From: Lutibacter sp. A64
GTDB lineage: Bacteria; Bacteroidota; Bacteroidia; Flavobacteriales; Flavobacteriaceae
DNA length: 64,000 nt
Direction of reading: 5' to 3'
NCBI RefSeq assembly: GCF_022429565.1
Contig: NZ_CP092487.1
Span: 1,558,501-1,622,500 of the forward strand
Shown here: positions 1-64,000 of the stretch, in pieces
How the letters are laid out: each line of letters opens with the position of its first letter
Numbering within the stretch: the stretch's first letter is position 1
Translations under genes and position numbers: made by a program
The notes under the pieces: generated by a model
Told to the model about the DNA's origin: nothing
The model's database searches: none
What the model saw: the letters and a program-made list of their open reading frames with translations, nothing else

Positions 1-1
1 A

Positions 2-172
2 GGTAATATCATTCATACTCAATCTAATAAAAAAGTTGTTATTCAAGGTTTAAATGACTTTATTGTAGTTGAAAAAAAAAATGTAATTTTAATTTGCCCT
101 AAAGATAAAGAACAAGAAATTAAAGAAATAAGTGCTGAAGTTAAATCTAAATTTGGAGACAAATTTGTATAA
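2..172 (+). CDS. Mannose-1-phosphate guanylyltransferase, C-terminal end (partial)
   Basis: The window opens inside this gene; 56 codons and the TAA stop are visible, read from base 2. The residues include GLNDFIVV, followed by a short polar turn and ILICPK, then a charged helix. This matches the end of the left-handed beta-helix-like tail of ManC-type GDP-mannose pyrophosphorylases, in which a 'GL.D.IVV...LLIC.K' segment precedes the C-terminus. Such enzymes make GDP-mannose from mannose-1-phosphate and GTP in the cytoplasm. The catalytic domain lies outside the window, so the assignment rests on the tail only; another nucleotidyltransferase with the same tail is possible. The next gene starts 10 bases downstream on the same strand, so the two are probably co-transcribed. 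Confidence 0.65.
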   Translation, partial: GNIIHTQSNKKVVIQGLNDFIVVEKKNVILICPKDKEQEIKEISAEVKSKFGDKFV

Positions 173-182
173 GCTATAAAAT

Positions 183-1613
183 ATGGAAACTGAAAATACC
201 AATCAACAAAATAGCAATACCAGTTCAAACACACCACCTGAAAACGATTTTAAAGGTATTTGGACTAGTATTGTACAATTTCTACATAGTATTTTAGATA
301 TTAGAAATGATACCGATAAAAAAGGTACTATTGAAGATATTAAAGAAAATATTTCAATGAAAGGTCACAATGCTTGGGTATTGGTTTTTTCAATTTTAAT
401 TGCCTCTATCGGACTAAATGTAAGTTCTTCAGCTGTGGTAATTGGAGCGATGCTTATATCTCCTTTAATGGGACCAATTTTAGGTATTGGCTTATCTATT
501 GGCATAAATGATATCGACACTCTAAGACGTTCTTTAATAAATTTAGGCGTAATGGTTGGGCTAAGTTTAGCTACTTCTACTATGTTTTTTATTTTTCCAA
601 TTTTTCAAAGTGAAACACCAGAAATATTGGCTCGTACTGCTCCAGATGTAAGAGATGTTTTTATTGCAATTTCGGGTGGTTTAGCATTAATAATTGCTTT
701 AAGCAGACGAAGCAAACAAACCAACACTATTGCAGGTGTTGCTATTGCAACAGCCTTAATGCCTCCTTTATGTACTGCTGGTTACGGGCTGGCAACTTGG
801 AATTTAAGCTACTTTGGTGGCGCAATGTTTTTATTTGCTATAAACACTATTTTTATTGCATTAGCCACTTTTGTAATTGTTAAATTTTTGGGCTTTCCAA
901 TGCTTAAATACATTAATTCTGCAAAAAGAAAACGTATTGCAACTACCGCTTCAACTGTTGCACTTATAGTATTTTCTGGAAGTATATACTTGTTTTTTAA
1001 CTTATTTCAAGAAAATCAATTTAAACAAGCTGTAGAACATTTAATAGACGATATTAAAGGAAACGGCATAAGTATTATTGATGAAAAAGATGAAAATATA
1101 GATTATAAAAATAAAAAAGTTAAAATATTTGTTTACGGAAATAAGCTATCTGATACAGAAATTGAAAGATGGAACGAAAAATTAATCGAATATGGTTTAG
1201 ATGGTACCGAGCTTGATTTTCAACAAGGAGAAGACGATTCAGATATTAGACATGAAGTAAAAAACCTAACTGATTTATATGTCCAAAATCAAAAAATAAT
1301 TTCATCTAGAGATGAAACAGTAAGAGAAAAAGAAGAAAAAATTAAGCTACTAACAACTCAAATATCTAAATACCAATCTGCTGAAATACCTTTTATCCAA
1401 ATAAGTAAAGAAGCACAAATAAATTATGCTGGATTAGAACATTTAAGCTATGCTAAATTAATACACACCAACTTTAATTCTGTTGACACTATTACGGTAT
1501 TTAACGCTCGATGGAACGACTCTATAAGAAATATACCTGCCAAACAAATGGTATTAAAAAAATGGCTTAAAACACGTTTAAATTTAGATACTTTACAATT
1601 AAACAATAATTAA
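183..1613 (+). CDS. DUF389 family membrane protein
   Basis: The 476-residue protein has a polar N-terminus (1-60), then about six hydrophobic segments between residues 63 and 285. The diagnostic DUF389 block lies at residues 77-99 and contains VIGAMLISPLMGPI; a second block contains ALMPPLC. The C-terminal 190 residues are soluble and charged, with a probable short coiled coil near 378-405. Proteins of this family (TIGR00341/TIGR00271 type) have no firmly established function. The gene follows the guanylyltransferase by 10 bases. Its stop codon overlaps that of the convergent receptor gene by 4 bases (TTAA). The ATG at 183 is the only start compatible with the upstream stop at 172. Confidence 0.85.
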   Translation: METENTNQQNSNTSSNTPPENDFKGIWTSIVQFLHSILDIRNDTDKKGTIEDIKENISMKGHNAWVLVFSILIASIGLNVSSSAVVIGAMLISPLMGPILGIGLSIGINDIDTLRRSLINLGVMVGLSLATSTMFFIFPIFQSETPEILARTAPDVRDVFIAISGGLALIIALSRRSKQTNTIAGVAIATALMPPLCTAGYGLATWNLSYFGGAMFLFAINTIFIALATFVIVKFLGFPMLKYINSAKRKRIATTASTVALIVFSGSIYLFFNLFQENQFKQAVEHLIDDIKGNGISIIDEKDENIDYKNKKVKIFVYGNKLSDTEIERWNEKLIEYGLDGTELDFQQGEDDSDIRHEVKNLTDLYVQNQKIISSRDETVREKEEKIKLLTTQISKYQSAEIPFIQISKEAQINYAGLEHLSYAKLIHTNFNSVDTITVFNARWNDSIRNIPAKQMVLKKWLKTRLNLDTLQLNNN

Positions 1614-4018
1614 AAATCTAAAATAACACCAAAACTTGGCAATGTATTTCCTGAAGAGTTAGAAATTTCTTCAAGGTTATACTTTGTCTCATCTGTTGTA
1701 TTTATGCTGTTATTTCCATTAGCATCTTGAATAGGAATTAAATACGCTTGTGAAGTAAACTCGCTTCCATATATATTTTGAATATCTATATAAAAATTAA
1801 GCGAAAGTTTTTCCCAATACCACGTTTTATCTACGCGAAGGTCTAATTGATGAAACGTATCAAAACGTTCCGAATTTAATTTACTATAATCTAAAATACC
1901 ACTATTTGAAACATTATAATTTTCAATTATTGCAGACGCGTCATAATCGTAAGGTGTATAAGGCTGTCCACCTACAAGCTTAAACTTACCTCCTATTTCC
2001 CAATTTTTCTTCAACTTTTTACCTCCTGTAATTGATAATAAATGACGGTTGTCCCAAGATGAAGGAATATAGCTACCTGCATTATCTTTAAATTCACTTT
2101 TAACAAACGTGTAAGAGAAAATACCATACAAACCATTGTATGATTTTTTTTGAGCTAATAATTCAACTCCGTAAGCTCTTCCTTTAGAATTAGAAATTAC
2201 TTCTTCATTACCAATAACACCAAAATCTGACCCTAAATTTGCCAAACTAATTTGATCTCTTACAGAAAATGGATAGTTTTTATAAGCCTTATAAAACCCC
2301 TCTAAAGTTATTTTTGAAGTGGAATTTGGCTTCATTTCTAAACCAGAAACATAATGCGTAGCCTCAATAAATTTTAACCCATTATTTTTATTTACCAATG
2401 CATTTAATTCATCTCTATACCCTAAAATTGTATATGCAGGCAACTGTTTATAAATACCTGTTGAGGCATTTAAACTAAGCTTATCACTTAATTTATATGA
2501 CAATGACATTCTAGGTGAAAATTGATTTAACGGATTTTTCATTTCATCATTATAATCTACTCCATCCATCCTAAATCCTATAGAAATCCCCAAATTAGCG
2601 TTTAAATAATTTTTTGAAATTTGTCCAAATACAGCATACTTCAACATAGATAATTTTGAAGAAAAATTAATTTCTTGAACACCTTCTGAAATTGCCAACT
2701 GTTGAAAAGTACTATTGGTATACGTTGCATCTTCTAAACCAATACCTACATTTAATTTATAATTATTCTTTAATGTTGAAGTGATTTCAAAACGCAATTT
2801 ATTTTCAATTTCTTTTGAAGTATAATCAAGCAACAAATCATCTGGATTGTTAGAATTATTAAAATATTTTTTAGCATTATTATTCCATACATTTCTACTT
2901 AACACAACTTCTTTTGTAGTATTTTCTCCAAAATATTTATAAACAGCCCCAACAGTATAATTCCATTGTTCTTGAATAGGAATATTACTTAAAGAATACC
3001 TGTTTCGTTTTAAAGTTTCCTCGTCAGTTATATTATCATTTACACTTTCATTTAACTTAAATTGATCTATTGCCCCTAAGCCTATTAAAGAAATCTCACT
3101 GCTTACTGTTAATTGGTGTTTTACTTTAAATTGAAAATCGTTATACGTTGGTAAAAAAGGCAATTTTATCAACTTAAATAAAAACTGCAAATAAGATTGA
3201 CGCGCAGAGACCATAAAAGTAGTTTTAGAGCCCAATGGACCATCTAACGTAATTCCTGCATCAGACGTTCCTAAAGTAAGCCTAGTGTTTAATTTTTCGG
3301 GGTTTCCATCTTTCTGGGTAAAAGAAATAACAGAACTTAAAGCATTGCCTTGATTAGCAGAAAAAGCACTTGTATAAAAGTCTACTTTTCTAATTAAATC
3401 TGCATTTATAATACCAACCGGACCACCAGAAGAACCTTGTGTTTGAAAGTGATTTATTACCGGTACTTCTACCCCATCTAAATAAAATTTATTTTCTGAA
3501 GGTGCTCCACCTCTAATAATAATATCGTTTCTAAAACTGGGGTTTGATGCAACACCTGGTAAAGATTGTAATACTTTTAAAACATCTCTATTTCCTCCAG
3601 GATTTTTTTCAATTTCGGAAATTCCTAAAGTTTGAACAGACAGTGGACTTTCAACAGATTTTTCAAACAACTGACTTTGTATTACAACTTCATCTAATTG
3701 TTCGTTAGTTTGGGATAACTCTATTAATATATAAGGCGTTTTATCTATGGTTACCAAATAATCATCAGATAACAGAGATTTATAACCTAAAAATGAAACC
3801 GAAACTTTAACATAGCCCAACGGTACATTTGAAATTATAAAATTTCCTTCTTCATCGGTACTTTTACCAATTGTTGTTCCTTCAACTATAACATTAACAA
3901 AAGGAAGCGTTTCTCTTGTTTGCGCATCTACAACCTTCCCTTTAATAGTTCCACTATTTTGAGAAAATGCCACTAACACGTTTAATAAAAGAAGCAGTGC
4001 AAAACTATTTTTTTTCAT
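1610..4018 (-). CDS. TonB-dependent receptor with carboxypeptidase-like N-terminal domain
   Basis: This is an outer-membrane receptor of about 802 residues. A signal peptide (MKKNSFALLLLL...AFSQ) is followed by a carboxypeptidase-regulatory-like beta-sandwich (about residues 20-105, with TIKGKVVDA), a TonB-box/plug region beginning near LDEVVIQ, and a beta-barrel ending in VILDF. The plug motif DIIIRGGAPSENKFYLDGVEVP is typical of the class that includes FecA/CirA-like receptors in Bacteroidota. The substrate cannot be told. It stands alone, without a SusD partner, so it is not a SusC-type importer. An in-frame ATG seven codons upstream exists at 4039, but the ATG at 4018 gives a clean signal peptide starting MKKN, and a Bacteroidota -7 element lies just upstream of it. 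Confidence 0.85.
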   Translation of the reverse strand: MKKNSFALLLLLNVLVAFSQNSGTIKGKVVDAQTRETLPFVNVIVEGTTIGKSTDEEGNFIISNVPLGYVKVSVSFLGYKSLLSDDYLVTIDKTPYILIELSQTNEQLDEVVIQSQLFEKSVESPLSVQTLGISEIEKNPGGNRDVLKVLQSLPGVASNPSFRNDIIIRGGAPSENKFYLDGVEVPVINHFQTQGSSGGPVGIINADLIRKVDFYTSAFSANQGNALSSVISFTQKDGNPEKLNTRLTLGTSDAGITLDGPLGSKTTFMVSARQSYLQFLFKLIKLPFLPTYNDFQFKVKHQLTVSSEISLIGLGAIDQFKLNESVNDNITDEETLKRNRYSLSNIPIQEQWNYTVGAVYKYFGENTTKEVVLSRNVWNNNAKKYFNNSNNPDDLLLDYTSKEIENKLRFEITSTLKNNYKLNVGIGLEDATYTNSTFQQLAISEGVQEINFSSKLSMLKYAVFGQISKNYLNANLGISIGFRMDGVDYNDEMKNPLNQFSPRMSLSYKLSDKLSLNASTGIYKQLPAYTILGYRDELNALVNKNNGLKFIEATHYVSGLEMKPNSTSKITLEGFYKAYKNYPFSVRDQISLANLGSDFGVIGNEEVISNSKGRAYGVELLAQKKSYNGLYGIFSYTFVKSEFKDNAGSYIPSSWDNRHLLSITGGKKLKKNWEIGGKFKLVGGQPYTPYDYDASAIIENYNVSNSGILDYSKLNSERFDTFHQLDLRVDKTWYWEKLSLNFYIDIQNIYGSEFTSQAYLIPIQDANGNNSINTTDETKYNLEEISNSSGNTLPSFGVILDF

Positions 4019-4036
4019 TAGGAAGATCAATTTATA

Positions 4037-4044
4037 CAAATATA
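4037..4044 (-). promoter_or_regulatory. Candidate -7 promoter element of the TonB-dependent receptor
   Basis: On the minus strand the sequence reads TATATTTG, an exact match to the Bacteroidota -7 consensus TAnnTTTG, 18 bases before the chosen ATG at 4018. No well-spaced TTTG at -33 was found, so the call is tentative. Use of this promoter would give a very short leader and would exclude the alternative upstream start at 4039. Confidence 0.35.
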
Positions 4045-4097
4045 CAACTTTTGTTTAATAAAATACTTAAAAAGTTAAACGTATTTATATTAGACAC

Positions 4098-4130
4098 AAA
4101 AAAACCTCAAATTAAATAATTTGAGGCTTT
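4098..4130 (-). terminator. Rho-independent terminator after tRNA-Tyr
   Basis: An 8-bp perfect stem (CCTCAAAT / ATTTGAGG, 4105-4112 with 4119-4126) with a 6-base loop is followed on the minus strand by seven T residues (4104-4098). It begins 3 bases after the tRNA-Tyr 3' end and should end the Lys-Tyr tRNA transcript. It also separates it from the receptor gene. Confidence 0.8.
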
Positions 4131-4132
4131 TG

Positions 4133-4213
<81 letters not shown>

Positions 4214-4252
4214 AATATTGACCAAAACTTTTATAAAACTAAAAGTTGTTTG

Positions 4253-4325
4253 TGACCTGGCTGGGGCTCGAACCCAGGACCACCTCCTTAAAAGGGAGGT
4301 GCTCTACCAACTGAGCTACCAGGTC
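4253..4325 (-). tRNA. tRNA-Lys (anticodon TTT)
   Basis: The minus strand gives a 73-nt cloverleaf. The acceptor arms are GACCTGG and CCAGGTC with discriminator A. The D-arm is GCTCAGTTGGTAGAGC. The anticodon stem is CCTCC/GGAGG with loop CTTTTAA (anticodon TTT), and the T-arm contains GGTTCGAGCCC. CCA is not encoded. It is the promoter-proximal member of a two-tRNA unit. Confidence 0.95.
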
Positions 4326-4348
4326 GCTTTATTTGTTTTTAGCGGGTG

Positions 4349-4379
4349 CAAATATAAGAGTATATTTTAAAAAAACAAA
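4349..4379 (-). promoter_or_regulatory. Promoter of the tRNA-Lys/tRNA-Tyr unit
   Basis: On the minus strand, TTTG (4379-4376), a 19-base spacer and TATATTTG (4356-4349) match both boxes of the Bacteroidota housekeeping promoter (TTTG / TAnnTTTG) with the usual spacing. It sits 24 bases upstream of the tRNA-Lys 5' end, where a stable-RNA promoter is expected. Confidence 0.75.
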
Positions 4380-4387
4380 CAACTTTT

Positions 4388-5155
4388 TTATTTTGTTTCA
4401 TTTAAATATACTTCTCTTACTTTTTTAAATAAATTTGAAGAATAAACAAATTTTACAATCGCCTCATTTTCAGTTTTAAATATTTCTTTATTACTTCCTT
4501 CCCATGCTTTTACTCCATCTTTTAAAAAAACAATTTTTTCTCCAATTTCCATCACCGAATTCATATCATGAGAGTTTATTACGGTAATAATTTGATATTC
4601 TTTGGTAATTTCTTGAATTAAATTATCTATTAAAGTTGCCGTATTTGGATCTAATCCAGAATTTGGTTCATCGCAAAATAAATATTTAGGTTTCATAACA
4701 ATTGCTCTTGCAATAGCAACTCTTTTTTGCATTCCTCCAGATATTTCGGCAGGGAATTTTTTATTTGCATTTACTAAATTTACCCTATCTAATACAAAGT
4801 TTACACGTTTTAACATCTCTGCATTACTATCGTTTGTAAACATTTTTAAAGGGAACATTATGTTTTCTTCTACGGTTAAAGAGTCGTACAAAGCACCACC
4901 TTGAAAAACCATTCCAATTTCTTGTCGTAATTGCCTTCTCTCTTTAATATCCAGTGCTGTTTGATTTCTTCCATCGAAACAAATTCCGCCTTTTTCTGGA
5001 ACATGTAGTCCTAATAAACATTTTAAAAAAACTGTTTTTCCGGAACCACTCTGACCAATAATCATACTGGTTTCTCCTTTTTCAAAAGTTGTTGTTATAC
5101 CTTTTAAAACTGGAGTTCCACTAAATTCTTTATATAAATCTGTAACTTCAATCAT
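4388..5155 (-). CDS. mlaF: ABC transporter ATP-binding protein, MlaF type
   Basis: The 255-residue ATPase has Walker A GQSGSGKT (34-41), a Q-loop at VFQGG (about 83-87), signature ISGGMQKR (138-145) and Walker B with catalytic Glu, YLFCDEP (158-164). The ISGGM signature and the 'ALYDSLTVEEN' segment are typical of MlaF/Mkl proteins, which power phospholipid transfer between the membranes with the permease MlaE and an MCE-domain protein. The mlaE gene ends one base before this ATG, so the two are certainly co-transcribed. No MCE (MlaD) gene is next to them; it must be encoded elsewhere. The gene name is by family, not proven orthology. Confidence 0.88.
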   Translation of the reverse strand: MIEVTDLYKEFSGTPVLKGITTTFEKGETSMIIGQSGSGKTVFLKCLLGLHVPEKGGICFDGRNQTALDIKERRQLRQEIGMVFQGGALYDSLTVEENIMFPLKMFTNDSNAEMLKRVNFVLDRVNLVNANKKFPAEISGGMQKRVAIARAIVMKPKYLFCDEPNSGLDPNTATLIDNLIQEITKEYQIITVINSHDMNSVMEIGEKIVFLKDGVKAWEGSNKEIFKTENEAIVKFVYSSNLFKKVREVYLNETK

Positions 5156-5896
5156 TTATCCTAATAACATTTGAGTTAAAAAGTAATTTAATAAAATAAT
5201 TACAACACTTGTCCAAACCACAGCTTGAGTACTAGCTCTACCAACCTCTAAAGATCCGCCTTTTACATAATATCCGTGGTATGCAGGTATCGTAGCAATT
5301 ACAAACGCAAAAACCAAAGTTTTTATAAGTGCATATTGTATAAAATAGGGATTGAAATCTAGTTGAATTCCATAAACATAATCTTCACTAAAAAATCTTC
5401 CTGTTAAAAGCCCTGCAACATATCCACCATAAATACCTAAAAACATGGCCAATACAATTAAAATTGGATAAAAGAATAAGGTTGCAATAATTTTAGGTAA
5501 TATTAAGTAATTTAAAGAGTTAATACCCATTACTTCTAGAGCATCTATTTGCTCAGTTACTCGCATAGTTCCAATACTAGATGAGATATAAGATCCTACC
5601 TTACCGGCTAAAATAACACTCATAAAAGTTGGTGCAAATTCCAAAATCATAGATCTTTTAGTTGCAAACCCAATTAAATATTTTGGTATAAAAGGACTAT
5701 CTACATTTAATGCGGTTTGTATAGCAACAACACCTCCTACAAAAAAGGATATAAATATTATAATCCCTAAAGATTTTAAACCTAAATCTTCAATTTCACG
5801 AAACAATGTCTCTCTAAAAACCGACCATTTTTGTGGTTTTTTAAAAACTTGTTTCAGCATAATAAAATACTTTCCAATATGCTCTAAATAATTCAT
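5156..5896 (-). CDS. mlaE: MlaE family ABC transporter permease
   Basis: The 246-residue integral membrane protein of the DUF140/MlaE family has about five hydrophobic segments starting near residue 42. The conserved permease core includes LAGKVGS and IGTMRVTEQIDALEVMGI (about 96-125), where the family contacts the ATPase. It forms the inner-membrane channel of the Mla-type lipid transporter with the downstream MlaF, whose start codon abuts its stop. It is the first gene of a two-gene operon. The 114-bp gap upstream separates it from the divergent phosphatase gene. Confidence 0.88.
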   Translation of the reverse strand: MNYLEHIGKYFIMLKQVFKKPQKWSVFRETLFREIEDLGLKSLGIIIFISFFVGGVVAIQTALNVDSPFIPKYLIGFATKRSMILEFAPTFMSVILAGKVGSYISSSIGTMRVTEQIDALEVMGINSLNYLILPKIIATLFFYPILIVLAMFLGIYGGYVAGLLTGRFFSEDYVYGIQLDFNPYFIQYALIKTLVFAFVIATIPAYHGYYVKGGSLEVGRASTQAVVWTSVVIILLNYFLTQMLLG

Positions 5897-5984
5897 TAAA
5901 TTTTCTTTTTTGCTAAAATATTAAAATTATATCACCTTTAATCTTTTTGTAACATAAATTTAATCTTTCAAAATAAAAAATACC

Positions 5985-5992
5985 TAATTTTG
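5985..5992 (+). promoter_or_regulatory. Candidate -7 element of the alkaline phosphatase gene
   Basis: TAATTTTG matches TAnnTTTG 18 bases before the ATG at 6011. There is no properly spaced TTTG upstream, so only one box supports it. Phosphate control is plausible for the gene family but I saw no clear repeated regulator site here. Confidence 0.3.
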
Positions 5993-6010
5993 AAACGTAA
6001 AATATTTTAA

Positions 6011-7699
6011 ATGAAAAAACTACTTATACTCTCTTTAGTTAGCTTTACATTAATTCAATGTATTGCTATAAAAGCAGAATCGAACACAAGCTCAACTACC
6101 GAAATTACTACTAAAACACAACTAGAAATTTATGAGAAAAACCCTAAGTTAATTGTGGGAATTGTTGTAGATCAAATGCGTTATGATTATTTGGTTAAAT
6201 TTTATAATAAATATAGTGAAGGCGGCTTTAAACGTTTAATGAACAATGGCTACAATTTAAAAAATGTACATTATAATTATATTCCAACATATACCGCTGT
6301 TGGACATACTTCTATTTATACTGGAACCACACCGGTAAATCACGGAATTATTTCTAATAACTGGTACGATAAATATTTAAAAAAATCAATTTATTGTGTT
6401 GATGATGATAATTACCGAACTGTTGGGGCAATTTCTGGAGGAAATAAATCACCCCATAGAATGTTAACAACTACTATTACCGATCAATTAAAATTAGCAC
6501 AAAATATGAATGGAAAAACCATTGGAGTTGCTATAAAGGATCGATCTTCAATTTTACCTGCAGGACATACAGCCGACGCGGCTTATTGGTTTGAAGGCGG
6601 TAATGAAGGTAAATTTATGACAAGCACATTTTATATGGATAAAATCCCAAACTGGGTTACAAATTTCAACAACTCAGGCAAGGCTAATAGTTATTTAAAT
6701 GATACTTGGGATACCTATTACGATATAGATACATACACAGAAACATTACCAGACAATAATGAGTTTGAAGGAACTTTTAAAGGCAAAGAAACACCTACTT
6801 TTCCATACAATTTAAAAGAATTAAGAAAATTAAACGATAATTATAGCCTTATAAAAGCGATTCCTGCAGGTAACACAATAACTACAGATTTTGCTGAAGC
6901 TACTATTTTGGGTGAAAATTTAGGTAAAGGAGAATTTACAGACTTTTTAGCTATCAGTTATTCTAGTACAGATTATGTAGGTCATCAATTTGGAGTAAAC
7001 GCTAAAGAATTAGAAGATACTTATATTCGTTTAGATAAAGATTTAGAACGCTTTTTAAACTTTTTAGATACAGAAATAGGTAAAGATAATTACACCATCT
7101 TTTTAACCGCAGATCACGCAGCAGTGCAAGTACCTGCTTATTTAAATTCTTTAAAAATACCAGGAGGTTATTTTGAAACTACTAAATTTAAGAAGTTTGT
7201 AAATGAAATTACTTTAGAGTATTTTAATTCAGATGAGTTAGTTGAAAACATTTCTAATTACCAAGTTTTTTTAAACAAACAAAAATTAAAAGAATTAAAA
7301 CTAGATACTAAAATTGTATCTCAAAAAATTGCAGACGAAATTTTAAATTTTGACAATGTTTATAAAACTGTAACTGCACACACATTGCAAACAACTAGTT
7401 TTACTTCTGGAATTTTAAAAACATTACAAAACGGATACAATCAAAAATTTTCTGGAGATATTTTATACGTACCAAACCCTTCAACAATTCCTAATTATTC
7501 AAAAACAGGAACTACGCACGGTTCTGGTTATGCATACGACACACACGTGCCATTATTATTTTACGGTGCTAAAATTAGTAAAGGAAGCTCTAACAATTAT
7601 TATCCAATTGTAGATATTGCTCCAACCCTAGCTAGTCTTTTAAATATATCCGAACCAAACGGATCTACAGGAAACGTTATTCTTGAAGTTTTAAAATAA
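6011..7699 (+). CDS. PafA-type alkaline phosphatase (phosphomonoesterase)
   Basis: The 562-residue alkaline-phosphatase-superfamily enzyme has metal ligand Asp54 in VVDQMRYD and nucleophile Thr95 in TYTAVGH. The pair Lys176/Arg178 in IKDRSS corresponds to the Lys162/Arg164 pair that defines PafA of Elizabethkingia and Flavobacterium. Further metal ligands are in STDYVGH and TADHA. PafA enzymes release phosphate from a wide range of phosphomonoesters without being inhibited by phosphate. The N-terminus has a hydrophobic stretch ending LIQC (Cys17), so the protein may be a lipoprotein; Gln before Cys is unusual, and cleavage after KA near residue 22 is the alternative. The gene is monocistronic, with a terminator just behind it. 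Confidence 0.88.
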   Translation: MKKLLILSLVSFTLIQCIAIKAESNTSSTTEITTKTQLEIYEKNPKLIVGIVVDQMRYDYLVKFYNKYSEGGFKRLMNNGYNLKNVHYNYIPTYTAVGHTSIYTGTTPVNHGIISNNWYDKYLKKSIYCVDDDNYRTVGAISGGNKSPHRMLTTTITDQLKLAQNMNGKTIGVAIKDRSSILPAGHTADAAYWFEGGNEGKFMTSTFYMDKIPNWVTNFNNSGKANSYLNDTWDTYYDIDTYTETLPDNNEFEGTFKGKETPTFPYNLKELRKLNDNYSLIKAIPAGNTITTDFAEATILGENLGKGEFTDFLAISYSSTDYVGHQFGVNAKELEDTYIRLDKDLERFLNFLDTEIGKDNYTIFLTADHAAVQVPAYLNSLKIPGGYFETTKFKKFVNEITLEYFNSDELVENISNYQVFLNKQKLKELKLDTKIVSQKIADEILNFDNVYKTVTAHTLQTTSFTSGILKTLQNGYNQKFSGDILYVPNPSTIPNYSKTGTTHGSGYAYDTHVPLLFYGAKISKGSSNNYYPIVDIAPTLASLLNISEPNGSTGNVILEVLK

Positions 7700-7720
7700 C
7701 AACTTAAAAACAAATACATT

Positions 7721-7762
7721 AAAAAGCTGCTATGTTTTAAAAACACAGCAGCTTTTTTTTAT
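7721..7762. terminator. Bidirectional terminator between phosphatase and ketoacyl synthase
   Basis: An imperfect 12-bp stem around GCTGCTATGTTT/AAACACAGCAGC (one mismatch) has a short A-rich loop. It is flanked by A5 on the left and T8 on the right, so it can end transcripts from both convergent genes. Confidence 0.8.
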
Positions 7763-7784
7763 TAAAATATTTATAAGTTTAAAA

Positions 7785-8846
7785 TTAATACTTATAAACA
7801 ACAGCATTTATGCTCATTCCTGCCCCTACAGAAGCAAAAATTACAACATCGCCTTTATTAATTTCGTGGTTTTCAATTTCTCCATTTTTAACCATATCTA
7901 ACAATGTTGGAACGGTTGCTACAGAGCTATTTCCTAATTTATGAATACTCATTGGCATCACATCTTTAGGCACTTTTGTTTTATACAAACGGTAAAACCT
8001 TTTAATAATAGCTTCATCCATTTTTTCATTAGCTTGATGGATAAATACTTTTTTAACTTCAGATATATCTAAACCTGCTTTATCAAGGGCAGTTTTCATT
8101 GCTAAAGGAACATGATTTAAACCATATTCATAAATTTTTCTCCCTAACATTTTAATATACTGAACTCCGCTTGTATCTTCTTTATTAAAAGACTCACCAT
8201 AATGTAGATAATAACATTCATCTACCGTGTCTGTTTGAGCTGCATGACTTAAAATTCCTTGTTCTTCAGTTTCAACGGCTTCAATAACACAAGCCCCTGC
8301 ACCATCTGAAAAAATCATTGAATCTCTATCAAAAGGATCGATAACACGAGAAAGCGTTTCTGAACCAATTACCAAACATTTTTTTGCAATTCCAGATTTA
8401 ATATAAGCTTCAGCTTGTATAACACCTTGAATCCAACCTGGGCAACCAAAAAGAATATCATAAGCAACACATCCTGGGCTTTTAATACCCAATTTATTTT
8501 TTACTCTTGATGCTAAACTTGGTAAAACATCTCCTTGAATAGAGTTGGGTTTAACATCTCCAAAATTATGTGCTAAAATTATATAATCTAGTTCTTCTGG
8601 GTTAATTCCAGATTCTTCAATTGCTTGTTTTGAAGCTAAATACGCTAAATCTGATGAATCTTGGTCTTCAGCAGCGTACCGTCTTTCTTCTATGCCTGTT
8701 ATTGCGCAAAATTTTTCAATAATTTCTGCATTTTCATTCGCAAAAGGGCTTCCATCATCATTTAAAAATTTACTATTTAAAAAGTCAGAATTTTTTTTAA
8801 TTATATTTGGAATATAGCTTCCAGTTCCTGTTATTACTGATCTCAT
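7785..8846 (-). CDS. 3-oxoacyl-ACP synthase III family protein (FabH-like)
   Basis: The 353-residue thiolase-fold condensing enzyme has the KAS III triad: Cys135 in LFGCPG, His270 in FIHQAN and Asn306 in LGNSS. KAS III enzymes start fatty-acid synthesis by condensing an acyl-CoA with malonyl-ACP in the cytoplasm. This protein is longer than E. coli FabH (about 317 residues), with an extended N-terminal part. The CPGWIQG surround is that of the Bacteroidota 'ketoacyl-ACP synthase III' paralogues rather than housekeeping FabH. It may make special acyl chains or act in another condensation. It is the last gene of the porU-porV-cdd-hemoglobin run, 34 bases after the hemoglobin in the genome. Confidence 0.8.
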   Translation of the reverse strand: MRSVITGTGSYIPNIIKKNSDFLNSKFLNDDGSPFANENAEIIEKFCAITGIEERRYAAEDQDSSDLAYLASKQAIEESGINPEELDYIILAHNFGDVKPNSIQGDVLPSLASRVKNKLGIKSPGCVAYDILFGCPGWIQGVIQAEAYIKSGIAKKCLVIGSETLSRVIDPFDRDSMIFSDGAGACVIEAVETEEQGILSHAAQTDTVDECYYLHYGESFNKEDTSGVQYIKMLGRKIYEYGLNHVPLAMKTALDKAGLDISEVKKVFIHQANEKMDEAIIKRFYRLYKTKVPKDVMPMSIHKLGNSSVATVPTLLDMVKNGEIENHEINKGDVVIFASVGAGMSINAVVYKY

Positions 8847-8880
8847 TTTTTATAAAAAATTAGGAGTCAAATTTAGTAAT

Positions 8881-9267
8881 CTATTCGTTATTTAGTTCAG
8901 AAATTTTAATTTCCATTACGATGGCTATCGACTGTGCTCTGGACTTTGCAGCGTGTGCTATTTCACCCTGAAATAGGGCATCTACAGAAGCATTAAACAT
9001 TGACAACCAACTATTAAAGTGTTCTTTTTTAAAAGGTGTTTTTTGATGTATTTTTAGATGAGGAGCCATAGCATTTTTACGATACCCACCCGAGTAAAAC
9101 AATATATTATCCCAAAAATCAACTAATGTTTGTAAATGTATTTCTAAGTGTTCTGGATTTGTAAAATCAACAAAAAAATGACGCATTAAATCATCATTCA
9201 TTAATTTTTTATAAAAGGTCTTAACAAGTAAATAAATATCTTCTCTATTTTCAATATCTTTCTTCAT
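8881..9267 (-). CDS. Group III truncated hemoglobin
   Basis: The protein is 128 residues with the start chosen here. It has the compact 2-on-2 globin pattern: FYKKLMNDDLMRHFF (about 18-32), a distal region VDFWDNILFYSGGY with conserved aromatic residues, and His70/His74 before EHFNSWLSMF. One of these histidines is the probable heme-binding F8 His, as in group III (trHbP) proteins such as Campylobacter Ctb. These globins bind oxygen or nitric oxide; the precise role varies. An ATG 11 codons upstream (9300) would overlap cdd by 26 bases. The ATG at 9267 begins 7 bases after the cdd stop and gives the family's usual length, so I prefer it. Confidence 0.8.
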   Translation of the reverse strand: MKKDIENREDIYLLVKTFYKKLMNDDLMRHFFVDFTNPEHLEIHLQTLVDFWDNILFYSGGYRKNAMAPHLKIHQKTPFKKEHFNSWLSMFNASVDALFQGEIAHAAKSRAQSIAIVMEIKISELNNE

Positions 9268-9274
9268 AATATAT

Positions 9275-9757
9275 TTAGAGAAAAGATTTATCAAATGCAA
9301 TTGGGAGTAAATCTAAAACGGAATCAGTTTTAATAATTTTACCTTCTTCACCCATAAAATACACTTCTATTTTATCTTTTTGCTTTAACTCGTATTCAGA
9401 TAATGTTTGTCTACAAGCACCACACGGCGCAACAGGTTCTTTTAAAACCTGGCTACTTGAGCTTGCTGCAATAGCTAATTTTAATATTTTAACGGTTGGA
9501 TATTCAGAAGATACTTTCCAAATAGCAACACGTTCTGCGCACATACCTGAAGGATAGGCTGCATTTTCTTGGTTATTTCCTGTTACAATTAATCCATTTT
9601 CTAACAAAAATGAAGCTCCTACCTTAAATTTGGAATAGGGAGCATACGCATTTTCTTTAGCTTCAATGGCTTTTTTCATTAAAGCTTCAACATCTTTTGG
9701 AAGCTCTTGAATTGATTCGTAAACCGAAATACTAGTTGTTAATTCAACTTTTTTCAT
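9275..9757 (-). CDS. cdd: Cytidine deaminase
   Basis: The 160-residue enzyme of the homotetrameric, single-zinc type has a zinc/catalytic motif CAE at 73-75 (Glu75 the proton shuttle) and PCGAC at 111-115 providing two more cysteine ligands. It hydrolyses cytidine and deoxycytidine to uridine and deoxyuridine for pyrimidine salvage in the cytoplasm. The N-terminus is about 25 residues longer than the shortest family members. It lies between porV and the hemoglobin; porV-cdd linkage is familiar in Flavobacteriaceae, so the neighbourhood reflects conserved synteny rather than shared function. Confidence 0.92.
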   Translation of the reverse strand: MKKVELTTSISVYESIQELPKDVEALMKKAIEAKENAYAPYSKFKVGASFLLENGLIVTGNNQENAAYPSGMCAERVAIWKVSSEYPTVKILKLAIAASSSSQVLKEPVAPCGACRQTLSEYELKQKDKIEVYFMGEEGKIIKTDSVLDLLPIAFDKSFL

Positions 9758-9779
9758 TTAAAATTTAGCTATTTAGCAT

Positions 9780-10913
9780 TTATTTAACTTCAAAAATATC
9801 TCCAAAATCAAACGATAAAGAGAATCTAAGTGTATTTTCTAAAGGGTTGTTTATATCTGATGCATTAAACAAATATGAAATATCTAATTTAGAACTTTTA
9901 AAGTTAAATCCAGATCCAATTGTAAAATATTTTCTTGAACCTTTTAAATCACTTTCATTAAAATAACCTGCTCTAACTGCAAAGGAGTTATCATACATAT
10001 ATTCTGCTCCTAATGCCCAAGTAAATTCTTTTAACTCTTCGTTAAATCCATCTGGAGCATCATTAAACGAACTAAAAATACCACTGATAAAACTAACATC
10101 ATCTTGGGTATATGGTGGCTCACCGTCTTCTGAAATACTTGGTGTTGGAACTAATAATTTATTAACTTCTAAATTAACACTTACTTTATTGTAATTATCT
10201 AAAATAAAATCGAAACCACCTCCCAATTTTAAATTTGTAGGTATAAAATTATCTTGACCATCATCTGTATAAGAAACTTTAGGTCCAATATTTGAAATAT
10301 TATAACCACCTCGCCAAACACCATTAAAATCGCCATAATTACTTTCGTCAGATTGAAAGTAACCTGAGATATCTACTGCAAAAGTATTTACAGGGTTTAT
10401 TGTTGAATTAGCTGATTTAATCCCTAAATCTGATCTAATGTAGCGTAAGGTTACACCCATTGAATATGTTTCATTCAACTTTAAAGAATATGAACCGTCA
10501 AAAGAAAACTCATTTAGTTTTTCAATTCCTTCAGGAGCTCCATTGATATCTGTTAGATCTATTTGACCTAAATTAAAATATTTTAGACTTGCAGCCCAAG
10601 CGCTTCTTTCATCAATTCTATTTGCAAAAGTAAAACCTCCTAAAAACACATCATTTGTTAGCTCTCTTAGCCAAGGTGTATAAGTAATTCCTACACTAAA
10701 TTGAGATCTCATAAACGCATATTTAGAAGCATTCCAATGTTGTGAATTTGAGTCTGGAGAAGTTGCAACACCAATATCTCCCATACCTCCTGCTCTAGCA
10801 TCTGGTGCTATTAACAAAAAAGGTGCTGCTGTTGTAATTGGATTTGAATCTTCTTGTGCATTACTTGAAAAAGCAAATAAAACAGTGAGGGTGACTAAAA
10901 TTATTTTTTTCAT
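9780..10913 (-). CDS. porV: Type IX secretion system outer-membrane protein PorV
   Basis: The 377-residue outer-membrane beta-barrel of the PorV/LptO (FadL-like) family has a signal peptide ending FSSNAQ, then the family-typical 'APFLLIAPDARAGGMGDIGVATSPD' start, cited here by its key residues at 31-55. Alternating aromatic strands lead to the C-terminal phenylalanine-rich strand. PorV carries T9SS cargo from the SprA translocon to the attachment complex and partners with the protease PorU. porU lies directly upstream on the same strand with a 30-bp gap, as in other gliding Flavobacteriia, which fixes the name. Confidence 0.92.
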   Translation of the reverse strand: MKKIILVTLTVLFAFSSNAQEDSNPITTAAPFLLIAPDARAGGMGDIGVATSPDSNSQHWNASKYAFMRSQFSVGITYTPWLRELTNDVFLGGFTFANRIDERSAWAASLKYFNLGQIDLTDINGAPEGIEKLNEFSFDGSYSLKLNETYSMGVTLRYIRSDLGIKSANSTINPVNTFAVDISGYFQSDESNYGDFNGVWRGGYNISNIGPKVSYTDDGQDNFIPTNLKLGGGFDFILDNYNKVSVNLEVNKLLVPTPSISEDGEPPYTQDDVSFISGIFSSFNDAPDGFNEELKEFTWALGAEYMYDNSFAVRAGYFNESDLKGSRKYFTIGSGFNFKSSKLDISYLFNASDINNPLENTLRFSLSFDFGDIFEVK

Positions 10914-10943
10914 TAATATTAATTTAATAATTGAATTAAATTG

Positions 10944-13900
10944 TTATTGCAATATTACTAATTTTTCAATTTTTTGAGCAGATGTATTTGAATTAATTGA
11001 TGTTACTTTTAATTTATAAACATAAACTCCTTTACCTATTTTTGCTCCAAAATCATCTAAACCATCCCAAACTATTGTTCTAGACAAATTACCTTCTGTT
11101 TGAACTATTTCTGTTATTGTTTTTACCAATTTTCCAGAAACTGTAAAAATTTGAAGTTGTACATTTAATTGTTCATTTGGTTTGTTATGATTGAACCAAA
11201 ATTCTGTATAATTAACAAATGGATTTGGATAATTTAATACATTGCTCAAAACTAAATCACTATTATCAACAACAGTAAAATTAAACGTAGACTCTGATAA
11301 ATTATTGTAAGTATCCCAAGCTTTTAACGTAATTGTGTGCATTCCAGATGAAAGATCTCTAAAAGTATAAGTTACTTTTCCTTTTTTATAAGTATCTAAA
11401 TCTGTTTGATAATAATCATTTAAAATTATTGGGTTAGACTGATCATTATCTAAAATAGCAACTATATCGTGGTCTACAGCTGTAATAGAAGTATTAATTC
11501 CGTTTTCATCTTCTAAAACTGCAATAAAAACAGGAGAACTATCTGTTGTGCCACCATCAACAAAGTTTAAATCATTCATATAAAGTTGTATGGTGGGTCC
11601 TGTATTGTCTTCTGGAGCATTTTCATTAATCCCTCCTACAGTTATATCAATATTATAACCTGCTTTATCTATTATATTGTTAGATGCGTAAAAGCTAAGT
11701 TTCCCTTTTCCGTAAGCGACTTTTAAATCTTTTGGAGCAACAAAATCAAATGTAAATTTTCCATTTTCTACTTTAGAGCTTCCTTTAAAAATTTTACTAT
11801 CTCTTACATCAAATTCCATTGTAATATTTTTATTATCGTTATCTAATGTAGTTTTATCAATTACTTTATCATAAACTGTTACGTCTATTTCACCCGTAAA
11901 ATCTTCCAATAAATTATCATTAATATCTAAAACATCTCCTTCAAATTGGATATACGATAGTGCTTTTATGGTATCTAAAGATTGTGAAATATCTTTATTG
12001 TTTATTGTAGATAATTTAATTGAAGGTTCTGGAACACTTAAATGCATTGCAGGATCTCCAAAATTGTATATAAAAAAACGTTGTGTAGTTGAAAACTGAT
12101 TTTTAACGTCCATTAAAGTTTCAGCAATTGACAAATTTTCATTATTAAAATTTAATAGAGGTTCTATTAATCTTTCATTTAAAGCTTGTCCTACACTTAT
12201 ATAAATTTCCCTGGTTGTTGAAATTAATGAACTTGCTCCATAATTTTCTGCCCAAAATAAATATTCTCCCGCTGTTTTTCTTAATGGATTATCAAACCTC
12301 GAAAAATCACAGGTAACTGTTATAAATAATGGTAATTTAAATTTATTTTCAAGACTTTGTATTTCTGGCAAGCGAAAAATCCCTTCACTAGCCCAACCAT
12401 CTTCTCCTCCATGTCCAAAATAATCTACCAATAAAGTACCTTTATCTATCTGATTTACAATATCTAAATTTACAGTTGGATAGGTAGATCCAGAAGCTGC
12501 TGTTTCTTGAAAATAGGCATCTAAATATATTTTTTTTAAATTAAAAACTGGTTTATTAGCTTCAATAGTTGTAGCTATTTCATCCATATTAGATTGCAAA
12601 ATTTCTTCACCACTACTATCAATATCATCAGCTATTAAAGTAATATTAGTACGCCAATCTCCAAAAGATGCTACGCTATAATAATCTAATAATTTATCTA
12701 CTACTTGTTGTGCTTGCAATATATCCGAAACTGGTATTCTTCCTGTTGCAACATCTTGCCTTTCGTAAGAATTTAACAATCCTTCATCTGCATCCATCAT
12801 CCCGTAAAAATCATCTGTTACATATGACGAAGCTAAACTAAAACTATTAAAAGATTCGAAAGCTGGCACTATATTATTATTTCCTTCTATCCTATCTTTA
12901 TAATCATAAGATGCATCTCCAAACAAACAGACATATTTAATTTGATTTGTAGTTGCATTATCGTAAAGATGCTTTACAAAGTCTCTAATTGCTGCTACAT
13001 CTGGAGATCCTGACGAAAATTCATTATATATTTGGTCTAAACGTATTACTTTAGTTGTTAATCCTGAATTATTTGAATGATAATCTGCCAATCTTTGTGC
13101 TTGATCCATTAAATAATCTTGAGTAATAATTAAATAATCAATATCTTTTAAACTATGTAAATTCTGATTTTCAACGGTACTAAATTCTAACAATTGTGGT
13201 GTAAAGAAATCATTTTCAGGTATCAAAACATATTCTAATAATTGACCTCCATTTACTTTAAAATTAAAGTTTGTGGTTAAAGATTGATTTTCTATTATTT
13301 GTGGATTTATTGGATTAGAAACATCCCACACCCATTTAATATTGGATGCATTTTCAATTGAAATTTCTTGTACATCTGGGGTGCTTAAAACATTAAAGTT
13401 TCTAAATACAAACTGCTTATCTTTAGCTATTAACTTCCTTTTACCAAGTATTTCAATATAGTCTAAATATGCATCTGCAGAAGGATTACCATTATTATTA
13501 TAATTTATAGTTACATCTAATAAATCTCCTGAAACTGATACATTTCCAAAGTTTTCATTCGCTACAGCACTATTAGAACCCGACAAAGCACTATAATTTA
13601 TTTCAAATACATTTTTATTATTAATTTGAACATCCATAGTTGTAGCTATAGATGAAGCTACTACTCCTCTAACCCTAATATTAACAGGCTCCGAACTGTC
13701 TATTTCTTCAAAAGGAATTGAATATGTTCGAGTATTTTCAATATTAAAAGCATCTCCAAACCATTGTTGTCCAATAGCAAATAAATTAACTTCGTCTTTT
13801 TCATAAAATACAAAATCGTCAAAATTTGTTATTGTTGCAGTACTTGAAGCCGAAATTGGTGTTTGTTTGGTAATTCTTTTACCTTCTGAAGAGCCAATAG

Positions 13901-14744
13901 TTAAAAAATAATAAGCCTCATCAGAATAAATATTAAAATTGTGTCGTAACGTAGTTAAACTGGGATTTGTCCCATATTCCCAAGAATGCGGTCCGGTAGC
14001 ATAAAATAAAATAGAATCATTATCGTCAAAACTACCATCGCTTTCTCCATCAACAAAAATTGCATTTTCTTGCAATCCATCATATCTAAAATCACTATTT
14101 TTTAAAGGAAGCATTGCGCCTCCATTACCATAAATACGAATATTTTTGGGATTAATTGTATTTACATCTATCCCTAATTTTTGTAAAAACTCTTTATCAA
14201 TTTTATAAACACCCGTTTTATTTACAGCAAATTTAAACCAAGTTCCTTCTGCTAATACTGAATTTTTAACAGTTGTGTTTTTTTTCAAACTTTGCTTAGC
14301 TGATGCTGTTGTATATTCTAAATCAAAAGATACAATACGCTTTATTTGATTGTTATTTTTTACCAAAGGGTCTAAATTTAAAACAGCTAAAGTTGTATTT
14401 TTTGCTTTTACAATATTTAAATCGATAGCAATAGCGCTATTAATAGCGTTTAAAGTATATGAATTGTTTTCATTTACAGTTTCATAAACAACATTTGTAA
14501 CTGAAAAATCGGTTATTATACTGTTTGAATTTACCGTCCAACTATCTTCAAAAGTTGGATTAAAATTTTCATTTAAAAAATTATTTTCTATTAAACTTGT
14601 TTTTAGTATTAAATCTTTATTAATCTCAAAATCAACATTATCTAACCAGTTTAATTTATATGTTTTAGTTTCTGTTTGTTGTGCAAATAAAAAATTACCA
14701 ACAACAAAAAAAAAGAGAAATAGAATATTTGTAGAATGCTTCAT
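10944..14744 (-). CDS. porU: Type IX secretion system sortase PorU (peptidase family C25)
   Basis: The protein is 1266 residues from the ATG at 14744, which gives a clean signal peptide (MKHSTNILFLFFF...LFAQ); an ATG 12 codons further up is unlikely. The gingipain-like C25 catalytic domain lies in the middle, with catalytic His near 776 in YFGHGGEDGW and catalytic Cys near 812 in VTCDFSRFDN. The C-terminus is a T9SS-like type A domain (YPNPF..., GKLVKTI, GKGVYVYKL). PorU removes the C-terminal sorting domain of T9SS cargo at the cell surface and attaches the product. It is divergent from gldJ across a 163-bp gap and is followed by porV. Confidence 0.92.
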   Translation of the reverse strand: MKHSTNILFLFFFVVGNFLFAQQTETKTYKLNWLDNVDFEINKDLILKTSLIENNFLNENFNPTFEDSWTVNSNSIITDFSVTNVVYETVNENNSYTLNAINSAIAIDLNIVKAKNTTLAVLNLDPLVKNNNQIKRIVSFDLEYTTASAKQSLKKNTTVKNSVLAEGTWFKFAVNKTGVYKIDKEFLQKLGIDVNTINPKNIRIYGNGGAMLPLKNSDFRYDGLQENAIFVDGESDGSFDDNDSILFYATGPHSWEYGTNPSLTTLRHNFNIYSDEAYYFLTIGSSEGKRITKQTPISASSTATITNFDDFVFYEKDEVNLFAIGQQWFGDAFNIENTRTYSIPFEEIDSSEPVNIRVRGVVASSIATTMDVQINNKNVFEINYSALSGSNSAVANENFGNVSVSGDLLDVTINYNNNGNPSADAYLDYIEILGKRKLIAKDKQFVFRNFNVLSTPDVQEISIENASNIKWVWDVSNPINPQIIENQSLTTNFNFKVNGGQLLEYVLIPENDFFTPQLLEFSTVENQNLHSLKDIDYLIITQDYLMDQAQRLADYHSNNSGLTTKVIRLDQIYNEFSSGSPDVAAIRDFVKHLYDNATTNQIKYVCLFGDASYDYKDRIEGNNNIVPAFESFNSFSLASSYVTDDFYGMMDADEGLLNSYERQDVATGRIPVSDILQAQQVVDKLLDYYSVASFGDWRTNITLIADDIDSSGEEILQSNMDEIATTIEANKPVFNLKKIYLDAYFQETAASGSTYPTVNLDIVNQIDKGTLLVDYFGHGGEDGWASEGIFRLPEIQSLENKFKLPLFITVTCDFSRFDNPLRKTAGEYLFWAENYGASSLISTTREIYISVGQALNERLIEPLLNFNNENLSIAETLMDVKNQFSTTQRFFIYNFGDPAMHLSVPEPSIKLSTINNKDISQSLDTIKALSYIQFEGDVLDINDNLLEDFTGEIDVTVYDKVIDKTTLDNDNKNITMEFDVRDSKIFKGSSKVENGKFTFDFVAPKDLKVAYGKGKLSFYASNNIIDKAGYNIDITVGGINENAPEDNTGPTIQLYMNDLNFVDGGTTDSSPVFIAVLEDENGINTSITAVDHDIVAILDNDQSNPIILNDYYQTDLDTYKKGKVTYTFRDLSSGMHTITLKAWDTYNNLSESTFNFTVVDNSDLVLSNVLNYPNPFVNYTEFWFNHNKPNEQLNVQLQIFTVSGKLVKTITEIVQTEGNLSRTIVWDGLDDFGAKIGKGVYVYKLKVTSINSNTSAQKIEKLVILQ

Positions 14745-14907
14745 TATGTAAAAACGTACTGAATTTGGGATTTTAGTCAAATATTATACAACATTACATA
14801 TAATAAAGAACAAAAACAATCGTTATAAAAAACATAATCAAAAAATTTGTTGCAAAAAAATTTATTTAATGTAAATTGCAACACTTAAAACCCTAATTAA
14901 GTTTTGT

Positions 14908-16608
14908 ATGAACTTTAATGTTATTAAAATAAATTATAAAGCAATAATCTGTCTAGCTATAGGAATTTCTTTGGTTAGTTGTCACAAAAGAAAATCCTCT
15001 GGACTTACTGGATGGAGTGCTCAAGAAAAAAGTGCTGTTGGATTTTACGATTCTAAATCAAGTTATGCTGGACAAGAAGCCCCTCCAGGAATGGTTTTGA
15101 TTGAAGGAGGTAGTTTTACAATGGGACAAGTTCAAGATGATGTTTTATTTGATTGGAATACAACTCCCGTTAAACAACAAGTTCGTTCGTTTTATATGGA
15201 TGAAACAGAAGTAACAAATTCTGAATATGTATTTTATTTAAATTGGATGGAAAAAGTATTTCCTCCAAATGATTTAAATTATGAACATATTTACCAATCT
15301 GTTGTTCCTGACACACTTGTTTGGAGAGATGTTTTAGGTTTTAACGAATTACTTACAGAAAATTATTTAAGACATCCGGGGTATGCAGATTATCCTGTAG
15401 TTGGAGTAAGTTGGGTGCAAGCTAACCAATATTGTAATTGGAGAACAAATAGAGTTAATGAAAAAATATTAATGGATAAAGGTGTTTTAAAATCTTTATA
15501 TGAATTAGACTCTCTTGAAGTAAAAGGTAAAAATCATTTTGATACTGACACTTATTTACAAAACCCATATGCAATGTTTGATGGTGATTCTACAATTTAT
15601 AAAAAAGGATTACCTGATTATACTCCAAGAAAAAAAGGAGATCCTAAACCTGCTAGAGGTTCATTTACAGGAAGACAAGTAAAAGTTTCTGACGGAATAT
15701 TAGCTGCTAAATTTAGACTTCCAACTGAAGTAGAATGGGAATATGCAGCTAAAGCTATTGTTGAAAACAGAGAATACAACAATATTAGAGGTAGAAAAAA
15801 ATATGCTTGGAGCGGTAAATACACCCGAAACAAATCTAAACGCTATATGGGTGATCAACTTGCTAATTTTAAACAAGGTAAAGGTGATTATAGTGGTGTT
15901 CCTGGGTGGAGTAATGATGGAGCAGATATTACTATCCAAGTAAAATCATACGAACCAAATGCTTTCGGATTATATGATATGTCTGGTAATGTAGCAGAAT
16001 GGGTTGCTGATGTATACAGACCAATAATAGATAATGATGCTAATGACTTTAATTACTATAGAGGTAACATTTTTACAAAAAAAATGATAGACTCTGAAGG
16101 TAAAGTTGTTATTGCAGATGATTCTTCTATTGAGTATGATACGTTAGATAATGGTAGAATTACTCCTAAAAACATTCCAGGTAGTATAAAAACGGTTCCT
16201 ATTACAAGACAAGATGCCTACATGAGAAATAATTATGAAAAAGCATATAATGTAGATGTTAGAGATGGTGATTTAGCTTCAACAAAATTTTATGATAAAG
16301 ATGAAGATGATTTAGATGTGAAACCTCGTATGTATAATTCCCCTATTAAACCAAGAGAAATTGGTGAAAGTGGCTTAATAAAACAACAATACGATACAGA
16401 AAAAAGAAATACATTAATTAGTAATAAAACTCGAGTTTATAAAGGAGGTTCTTGGAGAGATAGAGAATATTGGTTAGATCCATCTCAAAGAAGATATTTA
16501 CCAGAATATATGGCTACAAACTATATTGGTTTTAGATGTGTAACTGATAAAATTGGACCTATGAACTTTAAAAGTAGAACTCCTACTTCAACAAAAGTTA
16601 GATATTAA
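14908..16608 (+). CDS. gldJ: Gliding motility lipoprotein GldJ
   Basis: The 566-residue protein has a lipoprotein signal ending LVSC (Cys25) and an FGE/sulfatase-modifying-factor fold. It opens at PPGMVLIEGGSFTMG (about 59-73), continues with VTNSEYVFYLNWME and ends with RVYKGGSWRDREYW and YIGFRCV. GldJ is closely related to GldK but lacks its T9SS ring assignment; it is needed for gliding and T9SS stability in Flavobacterium. The position between porU and murF is the conserved flavobacterial arrangement and supports the name. A strong terminator follows 20 bases after the stop. Confidence 0.92.
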   Translation: MNFNVIKINYKAIICLAIGISLVSCHKRKSSGLTGWSAQEKSAVGFYDSKSSYAGQEAPPGMVLIEGGSFTMGQVQDDVLFDWNTTPVKQQVRSFYMDETEVTNSEYVFYLNWMEKVFPPNDLNYEHIYQSVVPDTLVWRDVLGFNELLTENYLRHPGYADYPVVGVSWVQANQYCNWRTNRVNEKILMDKGVLKSLYELDSLEVKGKNHFDTDTYLQNPYAMFDGDSTIYKKGLPDYTPRKKGDPKPARGSFTGRQVKVSDGILAAKFRLPTEVEWEYAAKAIVENREYNNIRGRKKYAWSGKYTRNKSKRYMGDQLANFKQGKGDYSGVPGWSNDGADITIQVKSYEPNAFGLYDMSGNVAEWVADVYRPIIDNDANDFNYYRGNIFTKKMIDSEGKVVIADDSSIEYDTLDNGRITPKNIPGSIKTVPITRQDAYMRNNYEKAYNVDVRDGDLASTKFYDKDEDDLDVKPRMYNSPIKPREIGESGLIKQQYDTEKRNTLISNKTRVYKGGSWRDREYWLDPSQRRYLPEYMATNYIGFRCVTDKIGPMNFKSRTPTSTKVRY

Positions 16609-16627
16609 AATTATTTAAATAAAACAC

Positions 16628-16660
16628 AAACCTCATTGAAGTTTCAATGAGGTTTTTTTT
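16628..16660 (+). terminator. Rho-independent terminator after gldJ
   Basis: An 11-bp perfect stem (ACCTCATTGAA / TTCAATGAGGT) with a 2-base apex is followed by a run of eight T residues. It ends the gldJ transcript ahead of murF. Confidence 0.88.
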
Positions 16661-16763
16661 ATACATAAATTTATCAATTCATACATTAAATTTAATTAAT
16701 TTTATAAAATTAAAATATACTTATTAAAACGTTTATTGTAGATAAAATAAATATTTTATACTT

Positions 16764-18023
16764 ATGAAAATTGAACAATTATACAGCTTATATACCCAAA
16801 GCTATTTAGTAGATACAGATACCAGAAATATTAGAAAAGGAAGTATTTTTTTCGCATTAAAAGGAGCTAATTTTAACGGAAATAAATTTGCTAAAGAAGC
16901 ACTTAACAGCGGCGCATCATATGCCGTAATTGACGAAAAAGAATATCAAAACAATTCAAACACAATATTAGTTGACAATGTTTTAGAAACACTTCAAAAA
17001 TTAGCTAAATACCATAGAGAACAATTACGTATACCAATAATTTCTTTAACAGGAAGTAACGGAAAAACAACAACTAAAGAACTTATTAATTGTGTTTTAT
17101 CAAAAAAATATAAAACCACTGCTACAACCGGTAACCTCAACAATCATATAGGAGTACCATTAACACTGTTAACAATTCAACCTACTACAGAAATTGGAAT
17201 TATTGAAATGGGAGCTAACCATTTAAATGAAATTAATTTTTTATGCCATATTGTAAAACCAAATTTTGGATTAATCACCAATTTTGGAAAAGCACATTTA
17301 GAGGGTTTTGGAAGTATTGAAGGTGTTATTAAAGCAAAATCTGAATTATACAATTTTTTAAAAGAAACAAAAGAAACTGCCTTTATCAACTCAGATGATA
17401 CTGAGCAATTAAAACAATCTAAAAACATTAACTCTGTTATCTTTAATAATTCAAAAATTAAATTTATTGAAGTAAACCCTTTTGTTAAAGTCCAATTTCA
17501 AAACACAAATATTCAAAGCAAATTAATTGGAAAATACAATTTTAATAATATCTCTGCTGCCATTGCAATAGGTAATTATTTTAAAGTTCCATTAAAAGAT
17601 ATTAAAGATGCTATTGAAAATTATGAACCAACTAATAACAGATCTCAAATAATAAACAAAGGAAGTCTAAAAATAATTTTAGACGCATACAATGCAAATC
17701 CAAGTAGCATGAAAGCTGCATTAGAAAATTTTAGTTTATTAAAAGACAGTCAAAAAGTTGTTATTTTAGGAGATATGTTTGAATTAGGAGAAACAAGCAC
17801 TAAAGAACACCAGCAAATTGCTGATTATGCTAATTCCTTAAATTTTGACAAACTTATATTAATAGGAAAAGCATTTTCTACAATAATTGCAAAAAATGCT
17901 TTAACATATACTTGTTTTGAAGATTTTGAAACTTCAAATAAAGATTTAAATTTAAAAAATACCTCTTTATTAATTAAAGGTTCTAGAGGTATGGCTTTAG
18001 AAAGAGTTTTAAACCTCTTCTAA
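16764..18023 (+). CDS. murF: UDP-N-acetylmuramoyl-tripeptide--D-alanyl-D-alanine ligase
   Basis: The 419-residue Mur ligase has N-terminal UDP-sugar domain RNIRKGSIFFALKG (22-35), ATP-binding P-loop TGSNGKTTT (96-104), central motif IIEMGANH (about 145) and C-terminal DAYNANPSSMKAAL. The last of these is specific for MurF among Mur ligases. It adds D-Ala-D-Ala to the UDP-MurNAc-tripeptide in the cytoplasm, the last soluble precursor step of peptidoglycan synthesis. At 419 residues it is slightly shorter than E. coli MurF (452), which is usual in Bacteroidota. Its last 15 bases overlap the 3' end of the convergent kinase gene. Confidence 0.95.
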   Translation: MKIEQLYSLYTQSYLVDTDTRNIRKGSIFFALKGANFNGNKFAKEALNSGASYAVIDEKEYQNNSNTILVDNVLETLQKLAKYHREQLRIPIISLTGSNGKTTTKELINCVLSKKYKTTATTGNLNNHIGVPLTLLTIQPTTEIGIIEMGANHLNEINFLCHIVKPNFGLITNFGKAHLEGFGSIEGVIKAKSELYNFLKETKETAFINSDDTEQLKQSKNINSVIFNNSKIKFIEVNPFVKVQFQNTNIQSKLIGKYNFNNISAAIAIGNYFKVPLKDIKDAIENYEPTNNRSQIINKGSLKIILDAYNANPSSMKAALENFSLLKDSQKVVILGDMFELGETSTKEHQQIADYANSLNFDKLILIGKAFSTIIAKNALTYTCFEDFETSNKDLNLKNTSLLIKGSRGMALERVLNLF

Positions 18024-18869
18024 TTTTAATTTTTCTCTATGATATTCAATTAAACCATCAATTGGTCTTCTTAAAATAGTACCAAGCTTAACATTGTGTT
18101 TTTTTGCTACTTTTTCAATAACATCTTTAGAGAAAAATGCAATAGAACCTACAAAATGTACAGGAACATCCTTTACTTGTTTATAAGTAAGCACTCTAGT
18201 TTTAAAGAAAACATTAATTCCTTTTTCAAGTACTTTATCTGTATAAGCAGTACGTTCATTTCTAAAAATAAACTCTGCAAAATGCGCTAAATAAGTATTA
18301 GGGTTGGTTTCCTTATATACATTTCTTTTTATTACATCAGGATCTACATCAAACTGACTTTCAAATTTCTTAGCACTTCTTTTAGGCATTCTTTTGTAAT
18401 AATAGTCTCTAATTAACCTTTTTCCAAAATAATTACCACTTGCTTCATCCATTAAAATAAAGCCTAAAGAAGGAACGCCATTAACAACGTCTTTACCGTC
18501 AAAATAACTACTGTTTGATCCGGTTCCTAAAATACATACAATACCAGGTTCAGTTGTTACAGCATACGTTGCCGCATATGTATCTTCTTTAACCTCTACT
18601 ATTGCATTAATAAAAAATGATTCAAATATTGACTTTAATAATGCAGTTGGTTTTTTTGTTCCACAACCAGCCCCATAGAAATACACATGTGTAATTTTCT
18701 CTTTATGAAATTGAAAATCCTCATTTTCTTCTATACGTTCTTGCAATAAATCACCTGGAAAAACGGCAGGATTTAAACCTGCAGTTCTAGTTTTAAGCAC
18801 AACCACTCCTTTATCGTCCAATAAAATCCAATCGGCTTTTGTTGAACCTCCATCAGCTATTAGAATCAT
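18009..18869 (-). CDS. BadF/BadG/BcrA/BcrD ATPase family, probable N-acetylglucosamine-type sugar kinase
   Basis: The 286-residue ASKHA-fold kinase has phosphate-1 motif ADGGSTKADW (5-14), AGLNPAVF (about 30-37), GAGCG (71-75) and the second phosphate/adenosine motif CILGTGSNS (about 111-119), followed by DEASG. These are the features of the PF01869 family that includes eukaryotic N-acetylglucosamine kinase. It has none of the cluster context of benzoyl-CoA reductase activators. It likely phosphorylates an amino sugar or hexose in the cytoplasm. It lies 31 bases downstream of gapA, and pfkA-gapA-kinase run on one strand, so a role feeding sugar into glycolysis is plausible. The substrate is not settled by sequence. 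Confidence 0.75.
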   Translation of the reverse strand: MILIADGGSTKADWILLDDKGVVVLKTRTAGLNPAVFPGDLLQERIEENEDFQFHKEKITHVYFYGAGCGTKKPTALLKSIFESFFINAIVEVKEDTYAATYAVTTEPGIVCILGTGSNSSYFDGKDVVNGVPSLGFILMDEASGNYFGKRLIRDYYYKRMPKRSAKKFESQFDVDPDVIKRNVYKETNPNTYLAHFAEFIFRNERTAYTDKVLEKGINVFFKTRVLTYKQVKDVPVHFVGSIAFFSKDVIEKVAKKHNVKLGTILRRPIDGLIEYHREKLKLEEV

Positions 18870-18900
18870 TTTTTATGAATTTAACTATGAATATAACTTA

Positions 18901-19920
<1,020 letters not shown>

Positions 19921-19935
19921 CTATTAATCTATAAT

Positions 19936-20922
19936 TTATACTGAAGTTATTTCAGCAACTTTTAATAATTCTTTATCTATATCGTTATTCATTTTAATAG
20001 CCTTGTTAAGACCAACTGTAGTAACTTGATTATTTGTAATACCAACCATAACACCAGATGATCTATCTAATAAATGTTCTACTGCTGCTACACCTAATCT
20101 ACTTGCTAATACTCTATCTGAACAACTAGGGCTTCCTCCTCTTTGCATATGCCCTAAAACAGAAACTCTAATATCATAATCAGGGAAAATTTCTTTAATA
20201 TGATCTCCTAATTCAAATACATTTTTACCAATTTTATCTCCTTCAGAAACTACAACAATACTTGAGGTTTTACCTCTTTCTCTACTTCCTCTAAGCGATT
20301 CAACTAGCCTGTCTAGGCCTAAATCTTTCTCTGGAATTAAAATTTCTTCAGCTCCAGCTCCAATTCCTGTATTTAATGCTATAAAACCAGCATCACGCCC
20401 CATAACTTCAATAAAAAATAATCTATTATGAGAACTTGCAGTGTCTCTAATTTTATCAATAACTTCTACCACAGTATTTAATGCAGTATCGTAACCAATA
20501 GTTTTATCAGAACCATATATATCATTATCAATAGTACCAGGAATACCAATAACAGGAAAGTTAAATTCTTGTATAAATTTTAATCCTCCAGTAAAAGTTC
20601 CATCACCACCGATAATAACAAGCGCTCCAACACCTGCTTCTTTTAAATTGTCATAAGCTTTTTGCCTACCTTCTTCTGTTTTAAATTCTTTACATCGTGC
20701 AGATTTTAAAATAGTACCTCCTTTGTTAATAATATTACTAACATGTCTAGACGATAACTCTTCAAAGTCTGCATCAATTAGTCCTTGGTATCCTCTATAG
20801 ACACCAACACAATCTACTCTGTAATACGTACAAGCTCTAACTACAGCTCGTATGGCAGCATTCATTCCAGGAGCATCCCCTCCAGACGTTAAAACTGCTA
20901 TCTTATTTATTGGTTCATTCAT
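19936..20922 (-). CDS. pfkA: 6-phosphofructokinase, ATP-dependent
   Basis: The 328-residue enzyme has N-terminal LTSGGDAPGMN (11-21), nucleotide motif IGGDGTFTG (104-112) and catalytic PGTIDND (128-134, Asp132 the base). Gly rather than Asp after GGD marks an ATP-using rather than pyrophosphate-using enzyme. Effector and sugar-phosphate residues follow (MGRDAGFIAL, LGHMQRGGSPS). It makes fructose-1,6-bisphosphate in glycolysis. It is the first gene of a pfkA-gapA-kinase run and lies 377 bp beyond the end of the alpha-glucan operon on the same strand. Confidence 0.95.
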   Translation of the reverse strand: MNEPINKIAVLTSGGDAPGMNAAIRAVVRACTYYRVDCVGVYRGYQGLIDADFEELSSRHVSNIINKGGTILKSARCKEFKTEEGRQKAYDNLKEAGVGALVIIGGDGTFTGGLKFIQEFNFPVIGIPGTIDNDIYGSDKTIGYDTALNTVVEVIDKIRDTASSHNRLFFIEVMGRDAGFIALNTGIGAGAEEILIPEKDLGLDRLVESLRGSRERGKTSSIVVVSEGDKIGKNVFELGDHIKEIFPDYDIRVSVLGHMQRGGSPSCSDRVLASRLGVAAVEHLLDRSSGVMVGITNNQVTTVGLNKAIKMNNDIDKELLKVAEITSV

Positions 20923-20940
20923 AGGTTAAAATTAATTTAC

Positions 20941-20948
20941 CAAAGGTA
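20941..20948 (-). promoter_or_regulatory. Candidate -7 element for pfkA-gapA
   Basis: The minus strand reads TACCTTTG, an exact TAnnTTTG match 18 bases before the pfkA start. A TTTTG lies 23 bases further up, longer than the usual 19-base spacer, so the pair is only suggestive. Confidence 0.4.
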
Positions 20949-21298
20949 CTTTGAAATGGAATTTTATCCTACAAAACCGTTTTTTTTTCACTAAAACGAT
21001 TTCGCTATATTCCTCTGTAAATCAAGGGTTTCAACGCCTAATCTTGAAATTTTAATATTCTTATCCTCAGATATTTACAGTAAAAATAATTAAAATATTT
21101 TTGATACTCAATTCTTTTAAAAAATATTTTATTTTATAGCTTTAAAGAAACTTTTTAAAAAGTAAAAAAATACTTCTTTTACACGGCAAATCCATTCAAT
21201 AAAAATGCATTGAATGGATTTATAAATACAAATTATAAATTATGATTAATTGGCTGTTTGATGAGAGGTTGAATACAAACTCAATCTAACACCTAAAC
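20949..21298. other. Intergenic region between pfkA and the alpha-glucan operon
   Basis: No gene is visible in this 350-bp AT-rich stretch. It contains a perfect 12-bp inverted repeat with a 10-base loop (AAATCCATTCAA at 21188-21199, its complement at 21210-21221). This could end or protect the 3' end of the glucan-operon transcript; there is no T-run on either side, so a classical intrinsic terminator is not supported. The rest is low-complexity A/T sequence upstream of pfkA. Confidence 0.5.
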
Positions 21299-23176
21299 CT
21301 ATTCTATTAATTTAAAAATAAATGAATTTAAAGTATCTAATTTAATATTAGTTGTTCCAATACCGTTTTCAACAATTAATTTAGTTTTTGTTGTTTTATA
21401 CAATTGATCCTCCAAAACATAAGTACCATCTTCTAAGCTCCATTTTTTTATTATTTCTGAAGGTATTTGTAAATCTAAATCATAGTTTACCAAATCATCA
21501 AAATTAGAAATTATTAATAATTTCTCATTTTCATTCCAACGTACAAATGAAAATATTTTACGGGTATAATTATCTAAATTTTGTCTATTGTAATGATGAA
21601 TTTCAGCGTATTCGCCCATTAATGCTTCACTATTTATTGTAAAGTTTAATAAACGTTTGTAAAAGTCTCTTAACTCTTTTTCTTCTAAAGTAGAGCTTCC
21701 TCCATCAAATTTACTATTATTCATCCAACGTTGATGTGTAGGCACACCTACATAATCAAAAATTGAAGTTCTTGTTGGTGATCCAAAACCTGCATTTTCT
21801 GCTCCTGGCTCACCTACTTCTTGTCCAAAATAAATCATTGTTGGTGATGTGCTTATTGTTGCTGAAACTACCATTGCTGGCTTTCCTTTTTCAGCTGAAC
21901 CTGCAAAATCTGGACTTGCAATACGTTGTTCGTCATGATTTTCTAAAAAATGCAACATATTATGCTCAATATCTGCTTTATAATCTTGAATTCCAGTAAT
22001 ATGATCTGTCCAACCGTGACCTTGCATAATATTTTTTATAGTATCATACAACGCAACTTTATCGTACAAATAATCCATTTTACCTTTATGTATATAACTT
22101 CTATACATATCTGGATTGTAAACTTCTGCTAATAAAAAAGCATCTGGATTCACCATTTTTATAGCTGAATTCATAAAGCTCCAAAATTCCACAGGAACCA
22201 TTTCTGCCATATCATATCTAAAGCCATCAACTCCTTTTGCGGTCCAATACAACGCAATATTTCTAAATTTTATCCAAGAACTAGGTACCGTTTTATCTTT
22301 CCAAAATTCAAAATGTGCTTTGTAATCTTCATTCTCAAAACCTTCTGGCAATTCAGCAAAATCTTTTCTTCCATCAGGACTTACACCATAATTTATTTTC
22401 ACCGTTTCATACCAATCATTTACATCTGGACGTGAAGCTCTAGAGCCATTACCAGTCCATTTAGCTGGATTTTCATCAAATTTACCATTTGCTAACGGAT
22501 GATTTTCACCTCCTAAAGGCAAATATCCATCTCTCCATTCTGGAACTTGAAAAGCTTCACCTGGATTGTAATAAAAGTTATTGTTTACATCATATTGTTT
22601 TGTTGTATCATCACTTGCACCAAATGGTTCAGCACCTTCTGGAGTAGATTTACCCTCATAATTACGAGCCACATGATTAGGAACTATATCAATTAATACT
22701 TTCATTCCTTGTTTATGAGTACGCTCAATCAAAGCCTCGAACTCTTCTAATCTATTTTCAACATTTTCTGCTAAATCTGGATTTACATTGTAATAATCTT
22801 TAACAGCATACGGAGAGCCTGCTCGCCCTTTTACAATATCTGGATCATCATTTGAAATTCCAAATTCTGTATAATCTCTAATTACATCGTGATGCGGAAC
22901 ACCTGTATACCAAATGTATGTAACTCCTAAATCTTTAATTTCTTGAAGTGCTTTTTCTGTAAAATCGTTAAATTTACCAACACCATTTTCTTCAATGGTT
23001 CCCCAAGATTTGTTGGTTGTATTTGTGTTTCCAAATAAACGTGTAAAAACCTGATATACTACCTCTTTATGAGCCTTTTGTTCCTTCATAATTGTCTTTG
23101 ATTCTTTTTTTTCTTCATTACAAGCCACAAAAATAAGAATTAACGTAGTAATTACACTTAAATATTTTGTTTTCAT
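21299..23176 (-). CDS. GH13 alpha-amylase family lipoprotein
   Basis: The 625-residue protein has a lipoprotein signal ending IFVAC (Cys19). The GH13 barrel has region I DIVPNHV, region II DGFRYDMAEMVP (nucleophile Asp near 321), region III LLAEVYNP (acid Glu near 350) and region IV LENHDEQR (Asp near 412). A C-terminal beta-sandwich follows. It should cut alpha-1,4-glucans or maltodextrins, anchored to the outer membrane. It is the last gene of the minus-strand glucan operon, after GH97. The insertion of about 130 residues between conserved regions I and II (after PNHV) resembles GH13 enzymes with an enlarged B-domain. The exact subfamily is not clear from sequence alone. Confidence 0.88.
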   Translation of the reverse strand: MKTKYLSVITTLILIFVACNEEKKESKTIMKEQKAHKEVVYQVFTRLFGNTNTTNKSWGTIEENGVGKFNDFTEKALQEIKDLGVTYIWYTGVPHHDVIRDYTEFGISNDDPDIVKGRAGSPYAVKDYYNVNPDLAENVENRLEEFEALIERTHKQGMKVLIDIVPNHVARNYEGKSTPEGAEPFGASDDTTKQYDVNNNFYYNPGEAFQVPEWRDGYLPLGGENHPLANGKFDENPAKWTGNGSRASRPDVNDWYETVKINYGVSPDGRKDFAELPEGFENEDYKAHFEFWKDKTVPSSWIKFRNIALYWTAKGVDGFRYDMAEMVPVEFWSFMNSAIKMVNPDAFLLAEVYNPDMYRSYIHKGKMDYLYDKVALYDTIKNIMQGHGWTDHITGIQDYKADIEHNMLHFLENHDEQRIASPDFAGSAEKGKPAMVVSATISTSPTMIYFGQEVGEPGAENAGFGSPTRTSIFDYVGVPTHQRWMNNSKFDGGSSTLEEKELRDFYKRLLNFTINSEALMGEYAEIHHYNRQNLDNYTRKIFSFVRWNENEKLLIISNFDDLVNYDLDLQIPSEIIKKWSLEDGTYVLEDQLYKTTKTKLIVENGIGTTNIKLDTLNSFIFKLIE

Positions 23177-23203
23177 ATTGATACTAATTGTTTTTGGTTA
23201 TAA

Positions 23204-23260
23204 ATTCCTGCCTGCACTTCGACTCCGCTCAGCAACCACACTTAGTGACTAGACAGGAAT
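23204..23260. repeat. Inverted-repeat element between GH97 and GH13 genes
   Basis: Arms ATTCCTG (23204-23210) and CAGGAAT (23254-23260) enclose the 16-mer CTTCGACTCCGCTCAG, a sequence I recall as recurrent in intergenic repeats of Bacteroidota and other bacteria. The element is locally more GC-rich than its surroundings. It could fold as a stem-loop in the polycistronic mRNA. Confidence 0.6.
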
Positions 23261-23272
23261 GACAAATCAGAC

Positions 23273-25339
23273 TTATTTTTTAATCAAACTAATTGCAAAA
23301 CCACCTCCTGCTGCAAGTTTTAATGTTTCTTTTGATTGGTTAGTAACCTCAATTTTTCTAATGTTTAAATCGGTTGGATTGTCATTCCAATGTGCATTTT
23401 TCCCATCTTCATAAATTGTTGCTTCGTAAATTCCTTTATCTAAAAAACTAAAATCAATTGTCATTTCTCTAGAGTTTTCATCGGTAATTCCACCAACAAA
23501 CCAATTATCTGAAGTACGTTCTTTACGTGCTATGGTGACAAAATCACCAACTTCACCATTTAATACTTTTGTTTCTTGCCAATCTACACCCACATCTTTA
23601 ATAAATTGTAACGCTGGATTTCCTTCATAATTTTCAATTAAATCCGCAGCCATTTGCACTGGACTATAAATTACAACATACAATGCCAATTGTTGCGCAA
23701 TGGTGGTATTAACTTGATTATCCTCTTTCCACTGGTTAAATTTAATATCAAAAATTCCAGGAGTATAATCAATTGGACCAGCTAACATTCTTGTAAAAGC
23801 TACTATTGGCAAATGCTCTGGTGGATTTCCACCATCACTAGCCCAAGCATTAAATTCTTGTCCGCGTAAACCTTCTCTAGAAATAGTATTTGGATATGTT
23901 CTTCGTAAACCTGTAGCCTTAATTGGCTCATGTGCATTTATTGCTACCTGATATTTGGCGGCTTTTATAACAGCATTATTGTACTGATTTACCATATACT
24001 GACCGTGATGAAACTCTCCTTTTGGCAATATTTTACCAACATAACCTGTTTTTACAGAATGAATTCCTAAACTTTTCATTAAAGCATAAGCAGTATCCTG
24101 CTGTTTTTCATAAGTCTCAGTTGCAGCAGAAGTTTCGTGATGCATTATTATTTCAACACCTTTCTCTTTTCCGTAACGTACAACTTCTTGTAAATCGTAA
24201 TCTGAATATGGAGTTACAAAATCAAAAACGCCTTCTCTATCTTCAAAACCAATCCAATGCTCCCAGCCAGTATTCCAACCTTCAACCAAAACAGCTCCAA
24301 TATTATTTTTTGCTGAAAAATCTATAAAAGCTTTTGCATTTTCTGTTGTTGCTCCGTGTTTTCCTGAAGCCATATCCCAACTCGATTTCCCTAAATGCAT
24401 TTCCCACCAAATACCCGTATATTTTGTAGGTTTAAACCAAGAAACATCTCCTAACTTATTGGGTTCATTTAAATTTACAATTAAATTAGAAGCGATTAAG
24501 TCTTTTGCTTCTTCAGCAATTTGAATAGTTCTCCAAGGTGTATTAAAAGGTACTTTTTGTTTTACTTTATATGAAGTGTTTTCTGAACCAACCAATACAC
24601 TCTTCATTGTAAAATTTTGAGGATTTACCTCTAATGTCATACCCGAATAATCTACCAAACTAGCTTCATGAAAACTTAAATGTAAGCCGCTTTCAGTTTT
24701 CATAGTTACTGGTGTATTTACGGCATTATTAGGAATTGCAGTTTGTGCTAAATTTTCGTGATTAGCAAATTTCTTGGCATCAATTTCACTAAATTTTGTA
24801 GTATTATACAAGTGTTCGTAAATATCCCAATCGCCTGGAATCCACCAAACTTTATGATTTCCTGTAAGATTAAATTCGGTATTTTCTTCGGTAATTAAAA
24901 CTTCTGAAAGGTATTTTTGTTCTGGAAATTCATATCTAAAACCAACACCATCATTATACACTCTAAAAACAATGTTTAATTTTCTTTTTAATTTTGAAGA
25001 TTCTTGTAACTCTATTTTTAACTGTTTGTAATTATTTACAACATCTAATTGCTCTCCCCAAGGCATTTGCCAAGTTTCATTAAAATTTGAACTTGTTGTA
25101 TTTATAATTTCAAAATTATCTTTTAAAGCCATTTCTCTAGCAAAATCAAAGCCTAAAGTTGATGTTTTTATAACATCATTATTTTTATATAAAATTTTAT
25201 AACTTGGTTCTCCTGTTTCAGATACTGAAAATTCAACTAGTATATTTTTATCTGGAGAACTAACAGTTGTTTGTTGTTTTTGCGAACACGAAAAAAGTGT
25301 GATACTTAACAATACAAGTGTAAATTTTAAATATTTCAT
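23273..25339 (-). CDS. GH97 family alpha-glucosidase (SusB-like)
   Basis: The 688-residue protein has a lipoprotein signal ending LFSC (Cys18). An N-terminal GH97 super-sandwich domain is followed by the (beta/alpha)8 barrel with WWEMHLG, VEGWNTGWEHW, MHHETSA and NAHEPIKATGLRRTYPN, then a small C-terminal sandwich. In Bacteroides SusB the catalytic base glutamates of the inverting group lie in the HEP and following REG..GQE segments. These glutamates are present here, which favours an inverting alpha-glucosidase rather than a retaining alpha-galactosidase. It would trim maltodextrins to glucose in the periplasm or at a membrane. It is followed by GH13 and preceded by a 223-bp repeat-bearing gap. 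Confidence 0.9.
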   Translation of the reverse strand: MKYLKFTLVLLSITLFSCSQKQQTTVSSPDKNILVEFSVSETGEPSYKILYKNNDVIKTSTLGFDFAREMALKDNFEIINTTSSNFNETWQMPWGEQLDVVNNYKQLKIELQESSKLKRKLNIVFRVYNDGVGFRYEFPEQKYLSEVLITEENTEFNLTGNHKVWWIPGDWDIYEHLYNTTKFSEIDAKKFANHENLAQTAIPNNAVNTPVTMKTESGLHLSFHEASLVDYSGMTLEVNPQNFTMKSVLVGSENTSYKVKQKVPFNTPWRTIQIAEEAKDLIASNLIVNLNEPNKLGDVSWFKPTKYTGIWWEMHLGKSSWDMASGKHGATTENAKAFIDFSAKNNIGAVLVEGWNTGWEHWIGFEDREGVFDFVTPYSDYDLQEVVRYGKEKGVEIIMHHETSAATETYEKQQDTAYALMKSLGIHSVKTGYVGKILPKGEFHHGQYMVNQYNNAVIKAAKYQVAINAHEPIKATGLRRTYPNTISREGLRGQEFNAWASDGGNPPEHLPIVAFTRMLAGPIDYTPGIFDIKFNQWKEDNQVNTTIAQQLALYVVIYSPVQMAADLIENYEGNPALQFIKDVGVDWQETKVLNGEVGDFVTIARKERTSDNWFVGGITDENSREMTIDFSFLDKGIYEATIYEDGKNAHWNDNPTDLNIRKIEVTNQSKETLKLAAGGGFAISLIKK

Positions 25340-25406
25340 TTTATTAAACTTTTTATTTTATCATTTTAAATATATAATCACTAGCGCTCATCTGCTTAGC
25401 TAATAA

Positions 25407-25554
25407 CTAGCTATCGTTTGCAACGAGTGCTACCCATATTTCTTTATAACACTCATTGTAAACGAACCCCAACAATAGGGCTAGCTATCGTTTGTAACAA
25501 GTGCTATTCATATTTTTCTATAACACTCGTTGCAAACGAGCGCCAACAATGGTT
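25407..25554. repeat. Two tandem 74-bp palindromic units
   Basis: Units at 25407-25480 and 25481-25554 both begin CTAGCTATCGTTTG and differ at 13 of 74 positions by my count. Each has a left arm like GTTTGCAACGAGTGCT and a right arm like AACACTCGTTGCAAACG, so each can form a hairpin. The outermost arms (left of unit 1, right of unit 2) are exactly complementary over about 16 bases. This looks like a REP/BIME-type element in the GH13-GH97 gap. Confidence 0.8.
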
Positions 25555-25562
25555 ACGTCATT

Positions 25563-27227
25563 CTAAACTTTTTCCTCTAACAATACTATTGTGTGTTCAG
25601 ATTCAAAAGTTGCCAAACCATTAGTTACTTCTGTTGTTTTTCCAGAATATGCATCTTTAAGTATCGTTCCATCTTCAAACACCCCTTCTACTAAAATTTC
25701 TTTTTTACCAATTGGATGCTCTAAACCGACAATTACCTTATCTGTATAATCTTCATTCTTATACGTACGCATAAAAACATAAGGTGCTTCTGAAATCATT
25801 TTATGAACTCCTGCTCCAACACTTGGGTGTTTCGCTCTAAACTTTCCTAATTTTTGCCAATGCGTTAAAATCTCTTGAGTTTTTGCATCATTTTCAATTT
25901 TATCCCAATTCATTAATGATCGTAAGTTTGCATCTCCATTTGCTCCTTCTACAACTAATTCTCTAGCTATTTCATCTCCATAATATATTTGAGCAGCGCC
26001 AGGACATAATATTAATTTAGTAGCAGATTCAAAAGGTTTTGTACGCTCTTTATCAAATGGCTGCCCATCGTCATGAGAACTCACATAATTTAAAATACCA
26101 AAACCATCTAACTCATTATTTAGAATACTATCATACCTAGAAAACAATTCTTCATAAGTATTTTGCGCTGCATTCCACTTAAATTCAAAATTAATTTGAC
26201 TAGAAAATTTATCATCAAAATAATTGACTTTTTTATCTCCAAAATCAAAATATTTACCACCTGAAATTCCATAATTATATATCTCACCTACTAAATAAAA
26301 GCTGTTATCGTCTAACACTTTTTCAGGGTTATTTTGTTTAAACTCGGCAAAAGCGACATCGCAAACCGATTTAAAATCTTGCCAAACATTTTCTTCTGTA
26401 TGCTTCACCGTATCTGCTCTATAACCATCAATTCCAAATTCTGTAATATAATCTGAAAGCCATTTCATAATATAATATTTTGGAGCTCTCGGATATCCTG
26501 TTTTAGCAAAAAAAGCATCTAATTCTTTTACTTCTTGCTCGTAGCGTCCTTCAGCTTTCCACTTTTCAACCAACTGCTTTGGTAATTCAACATTTTCAGT
26601 ACTTTCAGTTCTAATGTCTGGTAAATTTTTAACCAAAGTGCAGCTTACCGTAGACGCGTAATCTTCATAAGTACATTGTGGCTCTGTTCTTACCCAATTT
26701 TTAGGAAAAACAGCATCTTTTTCTGTAACAGGCCCTGTATGGTTGATTACAGCATCTAAAATTATTCGAATTCCGTTTTTATGAGCAATTGCAACCAACT
26801 TTTTTAAATCTTCTTTAGTTCCAAAATTTGGATCTAAAGCTGTCCAATCGCTAGCCCAATAACCGTGAAAGCCATAAGAAAGTCCCGTTCCTTCATCAAC
26901 TGCTCCGTGAATTTGCTCAACAATTGGTGTCATCCAAATAGCATTTACACCTAAATCGTTAAAATAACCTGCTTCAATTTTTGCAATTACTCCTTTTATA
27001 TCTCCTCCTTTAAAACCACGTAATTTTGCCGCTTTTTCAGTTCTTTCAAAATTAATATCGTTTGAAGGATCTCCATTGTTAAAACGATCTGTTAGCATAA
27101 AATAGATATTGGCATTTTCCCAAACAAAAGGAACAGCATTATCTGATATTTTTACTGTAGAATCTGTTTTTTCTTTACAACTAAATAATGTAATACATAC
27201 GATTAAAAGAAAACTATATTTTTTCAT
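25563..27227 (-). CDS. GH13 alpha-amylase family lipoprotein
   Basis: The 554-residue protein has a lipoprotein signal ending LFSC (Cys17). The GH13 barrel starts at NIYFMLTDRFNNGDPSND, with region I DAVINHTG, region II DGYRADTVKH (nucleophile Asp near 271), region III FYLVGEIYN (Glu near 313) and region IV VSSHDDG (Asp near 383). A short C-terminal beta-domain follows. The long loop after PDIRTE and the overall order resemble MalS-like and periplasmic amylases. Its start is 2 bases after the stop of the GH31 gene upstream, so they are translated from one message. Expected role: splitting imported maltooligosaccharides. Confidence 0.88.
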   Translation of the reverse strand: MKKYSFLLIVCITLFSCKEKTDSTVKISDNAVPFVWENANIYFMLTDRFNNGDPSNDINFERTEKAAKLRGFKGGDIKGVIAKIEAGYFNDLGVNAIWMTPIVEQIHGAVDEGTGLSYGFHGYWASDWTALDPNFGTKEDLKKLVAIAHKNGIRIILDAVINHTGPVTEKDAVFPKNWVRTEPQCTYEDYASTVSCTLVKNLPDIRTESTENVELPKQLVEKWKAEGRYEQEVKELDAFFAKTGYPRAPKYYIMKWLSDYITEFGIDGYRADTVKHTEENVWQDFKSVCDVAFAEFKQNNPEKVLDDNSFYLVGEIYNYGISGGKYFDFGDKKVNYFDDKFSSQINFEFKWNAAQNTYEELFSRYDSILNNELDGFGILNYVSSHDDGQPFDKERTKPFESATKLILCPGAAQIYYGDEIARELVVEGANGDANLRSLMNWDKIENDAKTQEILTHWQKLGKFRAKHPSVGAGVHKMISEAPYVFMRTYKNEDYTDKVIVGLEHPIGKKEILVEGVFEDGTILKDAYSGKTTEVTNGLATFESEHTIVLLEEKV

Positions 27228-27229
27228 TT

Positions 27230-29653
27230 CTAAAATTTTATTTTTAATTCAAATTCTTTTGAAGTATTCCAAGTTATAGGAATAATTACTGTATTATTTT
27301 TTGAATTATAACCACCGTTTTTTATACGTTTTTTACCTAACTTCACTTTTTTAGGAAATTTAGTAACGTTATGGATAATTAAATTTATATTTTTTATTGA
27401 AGTTTGAAATTCACTTCCTGTTTCTGCTTCAAAATCTATGTTAAACCAACGTTTTTCTTGTTCCGCTTCAAACGTTAAAATTTCATACATTCCTTTTTCA
27501 AAAGCATCTTTTGTAGCTCCATCATCATTGTATAAATCATATTCAGTATTATCTACACTTTCATCATAATAAAAATGTAAATCGAACGTGTTTAAATTAT
27601 AATTTGAAGTATTTTGAACTGATTCAATCATTGGAATAAAAGCACCACCACTAATGTAAGTTGGAATGCTTTCCTCTTCTAATTGTACCATTTTTGTTTG
27701 ACCTCCTTCAATTTTTTCATCGGTATAAAAATTATACCAATTAGAGCCTTTTGGAAACACTACTTCTTGAGATTGAATTCCTGCAGAAACTACTGGACTC
27801 ACCAAAAATGAATCTCCCCATAAATAAGTTTTATCGACTTCTTTTAAATTCTCATCTTCAAAAAATAATGGTTTCATTAATAAGCTTCCTTTTTGACTAT
27901 TTTTAAAAGCTAAATTGTAATTATAAGGTAACAAACTATATCGCAACTCAATAGATTTTTTTGCCAATGCTTTTGTTTTTGGTTCTCTAAAAACTGGTTC
28001 TGAAGGTACATCTTCTTGTGCATGTGGACGATAAATTGGTTGAAAAACACCGTATTGTAACCAACGTGTGTACAATTCATCATCTAAATTATCACCTGCA
28101 AATCCACCTAAATCGGAATGCATATATGCTAAACCCTGCATTCCCATTTGTAATGAAATTTCCATTTGTGGCTTTAATCCTCCCCAAGTTCTGTTTACAT
28201 CACCAGACCAAGGAATCATTCCGTAACGTTGAGCTCCTGAATAACCAGCTCTCATTAAAATAAATGGACGTTCATTTGGGAATTCTTTTTCGTAGCCTTT
28301 TGCAATTAATTTTGCCCATTCGCTACCATAAATATTATGAACCTCATCGGCTGTTCCCGTATGGTGTAATAAATCTGACGGATGTACTTCTGGCTCGCCT
28401 AGATCTCCCCACCAACCTTCAACACCATAGCTTTTTAAATCTTTGTAAATATTCCAAAACCAATCATTTCCTTTTTCACTAAAAATATCTATAATTCCGG
28501 TGTTTCCAAAATAGAAATCGTAGGTATATGGTTTTCCATCTTTGGTTTTTCCTAAAATATCTTTTTCAACAGCTTCATCCCAACGGTTTGAAGTTGTTAA
28601 TACAAATGGCTCGGTAATTAAAATGGTTTTTACACCTTTTTCTTTTAAATCGGCAACCATTTTTTTAGGATTTGGAAACGAATCTCTATCGAATTTCAAA
28701 TTACCCATTGTGCCTTTTACTTCTTTTCCAAACCAATACAGATCTAAAATTATAGCATCTACTGGAATTTCTTCTTTTTGAAACTCTTCAATAGTTTCAA
28801 CAGTTTCTTTTTGAGAATGATATCCAAATCTACTGGAAAAATTACCCAATGCCCAACGTGGAATTAATGGTTGAAAACCAGTTAAACTTACATAATTTTC
28901 AACAACTTCATCCCAATCATCACCCGCAATAATTTGATAGGTTTTTCTACCCGAAATAGTTTCATATCTTAATGTATTATCTCCTTTACTATCAAAATCT
29001 AAATATCCAATTGGAGCATTGTCAAAATGAATGGCGTACTTTTTTGAAGAATAAACAACCGGAATGGTAAAATTCATTAATTCTGAATGCGTTTCGTAAC
29101 CATAATGTGCTCTGTTGTATAAGGGCAATCTGTTTCCTCTTCGGTTCATTCCTAAAGCTCTTGCACCTCCTCCATATAAAATTTCATCTTGAGTAAGATT
29201 AAATTCTATACTTTCTGTTTCTTCAGCAACAATATTACCTTTTACCAAATCCATTGGTTCGTGCTTCGCTTTAAAATAACCTCTCTTTTCTGAAATTAAA
29301 AAATTGTCTTCGTAGTAATATGAAATTTGAAATGACGCATGTTGAATTTTTACTGAAATATCTTTCATTTTTATTTCAGTAAAATTAGATGATTCAACTA
29401 TTTTCATTTCAACAGGTTTAGTTTTTAAAACTACTGCGTGTGAATTTGGATTGAATGTTTCACCATTTGGAATGAATGATGTTTCTATAATTTCGTTCCC
29501 GTAAGGCTGAAATCTATACAAACCATCATTGGTTCTAACCTCAACATAATTTTTATATTTTGTAATTCCTTCAAATTTCCTAGTTGAGTTTTGGGCATAG
29601 AAAATTGTTGTAGAAAAGACAAAAAAGAAAATAAATAATTTTAGTAGTTTCAT
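27230..29653 (-). CDS. GH31 family alpha-glucosidase
   Basis: The 807-residue protein has signal peptide MKLLKLFIFFFVFSTTIFYAQ, an N-terminal beta-sandwich, a GH31 barrel and two C-terminal beta-domains. The catalytic nucleophile Asp is near 415 in WWGDLGEPE and the acid Asp near 484 in WSGDVNRTW. The entry motif ILDLYWFG and the substrate-site motif HSDLGGF are those of GH31. The setting in a starch locus with GH97 and GH65 makes alpha-1,4 or alpha-1,6-glucosidase activity most likely, although the family also holds alpha-xylosidases and transglycosylases. There is no lipobox, so it is probably a soluble periplasmic enzyme. Confidence 0.9.
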   Translation of the reverse strand: MKLLKLFIFFFVFSTTIFYAQNSTRKFEGITKYKNYVEVRTNDGLYRFQPYGNEIIETSFIPNGETFNPNSHAVVLKTKPVEMKIVESSNFTEIKMKDISVKIQHASFQISYYYEDNFLISEKRGYFKAKHEPMDLVKGNIVAEETESIEFNLTQDEILYGGGARALGMNRRGNRLPLYNRAHYGYETHSELMNFTIPVVYSSKKYAIHFDNAPIGYLDFDSKGDNTLRYETISGRKTYQIIAGDDWDEVVENYVSLTGFQPLIPRWALGNFSSRFGYHSQKETVETIEEFQKEEIPVDAIILDLYWFGKEVKGTMGNLKFDRDSFPNPKKMVADLKEKGVKTILITEPFVLTTSNRWDEAVEKDILGKTKDGKPYTYDFYFGNTGIIDIFSEKGNDWFWNIYKDLKSYGVEGWWGDLGEPEVHPSDLLHHTGTADEVHNIYGSEWAKLIAKGYEKEFPNERPFILMRAGYSGAQRYGMIPWSGDVNRTWGGLKPQMEISLQMGMQGLAYMHSDLGGFAGDNLDDELYTRWLQYGVFQPIYRPHAQEDVPSEPVFREPKTKALAKKSIELRYSLLPYNYNLAFKNSQKGSLLMKPLFFEDENLKEVDKTYLWGDSFLVSPVVSAGIQSQEVVFPKGSNWYNFYTDEKIEGGQTKMVQLEEESIPTYISGGAFIPMIESVQNTSNYNLNTFDLHFYYDESVDNTEYDLYNDDGATKDAFEKGMYEILTFEAEQEKRWFNIDFEAETGSEFQTSIKNINLIIHNVTKFPKKVKLGKKRIKNGGYNSKNNTVIIPITWNTSKEFELKIKF

Positions 29654-29675
29654 TATACTTTAATTTTTGTGTGTC

Positions 29676-29695
29676 ATTCCTGCGTAGGCAGGAAT
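29676..29695. repeat. Perfect 8-bp-arm palindrome (GCAGGAAT type)
   Basis: ATTCCTGC and GCAGGAAT flank a 4-base loop GTAG, in the gap between the SusA-like GH13 and GH31 genes. Related arms occur at 23204-23260 and 31909-31928. Confidence 0.7.
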
Positions 29696-29788
29696 CTATA
29701 AAACAGTCAAACAAAAAACCTTATTTAACTTTTAGACATCTACCTACTCAGCTATAACAATTGTTTTTTATATTTTTACGTGATATAG

Positions 29789-29852
29789 TGAACTTGTTTC
29801 AGAATTTCATCAAGCTGATTTCCCGTATTTATGTCCCCCAGAAACAAATTCA
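29789..29852. repeat. Inverted repeat with TGAACTTGTTTCAG-type arms
   Basis: TGAACTTGTTTCAG (29789-29802) is matched at 29839-29852 by an inverted copy with two mismatches in 14. The interior is ATCAAGCTGATT-like and TGTTGACG follows. The arm sequence is of a kind I recall as a common short intergenic repeat in Bacteroidota. It sits 25 bases downstream of the SusA-like gene. Confidence 0.6.
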
Positions 29853-29877
29853 TGTTGACGTTCTAATTATTTTGTAA

Positions 29878-31743
29878 CTAAAATTTTGTTGTTAAAATTG
29901 TAATTCCTTTTGAATTTAATTTTAAAGATGTATCCCAACTAAATTCTTCATCAGAAATTATATTTTTAACAGTTTTACCTTGTAATCCAATTTCTTCAAA
30001 ACGAGTTAAATCCAACTCTATAACTTTTTCATTTTTATTTAAAATTACGGTTACAATTTCATTTTCTAACAATCTAAACAATACATAAACACCATTTTCT
30101 GGCGCAAAATGTATCGTTTTACCAGCATGAATTGCTTCACTGTTTTTACGGTAATTCAATACTTTTTTCATAAAAGACTGCATTTCTAGTTGGTCTTTTG
30201 AAAGCCCTTTTCCAGTAAATGCATTTACTTTATCTCCTTTCCAGCCTCCAGGAAAATCGGTTCTAATTAAACCGTGATCTCCTGGTTTTGCAGTATCGTT
30301 TAACAATACTTCTGTACCATAATAAATTTGTGCAATTCTTGGCAAAGCTAATACATAACCTAAAGCCATTTTAGTATTTACAACATCCTCGTTTAACTGT
30401 GTAAAAATACGGCTCATATCGTGGTTATCTGGAAAAACCATAATGTTGTTAGGATTTGCATAGACAAAATCATTTGCCAAACCTTCGTACATTTTAACAA
30501 AACCAGTATCCCATTGTTCCTCTTCATTTAAAGCATCTACAATAGCGCGTTGCATTGGAAAATCCATTGTAGAAGTTAAATTAGACTCGTAACCATCTTT
30601 ATTTATATGTCCTTTTTGCCAATAAGCAACCAATAAAGGATTTAAACTCCACTCTTCACCAACAATACTAAAATTTGGATATTCTTCCATAATTGCTCCA
30701 GCCCAATTACTCATAAAATCTTTATCTGGATAAGGATATGTATCTTGACGAATTCCTCCTAAATCTAACGTTTCAACCCACCAAACACTATTCTGAATTA
30801 AATAATTTGCAACCAATGGATTTTTCTGATTTAAATCTGGCATTGCAGAAACAAACCAACCTGCATTCATTAAATCTTTATCTTTTTTTGAAGCGTAATT
30901 ATCTTGGTTTGTTGATCTTCTATGATTGGTTACAATTAACTCACCTTTTTCAAATTCATTTTGATAATTAATCCATTCTTTTGAAGGCAAATCTTTCATC
31001 CACCAATGTTCTATACCAATATGATTCGCAACCTGATCCATAATAAATTTAAGTCCTTTTTTATTAGATTTTGTAGCGAGGTCTATATATTCTTCCATTG
31101 TACCAAAGCGAGGATCTGGTTTGTACAAATCTGTAATTGCATACCCGTGGTACGAACTTTCTTTCATATCATTTTCTAAAACAGGCGTTGACCATATTGC
31201 GGTAAAACCCATATCTGAAATATAATCTAAATGCTCAGTAATCCCTTTTATATCGCCACCATGACGTGCATAATCGTGCTTTCTATCAATTTTGGTTTCA
31301 TGCAATCCTTTAACAATATCGTTTGATGGATCTGCATTTGCAAAACGGTCTGGCGTAATTAAATAAATAGCATCTGAACTGTCGAAACCTTTTCTTAATT
31401 TAGAATCTTTTTTACGTTCTTTTAGTTCGTAATCAACACTAAAATTATTACGTTTCCCTTTTTTGGTGAAGTCTATCTTAAAAAAACCAACAGGTGCATT
31501 TGAAACATCAATTGTTAAAAAAACATAATTTTCATTATCCGTTTTTTTTATTTCTTTCAATAAAATAGACTCATTATTAATTGAAGGTGTATATGTTGCA
31601 ATTTCATCACCATAAACTAAGAGTTCAACTTGATTATGATGCATTCCAACCCACCAATTTGGAGGTTCAATTCTCTTCACTTTTTGCGCATAAGAAGTTA
31701 AGCTAACAGATAACAGTAGTAAAAGTAAGCGGTTAATTTTCAT
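29878..31743 (-). CDS. SusA-like periplasmic GH13 (neopullulanase/cyclomaltodextrinase type)
   Basis: The 621-residue protein has signal peptide MKINRLLLLLLSVSLTSYAQ. An N-terminal cyclomaltodextrinase-like beta-domain (about 22-110) is followed by the GH13 barrel from IYLITPDRFANADPSND. Catalytic regions are DQVANHIG, GGIRQDTYPYP (nucleophile Asp near 334), SIVGEEW (Glu near 361) and FPDNHDMSR (Asp near 440). The order of domains and the HHNQVELL..G segment match Bacteroides SusA, a periplasmic enzyme that opens maltooligosaccharides and cyclodextrins. It lies between GH65 and GH31 in the operon, with repeat-bearing gaps on both sides. Confidence 0.9.
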   Translation of the reverse strand: MKINRLLLLLLSVSLTSYAQKVKRIEPPNWWVGMHHNQVELLVYGDEIATYTPSINNESILLKEIKKTDNENYVFLTIDVSNAPVGFFKIDFTKKGKRNNFSVDYELKERKKDSKLRKGFDSSDAIYLITPDRFANADPSNDIVKGLHETKIDRKHDYARHGGDIKGITEHLDYISDMGFTAIWSTPVLENDMKESSYHGYAITDLYKPDPRFGTMEEYIDLATKSNKKGLKFIMDQVANHIGIEHWWMKDLPSKEWINYQNEFEKGELIVTNHRRSTNQDNYASKKDKDLMNAGWFVSAMPDLNQKNPLVANYLIQNSVWWVETLDLGGIRQDTYPYPDKDFMSNWAGAIMEEYPNFSIVGEEWSLNPLLVAYWQKGHINKDGYESNLTSTMDFPMQRAIVDALNEEEQWDTGFVKMYEGLANDFVYANPNNIMVFPDNHDMSRIFTQLNEDVVNTKMALGYVLALPRIAQIYYGTEVLLNDTAKPGDHGLIRTDFPGGWKGDKVNAFTGKGLSKDQLEMQSFMKKVLNYRKNSEAIHAGKTIHFAPENGVYVLFRLLENEIVTVILNKNEKVIELDLTRFEEIGLQGKTVKNIISDEEFSWDTSLKLNSKGITILTTKF

Positions 31744-31814
31744 TTTTAATATTTTTAAATAAGCTCAAATATCATTTCTACTAAAGCAATAATCTATTTT
31801 TTCAATGTACAATA

Positions 31815-31846
31815 AAACCTAACAGGTTTTAAAACCTGTTAGGTTT
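31815..31846. repeat. 32-bp perfect palindrome
   Basis: Sixteen bases beginning AAACCTAACAGG are followed at once by their exact reverse complement, with no spacer. A smaller hairpin with 7-bp arms (AATAGGC / GCCTATT) follows at 31849-31865. Both lie between the GH65 and SusA-like genes. The sequence is of a type I recall as a frequent intergenic repeat in Flavobacteriia. Confidence 0.8.
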
Positions 31847-31908
31847 ACAATAGGCCTTGCCTATTTTGTTAAACCCGATTGTTATCGCTCTAATTTCACT
31901 ATATATAA

Positions 31909-31928
31909 ATTCCAGCATGAGCAGGAAT
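31909..31928. repeat. Degenerate GCAGGAAT-type palindrome
   Basis: ATTCCAGC, a 4-base loop ATGA and GCAGGAAT form an 8-bp stem with one mismatch. It is a variant of the element at 29676-29695 and ends 16 bases before the stop codon of the GH65 gene. Confidence 0.6.
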
Positions 31929-31944
31929 AACAATAAACAACAAT

Positions 31945-34251
31945 TTATACAACAACAATTTCTTTTGAAGGAATTGAGATTTCTTTACCATTAACCAACA
32001 TAGTAACCTCAGCATCAGATTCATTAAAGAATTTACATTCAGTTTGACTTTTGTAAACTTTAATAATAGTTCCTCTAAAATTAATTGTAAACTCGTACGA
32101 TTTCCATTCAGCAGGAATTTGAGGATTAAAGGCTAAAACACCATCTTCCCAAACACGCATTCCTCCAAAACCTTGTACAACAGACATCCAAGTACCTGCC
32201 ATACTAGTAATATGACAACCTTCGTGTACTTCGTGATTGTAATCATCTAAATCTAAACGTGCTGTACGCAAATACTGTTCATATGCTTTTGGCATTCTGT
32301 CTATTGAAGCTGCCAAAATTGAATGTACGCAAGGCGATAATGATGATTCGTGAACTGTAATTGGTTCATAAAAATCGAAATGTTTTTCTAATTCTTTAGT
32401 GCTAAATTTATTTTCAAAAAAGTAAAAACATTGTAATACATCGGCTTGTTTTATATAACAAGAGCGCAATATCCTATCCCAAGACCATTTTTGGTTGATT
32501 GGTCTTTCTGACTTAGGTAACTCTTCTACAGGAATAATTTCTTTATCTAAAAAACCATCTTGTTGTAAATAAATTTGCTTTTCTTCATCAAAAGGAAAAT
32601 ACATATTATCTGCTACTTTTAACCATTCTGAAGTTTCTTGTGCAGTTAAATTAACTTTTGAAATTACACGCTCAAAATCTTCGGCATATTCTTTTTTTAC
32701 TCTATTTAAAGAATCTACTGTATATTCTATACACCATTTTGCTAAATAATTGGTGTAAAAATTATTATTGATGTTGTTTTCGTATTCATTAGGACCAGTT
32801 ACACCTAAAATTACATACTTGTTTTTAGCTTTAGAAAAATTAGCTCTTTGATGCCAAAAACGTGCAATAGCAATCATAACTTCCAATCCGTTTTTGGGAA
32901 TGTACTCAAAGTCTTGTGTATAATTTACATAGTTGTAAATTCCATAAACCATAGCACCATTTCTATGAATTTCTTCAAAAGTAATTTCCCATTCGTTATG
33001 GCATTCTTCACCATTCATTGTAACCATAGGATACAAGGCTGCTCCGTTTTTAAAACCTAGTTTTTCGGCATTTTCAATCGCTTTATCTAATTGATTGTAA
33101 CGGTATAACAATAAATTTTTAGCAACTTTATCATCTTTTGTAGCCATATAAAAAGGAATACAATATGCTTCTGTATCCCAATAGGTACTTCCACCGTATT
33201 TTTCACCAGTAAATCCTTTTGGACCAATATTTAAGCGTGCATCTGTACCTAAATATGTTTGATTTAATTGAAAAATATTAAAACGAATTCCTTGCTGTGC
33301 TTTTACGTCACCTTCAATAACAATATCAGCAGTTTTCCATATAGCTGCCCACGCTTTAATTTGCGCATTTAAAAGTTCTTGAAAACCTAATTCAGCAGCA
33401 TTTTGAACATTTGAAAGTGAAGCTGCGTTTAAATCTTCGTTTTTATAATTTAATGAACTAACATAACTTCCATATTTATAAATGGTAGCTACATCACCTT
33501 CATTTACATTAACTTTATATGTGTATGTTAATTTTTTATCCTCAACTTTAGTTTCTTGAGACACAGAAATTGTTTCATTATTAAGCGCTAACGCAATTTG
33601 CATTGCAGTACTAACATGAAATTCTGTTTTTAATGTTTTTGAAAGAATACAACCACTATTTTCACCTTCTACAACTTCTAAAATTTCCCAAAAGAACTCA
33701 CCATAATTAGAATCTTCATTTTCTATACCAGCATCAATATATGGCGCATAAGTTATTTCTCCAGAAAAATTAAGTGCTTTTATATGGTATTCAATAGTAC
33801 CTGTTTCATTAAAATCGATACTTACAAAGCGTTTTGTAGTAACTTCAATTTTTTCTCCTGAAGCTAATTCTGCGTTAAAAGAACGACCTAACCAGCCTTC
33901 TTTCATATTTAATTCTCGCTTAAAATTTGAAACTTTACACGTATTTAAATCAAACTTAGTACCGTTGATAGCAATGTGAATTCCAATCCAATTTGGAGCA
34001 TTTAATACTTTTGCGAAATACTCTGGGTAGCCATTTTTCCACCAACCAACTCGCGTTTTATCTGGATAATAAATTCCACCAATATAACTTCCTTGGAATG
34101 TGTTCCCTGAATAATCTTCTTCAAAATTAGCACGTTGTCCCATGGATCCGTTTCCAATACTAAACAAACTTTCTGAAGCTTCAACATTTTCTGCTACAAA
34201 ACCATCTTCAATAATTGACCACTCGTTTGGTATAATATAGTTCTTATTCAT
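31945..34251 (-). CDS. GH65 family glycoside phosphorylase, probable maltose phosphorylase
   Basis: The 768-residue cytoplasmic enzyme lacks a signal peptide. An N-terminal beta-sandwich (GNGSMGQRANFEE near 32-44) is followed by the (alpha/alpha)6 barrel with STYWDTEAY and catalytic Glu489 in VTGPNEYENN, equivalent to Glu487 of Lactobacillus brevis maltose phosphorylase. The phosphate-binding segment CHITSMAGTW lies near the end. Such enzymes split maltose with phosphate into beta-glucose-1-phosphate and glucose. The beta-phosphoglucomutase gene lies 4 bases upstream, and the pair with an MFS transporter strongly favours maltose over trehalose or kojibiose. Confidence 0.9.
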   Translation of the reverse strand: MNKNYIIPNEWSIIEDGFVAENVEASESLFSIGNGSMGQRANFEEDYSGNTFQGSYIGGIYYPDKTRVGWWKNGYPEYFAKVLNAPNWIGIHIAINGTKFDLNTCKVSNFKRELNMKEGWLGRSFNAELASGEKIEVTTKRFVSIDFNETGTIEYHIKALNFSGEITYAPYIDAGIENEDSNYGEFFWEILEVVEGENSGCILSKTLKTEFHVSTAMQIALALNNETISVSQETKVEDKKLTYTYKVNVNEGDVATIYKYGSYVSSLNYKNEDLNAASLSNVQNAAELGFQELLNAQIKAWAAIWKTADIVIEGDVKAQQGIRFNIFQLNQTYLGTDARLNIGPKGFTGEKYGGSTYWDTEAYCIPFYMATKDDKVAKNLLLYRYNQLDKAIENAEKLGFKNGAALYPMVTMNGEECHNEWEITFEEIHRNGAMVYGIYNYVNYTQDFEYIPKNGLEVMIAIARFWHQRANFSKAKNKYVILGVTGPNEYENNINNNFYTNYLAKWCIEYTVDSLNRVKKEYAEDFERVISKVNLTAQETSEWLKVADNMYFPFDEEKQIYLQQDGFLDKEIIPVEELPKSERPINQKWSWDRILRSCYIKQADVLQCFYFFENKFSTKELEKHFDFYEPITVHESSLSPCVHSILAASIDRMPKAYEQYLRTARLDLDDYNHEVHEGCHITSMAGTWMSVVQGFGGMRVWEDGVLAFNPQIPAEWKSYEFTINFRGTIIKVYKSQTECKFFNESDAEVTMLVNGKEISIPSKEIVVV

Positions 34252-34255
34252 AATC

Positions 34256-34912
34256 TTAATTCAATATTTTTTGTAAAAAATCTGTTGTAAAACCAGATGT
34301 GTCGTTTAAAATATAAGTTGCTTCTTTTAATAATTCAGCATCACCTATTCCAATACTTACCATATTAGCGGTGTTTGCAGCTTCAACACCAGCAATGGCA
34401 TCTTCTACTACTATACAATTCTCTGGTTTCATATTTAATTTTTTAGCACCAATTAAAAACACTTCTGGATCTGGTTTTGCTTTTGACACATCATTACCAT
34501 CTACAATAGCTGAAAATCTATTGTAAAGTCCTACTTTTTCTAAAATTAATGGTGCATTTTTACTTGCTGAACCCAATGCATATTTTATATTATTTTGATC
34601 TAAAAAATCTAATAATTGATTAATTCCTGGTAAAATTTCTTCAGCAGTCATTTGGTTTACATACCCCAAATACTCTGTATTTTTTTTTACTAAATAGGTT
34701 TGTTTTTGCGCTTCGGTTAATGTTACATTTCCTATACTCAATAATATTTCTAAGGATCTAACACGGCTAACACCTTTTAGTAATTCATTATGTTTTTCTG
34801 TAAATTCAAAACTCAACTCGTTTGCTAAATTTCTCCAAGCTAAAAAATGATACTTTGCCGTATCTACTATTACACCATCTAAATCGAATATAAAAGCGAT
34901 TTCTTTTTTCAT
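34256..34912 (-). CDS. pgmB: Beta-phosphoglucomutase
   Basis: The 218-residue HAD-superfamily enzyme has nucleophile Asp10 and general acid Asp12 in FDLDGVIVDTAKYHFLAW, cap residues in LKGVSRVRSLE, GSASKNAP (motif II) and Lys with KPDPEVF (motif III), then VVEDAIAGVEAA (motif IV). It converts beta-glucose-1-phosphate from GH65 into glucose-6-phosphate. An in-frame ATG six codons upstream overlaps the transporter gene. The ATG at 34912 begins one base after the transporter's stop and starts right at MKKEIAFIFDLDG, so it is chosen. Confidence 0.93.
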   Translation of the reverse strand: MKKEIAFIFDLDGVIVDTAKYHFLAWRNLANELSFEFTEKHNELLKGVSRVRSLEILLSIGNVTLTEAQKQTYLVKKNTEYLGYVNQMTAEEILPGINQLLDFLDQNNIKYALGSASKNAPLILEKVGLYNRFSAIVDGNDVSKAKPDPEVFLIGAKKLNMKPENCIVVEDAIAGVEAANTANMVSIGIGDAELLKEATYILNDTSGFTTDFLQKILN

Positions 34913-34913
34913 T

Positions 34914-36260
34914 TTAAATATTATTTTCAATTATTACTGTATCGTCTACGTCTTTTACTTTTACAACTAGTGCAGCCGCAATTAACAATGAAACACCACT
35001 AACAACAAGTGCATAAATTGGATTGTCGTTGTATAAATATTTCACCATTGGCCCACCAATTACAGCATTTAATATTTGAGGAAGTACTATAAAAAAGTTA
35101 AATATCCCCATATAAACACCCATTTTTTTAGCTGGAATTGAACCTGCTAAAATTGCATATGGCATAGCTAAAATACTTGCCCAAGCAATTCCAATTCCAA
35201 ACATAGAAAGGATTAGCCAGTTTTCGTTTGGCATAAAATAAATAGAAATTAATCCTAATCCTCCAAAAATTAATGAAATTGCATGTGTTAATTTTCTACC
35301 AATTTTTCTGGCAATGGCAGGTAAAAAGAAAGCATAAACTGCGGAAACAGCATTGTAAACCCCAAATAAAACACCTACCCAGTCTCCTGCATTTTGATAT
35401 TCAGTTCCGTGATCTTCTAATCCTAAACCATAAATGTGATGTGCAATTGCTGGTGTAGAAAACACCCACAAACCAAACAAACCAAACCACGAGAAAAATT
35501 GAACAGAGCTCAATTGTTTCATTGTCAGAGGCATTTTCTTAAAATCTGAAAATATATCTAACAAACTAGACTCTTCTTCAACAACCGCTTCTTCTGATTC
35601 AAATTGCGCCATTTCTTCAGGAGAATACTCTTTTGTTGTAAATACTGTTATTAAAATACTTACTACTAAAACAGATGCTCCTATAATAAATGACAATAAT
35701 AAATTTAATGGAACTTCGCCTGAAACGGTTTCATTTAACACTCCAAACCAATGCGTTAAAACATATGGCAACCAAGAACCTATTACGGCTCCAACACCAA
35801 TTAATATAGTTTGAACACTAAAACCAAGTGTTCTTTGATCTGAAGGTAATATATCAGCTACCAAAGCTCTAAAAGGTTCCATAGCAACATTAAACGAAGC
35901 ATCCATAATCATAAGCATTCCTGCTCCAACCCATAATGCTGGCATAAATTGAGTAAACATTCCTGCATTAGGCATTAAAATTAATCCCGTAGCAGCAAGT
36001 AAAGCTCCTATTAAAAAGTATGGCCTACGCCTTCCTAACTTGGTCCAAGTTTTATCACTATAATGACCAATAATTGGCTGTACAATTAATCCAGTTAAAG
36101 GTGCTACTACCCAAAACCAAGAAAGTTCGTGAACATCAGCCCCAAAAATTTGTAATATTCTACTGGCATTCGCATTTTGCAAAGCAAAACCCATTTGAAT
36201 TCCTAAGAATCCAAAACTCATGTTCCAGATATCTAAGAAACTTAGTTTCCGTTTTTCCAT
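34914..36260 (-). CDS. MFS sugar transporter (SLC45/sucrose-maltose type)
   Basis: The 448-residue membrane protein has about 12 hydrophobic segments, a loop GHYSDKTWTKLGRRRPY (65-81, the MFS motif A equivalent) and NVAMEPFRALVADILP after segment 4. This pattern is typical of the proton-coupled sucrose/maltose MFS transporters found in Bacteroidota maltose operons. It likely carries maltose or short maltodextrins from periplasm to cytoplasm for GH65. It is the first gene of the minus-strand glucan operon, with a promoter about 105 bases upstream, and is followed by pgmB with one base between. Confidence 0.88.
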   Translation of the reverse strand: MEKRKLSFLDIWNMSFGFLGIQMGFALQNANASRILQIFGADVHELSWFWVVAPLTGLIVQPIIGHYSDKTWTKLGRRRPYFLIGALLAATGLILMPNAGMFTQFMPALWVGAGMLMIMDASFNVAMEPFRALVADILPSDQRTLGFSVQTILIGVGAVIGSWLPYVLTHWFGVLNETVSGEVPLNLLLSFIIGASVLVVSILITVFTTKEYSPEEMAQFESEEAVVEEESSLLDIFSDFKKMPLTMKQLSSVQFFSWFGLFGLWVFSTPAIAHHIYGLGLEDHGTEYQNAGDWVGVLFGVYNAVSAVYAFFLPAIARKIGRKLTHAISLIFGGLGLISIYFMPNENWLILSMFGIGIAWASILAMPYAILAGSIPAKKMGVYMGIFNFFIVLPQILNAVIGGPMVKYLYNDNPIYALVVSGVSLLIAAALVVKVKDVDDTVIIENNI

Positions 36261-36365
36261 GTTTATAAATTTAAAACTAAAATACTAGTCAAAGCTAAAA
36301 AAAGCTTTAATTGTTTGTGTGAAGTGAAAAAAAATTTTTAGTACTGTAAAATTGCTTTTACAAAA

Positions 36366-36398
36366 CAAATATATAAATTAAATTTTCAGAAATTCAAA
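36366..36398 (-). promoter_or_regulatory. Promoter of the alpha-glucan catabolic operon
   Basis: On the minus strand TTTG (36398-36395), a 21-base spacer and TATATTTG (36373-36366) match the Bacteroidota boxes, with slightly wide spacing. An AACGTT core resembling the LacI-type operator centres near susC lies 45 bases upstream (36443-36448). Confidence 0.5.
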
Positions 36399-36473
36399 TA
36401 GAAGCCAATTTTGGGCTTAAAAAAGCTATATTTTTTTACTTGAACGTTTGCGTAATTACTATGTTAAATTATT

Positions 36474-37499
36474 TTATTCGCCAACATAAGTTGATTTACG
36501 AATTTTAATTCCTGTTGAAATTACTTCTTTTTGAAATTCTTTAGGGCCAATATGTTCTATTCTATTTATAAGTAGTTCAGCTGCTTGTTGTCCCATTAAA
36601 AAGCCATGTTGCGTAATTGCTGTTAACGAAGGTGAGGTAAATTTTGAAATTAATCCGCTTGTAAAACCTAAAACAGCTATATCTTCAGGTATTTTATATC
36701 CTTTTTCTATTGCTAATTTCATAGCGATTGCAGCATAAATTTCATTTACAGCTAAAATAGCATCTGGTACTTCTTCTAAATTGAATATTTTTTCAATTTG
36801 ATCGTATAAATTTTCGGTATCGTTAATTTTAAAAACGTAATTTTCATCTACATCTAATCCTGCATTCAACATTGCTTTTCTGTAACCCACTTTTCTTAAA
36901 GCTCCTACAGTAACATAATCTTCTGTAGTTAATAAAGCAATTCTTTTAGAACCTATATCTAATAAATGATTTGCAGCTTTAAAACCACCTCCAATATCAT
37001 CTATTATAACTTTATCGCATTTTAAACTATCTACTACCCTATCAAACAAAACCAATGGAAAACCATCTTTCAACAACATTTCAAAATGATTGTAATTTTC
37101 TTTTTTTTGTGTTTCTCGAGCAATAGAAACTATAACACCATCTACACTTCCATTAGTTAATACACTTATATTTGATACTTCTTTTTCAAAAGATTCATTA
37201 GACAAGCATACCATTACATTATAACCTCGTTTATTTGCATGCTCTTGAATACCTTCTATAACTGTAGAAAAAAAATGATGTACTATTTCTGGAATTACAA
37301 CACCTATAACAGATGTTTTTTGAGCTCTTAATTGAAGCGCTAAACTATTTGGTTTATAATTATAATAATCTGCATAAGCTTTTATTTTTTCACGAAGCTC
37401 TTCACTTATTTCGTTACTATTTTTCAACGCTTTTGAAACAGTAGAAATTGATACTCCAAACTCTTTTGCTATTTTTTTTAAAGTTATTTTTTGCTTCAT
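36474..37499 (-). CDS. LacI-family transcriptional regulator of the alpha-glucan locus
   Basis: The 341-residue protein has an N-terminal helix-turn-helix ITLKKIAKEFGVSISTVSKALKN (4-26) with the LacI family's VS.STVS core, hinge helix region near NSLALQLRAQKT, then a periplasmic-binding-protein-like effector domain (about 60-335). It is sandwiched between the catabolic operon and susC, so it most likely senses maltose or a related glucan product and controls both. Palindromes with a CG centre, as LacI proteins use, lie in the region in front of susC. Whether it represses or activates cannot be read from sequence. Confidence 0.88.
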   Translation of the reverse strand: MKQKITLKKIAKEFGVSISTVSKALKNSNEISEELREKIKAYADYYNYKPNSLALQLRAQKTSVIGVVIPEIVHHFFSTVIEGIQEHANKRGYNVMVCLSNESFEKEVSNISVLTNGSVDGVIVSIARETQKKENYNHFEMLLKDGFPLVLFDRVVDSLKCDKVIIDDIGGGFKAANHLLDIGSKRIALLTTEDYVTVGALRKVGYRKAMLNAGLDVDENYVFKINDTENLYDQIEKIFNLEEVPDAILAVNEIYAAIAMKLAIEKGYKIPEDIAVLGFTSGLISKFTSPSLTAITQHGFLMGQQAAELLINRIEHIGPKEFQKEVISTGIKIRKSTYVGE

Positions 37500-37545
37500 T
37501 AAAAGTGTATTTTTATAGAAAGGAATCTGCCCTTATGTGAGAACA

Positions 37546-37576
37546 CAAATATAATTTTTAAAAAGTGTAGTACAAA
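37546..37576 (-). promoter_or_regulatory. Promoter of the LacI-type regulator gene
   Basis: On the minus strand TTTG (37576-37573), exactly 19 bases, then TATATTTG (37553-37546) give a full match to the Bacteroidota promoter, with the same spacing and -7 sequence as the tRNA promoter at 4349-4379. The leader to the ATG would be about 40 bases. Confidence 0.75.
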
Positions 37577-37650
37577 CTATATTCTTAAAATCATTCTAAT
37601 ATTAACAAAATATTATTAATAAGATTAAAAAGTCTCTATTCTACAATTTA

Positions 37651-37664
37651 CTCTAACGTTAGAG
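37651..37664. promoter_or_regulatory. Candidate LacI-type operator
   Basis: CTCTAACGTTAGAG is a perfect 14-bp palindrome with a central CG, the shape bound by LacI-family dimers. It lies between the lacI and susC promoters. Confidence 0.5.
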
Positions 37665-37681
37665 TTGTAAAGTTATTAACA

Positions 37682-37718
37682 CGAAAACGTTATAGTTAAT
37701 CTATTTCAAACGTTTTCG
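37682..37718. promoter_or_regulatory. Candidate paired LacI-type operators upstream of susC
   Basis: CGAAAACGTT (37682-37691) and its exact inverted copy AACGTTTTCG (37709-37718) stand 17 bases apart. Each contains the AACGTT centre also seen in the 37651-37664 palindrome. The right-hand site ends 23 bases before the susC -7 element, so a bound regulator would touch the -33 region. Confidence 0.55.
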
Positions 37719-37741
37719 CTGTTAAATAATTGTTAAGTACG

Positions 37742-37749
37742 TAAATTTG
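37742..37749 (+). promoter_or_regulatory. Candidate -7 element of susC
   Basis: TAAATTTG matches TAnnTTTG, 72 bases before the susC ATG. The -33 position lacks a good TTTG, which would fit a promoter needing an activator. The implied leader is about 65 bases. Confidence 0.45.
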
Positions 37750-37821
37750 TATAGTGAAATGTTAATCAATTTTTAGTACAATTTATTAAACAAAACATAA
37801 TTATTAATTAATTTAAATTAG

Positions 37822-40734
37822 ATGAAAAATTTTAAATTTTTTTTGTTTAGTGTCATACTTCTTTTTCCCGTACTAATGTTTGCACAACAAACAATTACAG
37901 GAAATGTAACAGAAGCTAAAGGTAATTCTCCGTTACCTGGTGTTGGCATTATTATTAAAGGAACTGTAAAAGGAGCTGCAACAGATTTTGATGGGAACTA
38001 TACTTTAGAGAACGTTAAATCTGGAGACGTATTAGTGTTTTCTTATATTGGTTTTAAAACACAAGAAATAACTGTAGGAAGCAACACTGTTGTTAATGTA
38101 GCAATGGTTGAAAATTCTGAAACTTTAGACGAAGTAGTTGTAATTGGTTACGGTAGTGTAAAAAAAGAAGATTTAACCGGATCTGCAGATTTAGTTACTA
38201 CCGAAGACTTTAACCAGGGTCCTGTTGTGTCTGCACAACAACTTATTAGTGGTAAAGTTGCAGGTGTATCTGTAACCTCTAGTAGTGGTGCTCCAGGTGA
38301 AGGACAAAACATTGTAATTAGAGGTCTTGGTTCGTTATCTTTAACTAGCTCTCCGCTTATTGTAGTTGATGGAATTCCATTAAACGATGGCGGTGTTGGT
38401 GGTTCTCGTAACCCATTAAACTTAATTAACCCAAATGATATTGAAAGCATGGTTGTATTAAAAGATGCATCAGCTACTGCAATATATGGTTCTAGAGCCG
38501 CAAATGGGGTAATTATGATTACTACCAAAAAAGGAAAAGACAACGAATTTAAATTTAATGTTACTTCTTCAACAACCGTTTATAAATCTATAGATCAAGT
38601 AGATGTTTTATCTGCTGATGAATTTAGAACTTTAGTAAACGATATGGGAGATGCTGCAGTATCAAGATTGGGAGAAGCAAATACAAATTGGCAAGACGAA
38701 ATTTATCAAGATGCAATTGGTTCAGATCATACACTTAGTGCACTTGGTAGCTTAAAAGGCGTTCCAATGAGAGCGTCTGTAGGTTTTTCTGAACACGATG
38801 GTATTTTAAAAACAGACAACTTTAAAAGAACTACAGGGTCTGTAAGTTTTAAACCTAGCTTTTTAGAAGACCATTTAACTGTTGAATTAAACGGTCGTGG
38901 AATGTACACCGAAAATATTTTTGCAAATAGAGGTGCTATTGGCGGAGCTATTGCTTTTGACCCAACACAATCTATTTATGATGCAAACTCTCAATACGAT
39001 GGATATTTTGCTTGGATAGATGCAAATACTGGAAACCAAATGAACTTGGCTCCAACAAACCCTATAGCTCAATTAAATTTAAGAGAAGATTCTGCAGAAG
39101 TTAGACGCTTAATTACGAATGCGAAAGTAGATTATAATTTACAATTTTTCCCAGACATTACTGCAACTGTAAATGTTGGTTTAGATAAATCTAATAGCCA
39201 CGGAAGAACATTAACTTCTCAATATATGCCTATTTCTGAACCTAATTATAATGGTGCTAGAACTACATATAGACAAGAAGCAACAAATAAATTATTTGAC
39301 GCTTACGTAACTTATGTTAAAGAAATTAATGAAGTTCACAATTTAAATTTTGTTCTTGGACATTCATACCAATCTTTTGAATTTGATAATTACAACTATG
39401 ATAGTGAAGATGAAGAAGATGGAAATACTTACGAATTTATTGATAAATCTAAAAATACACTTTTATCGTACTTTGGAAGATTTAACTATGGTTATGATGG
39501 TAAGTATTTAGTAACTGCTACTTTAAGAGCTGATGCTTCATCTAAATTAAACCCAAATGACCGTTGGGGGTACTTCCCTTCTGTAGCGGTCGCTTGGAAT
39601 CTACATAAAGAAAATTTTATGGAAGATGGTATTTTTAATGAATTAAAATTACGTGCTGGTTACGGACAAGTTGGTAATGTTAACGGATTAAACCCTTACC
39701 AATTCTTAACTAGATACACCGGAAGTCAATCAACAGCAAATTACCAATTTGGTACTGGATTTACACAAACTTACAGACCAGAACCAATAAATGAAGATTT
39801 ACGTTGGGAAGTTGGTAAAACATTAAATGTTGGTTTAGATTATGCTTTACTTGATAATAGAATTTCAGGTTCTGTTAATGCATACATAAAAGAAACTAAC
39901 GATTTAATTGCAAGTACTTTTATTGATCCTTTTACAAATTTTGGTAATAGAATTGACGCCAACATTGGTGATATGGAAAATAAAGGTATTGAATTTGCAA
40001 TAAATGTAATTCCTGTTAAAACTGATGATATGGAATGGTCTATCGGTTATAATATTGCTCTAAACGAAAACACTGTAACAAATTTACCTGACCAACAATA
40101 TGTTGGTGGAATCTCTGGAGGTGTTGGTAACAACATACAAACTCATGTTGAAGGAGAATCTCCATACAGTTTCTTAGTATACCAACAAGTATATAATAGT
40201 GAAGGAAAACCAATTGAAGGTGTTTATGTAGATAGAAATAATGATAATATTATAAATGATGCAGATAGATATATTTATAAAAATCCTTATGCAGATGTCA
40301 TAATGGGATTAAACTCAAATTTCAACTATAAAAATTTCGATGTGTCAATTGTTACAAGAGCTAATTTTGGAAACTACTCTTACAACAATGTGGCTTCACA
40401 AACTGGTTATTTAAGAAGATCTACTGAAAACGGTATTTTAACAAACTTACACTCTAGCTCTTTAACAAACGGATTTGTTGAAACTACAGAAACTAACTTG
40501 TTAAGCGACCACTTTATTCAAGAATCTTCATTCTTTAAAATAGACAATATAACTTTAGGATATGCTTTACCTAATGTATTTGAAGATGTTTCATTAAGAA
40601 TTTACGGTTCAATGCAAAATGTATTAACTGTAACTGACTATGAAGGTTTAGACCCTGAAATTTCAGGTGGAATTGACAATAATTTTTATCCTAGACCACA
40701 ATCTTTTGTGTTAGGTGTTAATATTGATTTTTAA
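37822..40734 (+). CDS. susC: SusC-like TonB-dependent oligosaccharide transporter
   Basis: The 970-residue outer-membrane transporter has a signal peptide ending LMFAQ and a carboxypeptidase-like domain (about 22-105, TITGNVTEAKGNSPLPGVG). The SusC/RagA hallmark segment LDEVVVIGYGS (about 104-114) follows, then the plug with IRGLGSL and LIVVDGIPLND, and a large barrel ending VLGVNIDF. It forms the lidded import complex with SusD encoded 11 bases downstream. In this locus the substrate is maltooligosaccharide or starch fragments. The gene symbol is used for the family role. Confidence 0.93.
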   Translation: MKNFKFFLFSVILLFPVLMFAQQTITGNVTEAKGNSPLPGVGIIIKGTVKGAATDFDGNYTLENVKSGDVLVFSYIGFKTQEITVGSNTVVNVAMVENSETLDEVVVIGYGSVKKEDLTGSADLVTTEDFNQGPVVSAQQLISGKVAGVSVTSSSGAPGEGQNIVIRGLGSLSLTSSPLIVVDGIPLNDGGVGGSRNPLNLINPNDIESMVVLKDASATAIYGSRAANGVIMITTKKGKDNEFKFNVTSSTTVYKSIDQVDVLSADEFRTLVNDMGDAAVSRLGEANTNWQDEIYQDAIGSDHTLSALGSLKGVPMRASVGFSEHDGILKTDNFKRTTGSVSFKPSFLEDHLTVELNGRGMYTENIFANRGAIGGAIAFDPTQSIYDANSQYDGYFAWIDANTGNQMNLAPTNPIAQLNLREDSAEVRRLITNAKVDYNLQFFPDITATVNVGLDKSNSHGRTLTSQYMPISEPNYNGARTTYRQEATNKLFDAYVTYVKEINEVHNLNFVLGHSYQSFEFDNYNYDSEDEEDGNTYEFIDKSKNTLLSYFGRFNYGYDGKYLVTATLRADASSKLNPNDRWGYFPSVAVAWNLHKENFMEDGIFNELKLRAGYGQVGNVNGLNPYQFLTRYTGSQSTANYQFGTGFTQTYRPEPINEDLRWEVGKTLNVGLDYALLDNRISGSVNAYIKETNDLIASTFIDPFTNFGNRIDANIGDMENKGIEFAINVIPVKTDDMEWSIGYNIALNENTVTNLPDQQYVGGISGGVGNNIQTHVEGESPYSFLVYQQVYNSEGKPIEGVYVDRNNDNIINDADRYIYKNPYADVIMGLNSNFNYKNFDVSIVTRANFGNYSYNNVASQTGYLRRSTENGILTNLHSSSLTNGFVETTETNLLSDHFIQESSFFKIDNITLGYALPNVFEDVSLRIYGSMQNVLTVTDYEGLDPEISGGIDNNFYPRPQSFVLGVNIDF

Positions 40735-40745
40735 AAAATAAAAAA

Positions 40746-42635
40746 ATGAAAAACATATTAAATAAACTCATTTTTATTGTAGCTATCACTTTCTCTATGA
40801 CTGCTTGTCATGATGATTTAGATCAAGCACCAATTGATCCAGATAGTTTTACTGAAAAAGACGTATTTGCAGATGCAAATGAAGCAAAAAAAGCATTGGC
40901 AAAAGTATATGCTAGTTTTGCATTAACAGGTCAAGAAGGACCTGCAGGTCAACCTGATATTGCTGATATTGACGAAGGATTTTCGCAATACACAAGAATG
41001 CTTTTTAACTTAAACGAACTTACAACAGACCACGCAGTTGTTGGTTGGGGTGACCCAGGATTACCAGACTTACACGGTTTGTATTGGTCTAGTAGTAACG
41101 ATTTTACTGAAGCATTATACAGTAGATTAGCACAAGGTGTTTCTTTTAGTAACTCTTTTATTAAAATAGCATCTGATTTAACTGAAGATGAAGTTCAATA
41201 TTATATTGCTGAAGCACGTTTTTTAAGAGCTTTTGCTTATTATAATTTAATGGACCTTTACGGAAACGTTCCTTTAACTACCGAAATTTCTACAGAGTTA
41301 CCAACACAAAGTAATAGAACTGAAATTTTCGCATTTGTAGAATCTGAATTGTTAGAAATTCAAGAACTTTTAAAAGAAAGTGGAACAAATGAATATGGTC
41401 GTGTAGATCGTGTTGCTGCTTGGGCTTTATTATCTAAACTATATCTAAATGCTGAAGTTTGGACAGGAGACGCTAAATACAGTGAATGTGTTACTTATTC
41501 TGAAAAGGTAATGAACTCTAGCTACTCTATCAATACAAACGATGCAAACGGAAATGGCTCTGCATATGATGAATTATTTTTAGCTGACAATGATGTTAAT
41601 GGAGCTCAAAACGAATTTATATTCACAGCAAATTTTGATGGCTTACAATCTCAAACCTATGGTGGTTCAACATTTTTAATTCATGCTGCTATTGGTGGAA
41701 CAATGGATGCAACAGAATTTGGAGTAAATGGAGGCTGGGGTGGTCTTAGAACTACCAAAGCCTTAGTAAATAAATTTAAAGCAGATGTAACTGCCTTAAA
41801 TAATGCTCTAGGCTCAACATCTGATTGGGGATTAGTTGGTGACGCAACAGCTAACTCTTGGGATGGTCCAGATATGGAGATGTATGAAACAAGCACTAAT
41901 AAATATGAACTTTATGCTGATTTAAATGCTGGTGAAATGAAGTTTAGATTTAATGAAGATTGGGGTGTGAATTTCGGTGATACCGATGCTGATGGTACAT
42001 TAGAAACTGATGGAACTAATATTGCTATTACAAATCCTGGAACCTACTATATCCTTTTAGATTTAAATACAAACACCTACTCTATTGAACCTTATCAAGG
42101 AGACAGAAGAGCAATGTTCCATTCAGATGGTCAAAATTTAGAAATTGAAAGTATCCCTACTTTTGAAGATGGATATGCTGTAACTAAATTTAAAAATATT
42201 GATTCTAATGGAAATCAAGGTAGTGATGCTGGAGGAGATTTTACTGACACAGATTTACCTTTAATTCGTTTAGCTGAAATTTATTTAAACTATGCAGAAG
42301 CTACACTTAGAGGTGGTGGAGGCGATTTAAGCTACGCAACTTCAAAAATTAACGAATTGAGAACTAGAGCATACGGAAATACTTCTGGTAATGTAAATAC
42401 TAGCGATATAGACTTAGACTTTGTATTAGACGAAAGATCTAGAGAATTATATTGGGAAGGCCAAAGACGTACTGACTTAGTTCGCTACAACTACTTTACA
42501 ACAGATAGCTATTTATGGCCTTTTAAAGGTAATGAAGCTATGGGAATCTCGGTAGGTTCACACAGAAACCTATTTCCTTTACCTGTTAATGTATTATCTA
42601 CTAATCCTAACCTTCAACAAAATCAAGGTTACTAA
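40746..42635 (+). CDS. susD: SusD-like glycan-binding lipoprotein with an inserted SusE-type module
   Basis: The 629-residue protein has a lipoprotein signal ending MTAC (Cys21). TPR-rich SusD core motifs are present: YYIAEARFLRAFAYYNLMDLYG (about 152-173), IRLAEIYLNYAEATLR, DERSRELYWEGQRRTDLVRY and a final PLPVNVLSTNPNLQQNQGY. SusD proteins form the lid of the SusC channel and bind glycan at the surface. Residues 360-449 do not belong to a normal SusD. They start WGLVGDAT...WDGPD and continue MKFRFNEDWGVNFGD, the same module that is repeated three times in the next gene. The protein is about 90 residues longer than expected, exactly the size of the insert. Confidence 0.92.
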   Translation: MKNILNKLIFIVAITFSMTACHDDLDQAPIDPDSFTEKDVFADANEAKKALAKVYASFALTGQEGPAGQPDIADIDEGFSQYTRMLFNLNELTTDHAVVGWGDPGLPDLHGLYWSSSNDFTEALYSRLAQGVSFSNSFIKIASDLTEDEVQYYIAEARFLRAFAYYNLMDLYGNVPLTTEISTELPTQSNRTEIFAFVESELLEIQELLKESGTNEYGRVDRVAAWALLSKLYLNAEVWTGDAKYSECVTYSEKVMNSSYSINTNDANGNGSAYDELFLADNDVNGAQNEFIFTANFDGLQSQTYGGSTFLIHAAIGGTMDATEFGVNGGWGGLRTTKALVNKFKADVTALNNALGSTSDWGLVGDATANSWDGPDMEMYETSTNKYELYADLNAGEMKFRFNEDWGVNFGDTDADGTLETDGTNIAITNPGTYYILLDLNTNTYSIEPYQGDRRAMFHSDGQNLEIESIPTFEDGYAVTKFKNIDSNGNQGSDAGGDFTDTDLPLIRLAEIYLNYAEATLRGGGGDLSYATSKINELRTRAYGNTSGNVNTSDIDLDFVLDERSRELYWEGQRRTDLVRYNYFTTDSYLWPFKGNEAMGISVGSHRNLFPLPVNVLSTNPNLQQNQGY

Positions 42636-42647
42636 TATTGGAATAAA

Positions 42648-43964
42648 ATGAAAAAATTAATTAGAAATTCTATCTTTTTACTAAGCTTTCTATTCATATT
42701 AGGAGCTTGTGACGATAGAGAATTTATAGAATTAGCTGAAGACGCTAATACAACTGTAAGTGTATCAACATCATCGGTAGTATTAACTGAAGAAATAGCA
42801 GCAGACGAAATATTAACCGTTTCTTGGAGCCAACCAAACTACGGTTATAGCGCAGCACCTTCTTATAAGTTATTAATAGACCTAGAAGGTGGAGATTTTA
42901 CTGAAGCTCAAATTGTTACAGCTGGAACTGACTTAAGCAAAGTATTTACAGCTCAAGAATTAAATAGTAAAATGCTTTCATTAGGATTAACACCTAATGA
43001 AGTTACTGCTATAGATTTTAAAGTTCAAATTACTTTAAGTGATGCTCAAATTATGTATTCAGAGCCTGTAACTGTTAGTGTAACTCCATACTCTTCTTTA
43101 TTAGATTTATCATCTGCTTGGGGATTGGTAGGAAGTGCAACTCCAGGAAGCTGGGGTAACGAATTTATTCTTGACATACCTTTTTACCAAACTACAACAC
43201 CTGGTGTTTATGTTTCTTATGCTACTCTAAAAGATGGAGAAATTAAGATTCGTAAAGACAATGATTGGACATTAAATTACGGTGATACTGGTATGGATGG
43301 TCTTTTAGATGAAGGTGGAGATAATATTCCTGTTACTGCCGGAAGCTATAAAGTAACATTTAATGAAAATGATTTATCTTGGCGTATAGAACCATTTACT
43401 TGGGGATTAGTTGGTGATGCAACTCCTAATGGTTGGGATGGTCCAGACTTTAAATTAAATTACAATCCTTATCAAGACAATTGGAAAACAGTTGTAACTT
43501 TAGCTGATGGAGAGTTTAAATTTAGATTTAATAACGACTGGGGATTAAATTATGGAGATTCTGGACTTGATGGTTCAATGGAAGTTGGAGGAGATAACAT
43601 TCCTATAACAGCTGGTAATTATTTAGTAACTTTCGACCTAAACACCTTAGAATATACTCTTGAACAAATTGATGTTTGGGGCTTAGTAGGTAGTGCAACT
43701 CCTAATGGATGGGATGGACCAGATACTAAATTTATTCCAGATTTTGGAATTAACGAAGGTCTTTATTATATCAATGGTATAACCCTTGGAGATGGTGAAA
43801 TAAAAATTCGTCAGAACGATGCTTGGGGTGCTGATTTTGGAGATACTGGAAACGACGGTACTTTAGAAGCTGGTGGAGATAATATTCCTGTAACAGCTGG
43901 TACTTATAACATTGTATTCGATTCAGTGGCTCAAACTATTGCAATGTATGCGTGGCCAGAATAA
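42648..43964 (+). CDS. SusE/SusF-like outer-membrane starch-binding lipoprotein
   Basis: The 438-residue protein has a lipoprotein signal ending LGAC (Cys21). An N-terminal SusE-type immunoglobulin-like domain (about 25-155) is followed by three tandem starch-binding-like modules that start at Trp158, Trp252 and Trp344, each with WGLVG.AT and a D..W..N(Y/F)GD core, then GGDNIP(V/I)TAG. Module 2 is the closest relative of the insert in the neighbouring SusD. Such proteins hold starch on the cell surface next to the SusCD complex. It starts 12 bases after susD and is followed by a strong terminator. Confidence 0.9.
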   Translation: MKKLIRNSIFLLSFLFILGACDDREFIELAEDANTTVSVSTSSVVLTEEIAADEILTVSWSQPNYGYSAAPSYKLLIDLEGGDFTEAQIVTAGTDLSKVFTAQELNSKMLSLGLTPNEVTAIDFKVQITLSDAQIMYSEPVTVSVTPYSSLLDLSSAWGLVGSATPGSWGNEFILDIPFYQTTTPGVYVSYATLKDGEIKIRKDNDWTLNYGDTGMDGLLDEGGDNIPVTAGSYKVTFNENDLSWRIEPFTWGLVGDATPNGWDGPDFKLNYNPYQDNWKTVVTLADGEFKFRFNNDWGLNYGDSGLDGSMEVGGDNIPITAGNYLVTFDLNTLEYTLEQIDVWGLVGSATPNGWDGPDTKFIPDFGINEGLYYINGITLGDGEIKIRQNDAWGADFGDTGNDGTLEAGGDNIPVTAGTYNIVFDSVAQTIAMYAWPE

Positions 43965-43987
43965 TTAATACAATTATGTAAAACAAT

Positions 43988-44029
43988 AAAAAACTGCATA
44001 AAAATTAAACCTCTTTATGCAGTTTTTTC
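43988..44029 (+). terminator. Terminator or attenuator between susE and the secreted amylase
   Basis: A perfect 12-bp stem (AAACTGCATAAA 43991-44002, TTTATGCAGTTT 44014-44025) with an 11-base loop leads into a T6 run. The next ATG is only 14 bases beyond the T-run, leaving no room for a separate promoter after it. Confidence 0.8.
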
Positions 44030-44042
44030 ACATTTAATAAAT

Positions 44043-47000
44043 ATGAAAAAAGCACTACTTCTTTTATTTTTAATACTTTCAACAGTAACTTATTCGCAAG
44101 TTACTACTATTCCTACACTTCCAACCAGTACTAGTGAAATTAGTATAAAATTTGACGCTACAGGAACTGGATTAGATGGTTATACCGGTGATATCTATGC
44201 ACATACAGGAGTAACAATAGATGGAGAACAATGGCAAAATGTTATTGAATCTTGGGGAGACAATACCACACAACCAAAATTAACGCATATTAGTGGAAAC
44301 AACTATGAATTATTAATTACACCAGATGTACATGGTTTCTACAATGTTCCAACTTCAGAAAAAATTACAGAATTATGTTTTGTATTTCGTTCAGCTGATG
44401 GAAATACAAAAAATGGAGAAGATATTTTTATCTCCTTATATGAACAAGGTGACTTAAACATCACTTTTACCGAACCTACAAACACAAGTGCTTACAACTT
44501 AAATTCAACAATAAATATAACTGCAGAAGCTTCTTTAGATGCAGATTTAGAACTTTTTGTAAATGGAGTTTCACAAAAAACGGTATCAAACAGTAAAAAC
44601 ATAACAACTCCTTTTACCCTTTCTAATACAGGAACTTACACTATTAAAGCTACTGCAACTTCTGGCAGCGAAACTTCAGAAACTGAAATTTCTATTTATG
44701 TAAAAACTCCTACGCAAAACCAAACTATGCCTTTGGGTGTTAAAAATGGTTTTAATAATAATGGAGATGGTACTGCTACCTTTGTACTTTTAGCTCCTAA
44801 TAAAAATGATGTTATATTAATAGGTGATTTTAACAATTGGACTATTAATGAAGATTATCAACTATATAAAGACGGTGAATACTTTTGGATTACATTAAAT
44901 AACTTAGATGCTGATACAGAATATGTATATCAATATTTAATAGATTATACTATTAAAGTTGCCGATCCTTATTCAGAAAAAATATTAGACCCTTGGACAG
45001 ATCAATATATTAAAGATGGGAATTATCCTAATTTAAAAGAATACCCTACCAATTTAACAGAAGGTTATGTCTCTACCTTTAAATTAAATGATACTATTTA
45101 CAATTGGCAAGTTGAAGATTTTACACGTCCAGATCAAGAAAATTTAATTATTTACGAATTGCATGTGCGTGATTTTACCGAATCAGATTCTTATACTGAA
45201 GTACTAACAAAACTAGATTACCTAGAAGAATTAGGTATAAATGCTATTGAACTAATGCCAATTAACGAATTTGAAGGTGCAGATAGTTGGGGTTATAATC
45301 CTGCATTATATTTTGCATTAGACAAAGCTTACGGTACAAAAAATGCATTTAAAACTTTGGTTGATGAATGCCATAAAAGAGGCATTGCTGTTTTAGCCGA
45401 TGTTGTTTTTAACCACTCGTACGGACAATCTCCATTAGTACAAATGTATTGGGATTCTACAAATAATAAACCTGCTGCAGATAACCCTTGGTACAATCAA
45501 GATCATAATTTCGTAGATAATACTAGCGCACATTGGGGGTACGATTTTAATCATGAATCTAGCTATACAACTTCATTTTTTAACGATGTTTTAGAATACT
45601 GGATGACTGAATATAAAATTGATGGATTTAGATTCGATTTTACAAAAGGTTTTTCAAATACACAATGGACTGGTTCAGATAACTGGGCGAGCACTTACGA
45701 TGCAGATAGAATTAGAATTTTAAAAAACTATGCGGATAAAGTATGGAGTCACGCTCCCGCTAATAAACCTTATGTAATTTTTGAACATTTATCAGACAAT
45801 CCAGAAGAAAAAGAACTTGCAGACTATGGCATTATGCTTTGGGGAAATATGAACCATAGCTATAACCAAAATACAATGGGCTATAATTCTGATACTGATA
45901 TTTCGTGGATTTCATACAAAAAACGTGGATGGAATACCCCAAATATAGTTGGTTATATGGAAAGTCATGATGAAGAACGCTTAATGTATAAAAATCTTCA
46001 ATATGGAAATGTTAGTGGAGATTATTCTGTAAAAAATTTAACAACAGCTTTAGCAAGAGAAGAACTTGCAGGAATGTTTTTATTCACCATTCCAGGACCA
46101 AAAATGATTTGGCAATTTGGAGAATTAGGATACGATTATAGTATTGATGAAAATGATAGAGTTGGAAGAAAACCAATAAAATGGGAATATAAAGATAATG
46201 CCAATAGATATCATGTATATACTACCTGGGCAACCATAAATGCCTTTAAAACTAAATACCCTGAAATATTTAACACTACAGATTTTACACTAAATGTTGG
46301 TGGTTTAACAAAAAGTATTATATTAAAACACACCTCTTTTGATGTTGTAATTGTTGGTAATTTTGATGTTACTAGTAAATCAATTTCAACAAACTTTACA
46401 AAAACAGGAACTTGGTATGAATATTTTACTGGTGAAGAAACTGAACTTTCAAATACCACACAATCTATAACTTTAAATCCAGGAGAATATAAACTATATA
46501 CTTCTAAAAAAATACTAGATCCTAGAGGTGGAACAGTTGCGGATGACAGTGATAACGATGGTGTTCCTGATACCGAAGATTTATGTCCAAATTCACCAAT
46601 AGGACAAGAAGTAAATGAAACTGGCTGTGCTACTTTTAATTTAGCTGCCAATAACTTTACTATTGAAACTACCGGAGAAACCTGTCCAGATAAAAATAAC
46701 GGGCAAATTAGCATATCTGCTGTAGCCGATTATAATTATTCTGTTACTATAGATGGAAAAGATTATAGTTTTACAAATAGCACACCTCTTGTAGTTGAAA
46801 ATTTAGATCCCGAAACTTATGATTTTTGTATTAACATTGATGATGAAACATATTCACAGTGTTATGAAGTTACCATTGAAGAAGGAACTACAGTTTCAGG
46901 AAAAACAAGTATAAGTTCTAAGACAACAACCATACAAATTTCAGAAGGAACAGCACCTTTTAATGTTTTGGTAAATGATAAATTAGTTTTAAATACCTAT

Positions 47001-47336
47001 GCTCCAGAATTTACAATTTCAACCAAACATGGAGACGTTGTAGCGGTAAAAACTGCAGTTTCTTGTGAAGGTATTTATGCAAAACAAATTAACTTATTTG
47101 AAGACATCGTTGCTTATCCAAATCCAACCCAAGGTTCTTTTGAAATAACTTTACCAACTACTGAAACAGCAGTAACTATTGAAATTTACAATGCACAATC
47201 TCAGTTAATTTTATCTAAATCATATCCTGTTTTATATGGTAAAGCACAACTTAGCTTAGAAAATAAGCCAACCGGATTGTATTTTGCTAAAATTTACTTA
47301 GAAGATACTATTTTATTAAAAATTGTAAAACAATAA
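44043..47336 (+). CDS. T9SS-exported multidomain GH13 alpha-amylase
   Basis: The 1097-residue protein has signal peptide MKKALLLLFLILSTVTYSQ. An N-terminal domain (about 25-140) with IKFDATGTGLDGYTGDIYAHTG is followed by an Ig-like domain (about 145-225) and a CBM48-like domain (VILIGDFNNW near 257). The GH13 barrel has DVVFNHSYG, DGFRFDFTKGF (nucleophile Asp near 531), VIFEHLS (Glu near 581) and ESHDEER (Asp near 643). After it come a thrombospondin-3-like calcium repeat (DSDNDGVPDTEDLCPNSP) and a type A T9SS sorting domain (YPNPTQGSFEI ... GLYFAKIYL). The tail predicts export through the secretion machinery whose PorU/PorV are in this window. Its likely job is the first attack on starch outside the cell. 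Confidence 0.9.
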   Translation: MKKALLLLFLILSTVTYSQVTTIPTLPTSTSEISIKFDATGTGLDGYTGDIYAHTGVTIDGEQWQNVIESWGDNTTQPKLTHISGNNYELLITPDVHGFYNVPTSEKITELCFVFRSADGNTKNGEDIFISLYEQGDLNITFTEPTNTSAYNLNSTINITAEASLDADLELFVNGVSQKTVSNSKNITTPFTLSNTGTYTIKATATSGSETSETEISIYVKTPTQNQTMPLGVKNGFNNNGDGTATFVLLAPNKNDVILIGDFNNWTINEDYQLYKDGEYFWITLNNLDADTEYVYQYLIDYTIKVADPYSEKILDPWTDQYIKDGNYPNLKEYPTNLTEGYVSTFKLNDTIYNWQVEDFTRPDQENLIIYELHVRDFTESDSYTEVLTKLDYLEELGINAIELMPINEFEGADSWGYNPALYFALDKAYGTKNAFKTLVDECHKRGIAVLADVVFNHSYGQSPLVQMYWDSTNNKPAADNPWYNQDHNFVDNTSAHWGYDFNHESSYTTSFFNDVLEYWMTEYKIDGFRFDFTKGFSNTQWTGSDNWASTYDADRIRILKNYADKVWSHAPANKPYVIFEHLSDNPEEKELADYGIMLWGNMNHSYNQNTMGYNSDTDISWISYKKRGWNTPNIVGYMESHDEERLMYKNLQYGNVSGDYSVKNLTTALAREELAGMFLFTIPGPKMIWQFGELGYDYSIDENDRVGRKPIKWEYKDNANRYHVYTTWATINAFKTKYPEIFNTTDFTLNVGGLTKSIILKHTSFDVVIVGNFDVTSKSISTNFTKTGTWYEYFTGEETELSNTTQSITLNPGEYKLYTSKKILDPRGGTVADDSDNDGVPDTEDLCPNSPIGQEVNETGCATFNLAANNFTIETTGETCPDKNNGQISISAVADYNYSVTIDGKDYSFTNSTPLVVENLDPETYDFCINIDDETYSQCYEVTIEEGTTVSGKTSISSKTTTIQISEGTAPFNVLVNDKLVLNTYAPEFTISTKHGDVVAVKTAVSCEGIYAKQINLFEDIVAYPNPTQGSFEITLPTTETAVTIEIYNAQSQLILSKSYPVLYGKAQLSLENKPTGLYFAKIYLEDTILLKIVKQ

Positions 47337-47345
47337 ATTTATAAC

Positions 47346-47378
47346 AAAAAAGGGTTCAATTTTAAAAATTGAACCCTT
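47346..47378 (-). terminator. Terminator at the end of the uronate operon
   Basis: An inverted repeat AGGGTTCAAT.../...ATTGAACCCT (about 11-13 bp) lies between two convergent operons. On the minus strand it is followed by six T residues (47351-47346); on the plus strand the tail is only TTTCACTTT, so it should act best on the minus-strand transcript. Confidence 0.75.
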
Positions 47379-47415
47379 TCACTTTAGTATAAAATCTAAA
47401 ATTACTTATTTGGTT

Positions 47416-48606
47416 TTACAATAAATTAGAGTTCCATTTTACAATTTCATTATTATACATTGCATCTATTCCCATTTGTACACAAATAGCAGTTTTTGCT
47501 CCTGTTATAATATCTGATTTAGGCTGTTTATTATTAACAATAGCATCACCAAAATCTAACAGAGCTTGCTTACTAGGGTCTAAATGCTCCACATGTATTG
47601 GATACCCTTTTCCTTCTTCAAATTTGGCAGTTGCACCACTAACGCCATCAACTTCACCTAACATTTTATTTTTACCTCCTTTTGGAATAAAATATGCTTT
47701 AAACATATTTATAATTATAGTTCCTTTATCTCCTAAAACTTTAATTTCATAACCACCATCGGCATTACTTGTTAAACAGGTAAACTTAGCTTTAACACCA
47801 CTTGGATAACTAAACATTAAATGTACATTGTCATATGTTTCTCTACCATCCTTCCAATAATCAACTCCACCTACTCCCATAACTTGACTCGGTGTTTCAT
47901 CTAGAACCCAATTTACAAAATCTATTTGATGTGAACTCAACTCAGCAGTTAAACCACCTGAAAATTCTTTGTACATTCTCCAATTAATAGCTTTTTCTAA
48001 CTTAGGATCTGGCACTGCCCTTCTCCAATTTCCCTGTCTATTCCATTGACATTCAAAAGCCGTTATTTTACCAACTTTTCCTTGTCTAATTAAATCGAAA
48101 ATATGGGTATACAATCTTGAACTATGATATTGATGTCCTGTTTGAAATATTTTATTTGATTGATTTACGGCAGGTACAAGTGCTTCAATTCCTTTATATC
48201 CTTTCGCTAAAGTTTTTTCACAATATACATGCTTATTTGCATCAATTGCATCTATAGCTATTTTTGAATGCGTATTAAATGGTGTAGTAATAATAACTGC
48301 ATCTACATCTTTATTATCTAGAAGTTTTCTATAATCTGAATATCCTTTAGAATTTGAATTAGCCTTAGCTAAACCATTATTTAACCTAAAAGGTAAAACA
48401 TCACAAGAAGCAATTACATTAATATTATCAACTGAATTAAGAATTGAAGTAAGTCCACAACCACGATCTCCAGTACCTATAACTCCTACATTAATTTTAC
48501 TATTTGCATTTATGAAATTAGGTAAAACACTTCCATACATATAAGAAGTTCCGGCAATACCTAATGCTGTAATTCCTGTTTTTTTTATAAATGAACGTCT
48601 TTTCAT
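47416..48606 (-). CDS. Gfo/Idh/MocA family oxidoreductase, Tat-exported
   Basis: The 396-residue protein has a twin-arginine signal, MKRRSFIKKTGITALGIAG. A Rossmann domain (VGVIGTGDRGCG near 41-52) follows, then VYCEKTLAKG with the family Lys (EK) and the alpha/beta C-terminal domain with HQIDFVNWVL. These enzymes use a tightly bound or free NAD(P) to oxidise sugars, often at C3. Tat export suggests it folds with cofactor in the cytoplasm and works in the periplasm. It is the last gene of the uronate operon, 3 bases behind a paralogue and next to a DUF1080 gene, a set associated with 3-keto-glycoside chemistry. Confidence 0.85.
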   Translation of the reverse strand: MKRRSFIKKTGITALGIAGTSYMYGSVLPNFINANSKINVGVIGTGDRGCGLTSILNSVDNINVIASCDVLPFRLNNGLAKANSNSKGYSDYRKLLDNKDVDAVIITTPFNTHSKIAIDAIDANKHVYCEKTLAKGYKGIEALVPAVNQSNKIFQTGHQYHSSRLYTHIFDLIRQGKVGKITAFECQWNRQGNWRRAVPDPKLEKAINWRMYKEFSGGLTAELSSHQIDFVNWVLDETPSQVMGVGGVDYWKDGRETYDNVHLMFSYPSGVKAKFTCLTSNADGGYEIKVLGDKGTIIINMFKAYFIPKGGKNKMLGEVDGVSGATAKFEEGKGYPIHVEHLDPSKQALLDFGDAIVNNKQPKSDIITGAKTAICVQMGIDAMYNNEIVKWNSNLL

Positions 48607-48609
48607 AAT

Positions 48610-49953
48610 CTATAATTTTGGTTCCCAACCTGGTTCATAAGTTCTTGACCAAAGCTTCATTGCATCTCTATCAAAGATTTTACCCGTATTTTGATTAACT
48701 TCAAAACCTTTATTAATTCTATAAGCTATATTTCCATAATGAACTAACATTTGTGAAATAGCACCTGTTTCTATTGGCGAAGTAAGTTGTTCTTCACCTC
48801 TTATTGCTTTTAAAAAGTTTACTGTATGTCTTGTTGACAGACTACCTCCACCACCTAAAGCAATTCCTCCTTCACTGCTATTAGATTTTAATTGATCTAT
48901 TAACTTACCTTTTAAATCATACAATTCATAACCACCACGATCTACCATAACAACACCTTTAGAACCATAAATAATAGTTCCTCTACCTCTACCGTATTTT
49001 TGGTATCCATTTCTACTAACACCATCCCATTCTATTACCTTATCATTAAACTTATACGTTGCTAACATTTGATCATACATTTCCCAACCGTCATCTTTAA
49101 AATGATCTTTACTTGCAGAAACTTCTACAGCATCTGGATATTTAACATCTAAAGCCCAGCGTGCAATATCCAATTCATGAGTAGCATTGTTTCCTAATTC
49201 GGCTGTACCATAATCCCATCCATACCAATGCCAATTATAATTCCAAGTATCATGCATATACTCTTTACGTGGAGCAGGACCTTGAAATAAATCCCAATCT
49301 AAACCTGCAGGTGGCGTTGCTTTAACAGGATTTGGGACTTTACCTCTACCATTGGTATAAAAGGCAACTGCTTTATAAACATCTCCAATAATTCCATTAT
49401 GAATTTCTTTAATAATTTTAATACTTTGAGGAGATGAACGTTGCTGGTTTCCCATTTGAACTACTTTATTAAATTTCTTTTGAGCAGCTACTATAAGTTC
49501 ATTTTCTTGAGGGTTATGACTACATGGTTTTTCTAAATAAACATGTTTTCCTGCCTGCATGGCCATAATTGCACCAGGAGCGTGCCAATGATCTGGTGTT
49601 GCCATAAATATTGCGTCAACATTTTTATCATCTAATATGGTACGTATATTTTTTTCTAAAGTAGGTTTATAATTTACCATTTCACCTACTTTAATAGCTG
49701 CTTTATCCATTTGCCCCGGCATTACATCACATAAATATTTTAAGCGCACATTGCTCTTTTTTGCCGTAATTCCTTCTAAAAAAGCTGGATACCTTCTTCC
49801 TAAACCCTGTATGGCTACATTAATTCTATCGTTAGAGCCTATAATATTATTATAACTTAGAGCAGACATTGCATTAATACTACTACTTGTTAATCCAATA
49901 CCTGCAGCTGCCAACGTTGTTTTTTTTAAAAAACTTCTTCTATCATTTCTCAT
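48610..49953 (-). CDS. Gfo/Idh/MocA family oxidoreductase, Tat-exported
   Basis: The 447-residue protein has a strong Tat motif (DRRSFLKKTTLAAAGIGL), nucleotide-binding start NVAIQGLGRRYPAF, the EKP-type motif YLEKPCSHNP and a C-terminal domain with NNATHELDIARWAL. It is larger than its downstream paralogue (396 residues) and only distantly similar, so the two probably act on different substrates or in opposite directions (oxidation and reduction). Spacing to both neighbours is 2-3 bases. Substrate unknown; the company of DUF1080 points to glycoside C3 oxidation. Confidence 0.85.
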   Translation of the reverse strand: MRNDRRSFLKKTTLAAAGIGLTSSSINAMSALSYNNIIGSNDRINVAIQGLGRRYPAFLEGITAKKSNVRLKYLCDVMPGQMDKAAIKVGEMVNYKPTLEKNIRTILDDKNVDAIFMATPDHWHAPGAIMAMQAGKHVYLEKPCSHNPQENELIVAAQKKFNKVVQMGNQQRSSPQSIKIIKEIHNGIIGDVYKAVAFYTNGRGKVPNPVKATPPAGLDWDLFQGPAPRKEYMHDTWNYNWHWYGWDYGTAELGNNATHELDIARWALDVKYPDAVEVSASKDHFKDDGWEMYDQMLATYKFNDKVIEWDGVSRNGYQKYGRGRGTIIYGSKGVVMVDRGGYELYDLKGKLIDQLKSNSSEGGIALGGGGSLSTRHTVNFLKAIRGEEQLTSPIETGAISQMLVHYGNIAYRINKGFEVNQNTGKIFDRDAMKLWSRTYEPGWEPKL

Positions 49954-49955
49954 AA

Positions 49956-51332
49956 TTAATTTTCTTTATTTTTTGGAGTACGAATTTTTATATTTCTAAA
50001 AGTAACCTTATCACCATGGTCTTGCAACAAAATTTGACCTTTTTCTAAAGTTCCAAAATTAGGCCATTTAGCATATTTGCTTTCGGAAACTAATTTTAAA
50101 AAATCATCACTTCCTCTTTCATATTCTAAAACTTTAACATTGTTTAACCAATGCTCTACATGATTGTTTTTTGAAATTATATATGCTGAATTCCATTCTC
50201 CAATTGGTTTAATAGGTTTTTGTTCATCTGCTTTAATTAAATCGTAAAGAGAACAAACTGTTCTACTCCCTTCTTTAGCACCTAATTTAGCATCAGGATG
50301 TAATGCATCATCTAAAATTTGGTATTCTAAACCTATAGAAGATCCTGGTCCTTTATTTATTTCTGTATCTACATAATATTTTATACCACTATTAGCTCCT
50401 GGTGTTAATTTAAAATCTACTTTTAATTCAAAATCGCTATATAATTCTGTAGTTACTATATCTCCACCGGCTGCAGATTCTCCTCCACCTGATGCAAGCA
50501 CTGTTAACTCTCCATTTTCAATAAGCCAACCTTCTTCTGGAAATTTATCTAATTTAGCTCCACGCCATCCATTTGTAGTTTTTCCATCCCAAAGCATTTT
50601 CCAACCTTGTTTTGTCTCATCGATTGTTAAACTATTTTTTGTGATAACTGGTTCTATTGGAGATTTTGTTGAATACTTAGATAAATTTTCTGTTAAAATT
50701 TTAGCGTTTTTCCACATAACACTTTTACCTACCTTTTCTAAATTTTTACCAACAGAATGGACCTGTAATGCAATAAACCCGCTTGAAGTTTTATCATCAA
50801 TTAGGTAGGCTGCAGGCACATTATTTATCCAAGTTTTTATAGTATCTCCTATAGCTTCAACACGATAATGATTCCATTCATTTTGTTTAAAAGCAGTTTG
50901 GGCTTCTGGATTATCTTCTAAAGTACATAACCAACCACGTCTTGCTTCATCATAAATACCAGCACTCCAAGCACGTTCTGAAGGATCTATTTCAATTTGA
51001 TAACCATGAACTCGTCCATTTCTATAATAAGGTAAACTATTACTTCTTATTTGAATACCAGAGTTCATACTAGGATCAACCTTATATTCTACTTCAAAAA
51101 TAAAATTATCATAATTTTTATTAGTAGTTAAAAACGTATTTGGCGTATTTGCGACCGAAGTACCTGTAATTACACCGTCTTTTACGTTGTATGTTGCAAC
51201 ACCTCCTAAAACAGTCCAACCTTCTAAATTATTATTATTTATAAGTGAAACCCAAGGAGCTTCTTCTTTTGGTTGTTGGCATGATACAAATAGCCCAACA
51301 AAAACTAAAATTCTTAAAATTGATTTACCCAT
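49956..51332 (-). CDS. Lipoprotein with two DUF1080 (3-keto-disaccharide hydrolase) domains
   Basis: The 458-residue protein has lipoprotein signal LFVSC (Cys18). Two concanavalin-like DUF1080 domains run in tandem. The first (about 27-213) has NNNNLEGWTVLGG, FEVEYKVDPSMNSGIQIRS and YQIEIDPS. The second (about 242-452) has LWDGKTTNGWRGA, VDFKLTPGANSGIKYYV and LEYQILDD. Characterised members of PF06439 hydrolyse or eliminate 3-keto-glycosides made by Gfo/Idh/MocA dehydrogenases, and two such dehydrogenase genes follow 2 bases behind. It would act in the periplasm or on the outer membrane. The double-domain form is less common than the single one. Confidence 0.82.
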   Translation of the reverse strand: MGKSILRILVFVGLFVSCQQPKEEAPWVSLINNNNLEGWTVLGGVATYNVKDGVITGTSVANTPNTFLTTNKNYDNFIFEVEYKVDPSMNSGIQIRSNSLPYYRNGRVHGYQIEIDPSERAWSAGIYDEARRGWLCTLEDNPEAQTAFKQNEWNHYRVEAIGDTIKTWINNVPAAYLIDDKTSSGFIALQVHSVGKNLEKVGKSVMWKNAKILTENLSKYSTKSPIEPVITKNSLTIDETKQGWKMLWDGKTTNGWRGAKLDKFPEEGWLIENGELTVLASGGGESAAGGDIVTTELYSDFELKVDFKLTPGANSGIKYYVDTEINKGPGSSIGLEYQILDDALHPDAKLGAKEGSRTVCSLYDLIKADEQKPIKPIGEWNSAYIISKNNHVEHWLNNVKVLEYERGSDDFLKLVSESKYAKWPNFGTLEKGQILLQDHGDKVTFRNIKIRTPKNKEN

Positions 51333-51381
51333 GTTATTTATATTTATAATTATTTAATTTCTTAATTCTCACTCAAAAGAT

Positions 51382-52500
51382 TTAATCTTCAAGTTGTAAT
51401 ATTTCACTTCCAGCCAACAAAAAAGCACCTGTTCCATAATTTTGCCAACTATTATAAGAAGCTGGATCTGGTTGCCCTCCAATATTTTGTACCCAGCCAA
51501 TCATACCATCGTCATGTTGACATTCTACTAATGCTTGCCAAGCTTTTTTTACAGCTGGCATATAAGTTGATTTCTTAAGTAAACCATTATTTATTCCCCA
51601 AGCAAGTGCAAAAGTATTAAAGCCACTTCCACTTACTTCTCCGTGAATAAACGTTTCTGGACATAATAAACTTGGATGCCATAAGCCACTTTTTGGTTGT
51701 ATTTTCAACAATTTGTCTGCCATTTCTTTGTAAAGTTCCTCGTAAAAAGCTCTATGTTTATAATCTTTTGGCATATCGTCTAGTATTAAAGCTAACCCTG
51801 CGATTACCCAACCATTACCACGAGACCAAAATATTTTTTTCCCATTTGGTTCTTTTAAATCTTTATCTGTTCCTTTCCAAACAAAACGCATATCTCTTGC
51901 AAATAAATGCTCTTCTTTATCATACAATTGATTATATGATTCTACATAATATTTATGCATTTGGTCTAAATACCTTGGTTGATCTGTTAATTTTGCATAT
52001 AAATTTAATACTGGAGGAGCCATAAATAAAGCATCGCACCACCACCATAAAATGGTTCTATCCATAGTACTAGTATCACTTCCATCTGTCCAGTGATTTG
52101 GTACATATAAATGAGTGTCTAAAAAGTTTTTAGTTGGCTCTATATCAATAAAGTTTTTTCTTCCGCCATTCATTTCCAAGTATAAATAACTATAAGAAAT
52201 TGCAACATCATCGGCATGATAAGTTCTTCTAAACGGTTTCCATTTATTTAAAAATCCATAATTTTTTAAAGCCGCTATATATTTTTGATCATTAGTTATT
52301 TTATGAGCACGCGCAACTCCTGTATAATAAGCTCCGTTAGTCCAATCTGTAGGTGCTAAAGAAAAAATAGGATGAGCTTCTTGCCAATCTAAAGCCTTTG
52401 TCATAGCAACTTCAATTTCAGTTTTATTTAACGTTTTTTGAGCTACAGAATAATTAAACAGTGCTATTATTGCTATAAATGTGAATATTGATTTTTTCAT
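51382..52500 (-). CDS. GH105/GH88-type unsaturated uronyl hydrolase
   Basis: The 372-residue protein has signal peptide [21 protein letters not shown]. The (alpha/alpha)6 barrel has motifs [25 protein letters not shown] (catalytic Asp near 155), [12 protein letters not shown] and LWHPSLL...[18 protein letters not shown]. These fit GH105 better than GH88. The enzymes remove a 4,5-unsaturated uronic acid left by a polysaccharide lyase; the released sugar rearranges to 5-keto-4-deoxyuronate, the substrate of KduI, encoded two genes upstream. Substrate polymer (pectin, ulvan, xylan side chains or other) is open. Confidence 0.87.
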
Positions 52501-52511
52501 TATTCTATTTT

Positions 52512-54779
52512 TTACAATTTTAATTTAAATGTTGTTTCTAGATATTCCTCAGAAGATGTTCCCATCATAACAACATAACTACCAGCTTCTAATGTTTTTT
52601 CCATTTTTATACCGGTAAACTCAAGCATTTTTGGAGTAATTTTAAATGTTACAATTTTACTTTCTCCAGGAGTTAATTCAATTTTATCAAATGCTTTTAA
52701 TTCTTTATCGGGTCTTGTAACTGAACCTGACACATCTTTAAGATACATTTGTACTACTTCTTTAGCTTTAACTTTTCCTGTATTAGTAACTGTAACACTT
52801 ACTTCAATTTCTGAATTTGGTGTTATTTCTGAATTAGAAACTTTAATATCTGAATATTTAAAATCTGTATAACTCAACCCGTGTCCAAATGGATAAATTG
52901 GACCATTTTCAATAAATAAATAACCTTTTTTGTAATTAATTTCTTTCATACTATAGTGAAAAGGAAGTTGTCCAATAGATCGTGGAATAGTTACAGGTGA
53001 TTTTCCTGAAGGAGAAACTTCACCAAAAATAATTTTAGCTGTAGATTCGTCTCCAAATTCACTTAAATCCCAAGCATCTAAAATAGCGTCTGCCTCTTTA
53101 GCTATAGTATTTATTGCTAATGTTCTTCTATGTTGTAATACTACAATTACTGGTTTTCCTAAAGCTTTTACTTTTTCTATTAATTCATCTTGTGGGCCAA
53201 CAGGTTCAATAGTAGTTCTATCACCTAAAGTACCATCAAAATATGCTTCTTTTGAAGTGTATTTATCTCCTCCTAAAAATAAGATATTTACATCAGCATC
53301 TTTTGCTATATTTACCAACTTTTCAATTGATTTTGGATCTCTTTCTAAAAGTTCTGGTATACCACTATCTCCATTTGTTAAGTTAAATCCTTTTTCTGCA
53401 ACAAATTTTATAGTATTACCTGCAACAGCTTCAAACATTTCTTTAGTATTTTCTTTTACTAAAGGTCCTAATAATGCAATTTTTATTGATTTATTTTTAT
53501 TTAAAGGAAGTGTATTTTCTTCATTTTTTAATAAAATGATTGATTCTAAATCTGATTCCTTCGCTAATTCTAATGAAGTCTGAGAACGAACTCCTTTAAC
53601 AACTTCATCAATATCTATATAAGGATTATCAAATAGACCTAGTATAAATTTGGTTCTTAAAACACGTCTAACAGATCTATTAATATATTTTTCTAACTCT
53701 GGATTTTCATTCACCATTTCTGGTAGATAAGAATAAGCATCTTCAGCATATAAATCAATATCTACACCAGCTTCTAAAGCTATTCTAGCAGCATCTTTAG
53801 GCGTTTCTGCAACTTTCATAAAATAATGTAAACGTCCAATATCATTTGCGTCAGAAACTACATATCCCTTAAAATTCCATTGATCACGTAATACTCCGGT
53901 TAACAATTCTGGGTTTCCATGACTTGCAATTCCGTTTAAATCTCCATGAGAAGCCATAATTCCTAAACTTCTTGCTTCTATTACAGCAGCTTCAAAAGGC
54001 GGATAAATTTCATCTATTAATGTTCTTGGTGAAATTTCTATGGCTGCAAAATTAGAACCTCCTAATACTTGTCCGTACCCTGCAAAATGTTTTGTAACGG
54101 CTCCAATATGGGTTCCATTTCCTAAACCTTCATAATTTCCTTGTACCCCAATAACCGCATTTTTAACCATTTGGGTTGTTAAATATGTATCTTCACCAAA
54201 TGCTTCACTCATTCTACCAAAACGAGGGTCACGAATTATATCTGCTTCAGGAGAATGACACATATGCATCCCTCTTAATCTTGCTTCACGCCCTACAACA
54301 TCCCAAATGCGGTTTACTAAATCTGGATTAAATGATGCAGCTGAAGTCATAGGTCTTCCAAATTTTGTTGCATCATCTGCGTCTACTCCATTATATGATT
54401 CTGTTACAAATAATGCTGGAATTCCCCAACGGTTCTGTTCAATAATATATTTTTGAAGCTTATTATTAAATTTTGCTGATTTTACTGCACTCAAATGATC
54501 TCCTGGATTTTTGATACCTGCAATACCTAACTTTAATTTTTCAATAACATTTTCAGAGAGTTTTAAATTTCCTTCTTTATCTGACTTCACTCCAATACCA
54601 GCATGAAAAATTCGCATTTGAGCGACCTTCTCTTCCAAAGACATTAATGATAATAAGGCTTCTACTCTTTCATCTACAGATAAAGAAGCATCTTTATAGT
54701 CTTTTAATCTCGAAGTTTGACCATAGGATTTAAAAAGAAAAGCAAAAGCTACTAAATATAAAATGTGTGTTTTCTTCAT
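52512..54779 (-). CDS. GH3 family beta-glycosidase
   Basis: The 755-residue protein has signal peptide [24 protein letters not shown]3 TIM-barrel has [10 protein letters not shown] (near 227-236) and nucleophile Asp309 or so in [15 protein letters not shown]. An alpha/beta sandwich ([29 protein letters not shown]) and a fibronectin-III-like C-terminal domain ([15 protein letters not shown]) follow. GH3 enzymes of this layout cleave terminal beta-glucose or beta-xylose. In this locus it could trim a uronic-acid-bearing oligosaccharide after GH105. Start spacing to GH105 is 11 bases. Confidence 0.9.
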
Positions 54780-54867
54780 TATTTAATAATATTTAATTTA
54801 ATTTATTTATGTTTTAATTTTTATACTTTTTCATATTCAGCTAATGCTTTTCAATTTTGTTCTATAG

Positions 54868-55707
54868 CTATTTTAAATCTGTTATTTTTGCGACATCCAT
54901 ATCTCCATAATCTAAATTTTCACCTGCCATTCCCCAAATAAATGTATAATTTGAAGTTCCTGAACCGCAATGAATTGACCACGGTGGAGAAATAACTGCT
55001 TGGTAATTATGCATCCAAATATGTCGTGTTTCTTCTGGCTGACCCATAAAATGACAAACAGCTTGTCCTTCTGGAATGTCTAAATAAAAATAAATCTCCA
55101 TTCTTCTATCATGCACATGTGCTGGCATTGTGTTCCATACACTTCCGGTTTTTAATTCTGTCATTCCCATTTGTAATTGACAAGTGGTTACAATTCCACC
55201 AATAATCATTTGGTTTACAGTACGGTGATTTGCTGTTTCTAAAGAACCCAACTCAATTTTATTGGCTTCAGCCTTACTTACTTTAACGGTTGGATAACTT
55301 TTATGTGCAGGTGCAGAGTTTAAATAATATTTTGCAGGATTTGCAACATCATCACTTTTAAAAATAACCTCTTTATTTCCACTTCCAATATATAATGCAT
55401 CTTTAAAATCTAGTTCATATAAAACACCTTCAACGGAAACAGTACCTTTACCACCAACATTTATAATTCCTAACTCTCTCCTTTCTAAAAAGTAATTAGC
55501 TTTTAAAGGGTCTATTGTTTCTAACTTTAGTGCTTCTATAGGAACTATGGATCCAACAATATATCTATCATAATGAGAATATGTTAAATTAATTTGTCCG
55601 TCTTGCATTAAATTATCTACTAAAAACTCCTCTCTTAATTGAGTTGTATCGTAATTTTTTACTGCTTTAGGACTTGAAGCATATCTAGACTCATAAGTTA
55701 TTGCCAT
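54868..55707 (-). CDS. kduI: 5-dehydro-4-deoxy-D-glucuronate isomerase
   Basis: The 279-residue bicupin has predicted zinc ligands His197, His199 and Glu204 (PAHVHDRRMEIYFY) and His246 (PPWSIHCG), in the same spacing as E. coli KduI (His196, His198, Glu203, His245). It converts 5-keto-4-deoxyuronate from unsaturated uronides to 2,5-diketo-3-deoxygluconate in the cytoplasm. The usual next enzyme, KduD, is not obvious in the window, unless the operon's SDR serves. The gene is flanked by 84-88-bp gaps. Confidence 0.94.
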   Translation of the reverse strand: MAITYESRYASSPKAVKNYDTTQLREEFLVDNLMQDGQINLTYSHYDRYIVGSIVPIEALKLETIDPLKANYFLERRELGIINVGGKGTVSVEGVLYELDFKDALYIGSGNKEVIFKSDDVANPAKYYLNSAPAHKSYPTVKVSKAEANKIELGSLETANHRTVNQMIIGGIVTTCQLQMGMTELKTGSVWNTMPAHVHDRRMEIYFYLDIPEGQAVCHFMGQPEETRHIWMHNYQAVISPPWSIHCGSGTSNYTFIWGMAGENLDYGDMDVAKITDLK

Positions 55708-55791
55708 GATTATATGTTTTTAATTGTATTATTTCGTTTAAATTGCACTTTCATACTTTATTTTTTTAAATCAATATTGCTACTTCAAATC

Positions 55792-57096
55792 TTATAAATT
55801 AAATAATCTTGGTAAAAACATTGATATTTCTGGAATAAAACTAACCAGCATTAAAACAATAACCATTATTAATAAAAATGGTAACAATGGTCTTATTACG
55901 TTTGTTACTGAAACTTTTGCAACACCGCTACCTACAAAGAGCAAAGTTCCTACTGGAGGTGTACAAATTCCTATACATAAATTTAAAACTATTACAATTC
56001 CAAAATGCACAGGGTCCATTCCTAAAGTAGTTACAACAGGTAAAAAAATTGGTGTAAATATTAATACAGCAGGCGTCATATCCATAAATGTTCCAATAAT
56101 AAGCAGTATAATATTTATTGCTAAAAAGATAGCAAACTTGTTATTTAACTGTTCTAATAAAAAATTACTAATCATTTCTGGAATACCTTCAAAAGAAAAT
56201 AACCAAGACATTGCCATAGAGGTACAGATTAAAAACATAACTACGGCTGTTGTTTTAGCACTTATTAAAAGTACTTCTGGAAATTCTGTTACTTTCATAT
56301 CTCCATAAATCAATGCTAATATAGCTGCATACAACACTGCTATTACCGATGCTTCTGTAGCAGTAAAAACTCCAGCCACAATACCTCCAACAACAACAAC
56401 TAATAGTAATAAGCTAAAAAATGCTTTTCTAAAATACGTCCAAATTTCTAAAAAAGTTGCTCTTTTTCCTTTAGCATAACCTTTAGTTATTGCTATAAAA
56501 GCAATATATCCCATAATTGCCATACCCAACAAAATACCTGGTAAATACCCAGCAATAAACAAGGCAGCTACAGATGCTGTTCCTCCGCTTGCTAAAGCAT
56601 AAACAATAAGAATATTACTTGGTGGAATTAACAAACCTGTAGTTGATGATGTAATATTTACAGATGCACTAAATGTTTTAGGATATCCTTCTTCTTCCAT
56701 TCTATCTGTCATAATTGAGCCAATTGCAGAAGCTGCTGCTAATGCAGAACCTGATATTGCTCCAAAAAGCATAGATGCCAATACATTTACATATGCCAAA
56801 CCTCCAGGTAAACTTGCTACCAACGATTTTGCAAAATTGATTAATCGATTTGCAATTCCTCCTCGTTTCATAATCTCACCAGCTAGAATAAAAAATGGAA
56901 TAGCTAGCAGCGCAAAACTATCTATACCTGTAGTCATTCTTTGTGCAATAGTTGTTAAGCCAGGCATTTTATCTATATTTAATAAAAGGCTTAAAGTTGT
57001 AGCAATTCCAATACTGTAAGCAATTGGTACTTTTAACAATAAAAGTGTAAAAAAACTACCAAACAAAACGATAATACTTATTATTTCTATACTCAT
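55792..57096 (-). CDS. dctM: TRAP transporter large permease subunit (DctM type)
   Basis: The protein is 434 residues from the ATG at 57096, which stands 2 bases after the dctQ stop; the longer frame up to 57153 would overlap dctQ by 55 bases. It is strongly hydrophobic throughout, with about 12 segments, and has family motifs PFFILAGEIMKRGG, SGSALAAASAIGSIM and PPVGTLLF. It forms the sodium- or proton-driven channel that imports the ligand delivered by DctP. The surrounding uxaC/uxuA/kduI genes suggest a hexuronate ligand. Confidence 0.92.
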   Translation of the reverse strand: MSIEIISIIVLFGSFFTLLLLKVPIAYSIGIATTLSLLLNIDKMPGLTTIAQRMTTGIDSFALLAIPFFILAGEIMKRGGIANRLINFAKSLVASLPGGLAYVNVLASMLFGAISGSALAAASAIGSIMTDRMEEEGYPKTFSASVNITSSTTGLLIPPSNILIVYALASGGTASVAALFIAGYLPGILLGMAIMGYIAFIAITKGYAKGKRATFLEIWTYFRKAFFSLLLLVVVVGGIVAGVFTATEASVIAVLYAAILALIYGDMKVTEFPEVLLISAKTTAVVMFLICTSMAMSWLFSFEGIPEMISNFLLEQLNNKFAIFLAINIILLIIGTFMDMTPAVLIFTPIFLPVVTTLGMDPVHFGIVIVLNLCIGICTPPVGTLLFVGSGVAKVSVTNVIRPLLPFLLIMVIVLMLVSFIPEISMFLPRLFNL

Positions 57097-57098
57097 AA

Positions 57099-57590
57099 TT
57101 AAATGTTTGTTTTGTTTGAATAAATAATTGAAATATGATAAACAGAATAGCACATGATTAACAAACCACTTATTGGCATTATTGCATATACATATCCTAA
57201 AGGAATTCGAAGTGTACCAGAAAGTTGCTCTAAATGTAATGTGGTATAAACCAAATTAAAACCTCCAATAACCATTACTATAAATGCAAAAAGAAAAATT
57301 AAAACCTCTATAAGTATAGAAGCTTTTCTTTTATTGGCTAAAGAAAATTTTTGATATAAAAAATCCATAGAAAGGTGTTCCCTTTTTCCATTAAGATATG
57401 CTGCCCCTAAAATTGTTAACCATATTAAAGAAAACCTTGCAAATTCTTCTGTCCAAGTAAAAGATGTGCCTAAAATATATCTTGAAAATACTTGAAACAA
57501 TACATCTAAAACTAACAACGCAAATATTACAACTAAAACTCTCTCTAAAAAAAGGTTTGTTTTGTTAAAAATTAGTTCTGATTTACTCAT
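57099..57590 (-). CDS. dctQ: TRAP transporter small permease subunit (DctQ type)
   Basis: The 163-residue protein has four hydrophobic segments, with the family pattern VFSRYILGTSFTWTEEFARFSLIWLTILGAAYLNGKREHL (cited by position, about 34-73), in which WTEE and the G..HL end are conserved. It bridges the large permease in the inner membrane. It lies between dctP (2 bases) and dctM (2 bases), so the three subunits are made from one message. Confidence 0.92.
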   Translation of the reverse strand: MSKSELIFNKTNLFLERVLVVIFALLVLDVLFQVFSRYILGTSFTWTEEFARFSLIWLTILGAAYLNGKREHLSMDFLYQKFSLANKRKASILIEVLIFLFAFIVMVIGGFNLVYTTLHLEQLSGTLRIPLGYVYAIMPISGLLIMCYSVYHISIIYSNKTNI

Positions 57591-57592
57591 TA

Positions 57593-58564
57593 TTATTCTG
57601 CTTTAATTTGATTAACAATTGTAGCCATATCTGGATGTTTTGCTACAAATTCTTCTAAAACCGACTTAGATTTTTCAGCAAACAGTGATTTTTCTGGAAT
57701 TATAATTTCAACTCCTGCTTCTTTTGCCGTTTTCATAGATGCTTCTACAGAATCGCTCCAAAACTTTTTTTGAGCTTGAGAAGATTCATCTGCCGCTTCT
57801 TGCACCCATTTTTTTTCATCTTCAGATAATTTATCCCAATATTTTGTACCTATCAAAAGTACATCTGGAACAGCAGAATGCTCGTCTAGCGTATAATATT
57901 TACTAATTTCATAATGATTAGAAGATACAAATGATGGTTCGTTATTTTCGGCTCCATCTACAACTCCTTGTTGAAGCGCAGTGTACAATTCGCCATAAGA
58001 TAAAGGTGTTGCTGAACCTCCCATAGAATTTACCATATTAATGGCCATTTGGTTGTTCATTACCCTAATTTTAAGTCCTTTTAAATCATCTGGAGTTCTA
58101 ATTGCTTTTTTACTTGTGTAAAAACTTCTGCTTCCAGCATCGTAATAACAAAGCCCGCGTAACCAAAACTTACTTCCTTTTTCTAAAATAGATTTACCAA
58201 TGGGGCCTTCTAAAACTTTAAATCTATGTTCTTTATCTCTAAACAAATAAGGAATTCCTAAAATGTGATATTCTGGAACAAAATTAGATAAAGTTGCTGC
58301 ACTTACTTTTGTTGCCGCAACGCTTCCAATTTGTAATAATTCCAATACTTCTCTTTCTGAACCTAACTGAGCATCAGGAAAAATTTTAACCTTTAAAGTT
58401 CCTTTAGATTTTAGTTCTAATGCTTTTTGAAATTCTAAAATTCCTTTATGAACAGGGTGCGTTTGAGGTAAGCCATGTGCTAGATATAACACTTTTATAC
58501 CAGATGCTTCTCTACAAGAAACTAAACCTAAAAAAAGAAGTAATAAGATTGAAATTTTTTTCAT
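57593..58564 (-). CDS. dctP: TRAP transporter solute-binding protein (DctP type)
   Basis: The 323-residue protein has a lipoprotein signal ending GLVSC (Cys17), so in this organism the binding protein is membrane-tethered. Core DctP-family motifs are LPQTHPVHKG (34-43), GSEREVLELLQIGSVA, the arginine-bearing LKGLKIRVMNN, where the family's Arg binds the substrate carboxylate, and GVVDGAENN. Carboxylate binding fits a uronic acid. It precedes dctQ and dctM, and follows uxaC across a 107-bp gap that may contain an internal processing or promoter site not visible to me. Confidence 0.92.
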   Translation of the reverse strand: MKKISILLLLFLGLVSCREASGIKVLYLAHGLPQTHPVHKGILEFQKALELKSKGTLKVKIFPDAQLGSEREVLELLQIGSVAATKVSAATLSNFVPEYHILGIPYLFRDKEHRFKVLEGPIGKSILEKGSKFWLRGLCYYDAGSRSFYTSKKAIRTPDDLKGLKIRVMNNQMAINMVNSMGGSATPLSYGELYTALQQGVVDGAENNEPSFVSSNHYEISKYYTLDEHSAVPDVLLIGTKYWDKLSEDEKKWVQEAADESSQAQKKFWSDSVEASMKTAKEAGVEIIIPEKSLFAEKSKSVLEEFVAKHPDMATIVNQIKAE

Positions 58565-58671
58565 TTGTCTATTTTATAGTTTTTAATGCCTTTCGCTCTT
58601 AATTAGTTGCTTATGAGTTAAAATTTGAATTATTCGGTTCATAAAAATTAAAATTTAAGGCTTAAACACAA

Positions 58672-60090
58672 TTAATTCATTTTAAAATTAAAATATGATT
58701 CTGCATTATTATAACAAATATTCTGAACCATTTTCCCTAAAAACGGAAGATCATTTGGAACCAAGCCTTTGTTTACATCATCTGCAATTAAATTGCATAA
58801 AATTCTTCTAAAATATTCATGTCTAGGAAACGATAAAAAACTACGACTATCTGTTAACATTCCAACAAAACGACTTAATAACCCCATATTAGATAAGGTT
58901 TTTAATTGTTTTTCCATACCATCTTTTTGGTCTAAAAACCACCATCCAGAACCCCATTGCATTTTTCCTGGAATACCTCCTGTTTGAAAGTTTCCCATCA
59001 TAGTTGCAAATACTTCGTTTTGAGATGGATTTAAATTATAAGTAATAGTTTTTGCTAATTGATCGGTTGTATTTAAAGTATTGAATAACTTAGACATAAA
59101 TGTTGCCATAGAATAATCACCAATAGAATCGCATCCAACATCTAAGCCTACTTGTTCTTCTAGTCTTGAATTATTATTTCTAATGGCTCCTAAATGGTAT
59201 TGTTGCACCCAATCGAACTTATGATATTGTTTAGCTAAATGAATAAAAATGCTAGACCTATATTTATTAATTTCTAAAGTTGAAAGTGTTGCTCCTTTTA
59301 TTTTTTTATCGAAAATTAAAGCAATTTCATCTTCTGTAAAATCTTCAATAGCCAATGCTTCACCTACTCCAAAGTCAGAAACTTTACATCCGTTTTTATT
59401 AAAATAATAAATTCTTTCATCAATTGCTTTTATAAAATCTGCATAAGAAGCTATTTTAAAATTTACTAGAGCACTTAATTTTTGCACATATTTTAAAAAC
59501 TTATCTTGCCCAATAAAAAACAATTCATCAGCTCTAAATGTTGGATAAACTTTTGTGTAGAAATTTTCTTTAGCTATTTGTTTATGATATTCTAAATTAT
59601 CCGTTGGGTCATCTGTGGTACAAACAACCTTTACATTCATATCTTCCAATAATTGTGCAGGTGTTTTTGTAGCTAAAATTGCATTTGCTTTTTTATAAAT
59701 TTCCTTAGCACTACTTGGTTGCAAAATTTCATCAATATTAAAATAGCGCTTTAACTCTAACTGTGTCCAATGAAACAAAGGATTTCTAATGGTTTGAGGA
59801 ACAGTTTCAGCCCATTTTTTAAAACGGTCTTCTAAAGAAGCATCTCCAGTTATATATGCTTCATCAACACCATTAGCTCTCATTCCTCTCCATTTATAAT
59901 GATCACCATCTAACCATACTTTTGTAATATTTTCTACGGGTTTGTTTTCTGCTATTTGTTTTGCTGACAAGTGATTGTGATAATCAATTATAGGCATTTC
60001 TTTTGCATATTGATGGTACAAAATTTCTGCTTCTTTAGAATTTAACAAGAATTTATCAGTAATAAATGTTTTTGAATTTATTTGATTCAT
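58672..60090 (-). CDS. uxaC: Uronate isomerase (glucuronate/galacturonate isomerase)
   Basis: The 472-residue amidohydrolase-superfamily enzyme has metal motif DYHNHLS (36-42), substrate region WLDGDHYKWRGMRANGV (64-80), CTTDDPTD (about 156-163), HLGAIRNNN and TDSRSFLSFPRHEYFRR near the end. It interconverts D-glucuronate/D-fructuronate and D-galacturonate/D-tagaturonate in the cytoplasm. uxuA follows the glucuronate branch and is 5 bases upstream, while no tagaturonate/altronate genes are visible. Glucuronate is therefore the better supported substrate. It carries no signal peptide. Confidence 0.95.
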   Translation of the reverse strand: MNQINSKTFITDKFLLNSKEAEILYHQYAKEMPIIDYHNHLSAKQIAENKPVENITKVWLDGDHYKWRGMRANGVDEAYITGDASLEDRFKKWAETVPQTIRNPLFHWTQLELKRYFNIDEILQPSSAKEIYKKANAILATKTPAQLLEDMNVKVVCTTDDPTDNLEYHKQIAKENFYTKVYPTFRADELFFIGQDKFLKYVQKLSALVNFKIASYADFIKAIDERIYYFNKNGCKVSDFGVGEALAIEDFTEDEIALIFDKKIKGATLSTLEINKYRSSIFIHLAKQYHKFDWVQQYHLGAIRNNNSRLEEQVGLDVGCDSIGDYSMATFMSKLFNTLNTTDQLAKTITYNLNPSQNEVFATMMGNFQTGGIPGKMQWGSGWWFLDQKDGMEKQLKTLSNMGLLSRFVGMLTDSRSFLSFPRHEYFRRILCNLIADDVNKGLVPNDLPFLGKMVQNICYNNAESYFNFKMN

Positions 60091-60095
60091 CTTTA

Positions 60096-61271
60096 TTATA
60101 TACTTTTTGAGATTCCAAATTCTAAACCTCTTAATTCTGCTAAACCTCTTAATCTTCCAATCCCAGAATATCCCGGATTTGTTTTTTTACGTAAATCATC
60201 TAACATTTGATGTCCGTGATCTGGTCTCATTGGTATAGCAGCATCCTTTTTACCTAAAGAACGTCTTCTTCTTTCTTCTAAAACCACCTCTTTTACAATG
60301 CTATACATATCTACATTACCTTCTAAATGGTTGGCTTCATAAAAATTTCCAACAGCATCTCTTTGCGTACTTCTTAAATGTAAAAAGTGTACTCTATCTG
60401 CAAAACGTTTAAATATCTGCACTAAATTATTGTCTGCTCTTACACCCAATGAACCTGTACAAAATGTAATTCCGTTTGCTCTATCTGGAACTTGTTCAAA
60501 TAAATAAGCATAATCTTCTTCTGTACTTACCACTCTTGGTAACCCTAAAATTGGCATTGGCGGATCATCTGGATGAATACACATTAATACTTCATTTTGA
60601 GCTGCAACAGGAATAATTTCTTTTAAAAATAACACTAAATTTTCTCTTAATGTTTCAGCGTTTATATTTTTATAAGTATCTAAAATTTGTTGAAATTGTT
60701 CTAGCGTATAACCTTCTTCTGCCCCTGGTAAGCCTGCAATAATATTATTTACTAGTACTGCTTTATCTTCTTCAGAAAGACTTTCAACATACATTTTTGC
60801 TGCATTTTGTTGTTCTTTAGAATAATTACTTTCAGCTCCTGGACGTTTTAGTAAATACAGCTCAAAAGCCGCAAAGGCAATCAAGTCAAAACGCAACGCT
60901 TTTGAACCATCTGCTACTTCAAATTTTAAATCTGTTCGTGTCCAATCTAGCACTGGCATAAAGTTGTAACACACAATGCTTACACCACAAGCTGCAAGGT
61001 TTTTAATACTTTGTTTATAGTTTTCAATATATAAACTATAATTTCCAGACCTAGTTTTTATGTTTTCGTGTACAGGAATACTTTCAACTACACTCCAACT
61101 TAGTCCTGTTTCTTCAATTATTTTTTTTCTTTCTTTTATTGCTTCAACTGTCCAAACCTCTCCATTTGGTATTTGATGCAATGCAGAAACAATTCCAGTT
61201 GCTCCTGCTTGTTTTATATCTGATAATTGTACTGGATCGTTTGGTCCGTACCATCTCCAAGTTTGCTCCAT
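60096..61271 (-). CDS. uxuA: Mannonate dehydratase
   Basis: The 391-residue protein has a typical start, [32 protein letters not shown], given here by position 1-32. Metal and substrate residues are in [34 protein letters not shown] and RPDHGHQM. It removes water from D-mannonate to give 2-keto-3-deoxygluconate. Length equals that of E. coli UxuA. It lies between the SDR gene (12 bases) and uxaC (4 bases), forming the classical fructuronate-to-KDG sequence. Confidence 0.96.
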
Positions 61272-61283
61272 AATTATTTTTTA

Positions 61284-62111
61284 TTAAACACCACTAAACG
61301 CACTAAAACCTCCATCAATTGGAACCACAACACCTGTTACAAATGAAGCTCCTTCTCCACACAACCATAAAGTTGTAGCAATTAAATCTTCAGGCTCTCC
61401 AAATTTCCCCATTGGAGTTTGTTCTATAATTGTATTGCCTCTTGCTGTTAATGCACCATCTTCTGTAGTTAAAAGTGCTCTATTTTGATCTGTTAAAAAG
61501 AAACCTGGAGCTAGTGCATTAACACGAATACCTACTTTTGAAAAATGTACAGCTAACCATTTTGTAAAATTTGAAACTGCTGCTTTTGCCCCACTATAAG
61601 CTGGAATTTTAGTTAAAGGTGTAAAAGCATTCATAGATGAAATATTTAAAACACTACATCCTTTTTTACCTACCATATCTTTAGCAAAAACTTGGGTAGG
61701 TAACAAAGTACCTATAAAATTTAAATTAAATACAAACTCAATTCCTTTTGGGTCTAAATCAAAAAATGTTTTAAAACCTTCCTCTACATTTAACAAGTCT
61801 TCTTCTAACAAATGTGAATTAGAGGTTGTTCCTAATGGATGATTACCTCCTGCTCCATTAATTAATATATCACACGAACCTAATTGTTCGTTAACTTCAT
61901 TTTTAGCTTGAATTAAAGAATCTTTATCTAATACATTAGAAGCAACTCCAATAGCAATCCCTCCATCTTTTTTAATTTCTTCGGCTACCTTATTTGCAGC
62001 ATCAATTCTTAAATCTAAAACAGCTATTTTATGTCCCTCTTTAGCTAAAGCTTTAGACAAGGTACTACATAAAACGCCTCCTGCTCCAGTTAATACAATT
62101 ACTTTACTCAT
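61284..62111 (-). CDS. SDR-family oxidoreductase, probable D-mannonate oxidoreductase (UxuB role)
   Basis: The protein is 275 residues from the ATG at 62111, which follows an AAAGAA-rich stretch. The longer frame from 62150 would begin inside the operator. Short-chain dehydrogenase motifs are TGAGGVLC (8-15), NGAGG (about 84-88), catalytic Ser in NISSMNA, and YSGAKAAV with the Tyr-Lys pair, then GVVVPIDGGFS at the end. Linkage to uxuA and uxaC indicates reduction of D-fructuronate to D-mannonate, the step done by unrelated UxuB in E. coli. A KduD-like role is an alternative, since kduI is in the operon without a second SDR. It is the first gene of the operon. Confidence 0.82.
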   Translation of the reverse strand: MSKVIVLTGAGGVLCSTLSKALAKEGHKIAVLDLRIDAANKVAEEIKKDGGIAIGVASNVLDKDSLIQAKNEVNEQLGSCDILINGAGGNHPLGTTSNSHLLEEDLLNVEEGFKTFFDLDPKGIEFVFNLNFIGTLLPTQVFAKDMVGKKGCSVLNISSMNAFTPLTKIPAYSGAKAAVSNFTKWLAVHFSKVGIRVNALAPGFFLTDQNRALLTTEDGALTARGNTIIEQTPMGKFGEPEDLIATTLWLCGEGASFVTGVVVPIDGGFSAFSGV

Positions 62112-62136
62112 TTCTTTTTTCTTAAATTTAATTTTT

Positions 62137-62152
62137 ACGTGTCCGCACACGT
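62137..62152. promoter_or_regulatory. Candidate LacI-type operator, uronate operon side
   Basis: ACGTGT and ACACGT (perfect 6-bp arms) flank the centre CCGC, with CG at the axis as usual for LacI-family operators. It lies just downstream of the predicted minus-strand -7 box, where a repressor would block transcription. Confidence 0.55.
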
Positions 62153-62169
62153 TTTTAATTAAAAAAATA

Positions 62170-62197
62170 CAAATATCATTTCATAAAAAGTAACAAA
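62170..62197 (-). promoter_or_regulatory. Candidate promoter of the uronate operon
   Basis: On the minus strand TTTG (62197-62194), 16 bases, then GATATTTG (62177-62170): one mismatch to TAnnTTTG and a short spacer. It is the best match in the divergent region for that direction and is flanked by the two candidate operators. Confidence 0.4.
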
Positions 62198-62203
62198 TGT
62201 TTC

Positions 62204-62215
62204 GTGTGCGTACAC
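62204..62215. promoter_or_regulatory. Second candidate LacI-type operator, regulator side
   Basis: GTGTGCGTACAC has 4-bp perfect arms around GCGT, the same GTGT..CG..ACAC pattern as 62137-62152, with centres 65 bp apart. It lies upstream of both divergent promoters. Confidence 0.5.
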
Positions 62216-62243
62216 AAAAATAACAATTTTTATCAATTTTCGC

Positions 62244-62273
62244 TTTGTTTCCATATATTTTTTTTGATATTTG
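62244..62273 (+). promoter_or_regulatory. Candidate promoter of the second LacI-type regulator
   Basis: TTTG (62244-62247), 18 bases, then GATATTTG (62266-62273), one mismatch from TAnnTTTG, 19 bases before the ATG at 62293. Confidence 0.45.
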
Positions 62274-62292
62274 TATTGATTTTAAATAACTT

Positions 62293-63372
62293 ATGATTAC
62301 TATAAAAGAAATTGCGAAAATAGCCAATGTTTCGGTTGGAACAGTGGATAGAGTTATTCATGATAGAGATGGTGTATCTAATAAAACTCGAGAAAAAGTT
62401 CAAAAGATATTGACAGAAAAAAACTTTAAAATTAATAATATTGCTAGATCTTTGGCAATGAAAAAAAAGTACAATCTCTCTGTATTAATGCCTAGTTTTG
62501 ATAGCAATAATTTATTTTGGAAATCTCCCTTATTAGGAATTTCTAAAGCTGCTGAAGAAGTTTTAAGTTTCGGTGTTGAAGTTAATAAATACACTTTTGA
62601 TCAATTGGATAATAAATCGTACTTCAAAAGTTTTAAAAAATTAATAGAAGTAAATCCAGAAGCCGTAATACTCACCCCTTTATTTTTTAATGAAACTAAA
62701 AAAATGGTGAATATTTTAGATGAAAAAAAGATTCCTTATATCTTTTTAAACATTGAAATGAATGGGTTTAATAATATTTCATTTATTGGTCAAAACTCAT
62801 ATAAAAGTGGATATTTATCAGGTAAGTTAATGCATTTATGTACCGAACATGAAGCAAATTATTTAATAACAGATATTGAATCTAAATTGTATAATAATAA
62901 TGTTATAGAAGGAAGAGTACAAGGGTTTAAAGCGTATTTTAACAGTAATAAAATCCCTTTTAAAACTACTTCTTTAAAATTTGAGGATTTAAAAAATTTA
63001 GATTATGTAAAACAACAACTAAAAAATGTATTTGAAAATCACTCTAATATTTCAGGTATTTTGGTTCCATCTAGTAGAATATCTACAATATCTAGCTGTA
63101 TTAATTCAGAAAAACTAAGAACGTTAAGTTTAATTGGTTTTGATACTACTGACCAAAATATTGAATATTTAAAAAATGATAAAATTACATTTTTAATTTC
63201 TCAGAAATCTTTTAATCAAGGATTCAAATCAGTTAAAATAATGGCTGATTATTTAATTCAAAATACAATTCCACAAGAAAAAATATATTCTCCTCTTGAA
63301 ATTATTACCAAAGAAAATTTAGAATTTAGCCAACAAGAGAAATGGCTCTATATTCATAAAAAGGAACGATAA
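62293..63372 (+). CDS. LacI-family transcriptional regulator of the uronate locus
   Basis: The 359-residue protein has N-terminal helix-turn-helix TIKEIAKIANVSVGTVDRVIHDR (3-25); VSVGTVDRV instead of VS.STVSR is the variant seen in a LacI subgroup common in Bacteroidota. Hinge region NIARSLAMKKK is followed by a periplasmic-binding-like domain (about 60-345) with GQNSYKSGYLSGKLM and SLIGFDTTDQN. It is divergent from the uronate operon, with two matching candidate operators in between, and most likely responds to a uronate pathway intermediate such as 2-keto-3-deoxygluconate or a hexuronate. Effector and sign of control cannot be read from the sequence. Confidence 0.86.
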   Translation: MITIKEIAKIANVSVGTVDRVIHDRDGVSNKTREKVQKILTEKNFKINNIARSLAMKKKYNLSVLMPSFDSNNLFWKSPLLGISKAAEEVLSFGVEVNKYTFDQLDNKSYFKSFKKLIEVNPEAVILTPLFFNETKKMVNILDEKKIPYIFLNIEMNGFNNISFIGQNSYKSGYLSGKLMHLCTEHEANYLITDIESKLYNNNVIEGRVQGFKAYFNSNKIPFKTTSLKFEDLKNLDYVKQQLKNVFENHSNISGILVPSSRISTISSCINSEKLRTLSLIGFDTTDQNIEYLKNDKITFLISQKSFNQGFKSVKIMADYLIQNTIPQEKIYSPLEIITKENLEFSQQEKWLYIHKKER

Positions 63373-63408
63373 AATTTCCCTTTTATAACTTTAATTAAAG
63401 TGAATTAT

Positions 63409-64000
63409 TTATTTAAAACTAACTTCAATACCTGAATGAAGTAATTCTTTCTTTTTAGTTTTTAAATATGATACCCATTGTTCATTATTAGTAATTATAC
63501 CTGCTTTATCCCAAGCTGCTCCAGTGTAATATACAAAAGGTACATTATTTATAATTTCAACTTCAGCAAGAAATTGATTGTATCTAACTTTCATATTGTT
63601 AACTTTTGAAGGTATTATCACCCCAACTCCTGTAGTACCATCATCTCCGTGCGTTGGCTCCCAATAAGATAAAATTCCATCTTCAACATTAAGCAATTCT
63701 TTACCTCCTTCTTCTGGTCTCTTAATTATTCCGATAACTGCAGGTAATATATCTTCGCTTTCAAACATGTAAGAAACAGTGATTTTATTTAACTGAGTTC
63801 CTGCATCTAAACTTACTGTTTTTGTTGCTCTAACGTTCTCTCCTGCCACCGTCCAAGGCTCAAAATCTAATTTAAATGTAGTACGCAATGGTCCATTATC
63901 TAATACTTTATAGTTTGTATAATTTTTAGAATACCAAATACTATCATTTTTATAAGATGCTATATTTCCAGCCCCTAAAGTAAAACCAACGTGGTAGTAA
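63409..64000 (-). CDS. DUF4861 domain protein, C-terminal part (partial at window edge)
   Basis: The reading frame is open from the right edge (first full codon at 63999) to the TAA at 63409, giving 197 residues. A TTG inside the frame near 63888 is not a real start. Visible residues include FTLGAGNIASYKNDSIWYSK, LRTTFKLDFEPW, VKVRYNQF-like strands and FVYYTGAAWDKAG near the end. These match the beta-rich C-terminal half of DUF4861 proteins, often found in loci for pectin, alginate or other uronic-acid polymers and of uncertain biochemical function. It is convergent with the regulator gene, 36 bases apart. Its start and any signal peptide are beyond the window. Confidence 0.7.
   Translation of the reverse strand, partial: YYHVGFTLGAGNIASYKNDSIWYSKNYTNYKVLDNGPLRTTFKLDFEPWTVAGENVRATKTVSLDAGTQLNKITVSYMFESEDILPAVIGIIKRPEEGGKELLNVEDGILSYWEPTHGDDGTTGVGVIIPSKVNNMKVRYNQFLAEVEIINNVPFVYYTGAAWDKAGIITNNEQWVSYLKTKKKELLHSGIEVSFK

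Follow-up and report, generated by a model that had tools for sequence, protein, structure and literature searches.

Among the closest described counterparts of the protein reported here is SusD of Bacteroides thetaiotaomicron (3ck7-3ckc; NF033071), which has no additional module and about 40 residues at a position where the SusD lipoprotein of Lutibacter sp. A64 has about 100. SusE and SusF (PF16411; 4fe9, 4fch, 4fem) carry tandem modules in a separate lipoprotein, whereas the Lutibacter protein has one such module inside SusD itself. Related X25 modules are known from Sca5 and Sas20 of Ruminococcus bromii (7rpy). According to the accessible text on these proteins, Sca5 needs two modules to bind (PMC9112005), while the Lutibacter SusD has one and other SusDs have two or three. 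That a starch-binding module can be inserted in a Sus protein is already known, as SusG is described in the available part of PMC11267923 with CBM58 in its domain B; there the host is an amylase, whereas here it is the lid of a transporter. Looped and open SusD types likewise belong to alpha-glucan polysaccharide utilization loci (PULs) of marine Flavobacteriia, with SusE beside the looped SusD. For the position discussed here, the accessible sections mention a nearby loop about 17 residues long and describe no extra module (PMC11093988).

No description of a SusE-type module inside SusD was found in the accessible main text of the openly licensed literature (including PMC11093988, PMC11267923, PMC7618045, PMC9112005, PMC6298971, PMC6794258, PMC10316084 and PMC8636109). 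The combination does appear in database annotation, where P0306, among the matches listed, is labelled "SusD family/Outer membrane protein SusF_SusE".

The alpha-glucan locus of Lutibacter sp. A64

The window (the whole 64-kb stretch of Lutibacter sp. A64 DNA that was analysed) contains an alpha-glucan-type utilization locus, from which a starch importer is predicted. On the plus strand, a SusC-like TonB-dependent transporter of 970 amino acids with Pfam Plug, CarbopepD_reg_2 and beta-barrel matches (37822..40734) lies directly upstream of the SusD lipoprotein, which is 629 amino acids long with its lipobox cysteine at Cys21 (40746..42635). A SusE lipoprotein of 438 amino acids follows on the same strand (42648..43964), with PF14292 at residues 22-127 and three PF16411 stretches; the lipobox calls for SusD and SusE were made with a simple pattern. 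Directly after the SusE gene, also on the plus strand, there is a GH13 alpha-amylase-type enzyme that matches CBM48 and ends in a type IX sorting tail (44043..47336). Given this tail, the surface amylase is likely not a lipoprotein here, unlike SusG. The same enzyme has a thrombospondin type 3 match that falls under its cut-off.

On the minus strand, the sus genes are adjoined by genes of the GH65, GH31 and GH13 types and by genes for an MFS transporter and a LacI-type regulator, the GH31 and GH13 labels being our reading of matches under the NCBIfam cut-offs. Elsewhere in the genome, outside the window, a 467-residue frame encodes a second SusF_SusE protein (L002, G000:C1:2309184-2312552).

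A SusE-type module within an intact SusD core

Residues 360-449 of the SusD protein (41823..42092, plus strand), exactly where the first-pass annotation had placed a SusE-like module, match PF16411 SusF_SusE by themselves with 38.7 bits (cut-off 27.5, E 1.6e-9). Taken at full length, the protein matches PF07980 SusD_RagB over residues 289-629, spanning the insert, and PF14322 as well; with the SusD fold over its whole length and Pfam matches above cut-off, it is a member of the SusD/RagB family. In the alignment with B. thetaiotaomicron SusD (3ck7), residues 23-347 and 450-629 are matched and the insert is skipped. PF14292, the SusE N-terminal domain, has no match in the window SusD and is present in the neighbour at 42648-43964. 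Against NF033071, an NCBIfam exception model for SusD, the protein scores 461.9 bits, under the curated cut-off of 725; by our reading it works like the NF033071 SusD, but it is not filed as exactly the same protein.

In a prediction of the segment by itself, residues 360-449 fold as a SusE/SusF-like beta-sandwich (model strands 358-449), around which the SusD core aligns. The insert has pLDDT block means of 91-96, and SusF, R. bromii X25 and SusE are the solved structures that align best with the isolated prediction. The module is predicted to be an independent beta-sandwich on a less confidently modelled linker (residues 345-357, KADVTALNNALGS, 41778..41816, plus strand), which contains an NN-A-L-G motif. 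A Foldseek search with the isolated module returned no match at E <= 0.001, starch-binding modules being at the top of the list, and a module profile run against the sequences of solved structures gave BT3088 as its sole significant match; the fold assignment is based on the VIA rows, Pfam and sequence. Pfam, the 3ck7 alignment and the predicted structure agree that a SusE-type module has been inserted into an otherwise intact SusD, not appended to it.

The matched core ends at entry residue 336 of B. thetaiotaomicron SusD and restarts at 377. Position 296 of its chain, a Trp, pairs with W331 of the window SusD; as the chain index lies 24 below the entry numbering (526 vs 550), this position is residue 320. 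We take W320 of B. thetaiotaomicron SusD to be a starch-contact residue, a literature search on its role having found nothing. The module therefore takes the place of a loop that starts 16 residues after the Trp matching W320. The segment from F344 to R455 comprises 112 residues in the window SusD and 7 in a relative of 525 amino acids (G331), so that the claim of a protein longer by just the insert stands against this relative; B. thetaiotaomicron SusD has approximately 40 unmatched residues at the same place, against about 100 in the window SusD.

Distribution of module-bearing SusD proteins

The first-pass annotation took a SusD with such a module to be exceptional, which the genome samples contradict. 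Of 395 genomes sampled from the family, 112 have a match (E <= 1e-80), and 32 of these 112 carry one module; all 32 were read, and G942, also among the 112, is cut off by its contig so that its state is not assignable. Within Lutibacter, 22 of 38 genomes have a matching SusD (E <= 1e-60), with the module in 13 of the 22. Matches were found in 104 of 296 genomes of the order sample, four with the module, and in 99 of 392 genomes of the phylum sample, where 14 have modules: 12 have one (8 of them from one family) and two have two. None of ten further long frames that were read holds a module. Altogether, 129 distinct SusD proteins were gathered (74 with no module, 32 with one, 21 with two and two with an unrelated segment).

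The database search that had been proposed as a check recovered SusDs with one, two or three modules at the same site. Among the matches listed (the best 120 of 1097, of 1009 and of 1803), 261 of 308 database proteins have a SusD core, and the 253 of these with at least 500 residues comprise 147 with one module, 104 with two and two with three. Because the module itself served as the query for this set, the counts give no frequency of the module. P0266 and P0281 (844-848 amino acids), among the matches listed, have three tandem modules at the same SusD site, and the first of the three in P0281 matches the X25 Pfam model.

Several further loci show what else can occur. Two Flavobacterium-type SusDs (L016:1468-3306 and L065:8989-10827) have an unrelated segment of 89-90 residues at the same insertion site. 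L016/G168 and L017/G148, insert bearers by coverage alone, were rejected as such because the segment is without a SusE module, and were classed as "other". Within one genus (L115-L135), there are alpha-glucan SusDs about 40% identical to that of the window without the module, others 51-56% and 79-99% identical with it, and one about 80% identical without it; such different SusD types in one genus suggest locus exchange. In genome G061 (L153, approximately 4820-7556, minus strand), an insert-free SusD is followed by two tandem module proteins, of 358 amino acids (two modules) and 551 amino acids (four modules), and one PF16411 match in this region reads through a TAA. A primer piece for the tested Flavimarina Hel_I_48 SusD, from the available part of PMC11093988, was matched in none of 397 genomes.

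Gain and loss of the insert

The core tree, built from 128 cores without the insert columns and without the truncated L072, needs repeated gains and losses at the insertion site. It takes at least 13 changes among four states, and the state "none" alone takes 13 changes, 7 of them forced by starred branches, whereas shuffling gives a mean of 41. A careful tree of 41 rows, with Capnocytophaga as its root, takes at least 5 changes, of which 4 are forced. Within the window's part of the tree, an arrangement with all insert bearers in one clade was rejected (AU p 0.001). Parsimony points to a single gain, at the base of a 24-row group (97/92), followed by about four losses. Loop lengths agree with this reading, as the segment between F344 and R455 in insert-free proteins has 15-21 residues in 17 proteins outside the 24-row group and 7 or 8 in six inside it. 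L046:27-1934 and L047:2523-4424 have cores that fall among insert-free proteins, yet they carry window-type inserts and linkers, by exchange between SusD genes or through mixed metagenome assembly. L137, a 99% copy of the window protein, was left out of the 41-row tree and of the own-versus-foreign, residue and neighbour-count comparisons, L173 (same contig as L055) out of the 41-row tree and neighbour counts, and L166 out of the neighbour counts.

A putative second glycan site on the SusC lid

We read the window SusD as having a complete SusE/SusF-family module between two intact SusD halves, which likely adds a second alpha-glucan site to the lid over the SusC channel, and assign this reading a probability of roughly 0.72. 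It draws on the family membership of the module, the intact core, the position of the insert, the retention of the module and of its putative contact residues, purifying selection and the starch-type neighbourhood. W372 (41859..41861), K399 (41940..41942) and W406 (41961..41963), all on the plus strand, are conserved in all 31 one-module inserts compared, and N425 (42018..42020, plus strand) in 30 of the 31. The two Trp residues are putative sugar platforms, and a binding role for N425 is likewise putative. In Sca5 X25-2b, the sugar contacts given in the accessible text are W620, K654, W661 and N684/N687 (PMC9112005). The spacing of seven between K399 and W406 equals that between K654 and W661 (PMC9112005), the correspondence being our reading of spacing and not a residue alignment.

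Values of dN/dS are 0.04-0.19 for the module in the 9 computable of 13 chosen pairs and 0.04-0.14 for the core in 11, the ratios being rough as several dS values exceed 1. The module value is higher than that of the core in 7 of 9 pairs, so the module is less constrained. The kept Trp, Lys and Asn residues together with the low dN/dS suggest, at the level of sequence, a working module. In the accessible account of Sca5, single X25 modules alone bound neither maltotriose nor maltoheptaose and the pair did bind (PMC9112005), and so the lone module in SusD may not bind by itself. Furthermore, since about four lineages appear to have lost the insert, it would be dispensable in some settings.

In the mechanism that we propose, the module would bind alpha-glucan through W372, K399, W406 and N425, and, during opening and closing of the lid, would hold a long or branched chain beside the canonical SusD site. 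Every transporter would carry at least one tethered starch-binding module in a 1:1 ratio and would not rely only on a separately assembled SusE, making the built-in module a permanent version of what SusE does by assembly. The insert would have been gained once in the window's clade, have moved into other SusD clades or survived there, and have been lost several times. Starch Sus complexes have been proposed to be dynamic, and the accessible part of the same source describes a debate between two views of Sus complexes, as fixed machines or as assemblies that gather around SusE only in the presence of starch (PMC7618045). With a SusE-type module built in, a SusD such as this one would be a natural example of a fixed complex. 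As Lutibacter has related proteins with (G304) and without (G331) the module, both with cores about 80% identical to that of the window, the effect of tethering is directly testable. In addition, SusE-family modules inside a transporter lid would be missed by PUL annotation that gives one label per protein.

The module could instead be mainly an assembly or docking element that holds SusE, the surface amylase or SusC loops together, with sugar binding secondary, a reading that we consider unlikely but worth weighing. It gains from the dextran utilisome, in which the surface glycan-binding protein (SGBP) is the lipoprotein nearest SusD (PMC7618045), and from the title of a study cited in PMC6298971, by which B. 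thetaiotaomicron SusE aids uptake independently of starch binding, each as far as the accessible text of these sources goes. A SusE-type neighbour with two or three modules is also kept in 29 of the 32 one-module loci, while two neighbours score no module and one is cut by its contig. Pure docking would not, however, call for conservation of the two Trp, the Lys and the Asn, which correspond by spacing to known X25 sugar contacts and are kept in nearly all one-module inserts. Of 42 one-module loci, 24 have a three-module neighbour, as do 7 of 79 insert-free loci (34 of the 79 being without a complete neighbour), a comparison confounded by kinship from which nothing is drawn.

It is improbable that the site is just an insertion-tolerant loop and the module neutral baggage. 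The unrelated 89-90-residue segments at this site in L016 and L065, the repeated loss of the module and its higher dN/dS than the core in 7 of 9 pairs all fit such a loop, but the module dN/dS is still only 0.04-0.19, the putative contact residues are conserved, and the same module family occupies the site in several core clades and persists across families.

Origin of the module

Among the three modules of the adjacent SusE, module 2 (43398..43670, plus strand) is pairwise nearest to the insert, as the first-pass annotation had noted (identities of 38/88, 47/90 and 42/93 for modules 1 to 3). The alignment with module 2 scores 242, the best of 1000 shuffles of the insert reaching 61. The 17-mer TGGGGATTAGTTGGTGA occurs exactly twice on the plus strand of the window, at 41826 and 43401, so that the claim of nearly identical DNA holds locally; over the aligned codons, nucleotide identity is 62%, and the third base is shared in 27 of the 47 identical residues.

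If the insert had recently been copied from the adjacent module 2, or had been converted by it, this would account for the pairwise ranking and for the shared 17-mer, but such a local duplication was rejected and is very improbable. Within one alignment, the window insert is 69% identical to the insert of Meridianimaribacter flavus (L039) and 49% identical to its own module 2, contrary to the earlier view of a close copy. Own SusE modules could be scored for 28 of the 31 one-module inserts compared, and each of the 28 lies nearer to a foreign insert than to its own SusE, L048 and L053 by 1-3 points only and with the foreign pool being larger. The linker speaks against a copy as well. The motif NN-[AS]-[LI]-G, written after seeing the sequences, precedes the module in 26 of the 32 one-module inserts, some of them in SusDs from distant core clades, and is present in none of 250 SusE modules and none of 42 modules of two-module inserts. 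This sharing suggests that linker and module form a single cassette that may have been passed down or swapped among SusD genes.

Of 324 modules gathered, 153 entered the module tree, 27 of them from one-module inserts, 36 from two-module inserts and 90 from SusE; with 90 columns and 74 of 150 forks open, its grouping by position is only suggestive. SusE modules tend to cluster by position, and the window insert is set apart from SusE middle modules with weak support, which likewise disfavours a copy of module 2. The second modules of two-module SusDs group with the last modules of two-module SusEs (87), and the first modules group weakly with SusE first modules. The linker of the two-module version differs from that of the one-module version, and its pair of modules looks like the opening and closing modules of a SusE with two. 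The two-module insert may thus, as a suggestion from these sequences, be a SusE pair transplanted into SusD.

A frame or assembly artefact fusing two genes can be dismissed, as both SusD halves share a single open frame, the same architecture recurs in G321 (99% identity), in many further genomes and in named isolates, and nothing was found in its favour.

Two-module SusDs and the SusE lipoprotein

The first-pass annotation proposed a merging of SusD and SusE functions. In the window, SusE still adjoins SusD, so the module adds to SusE and is not needed as its replacement. The proposal fits better in five genomes with two-module SusDs (L074, L083, L114, L164 and L165), where there is no SusE downstream and where a search for PF14292 at E <= 0.001 found no match. 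The same search found the domain in G304 and in the L066 genome, with one weak match elsewhere in the L101 genome; completeness figures for the genomes searched refer to G390 and G473 only, both 100%. Tentatively, at somewhat less than even odds, we regard one SusD lid loop as a port for modules, in which one to three SusE-family modules were inserted, passed between SusD genes and lost there, with the Saprospiraceae-type two-module SusD having replaced the SusE lipoprotein and combining lid and surface glycan-binding protein in one chain.

SusE-type modules persist in these five genomes, each of which has, beside the two-module SusD and in divergent orientation, a SusF_SusE protein with five modules (L074:3820-5583, L083:4127-5902, L114:3815-5623, L164:727-2499 and L165:10320-11999), so that only the SusE lipoprotein is gone as far as PF14292 shows. 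No lipobox was seen by a simple pattern in the four five-module proteins checked, and both of those scanned for it (L074 and L083) have a type IX sorting tail.
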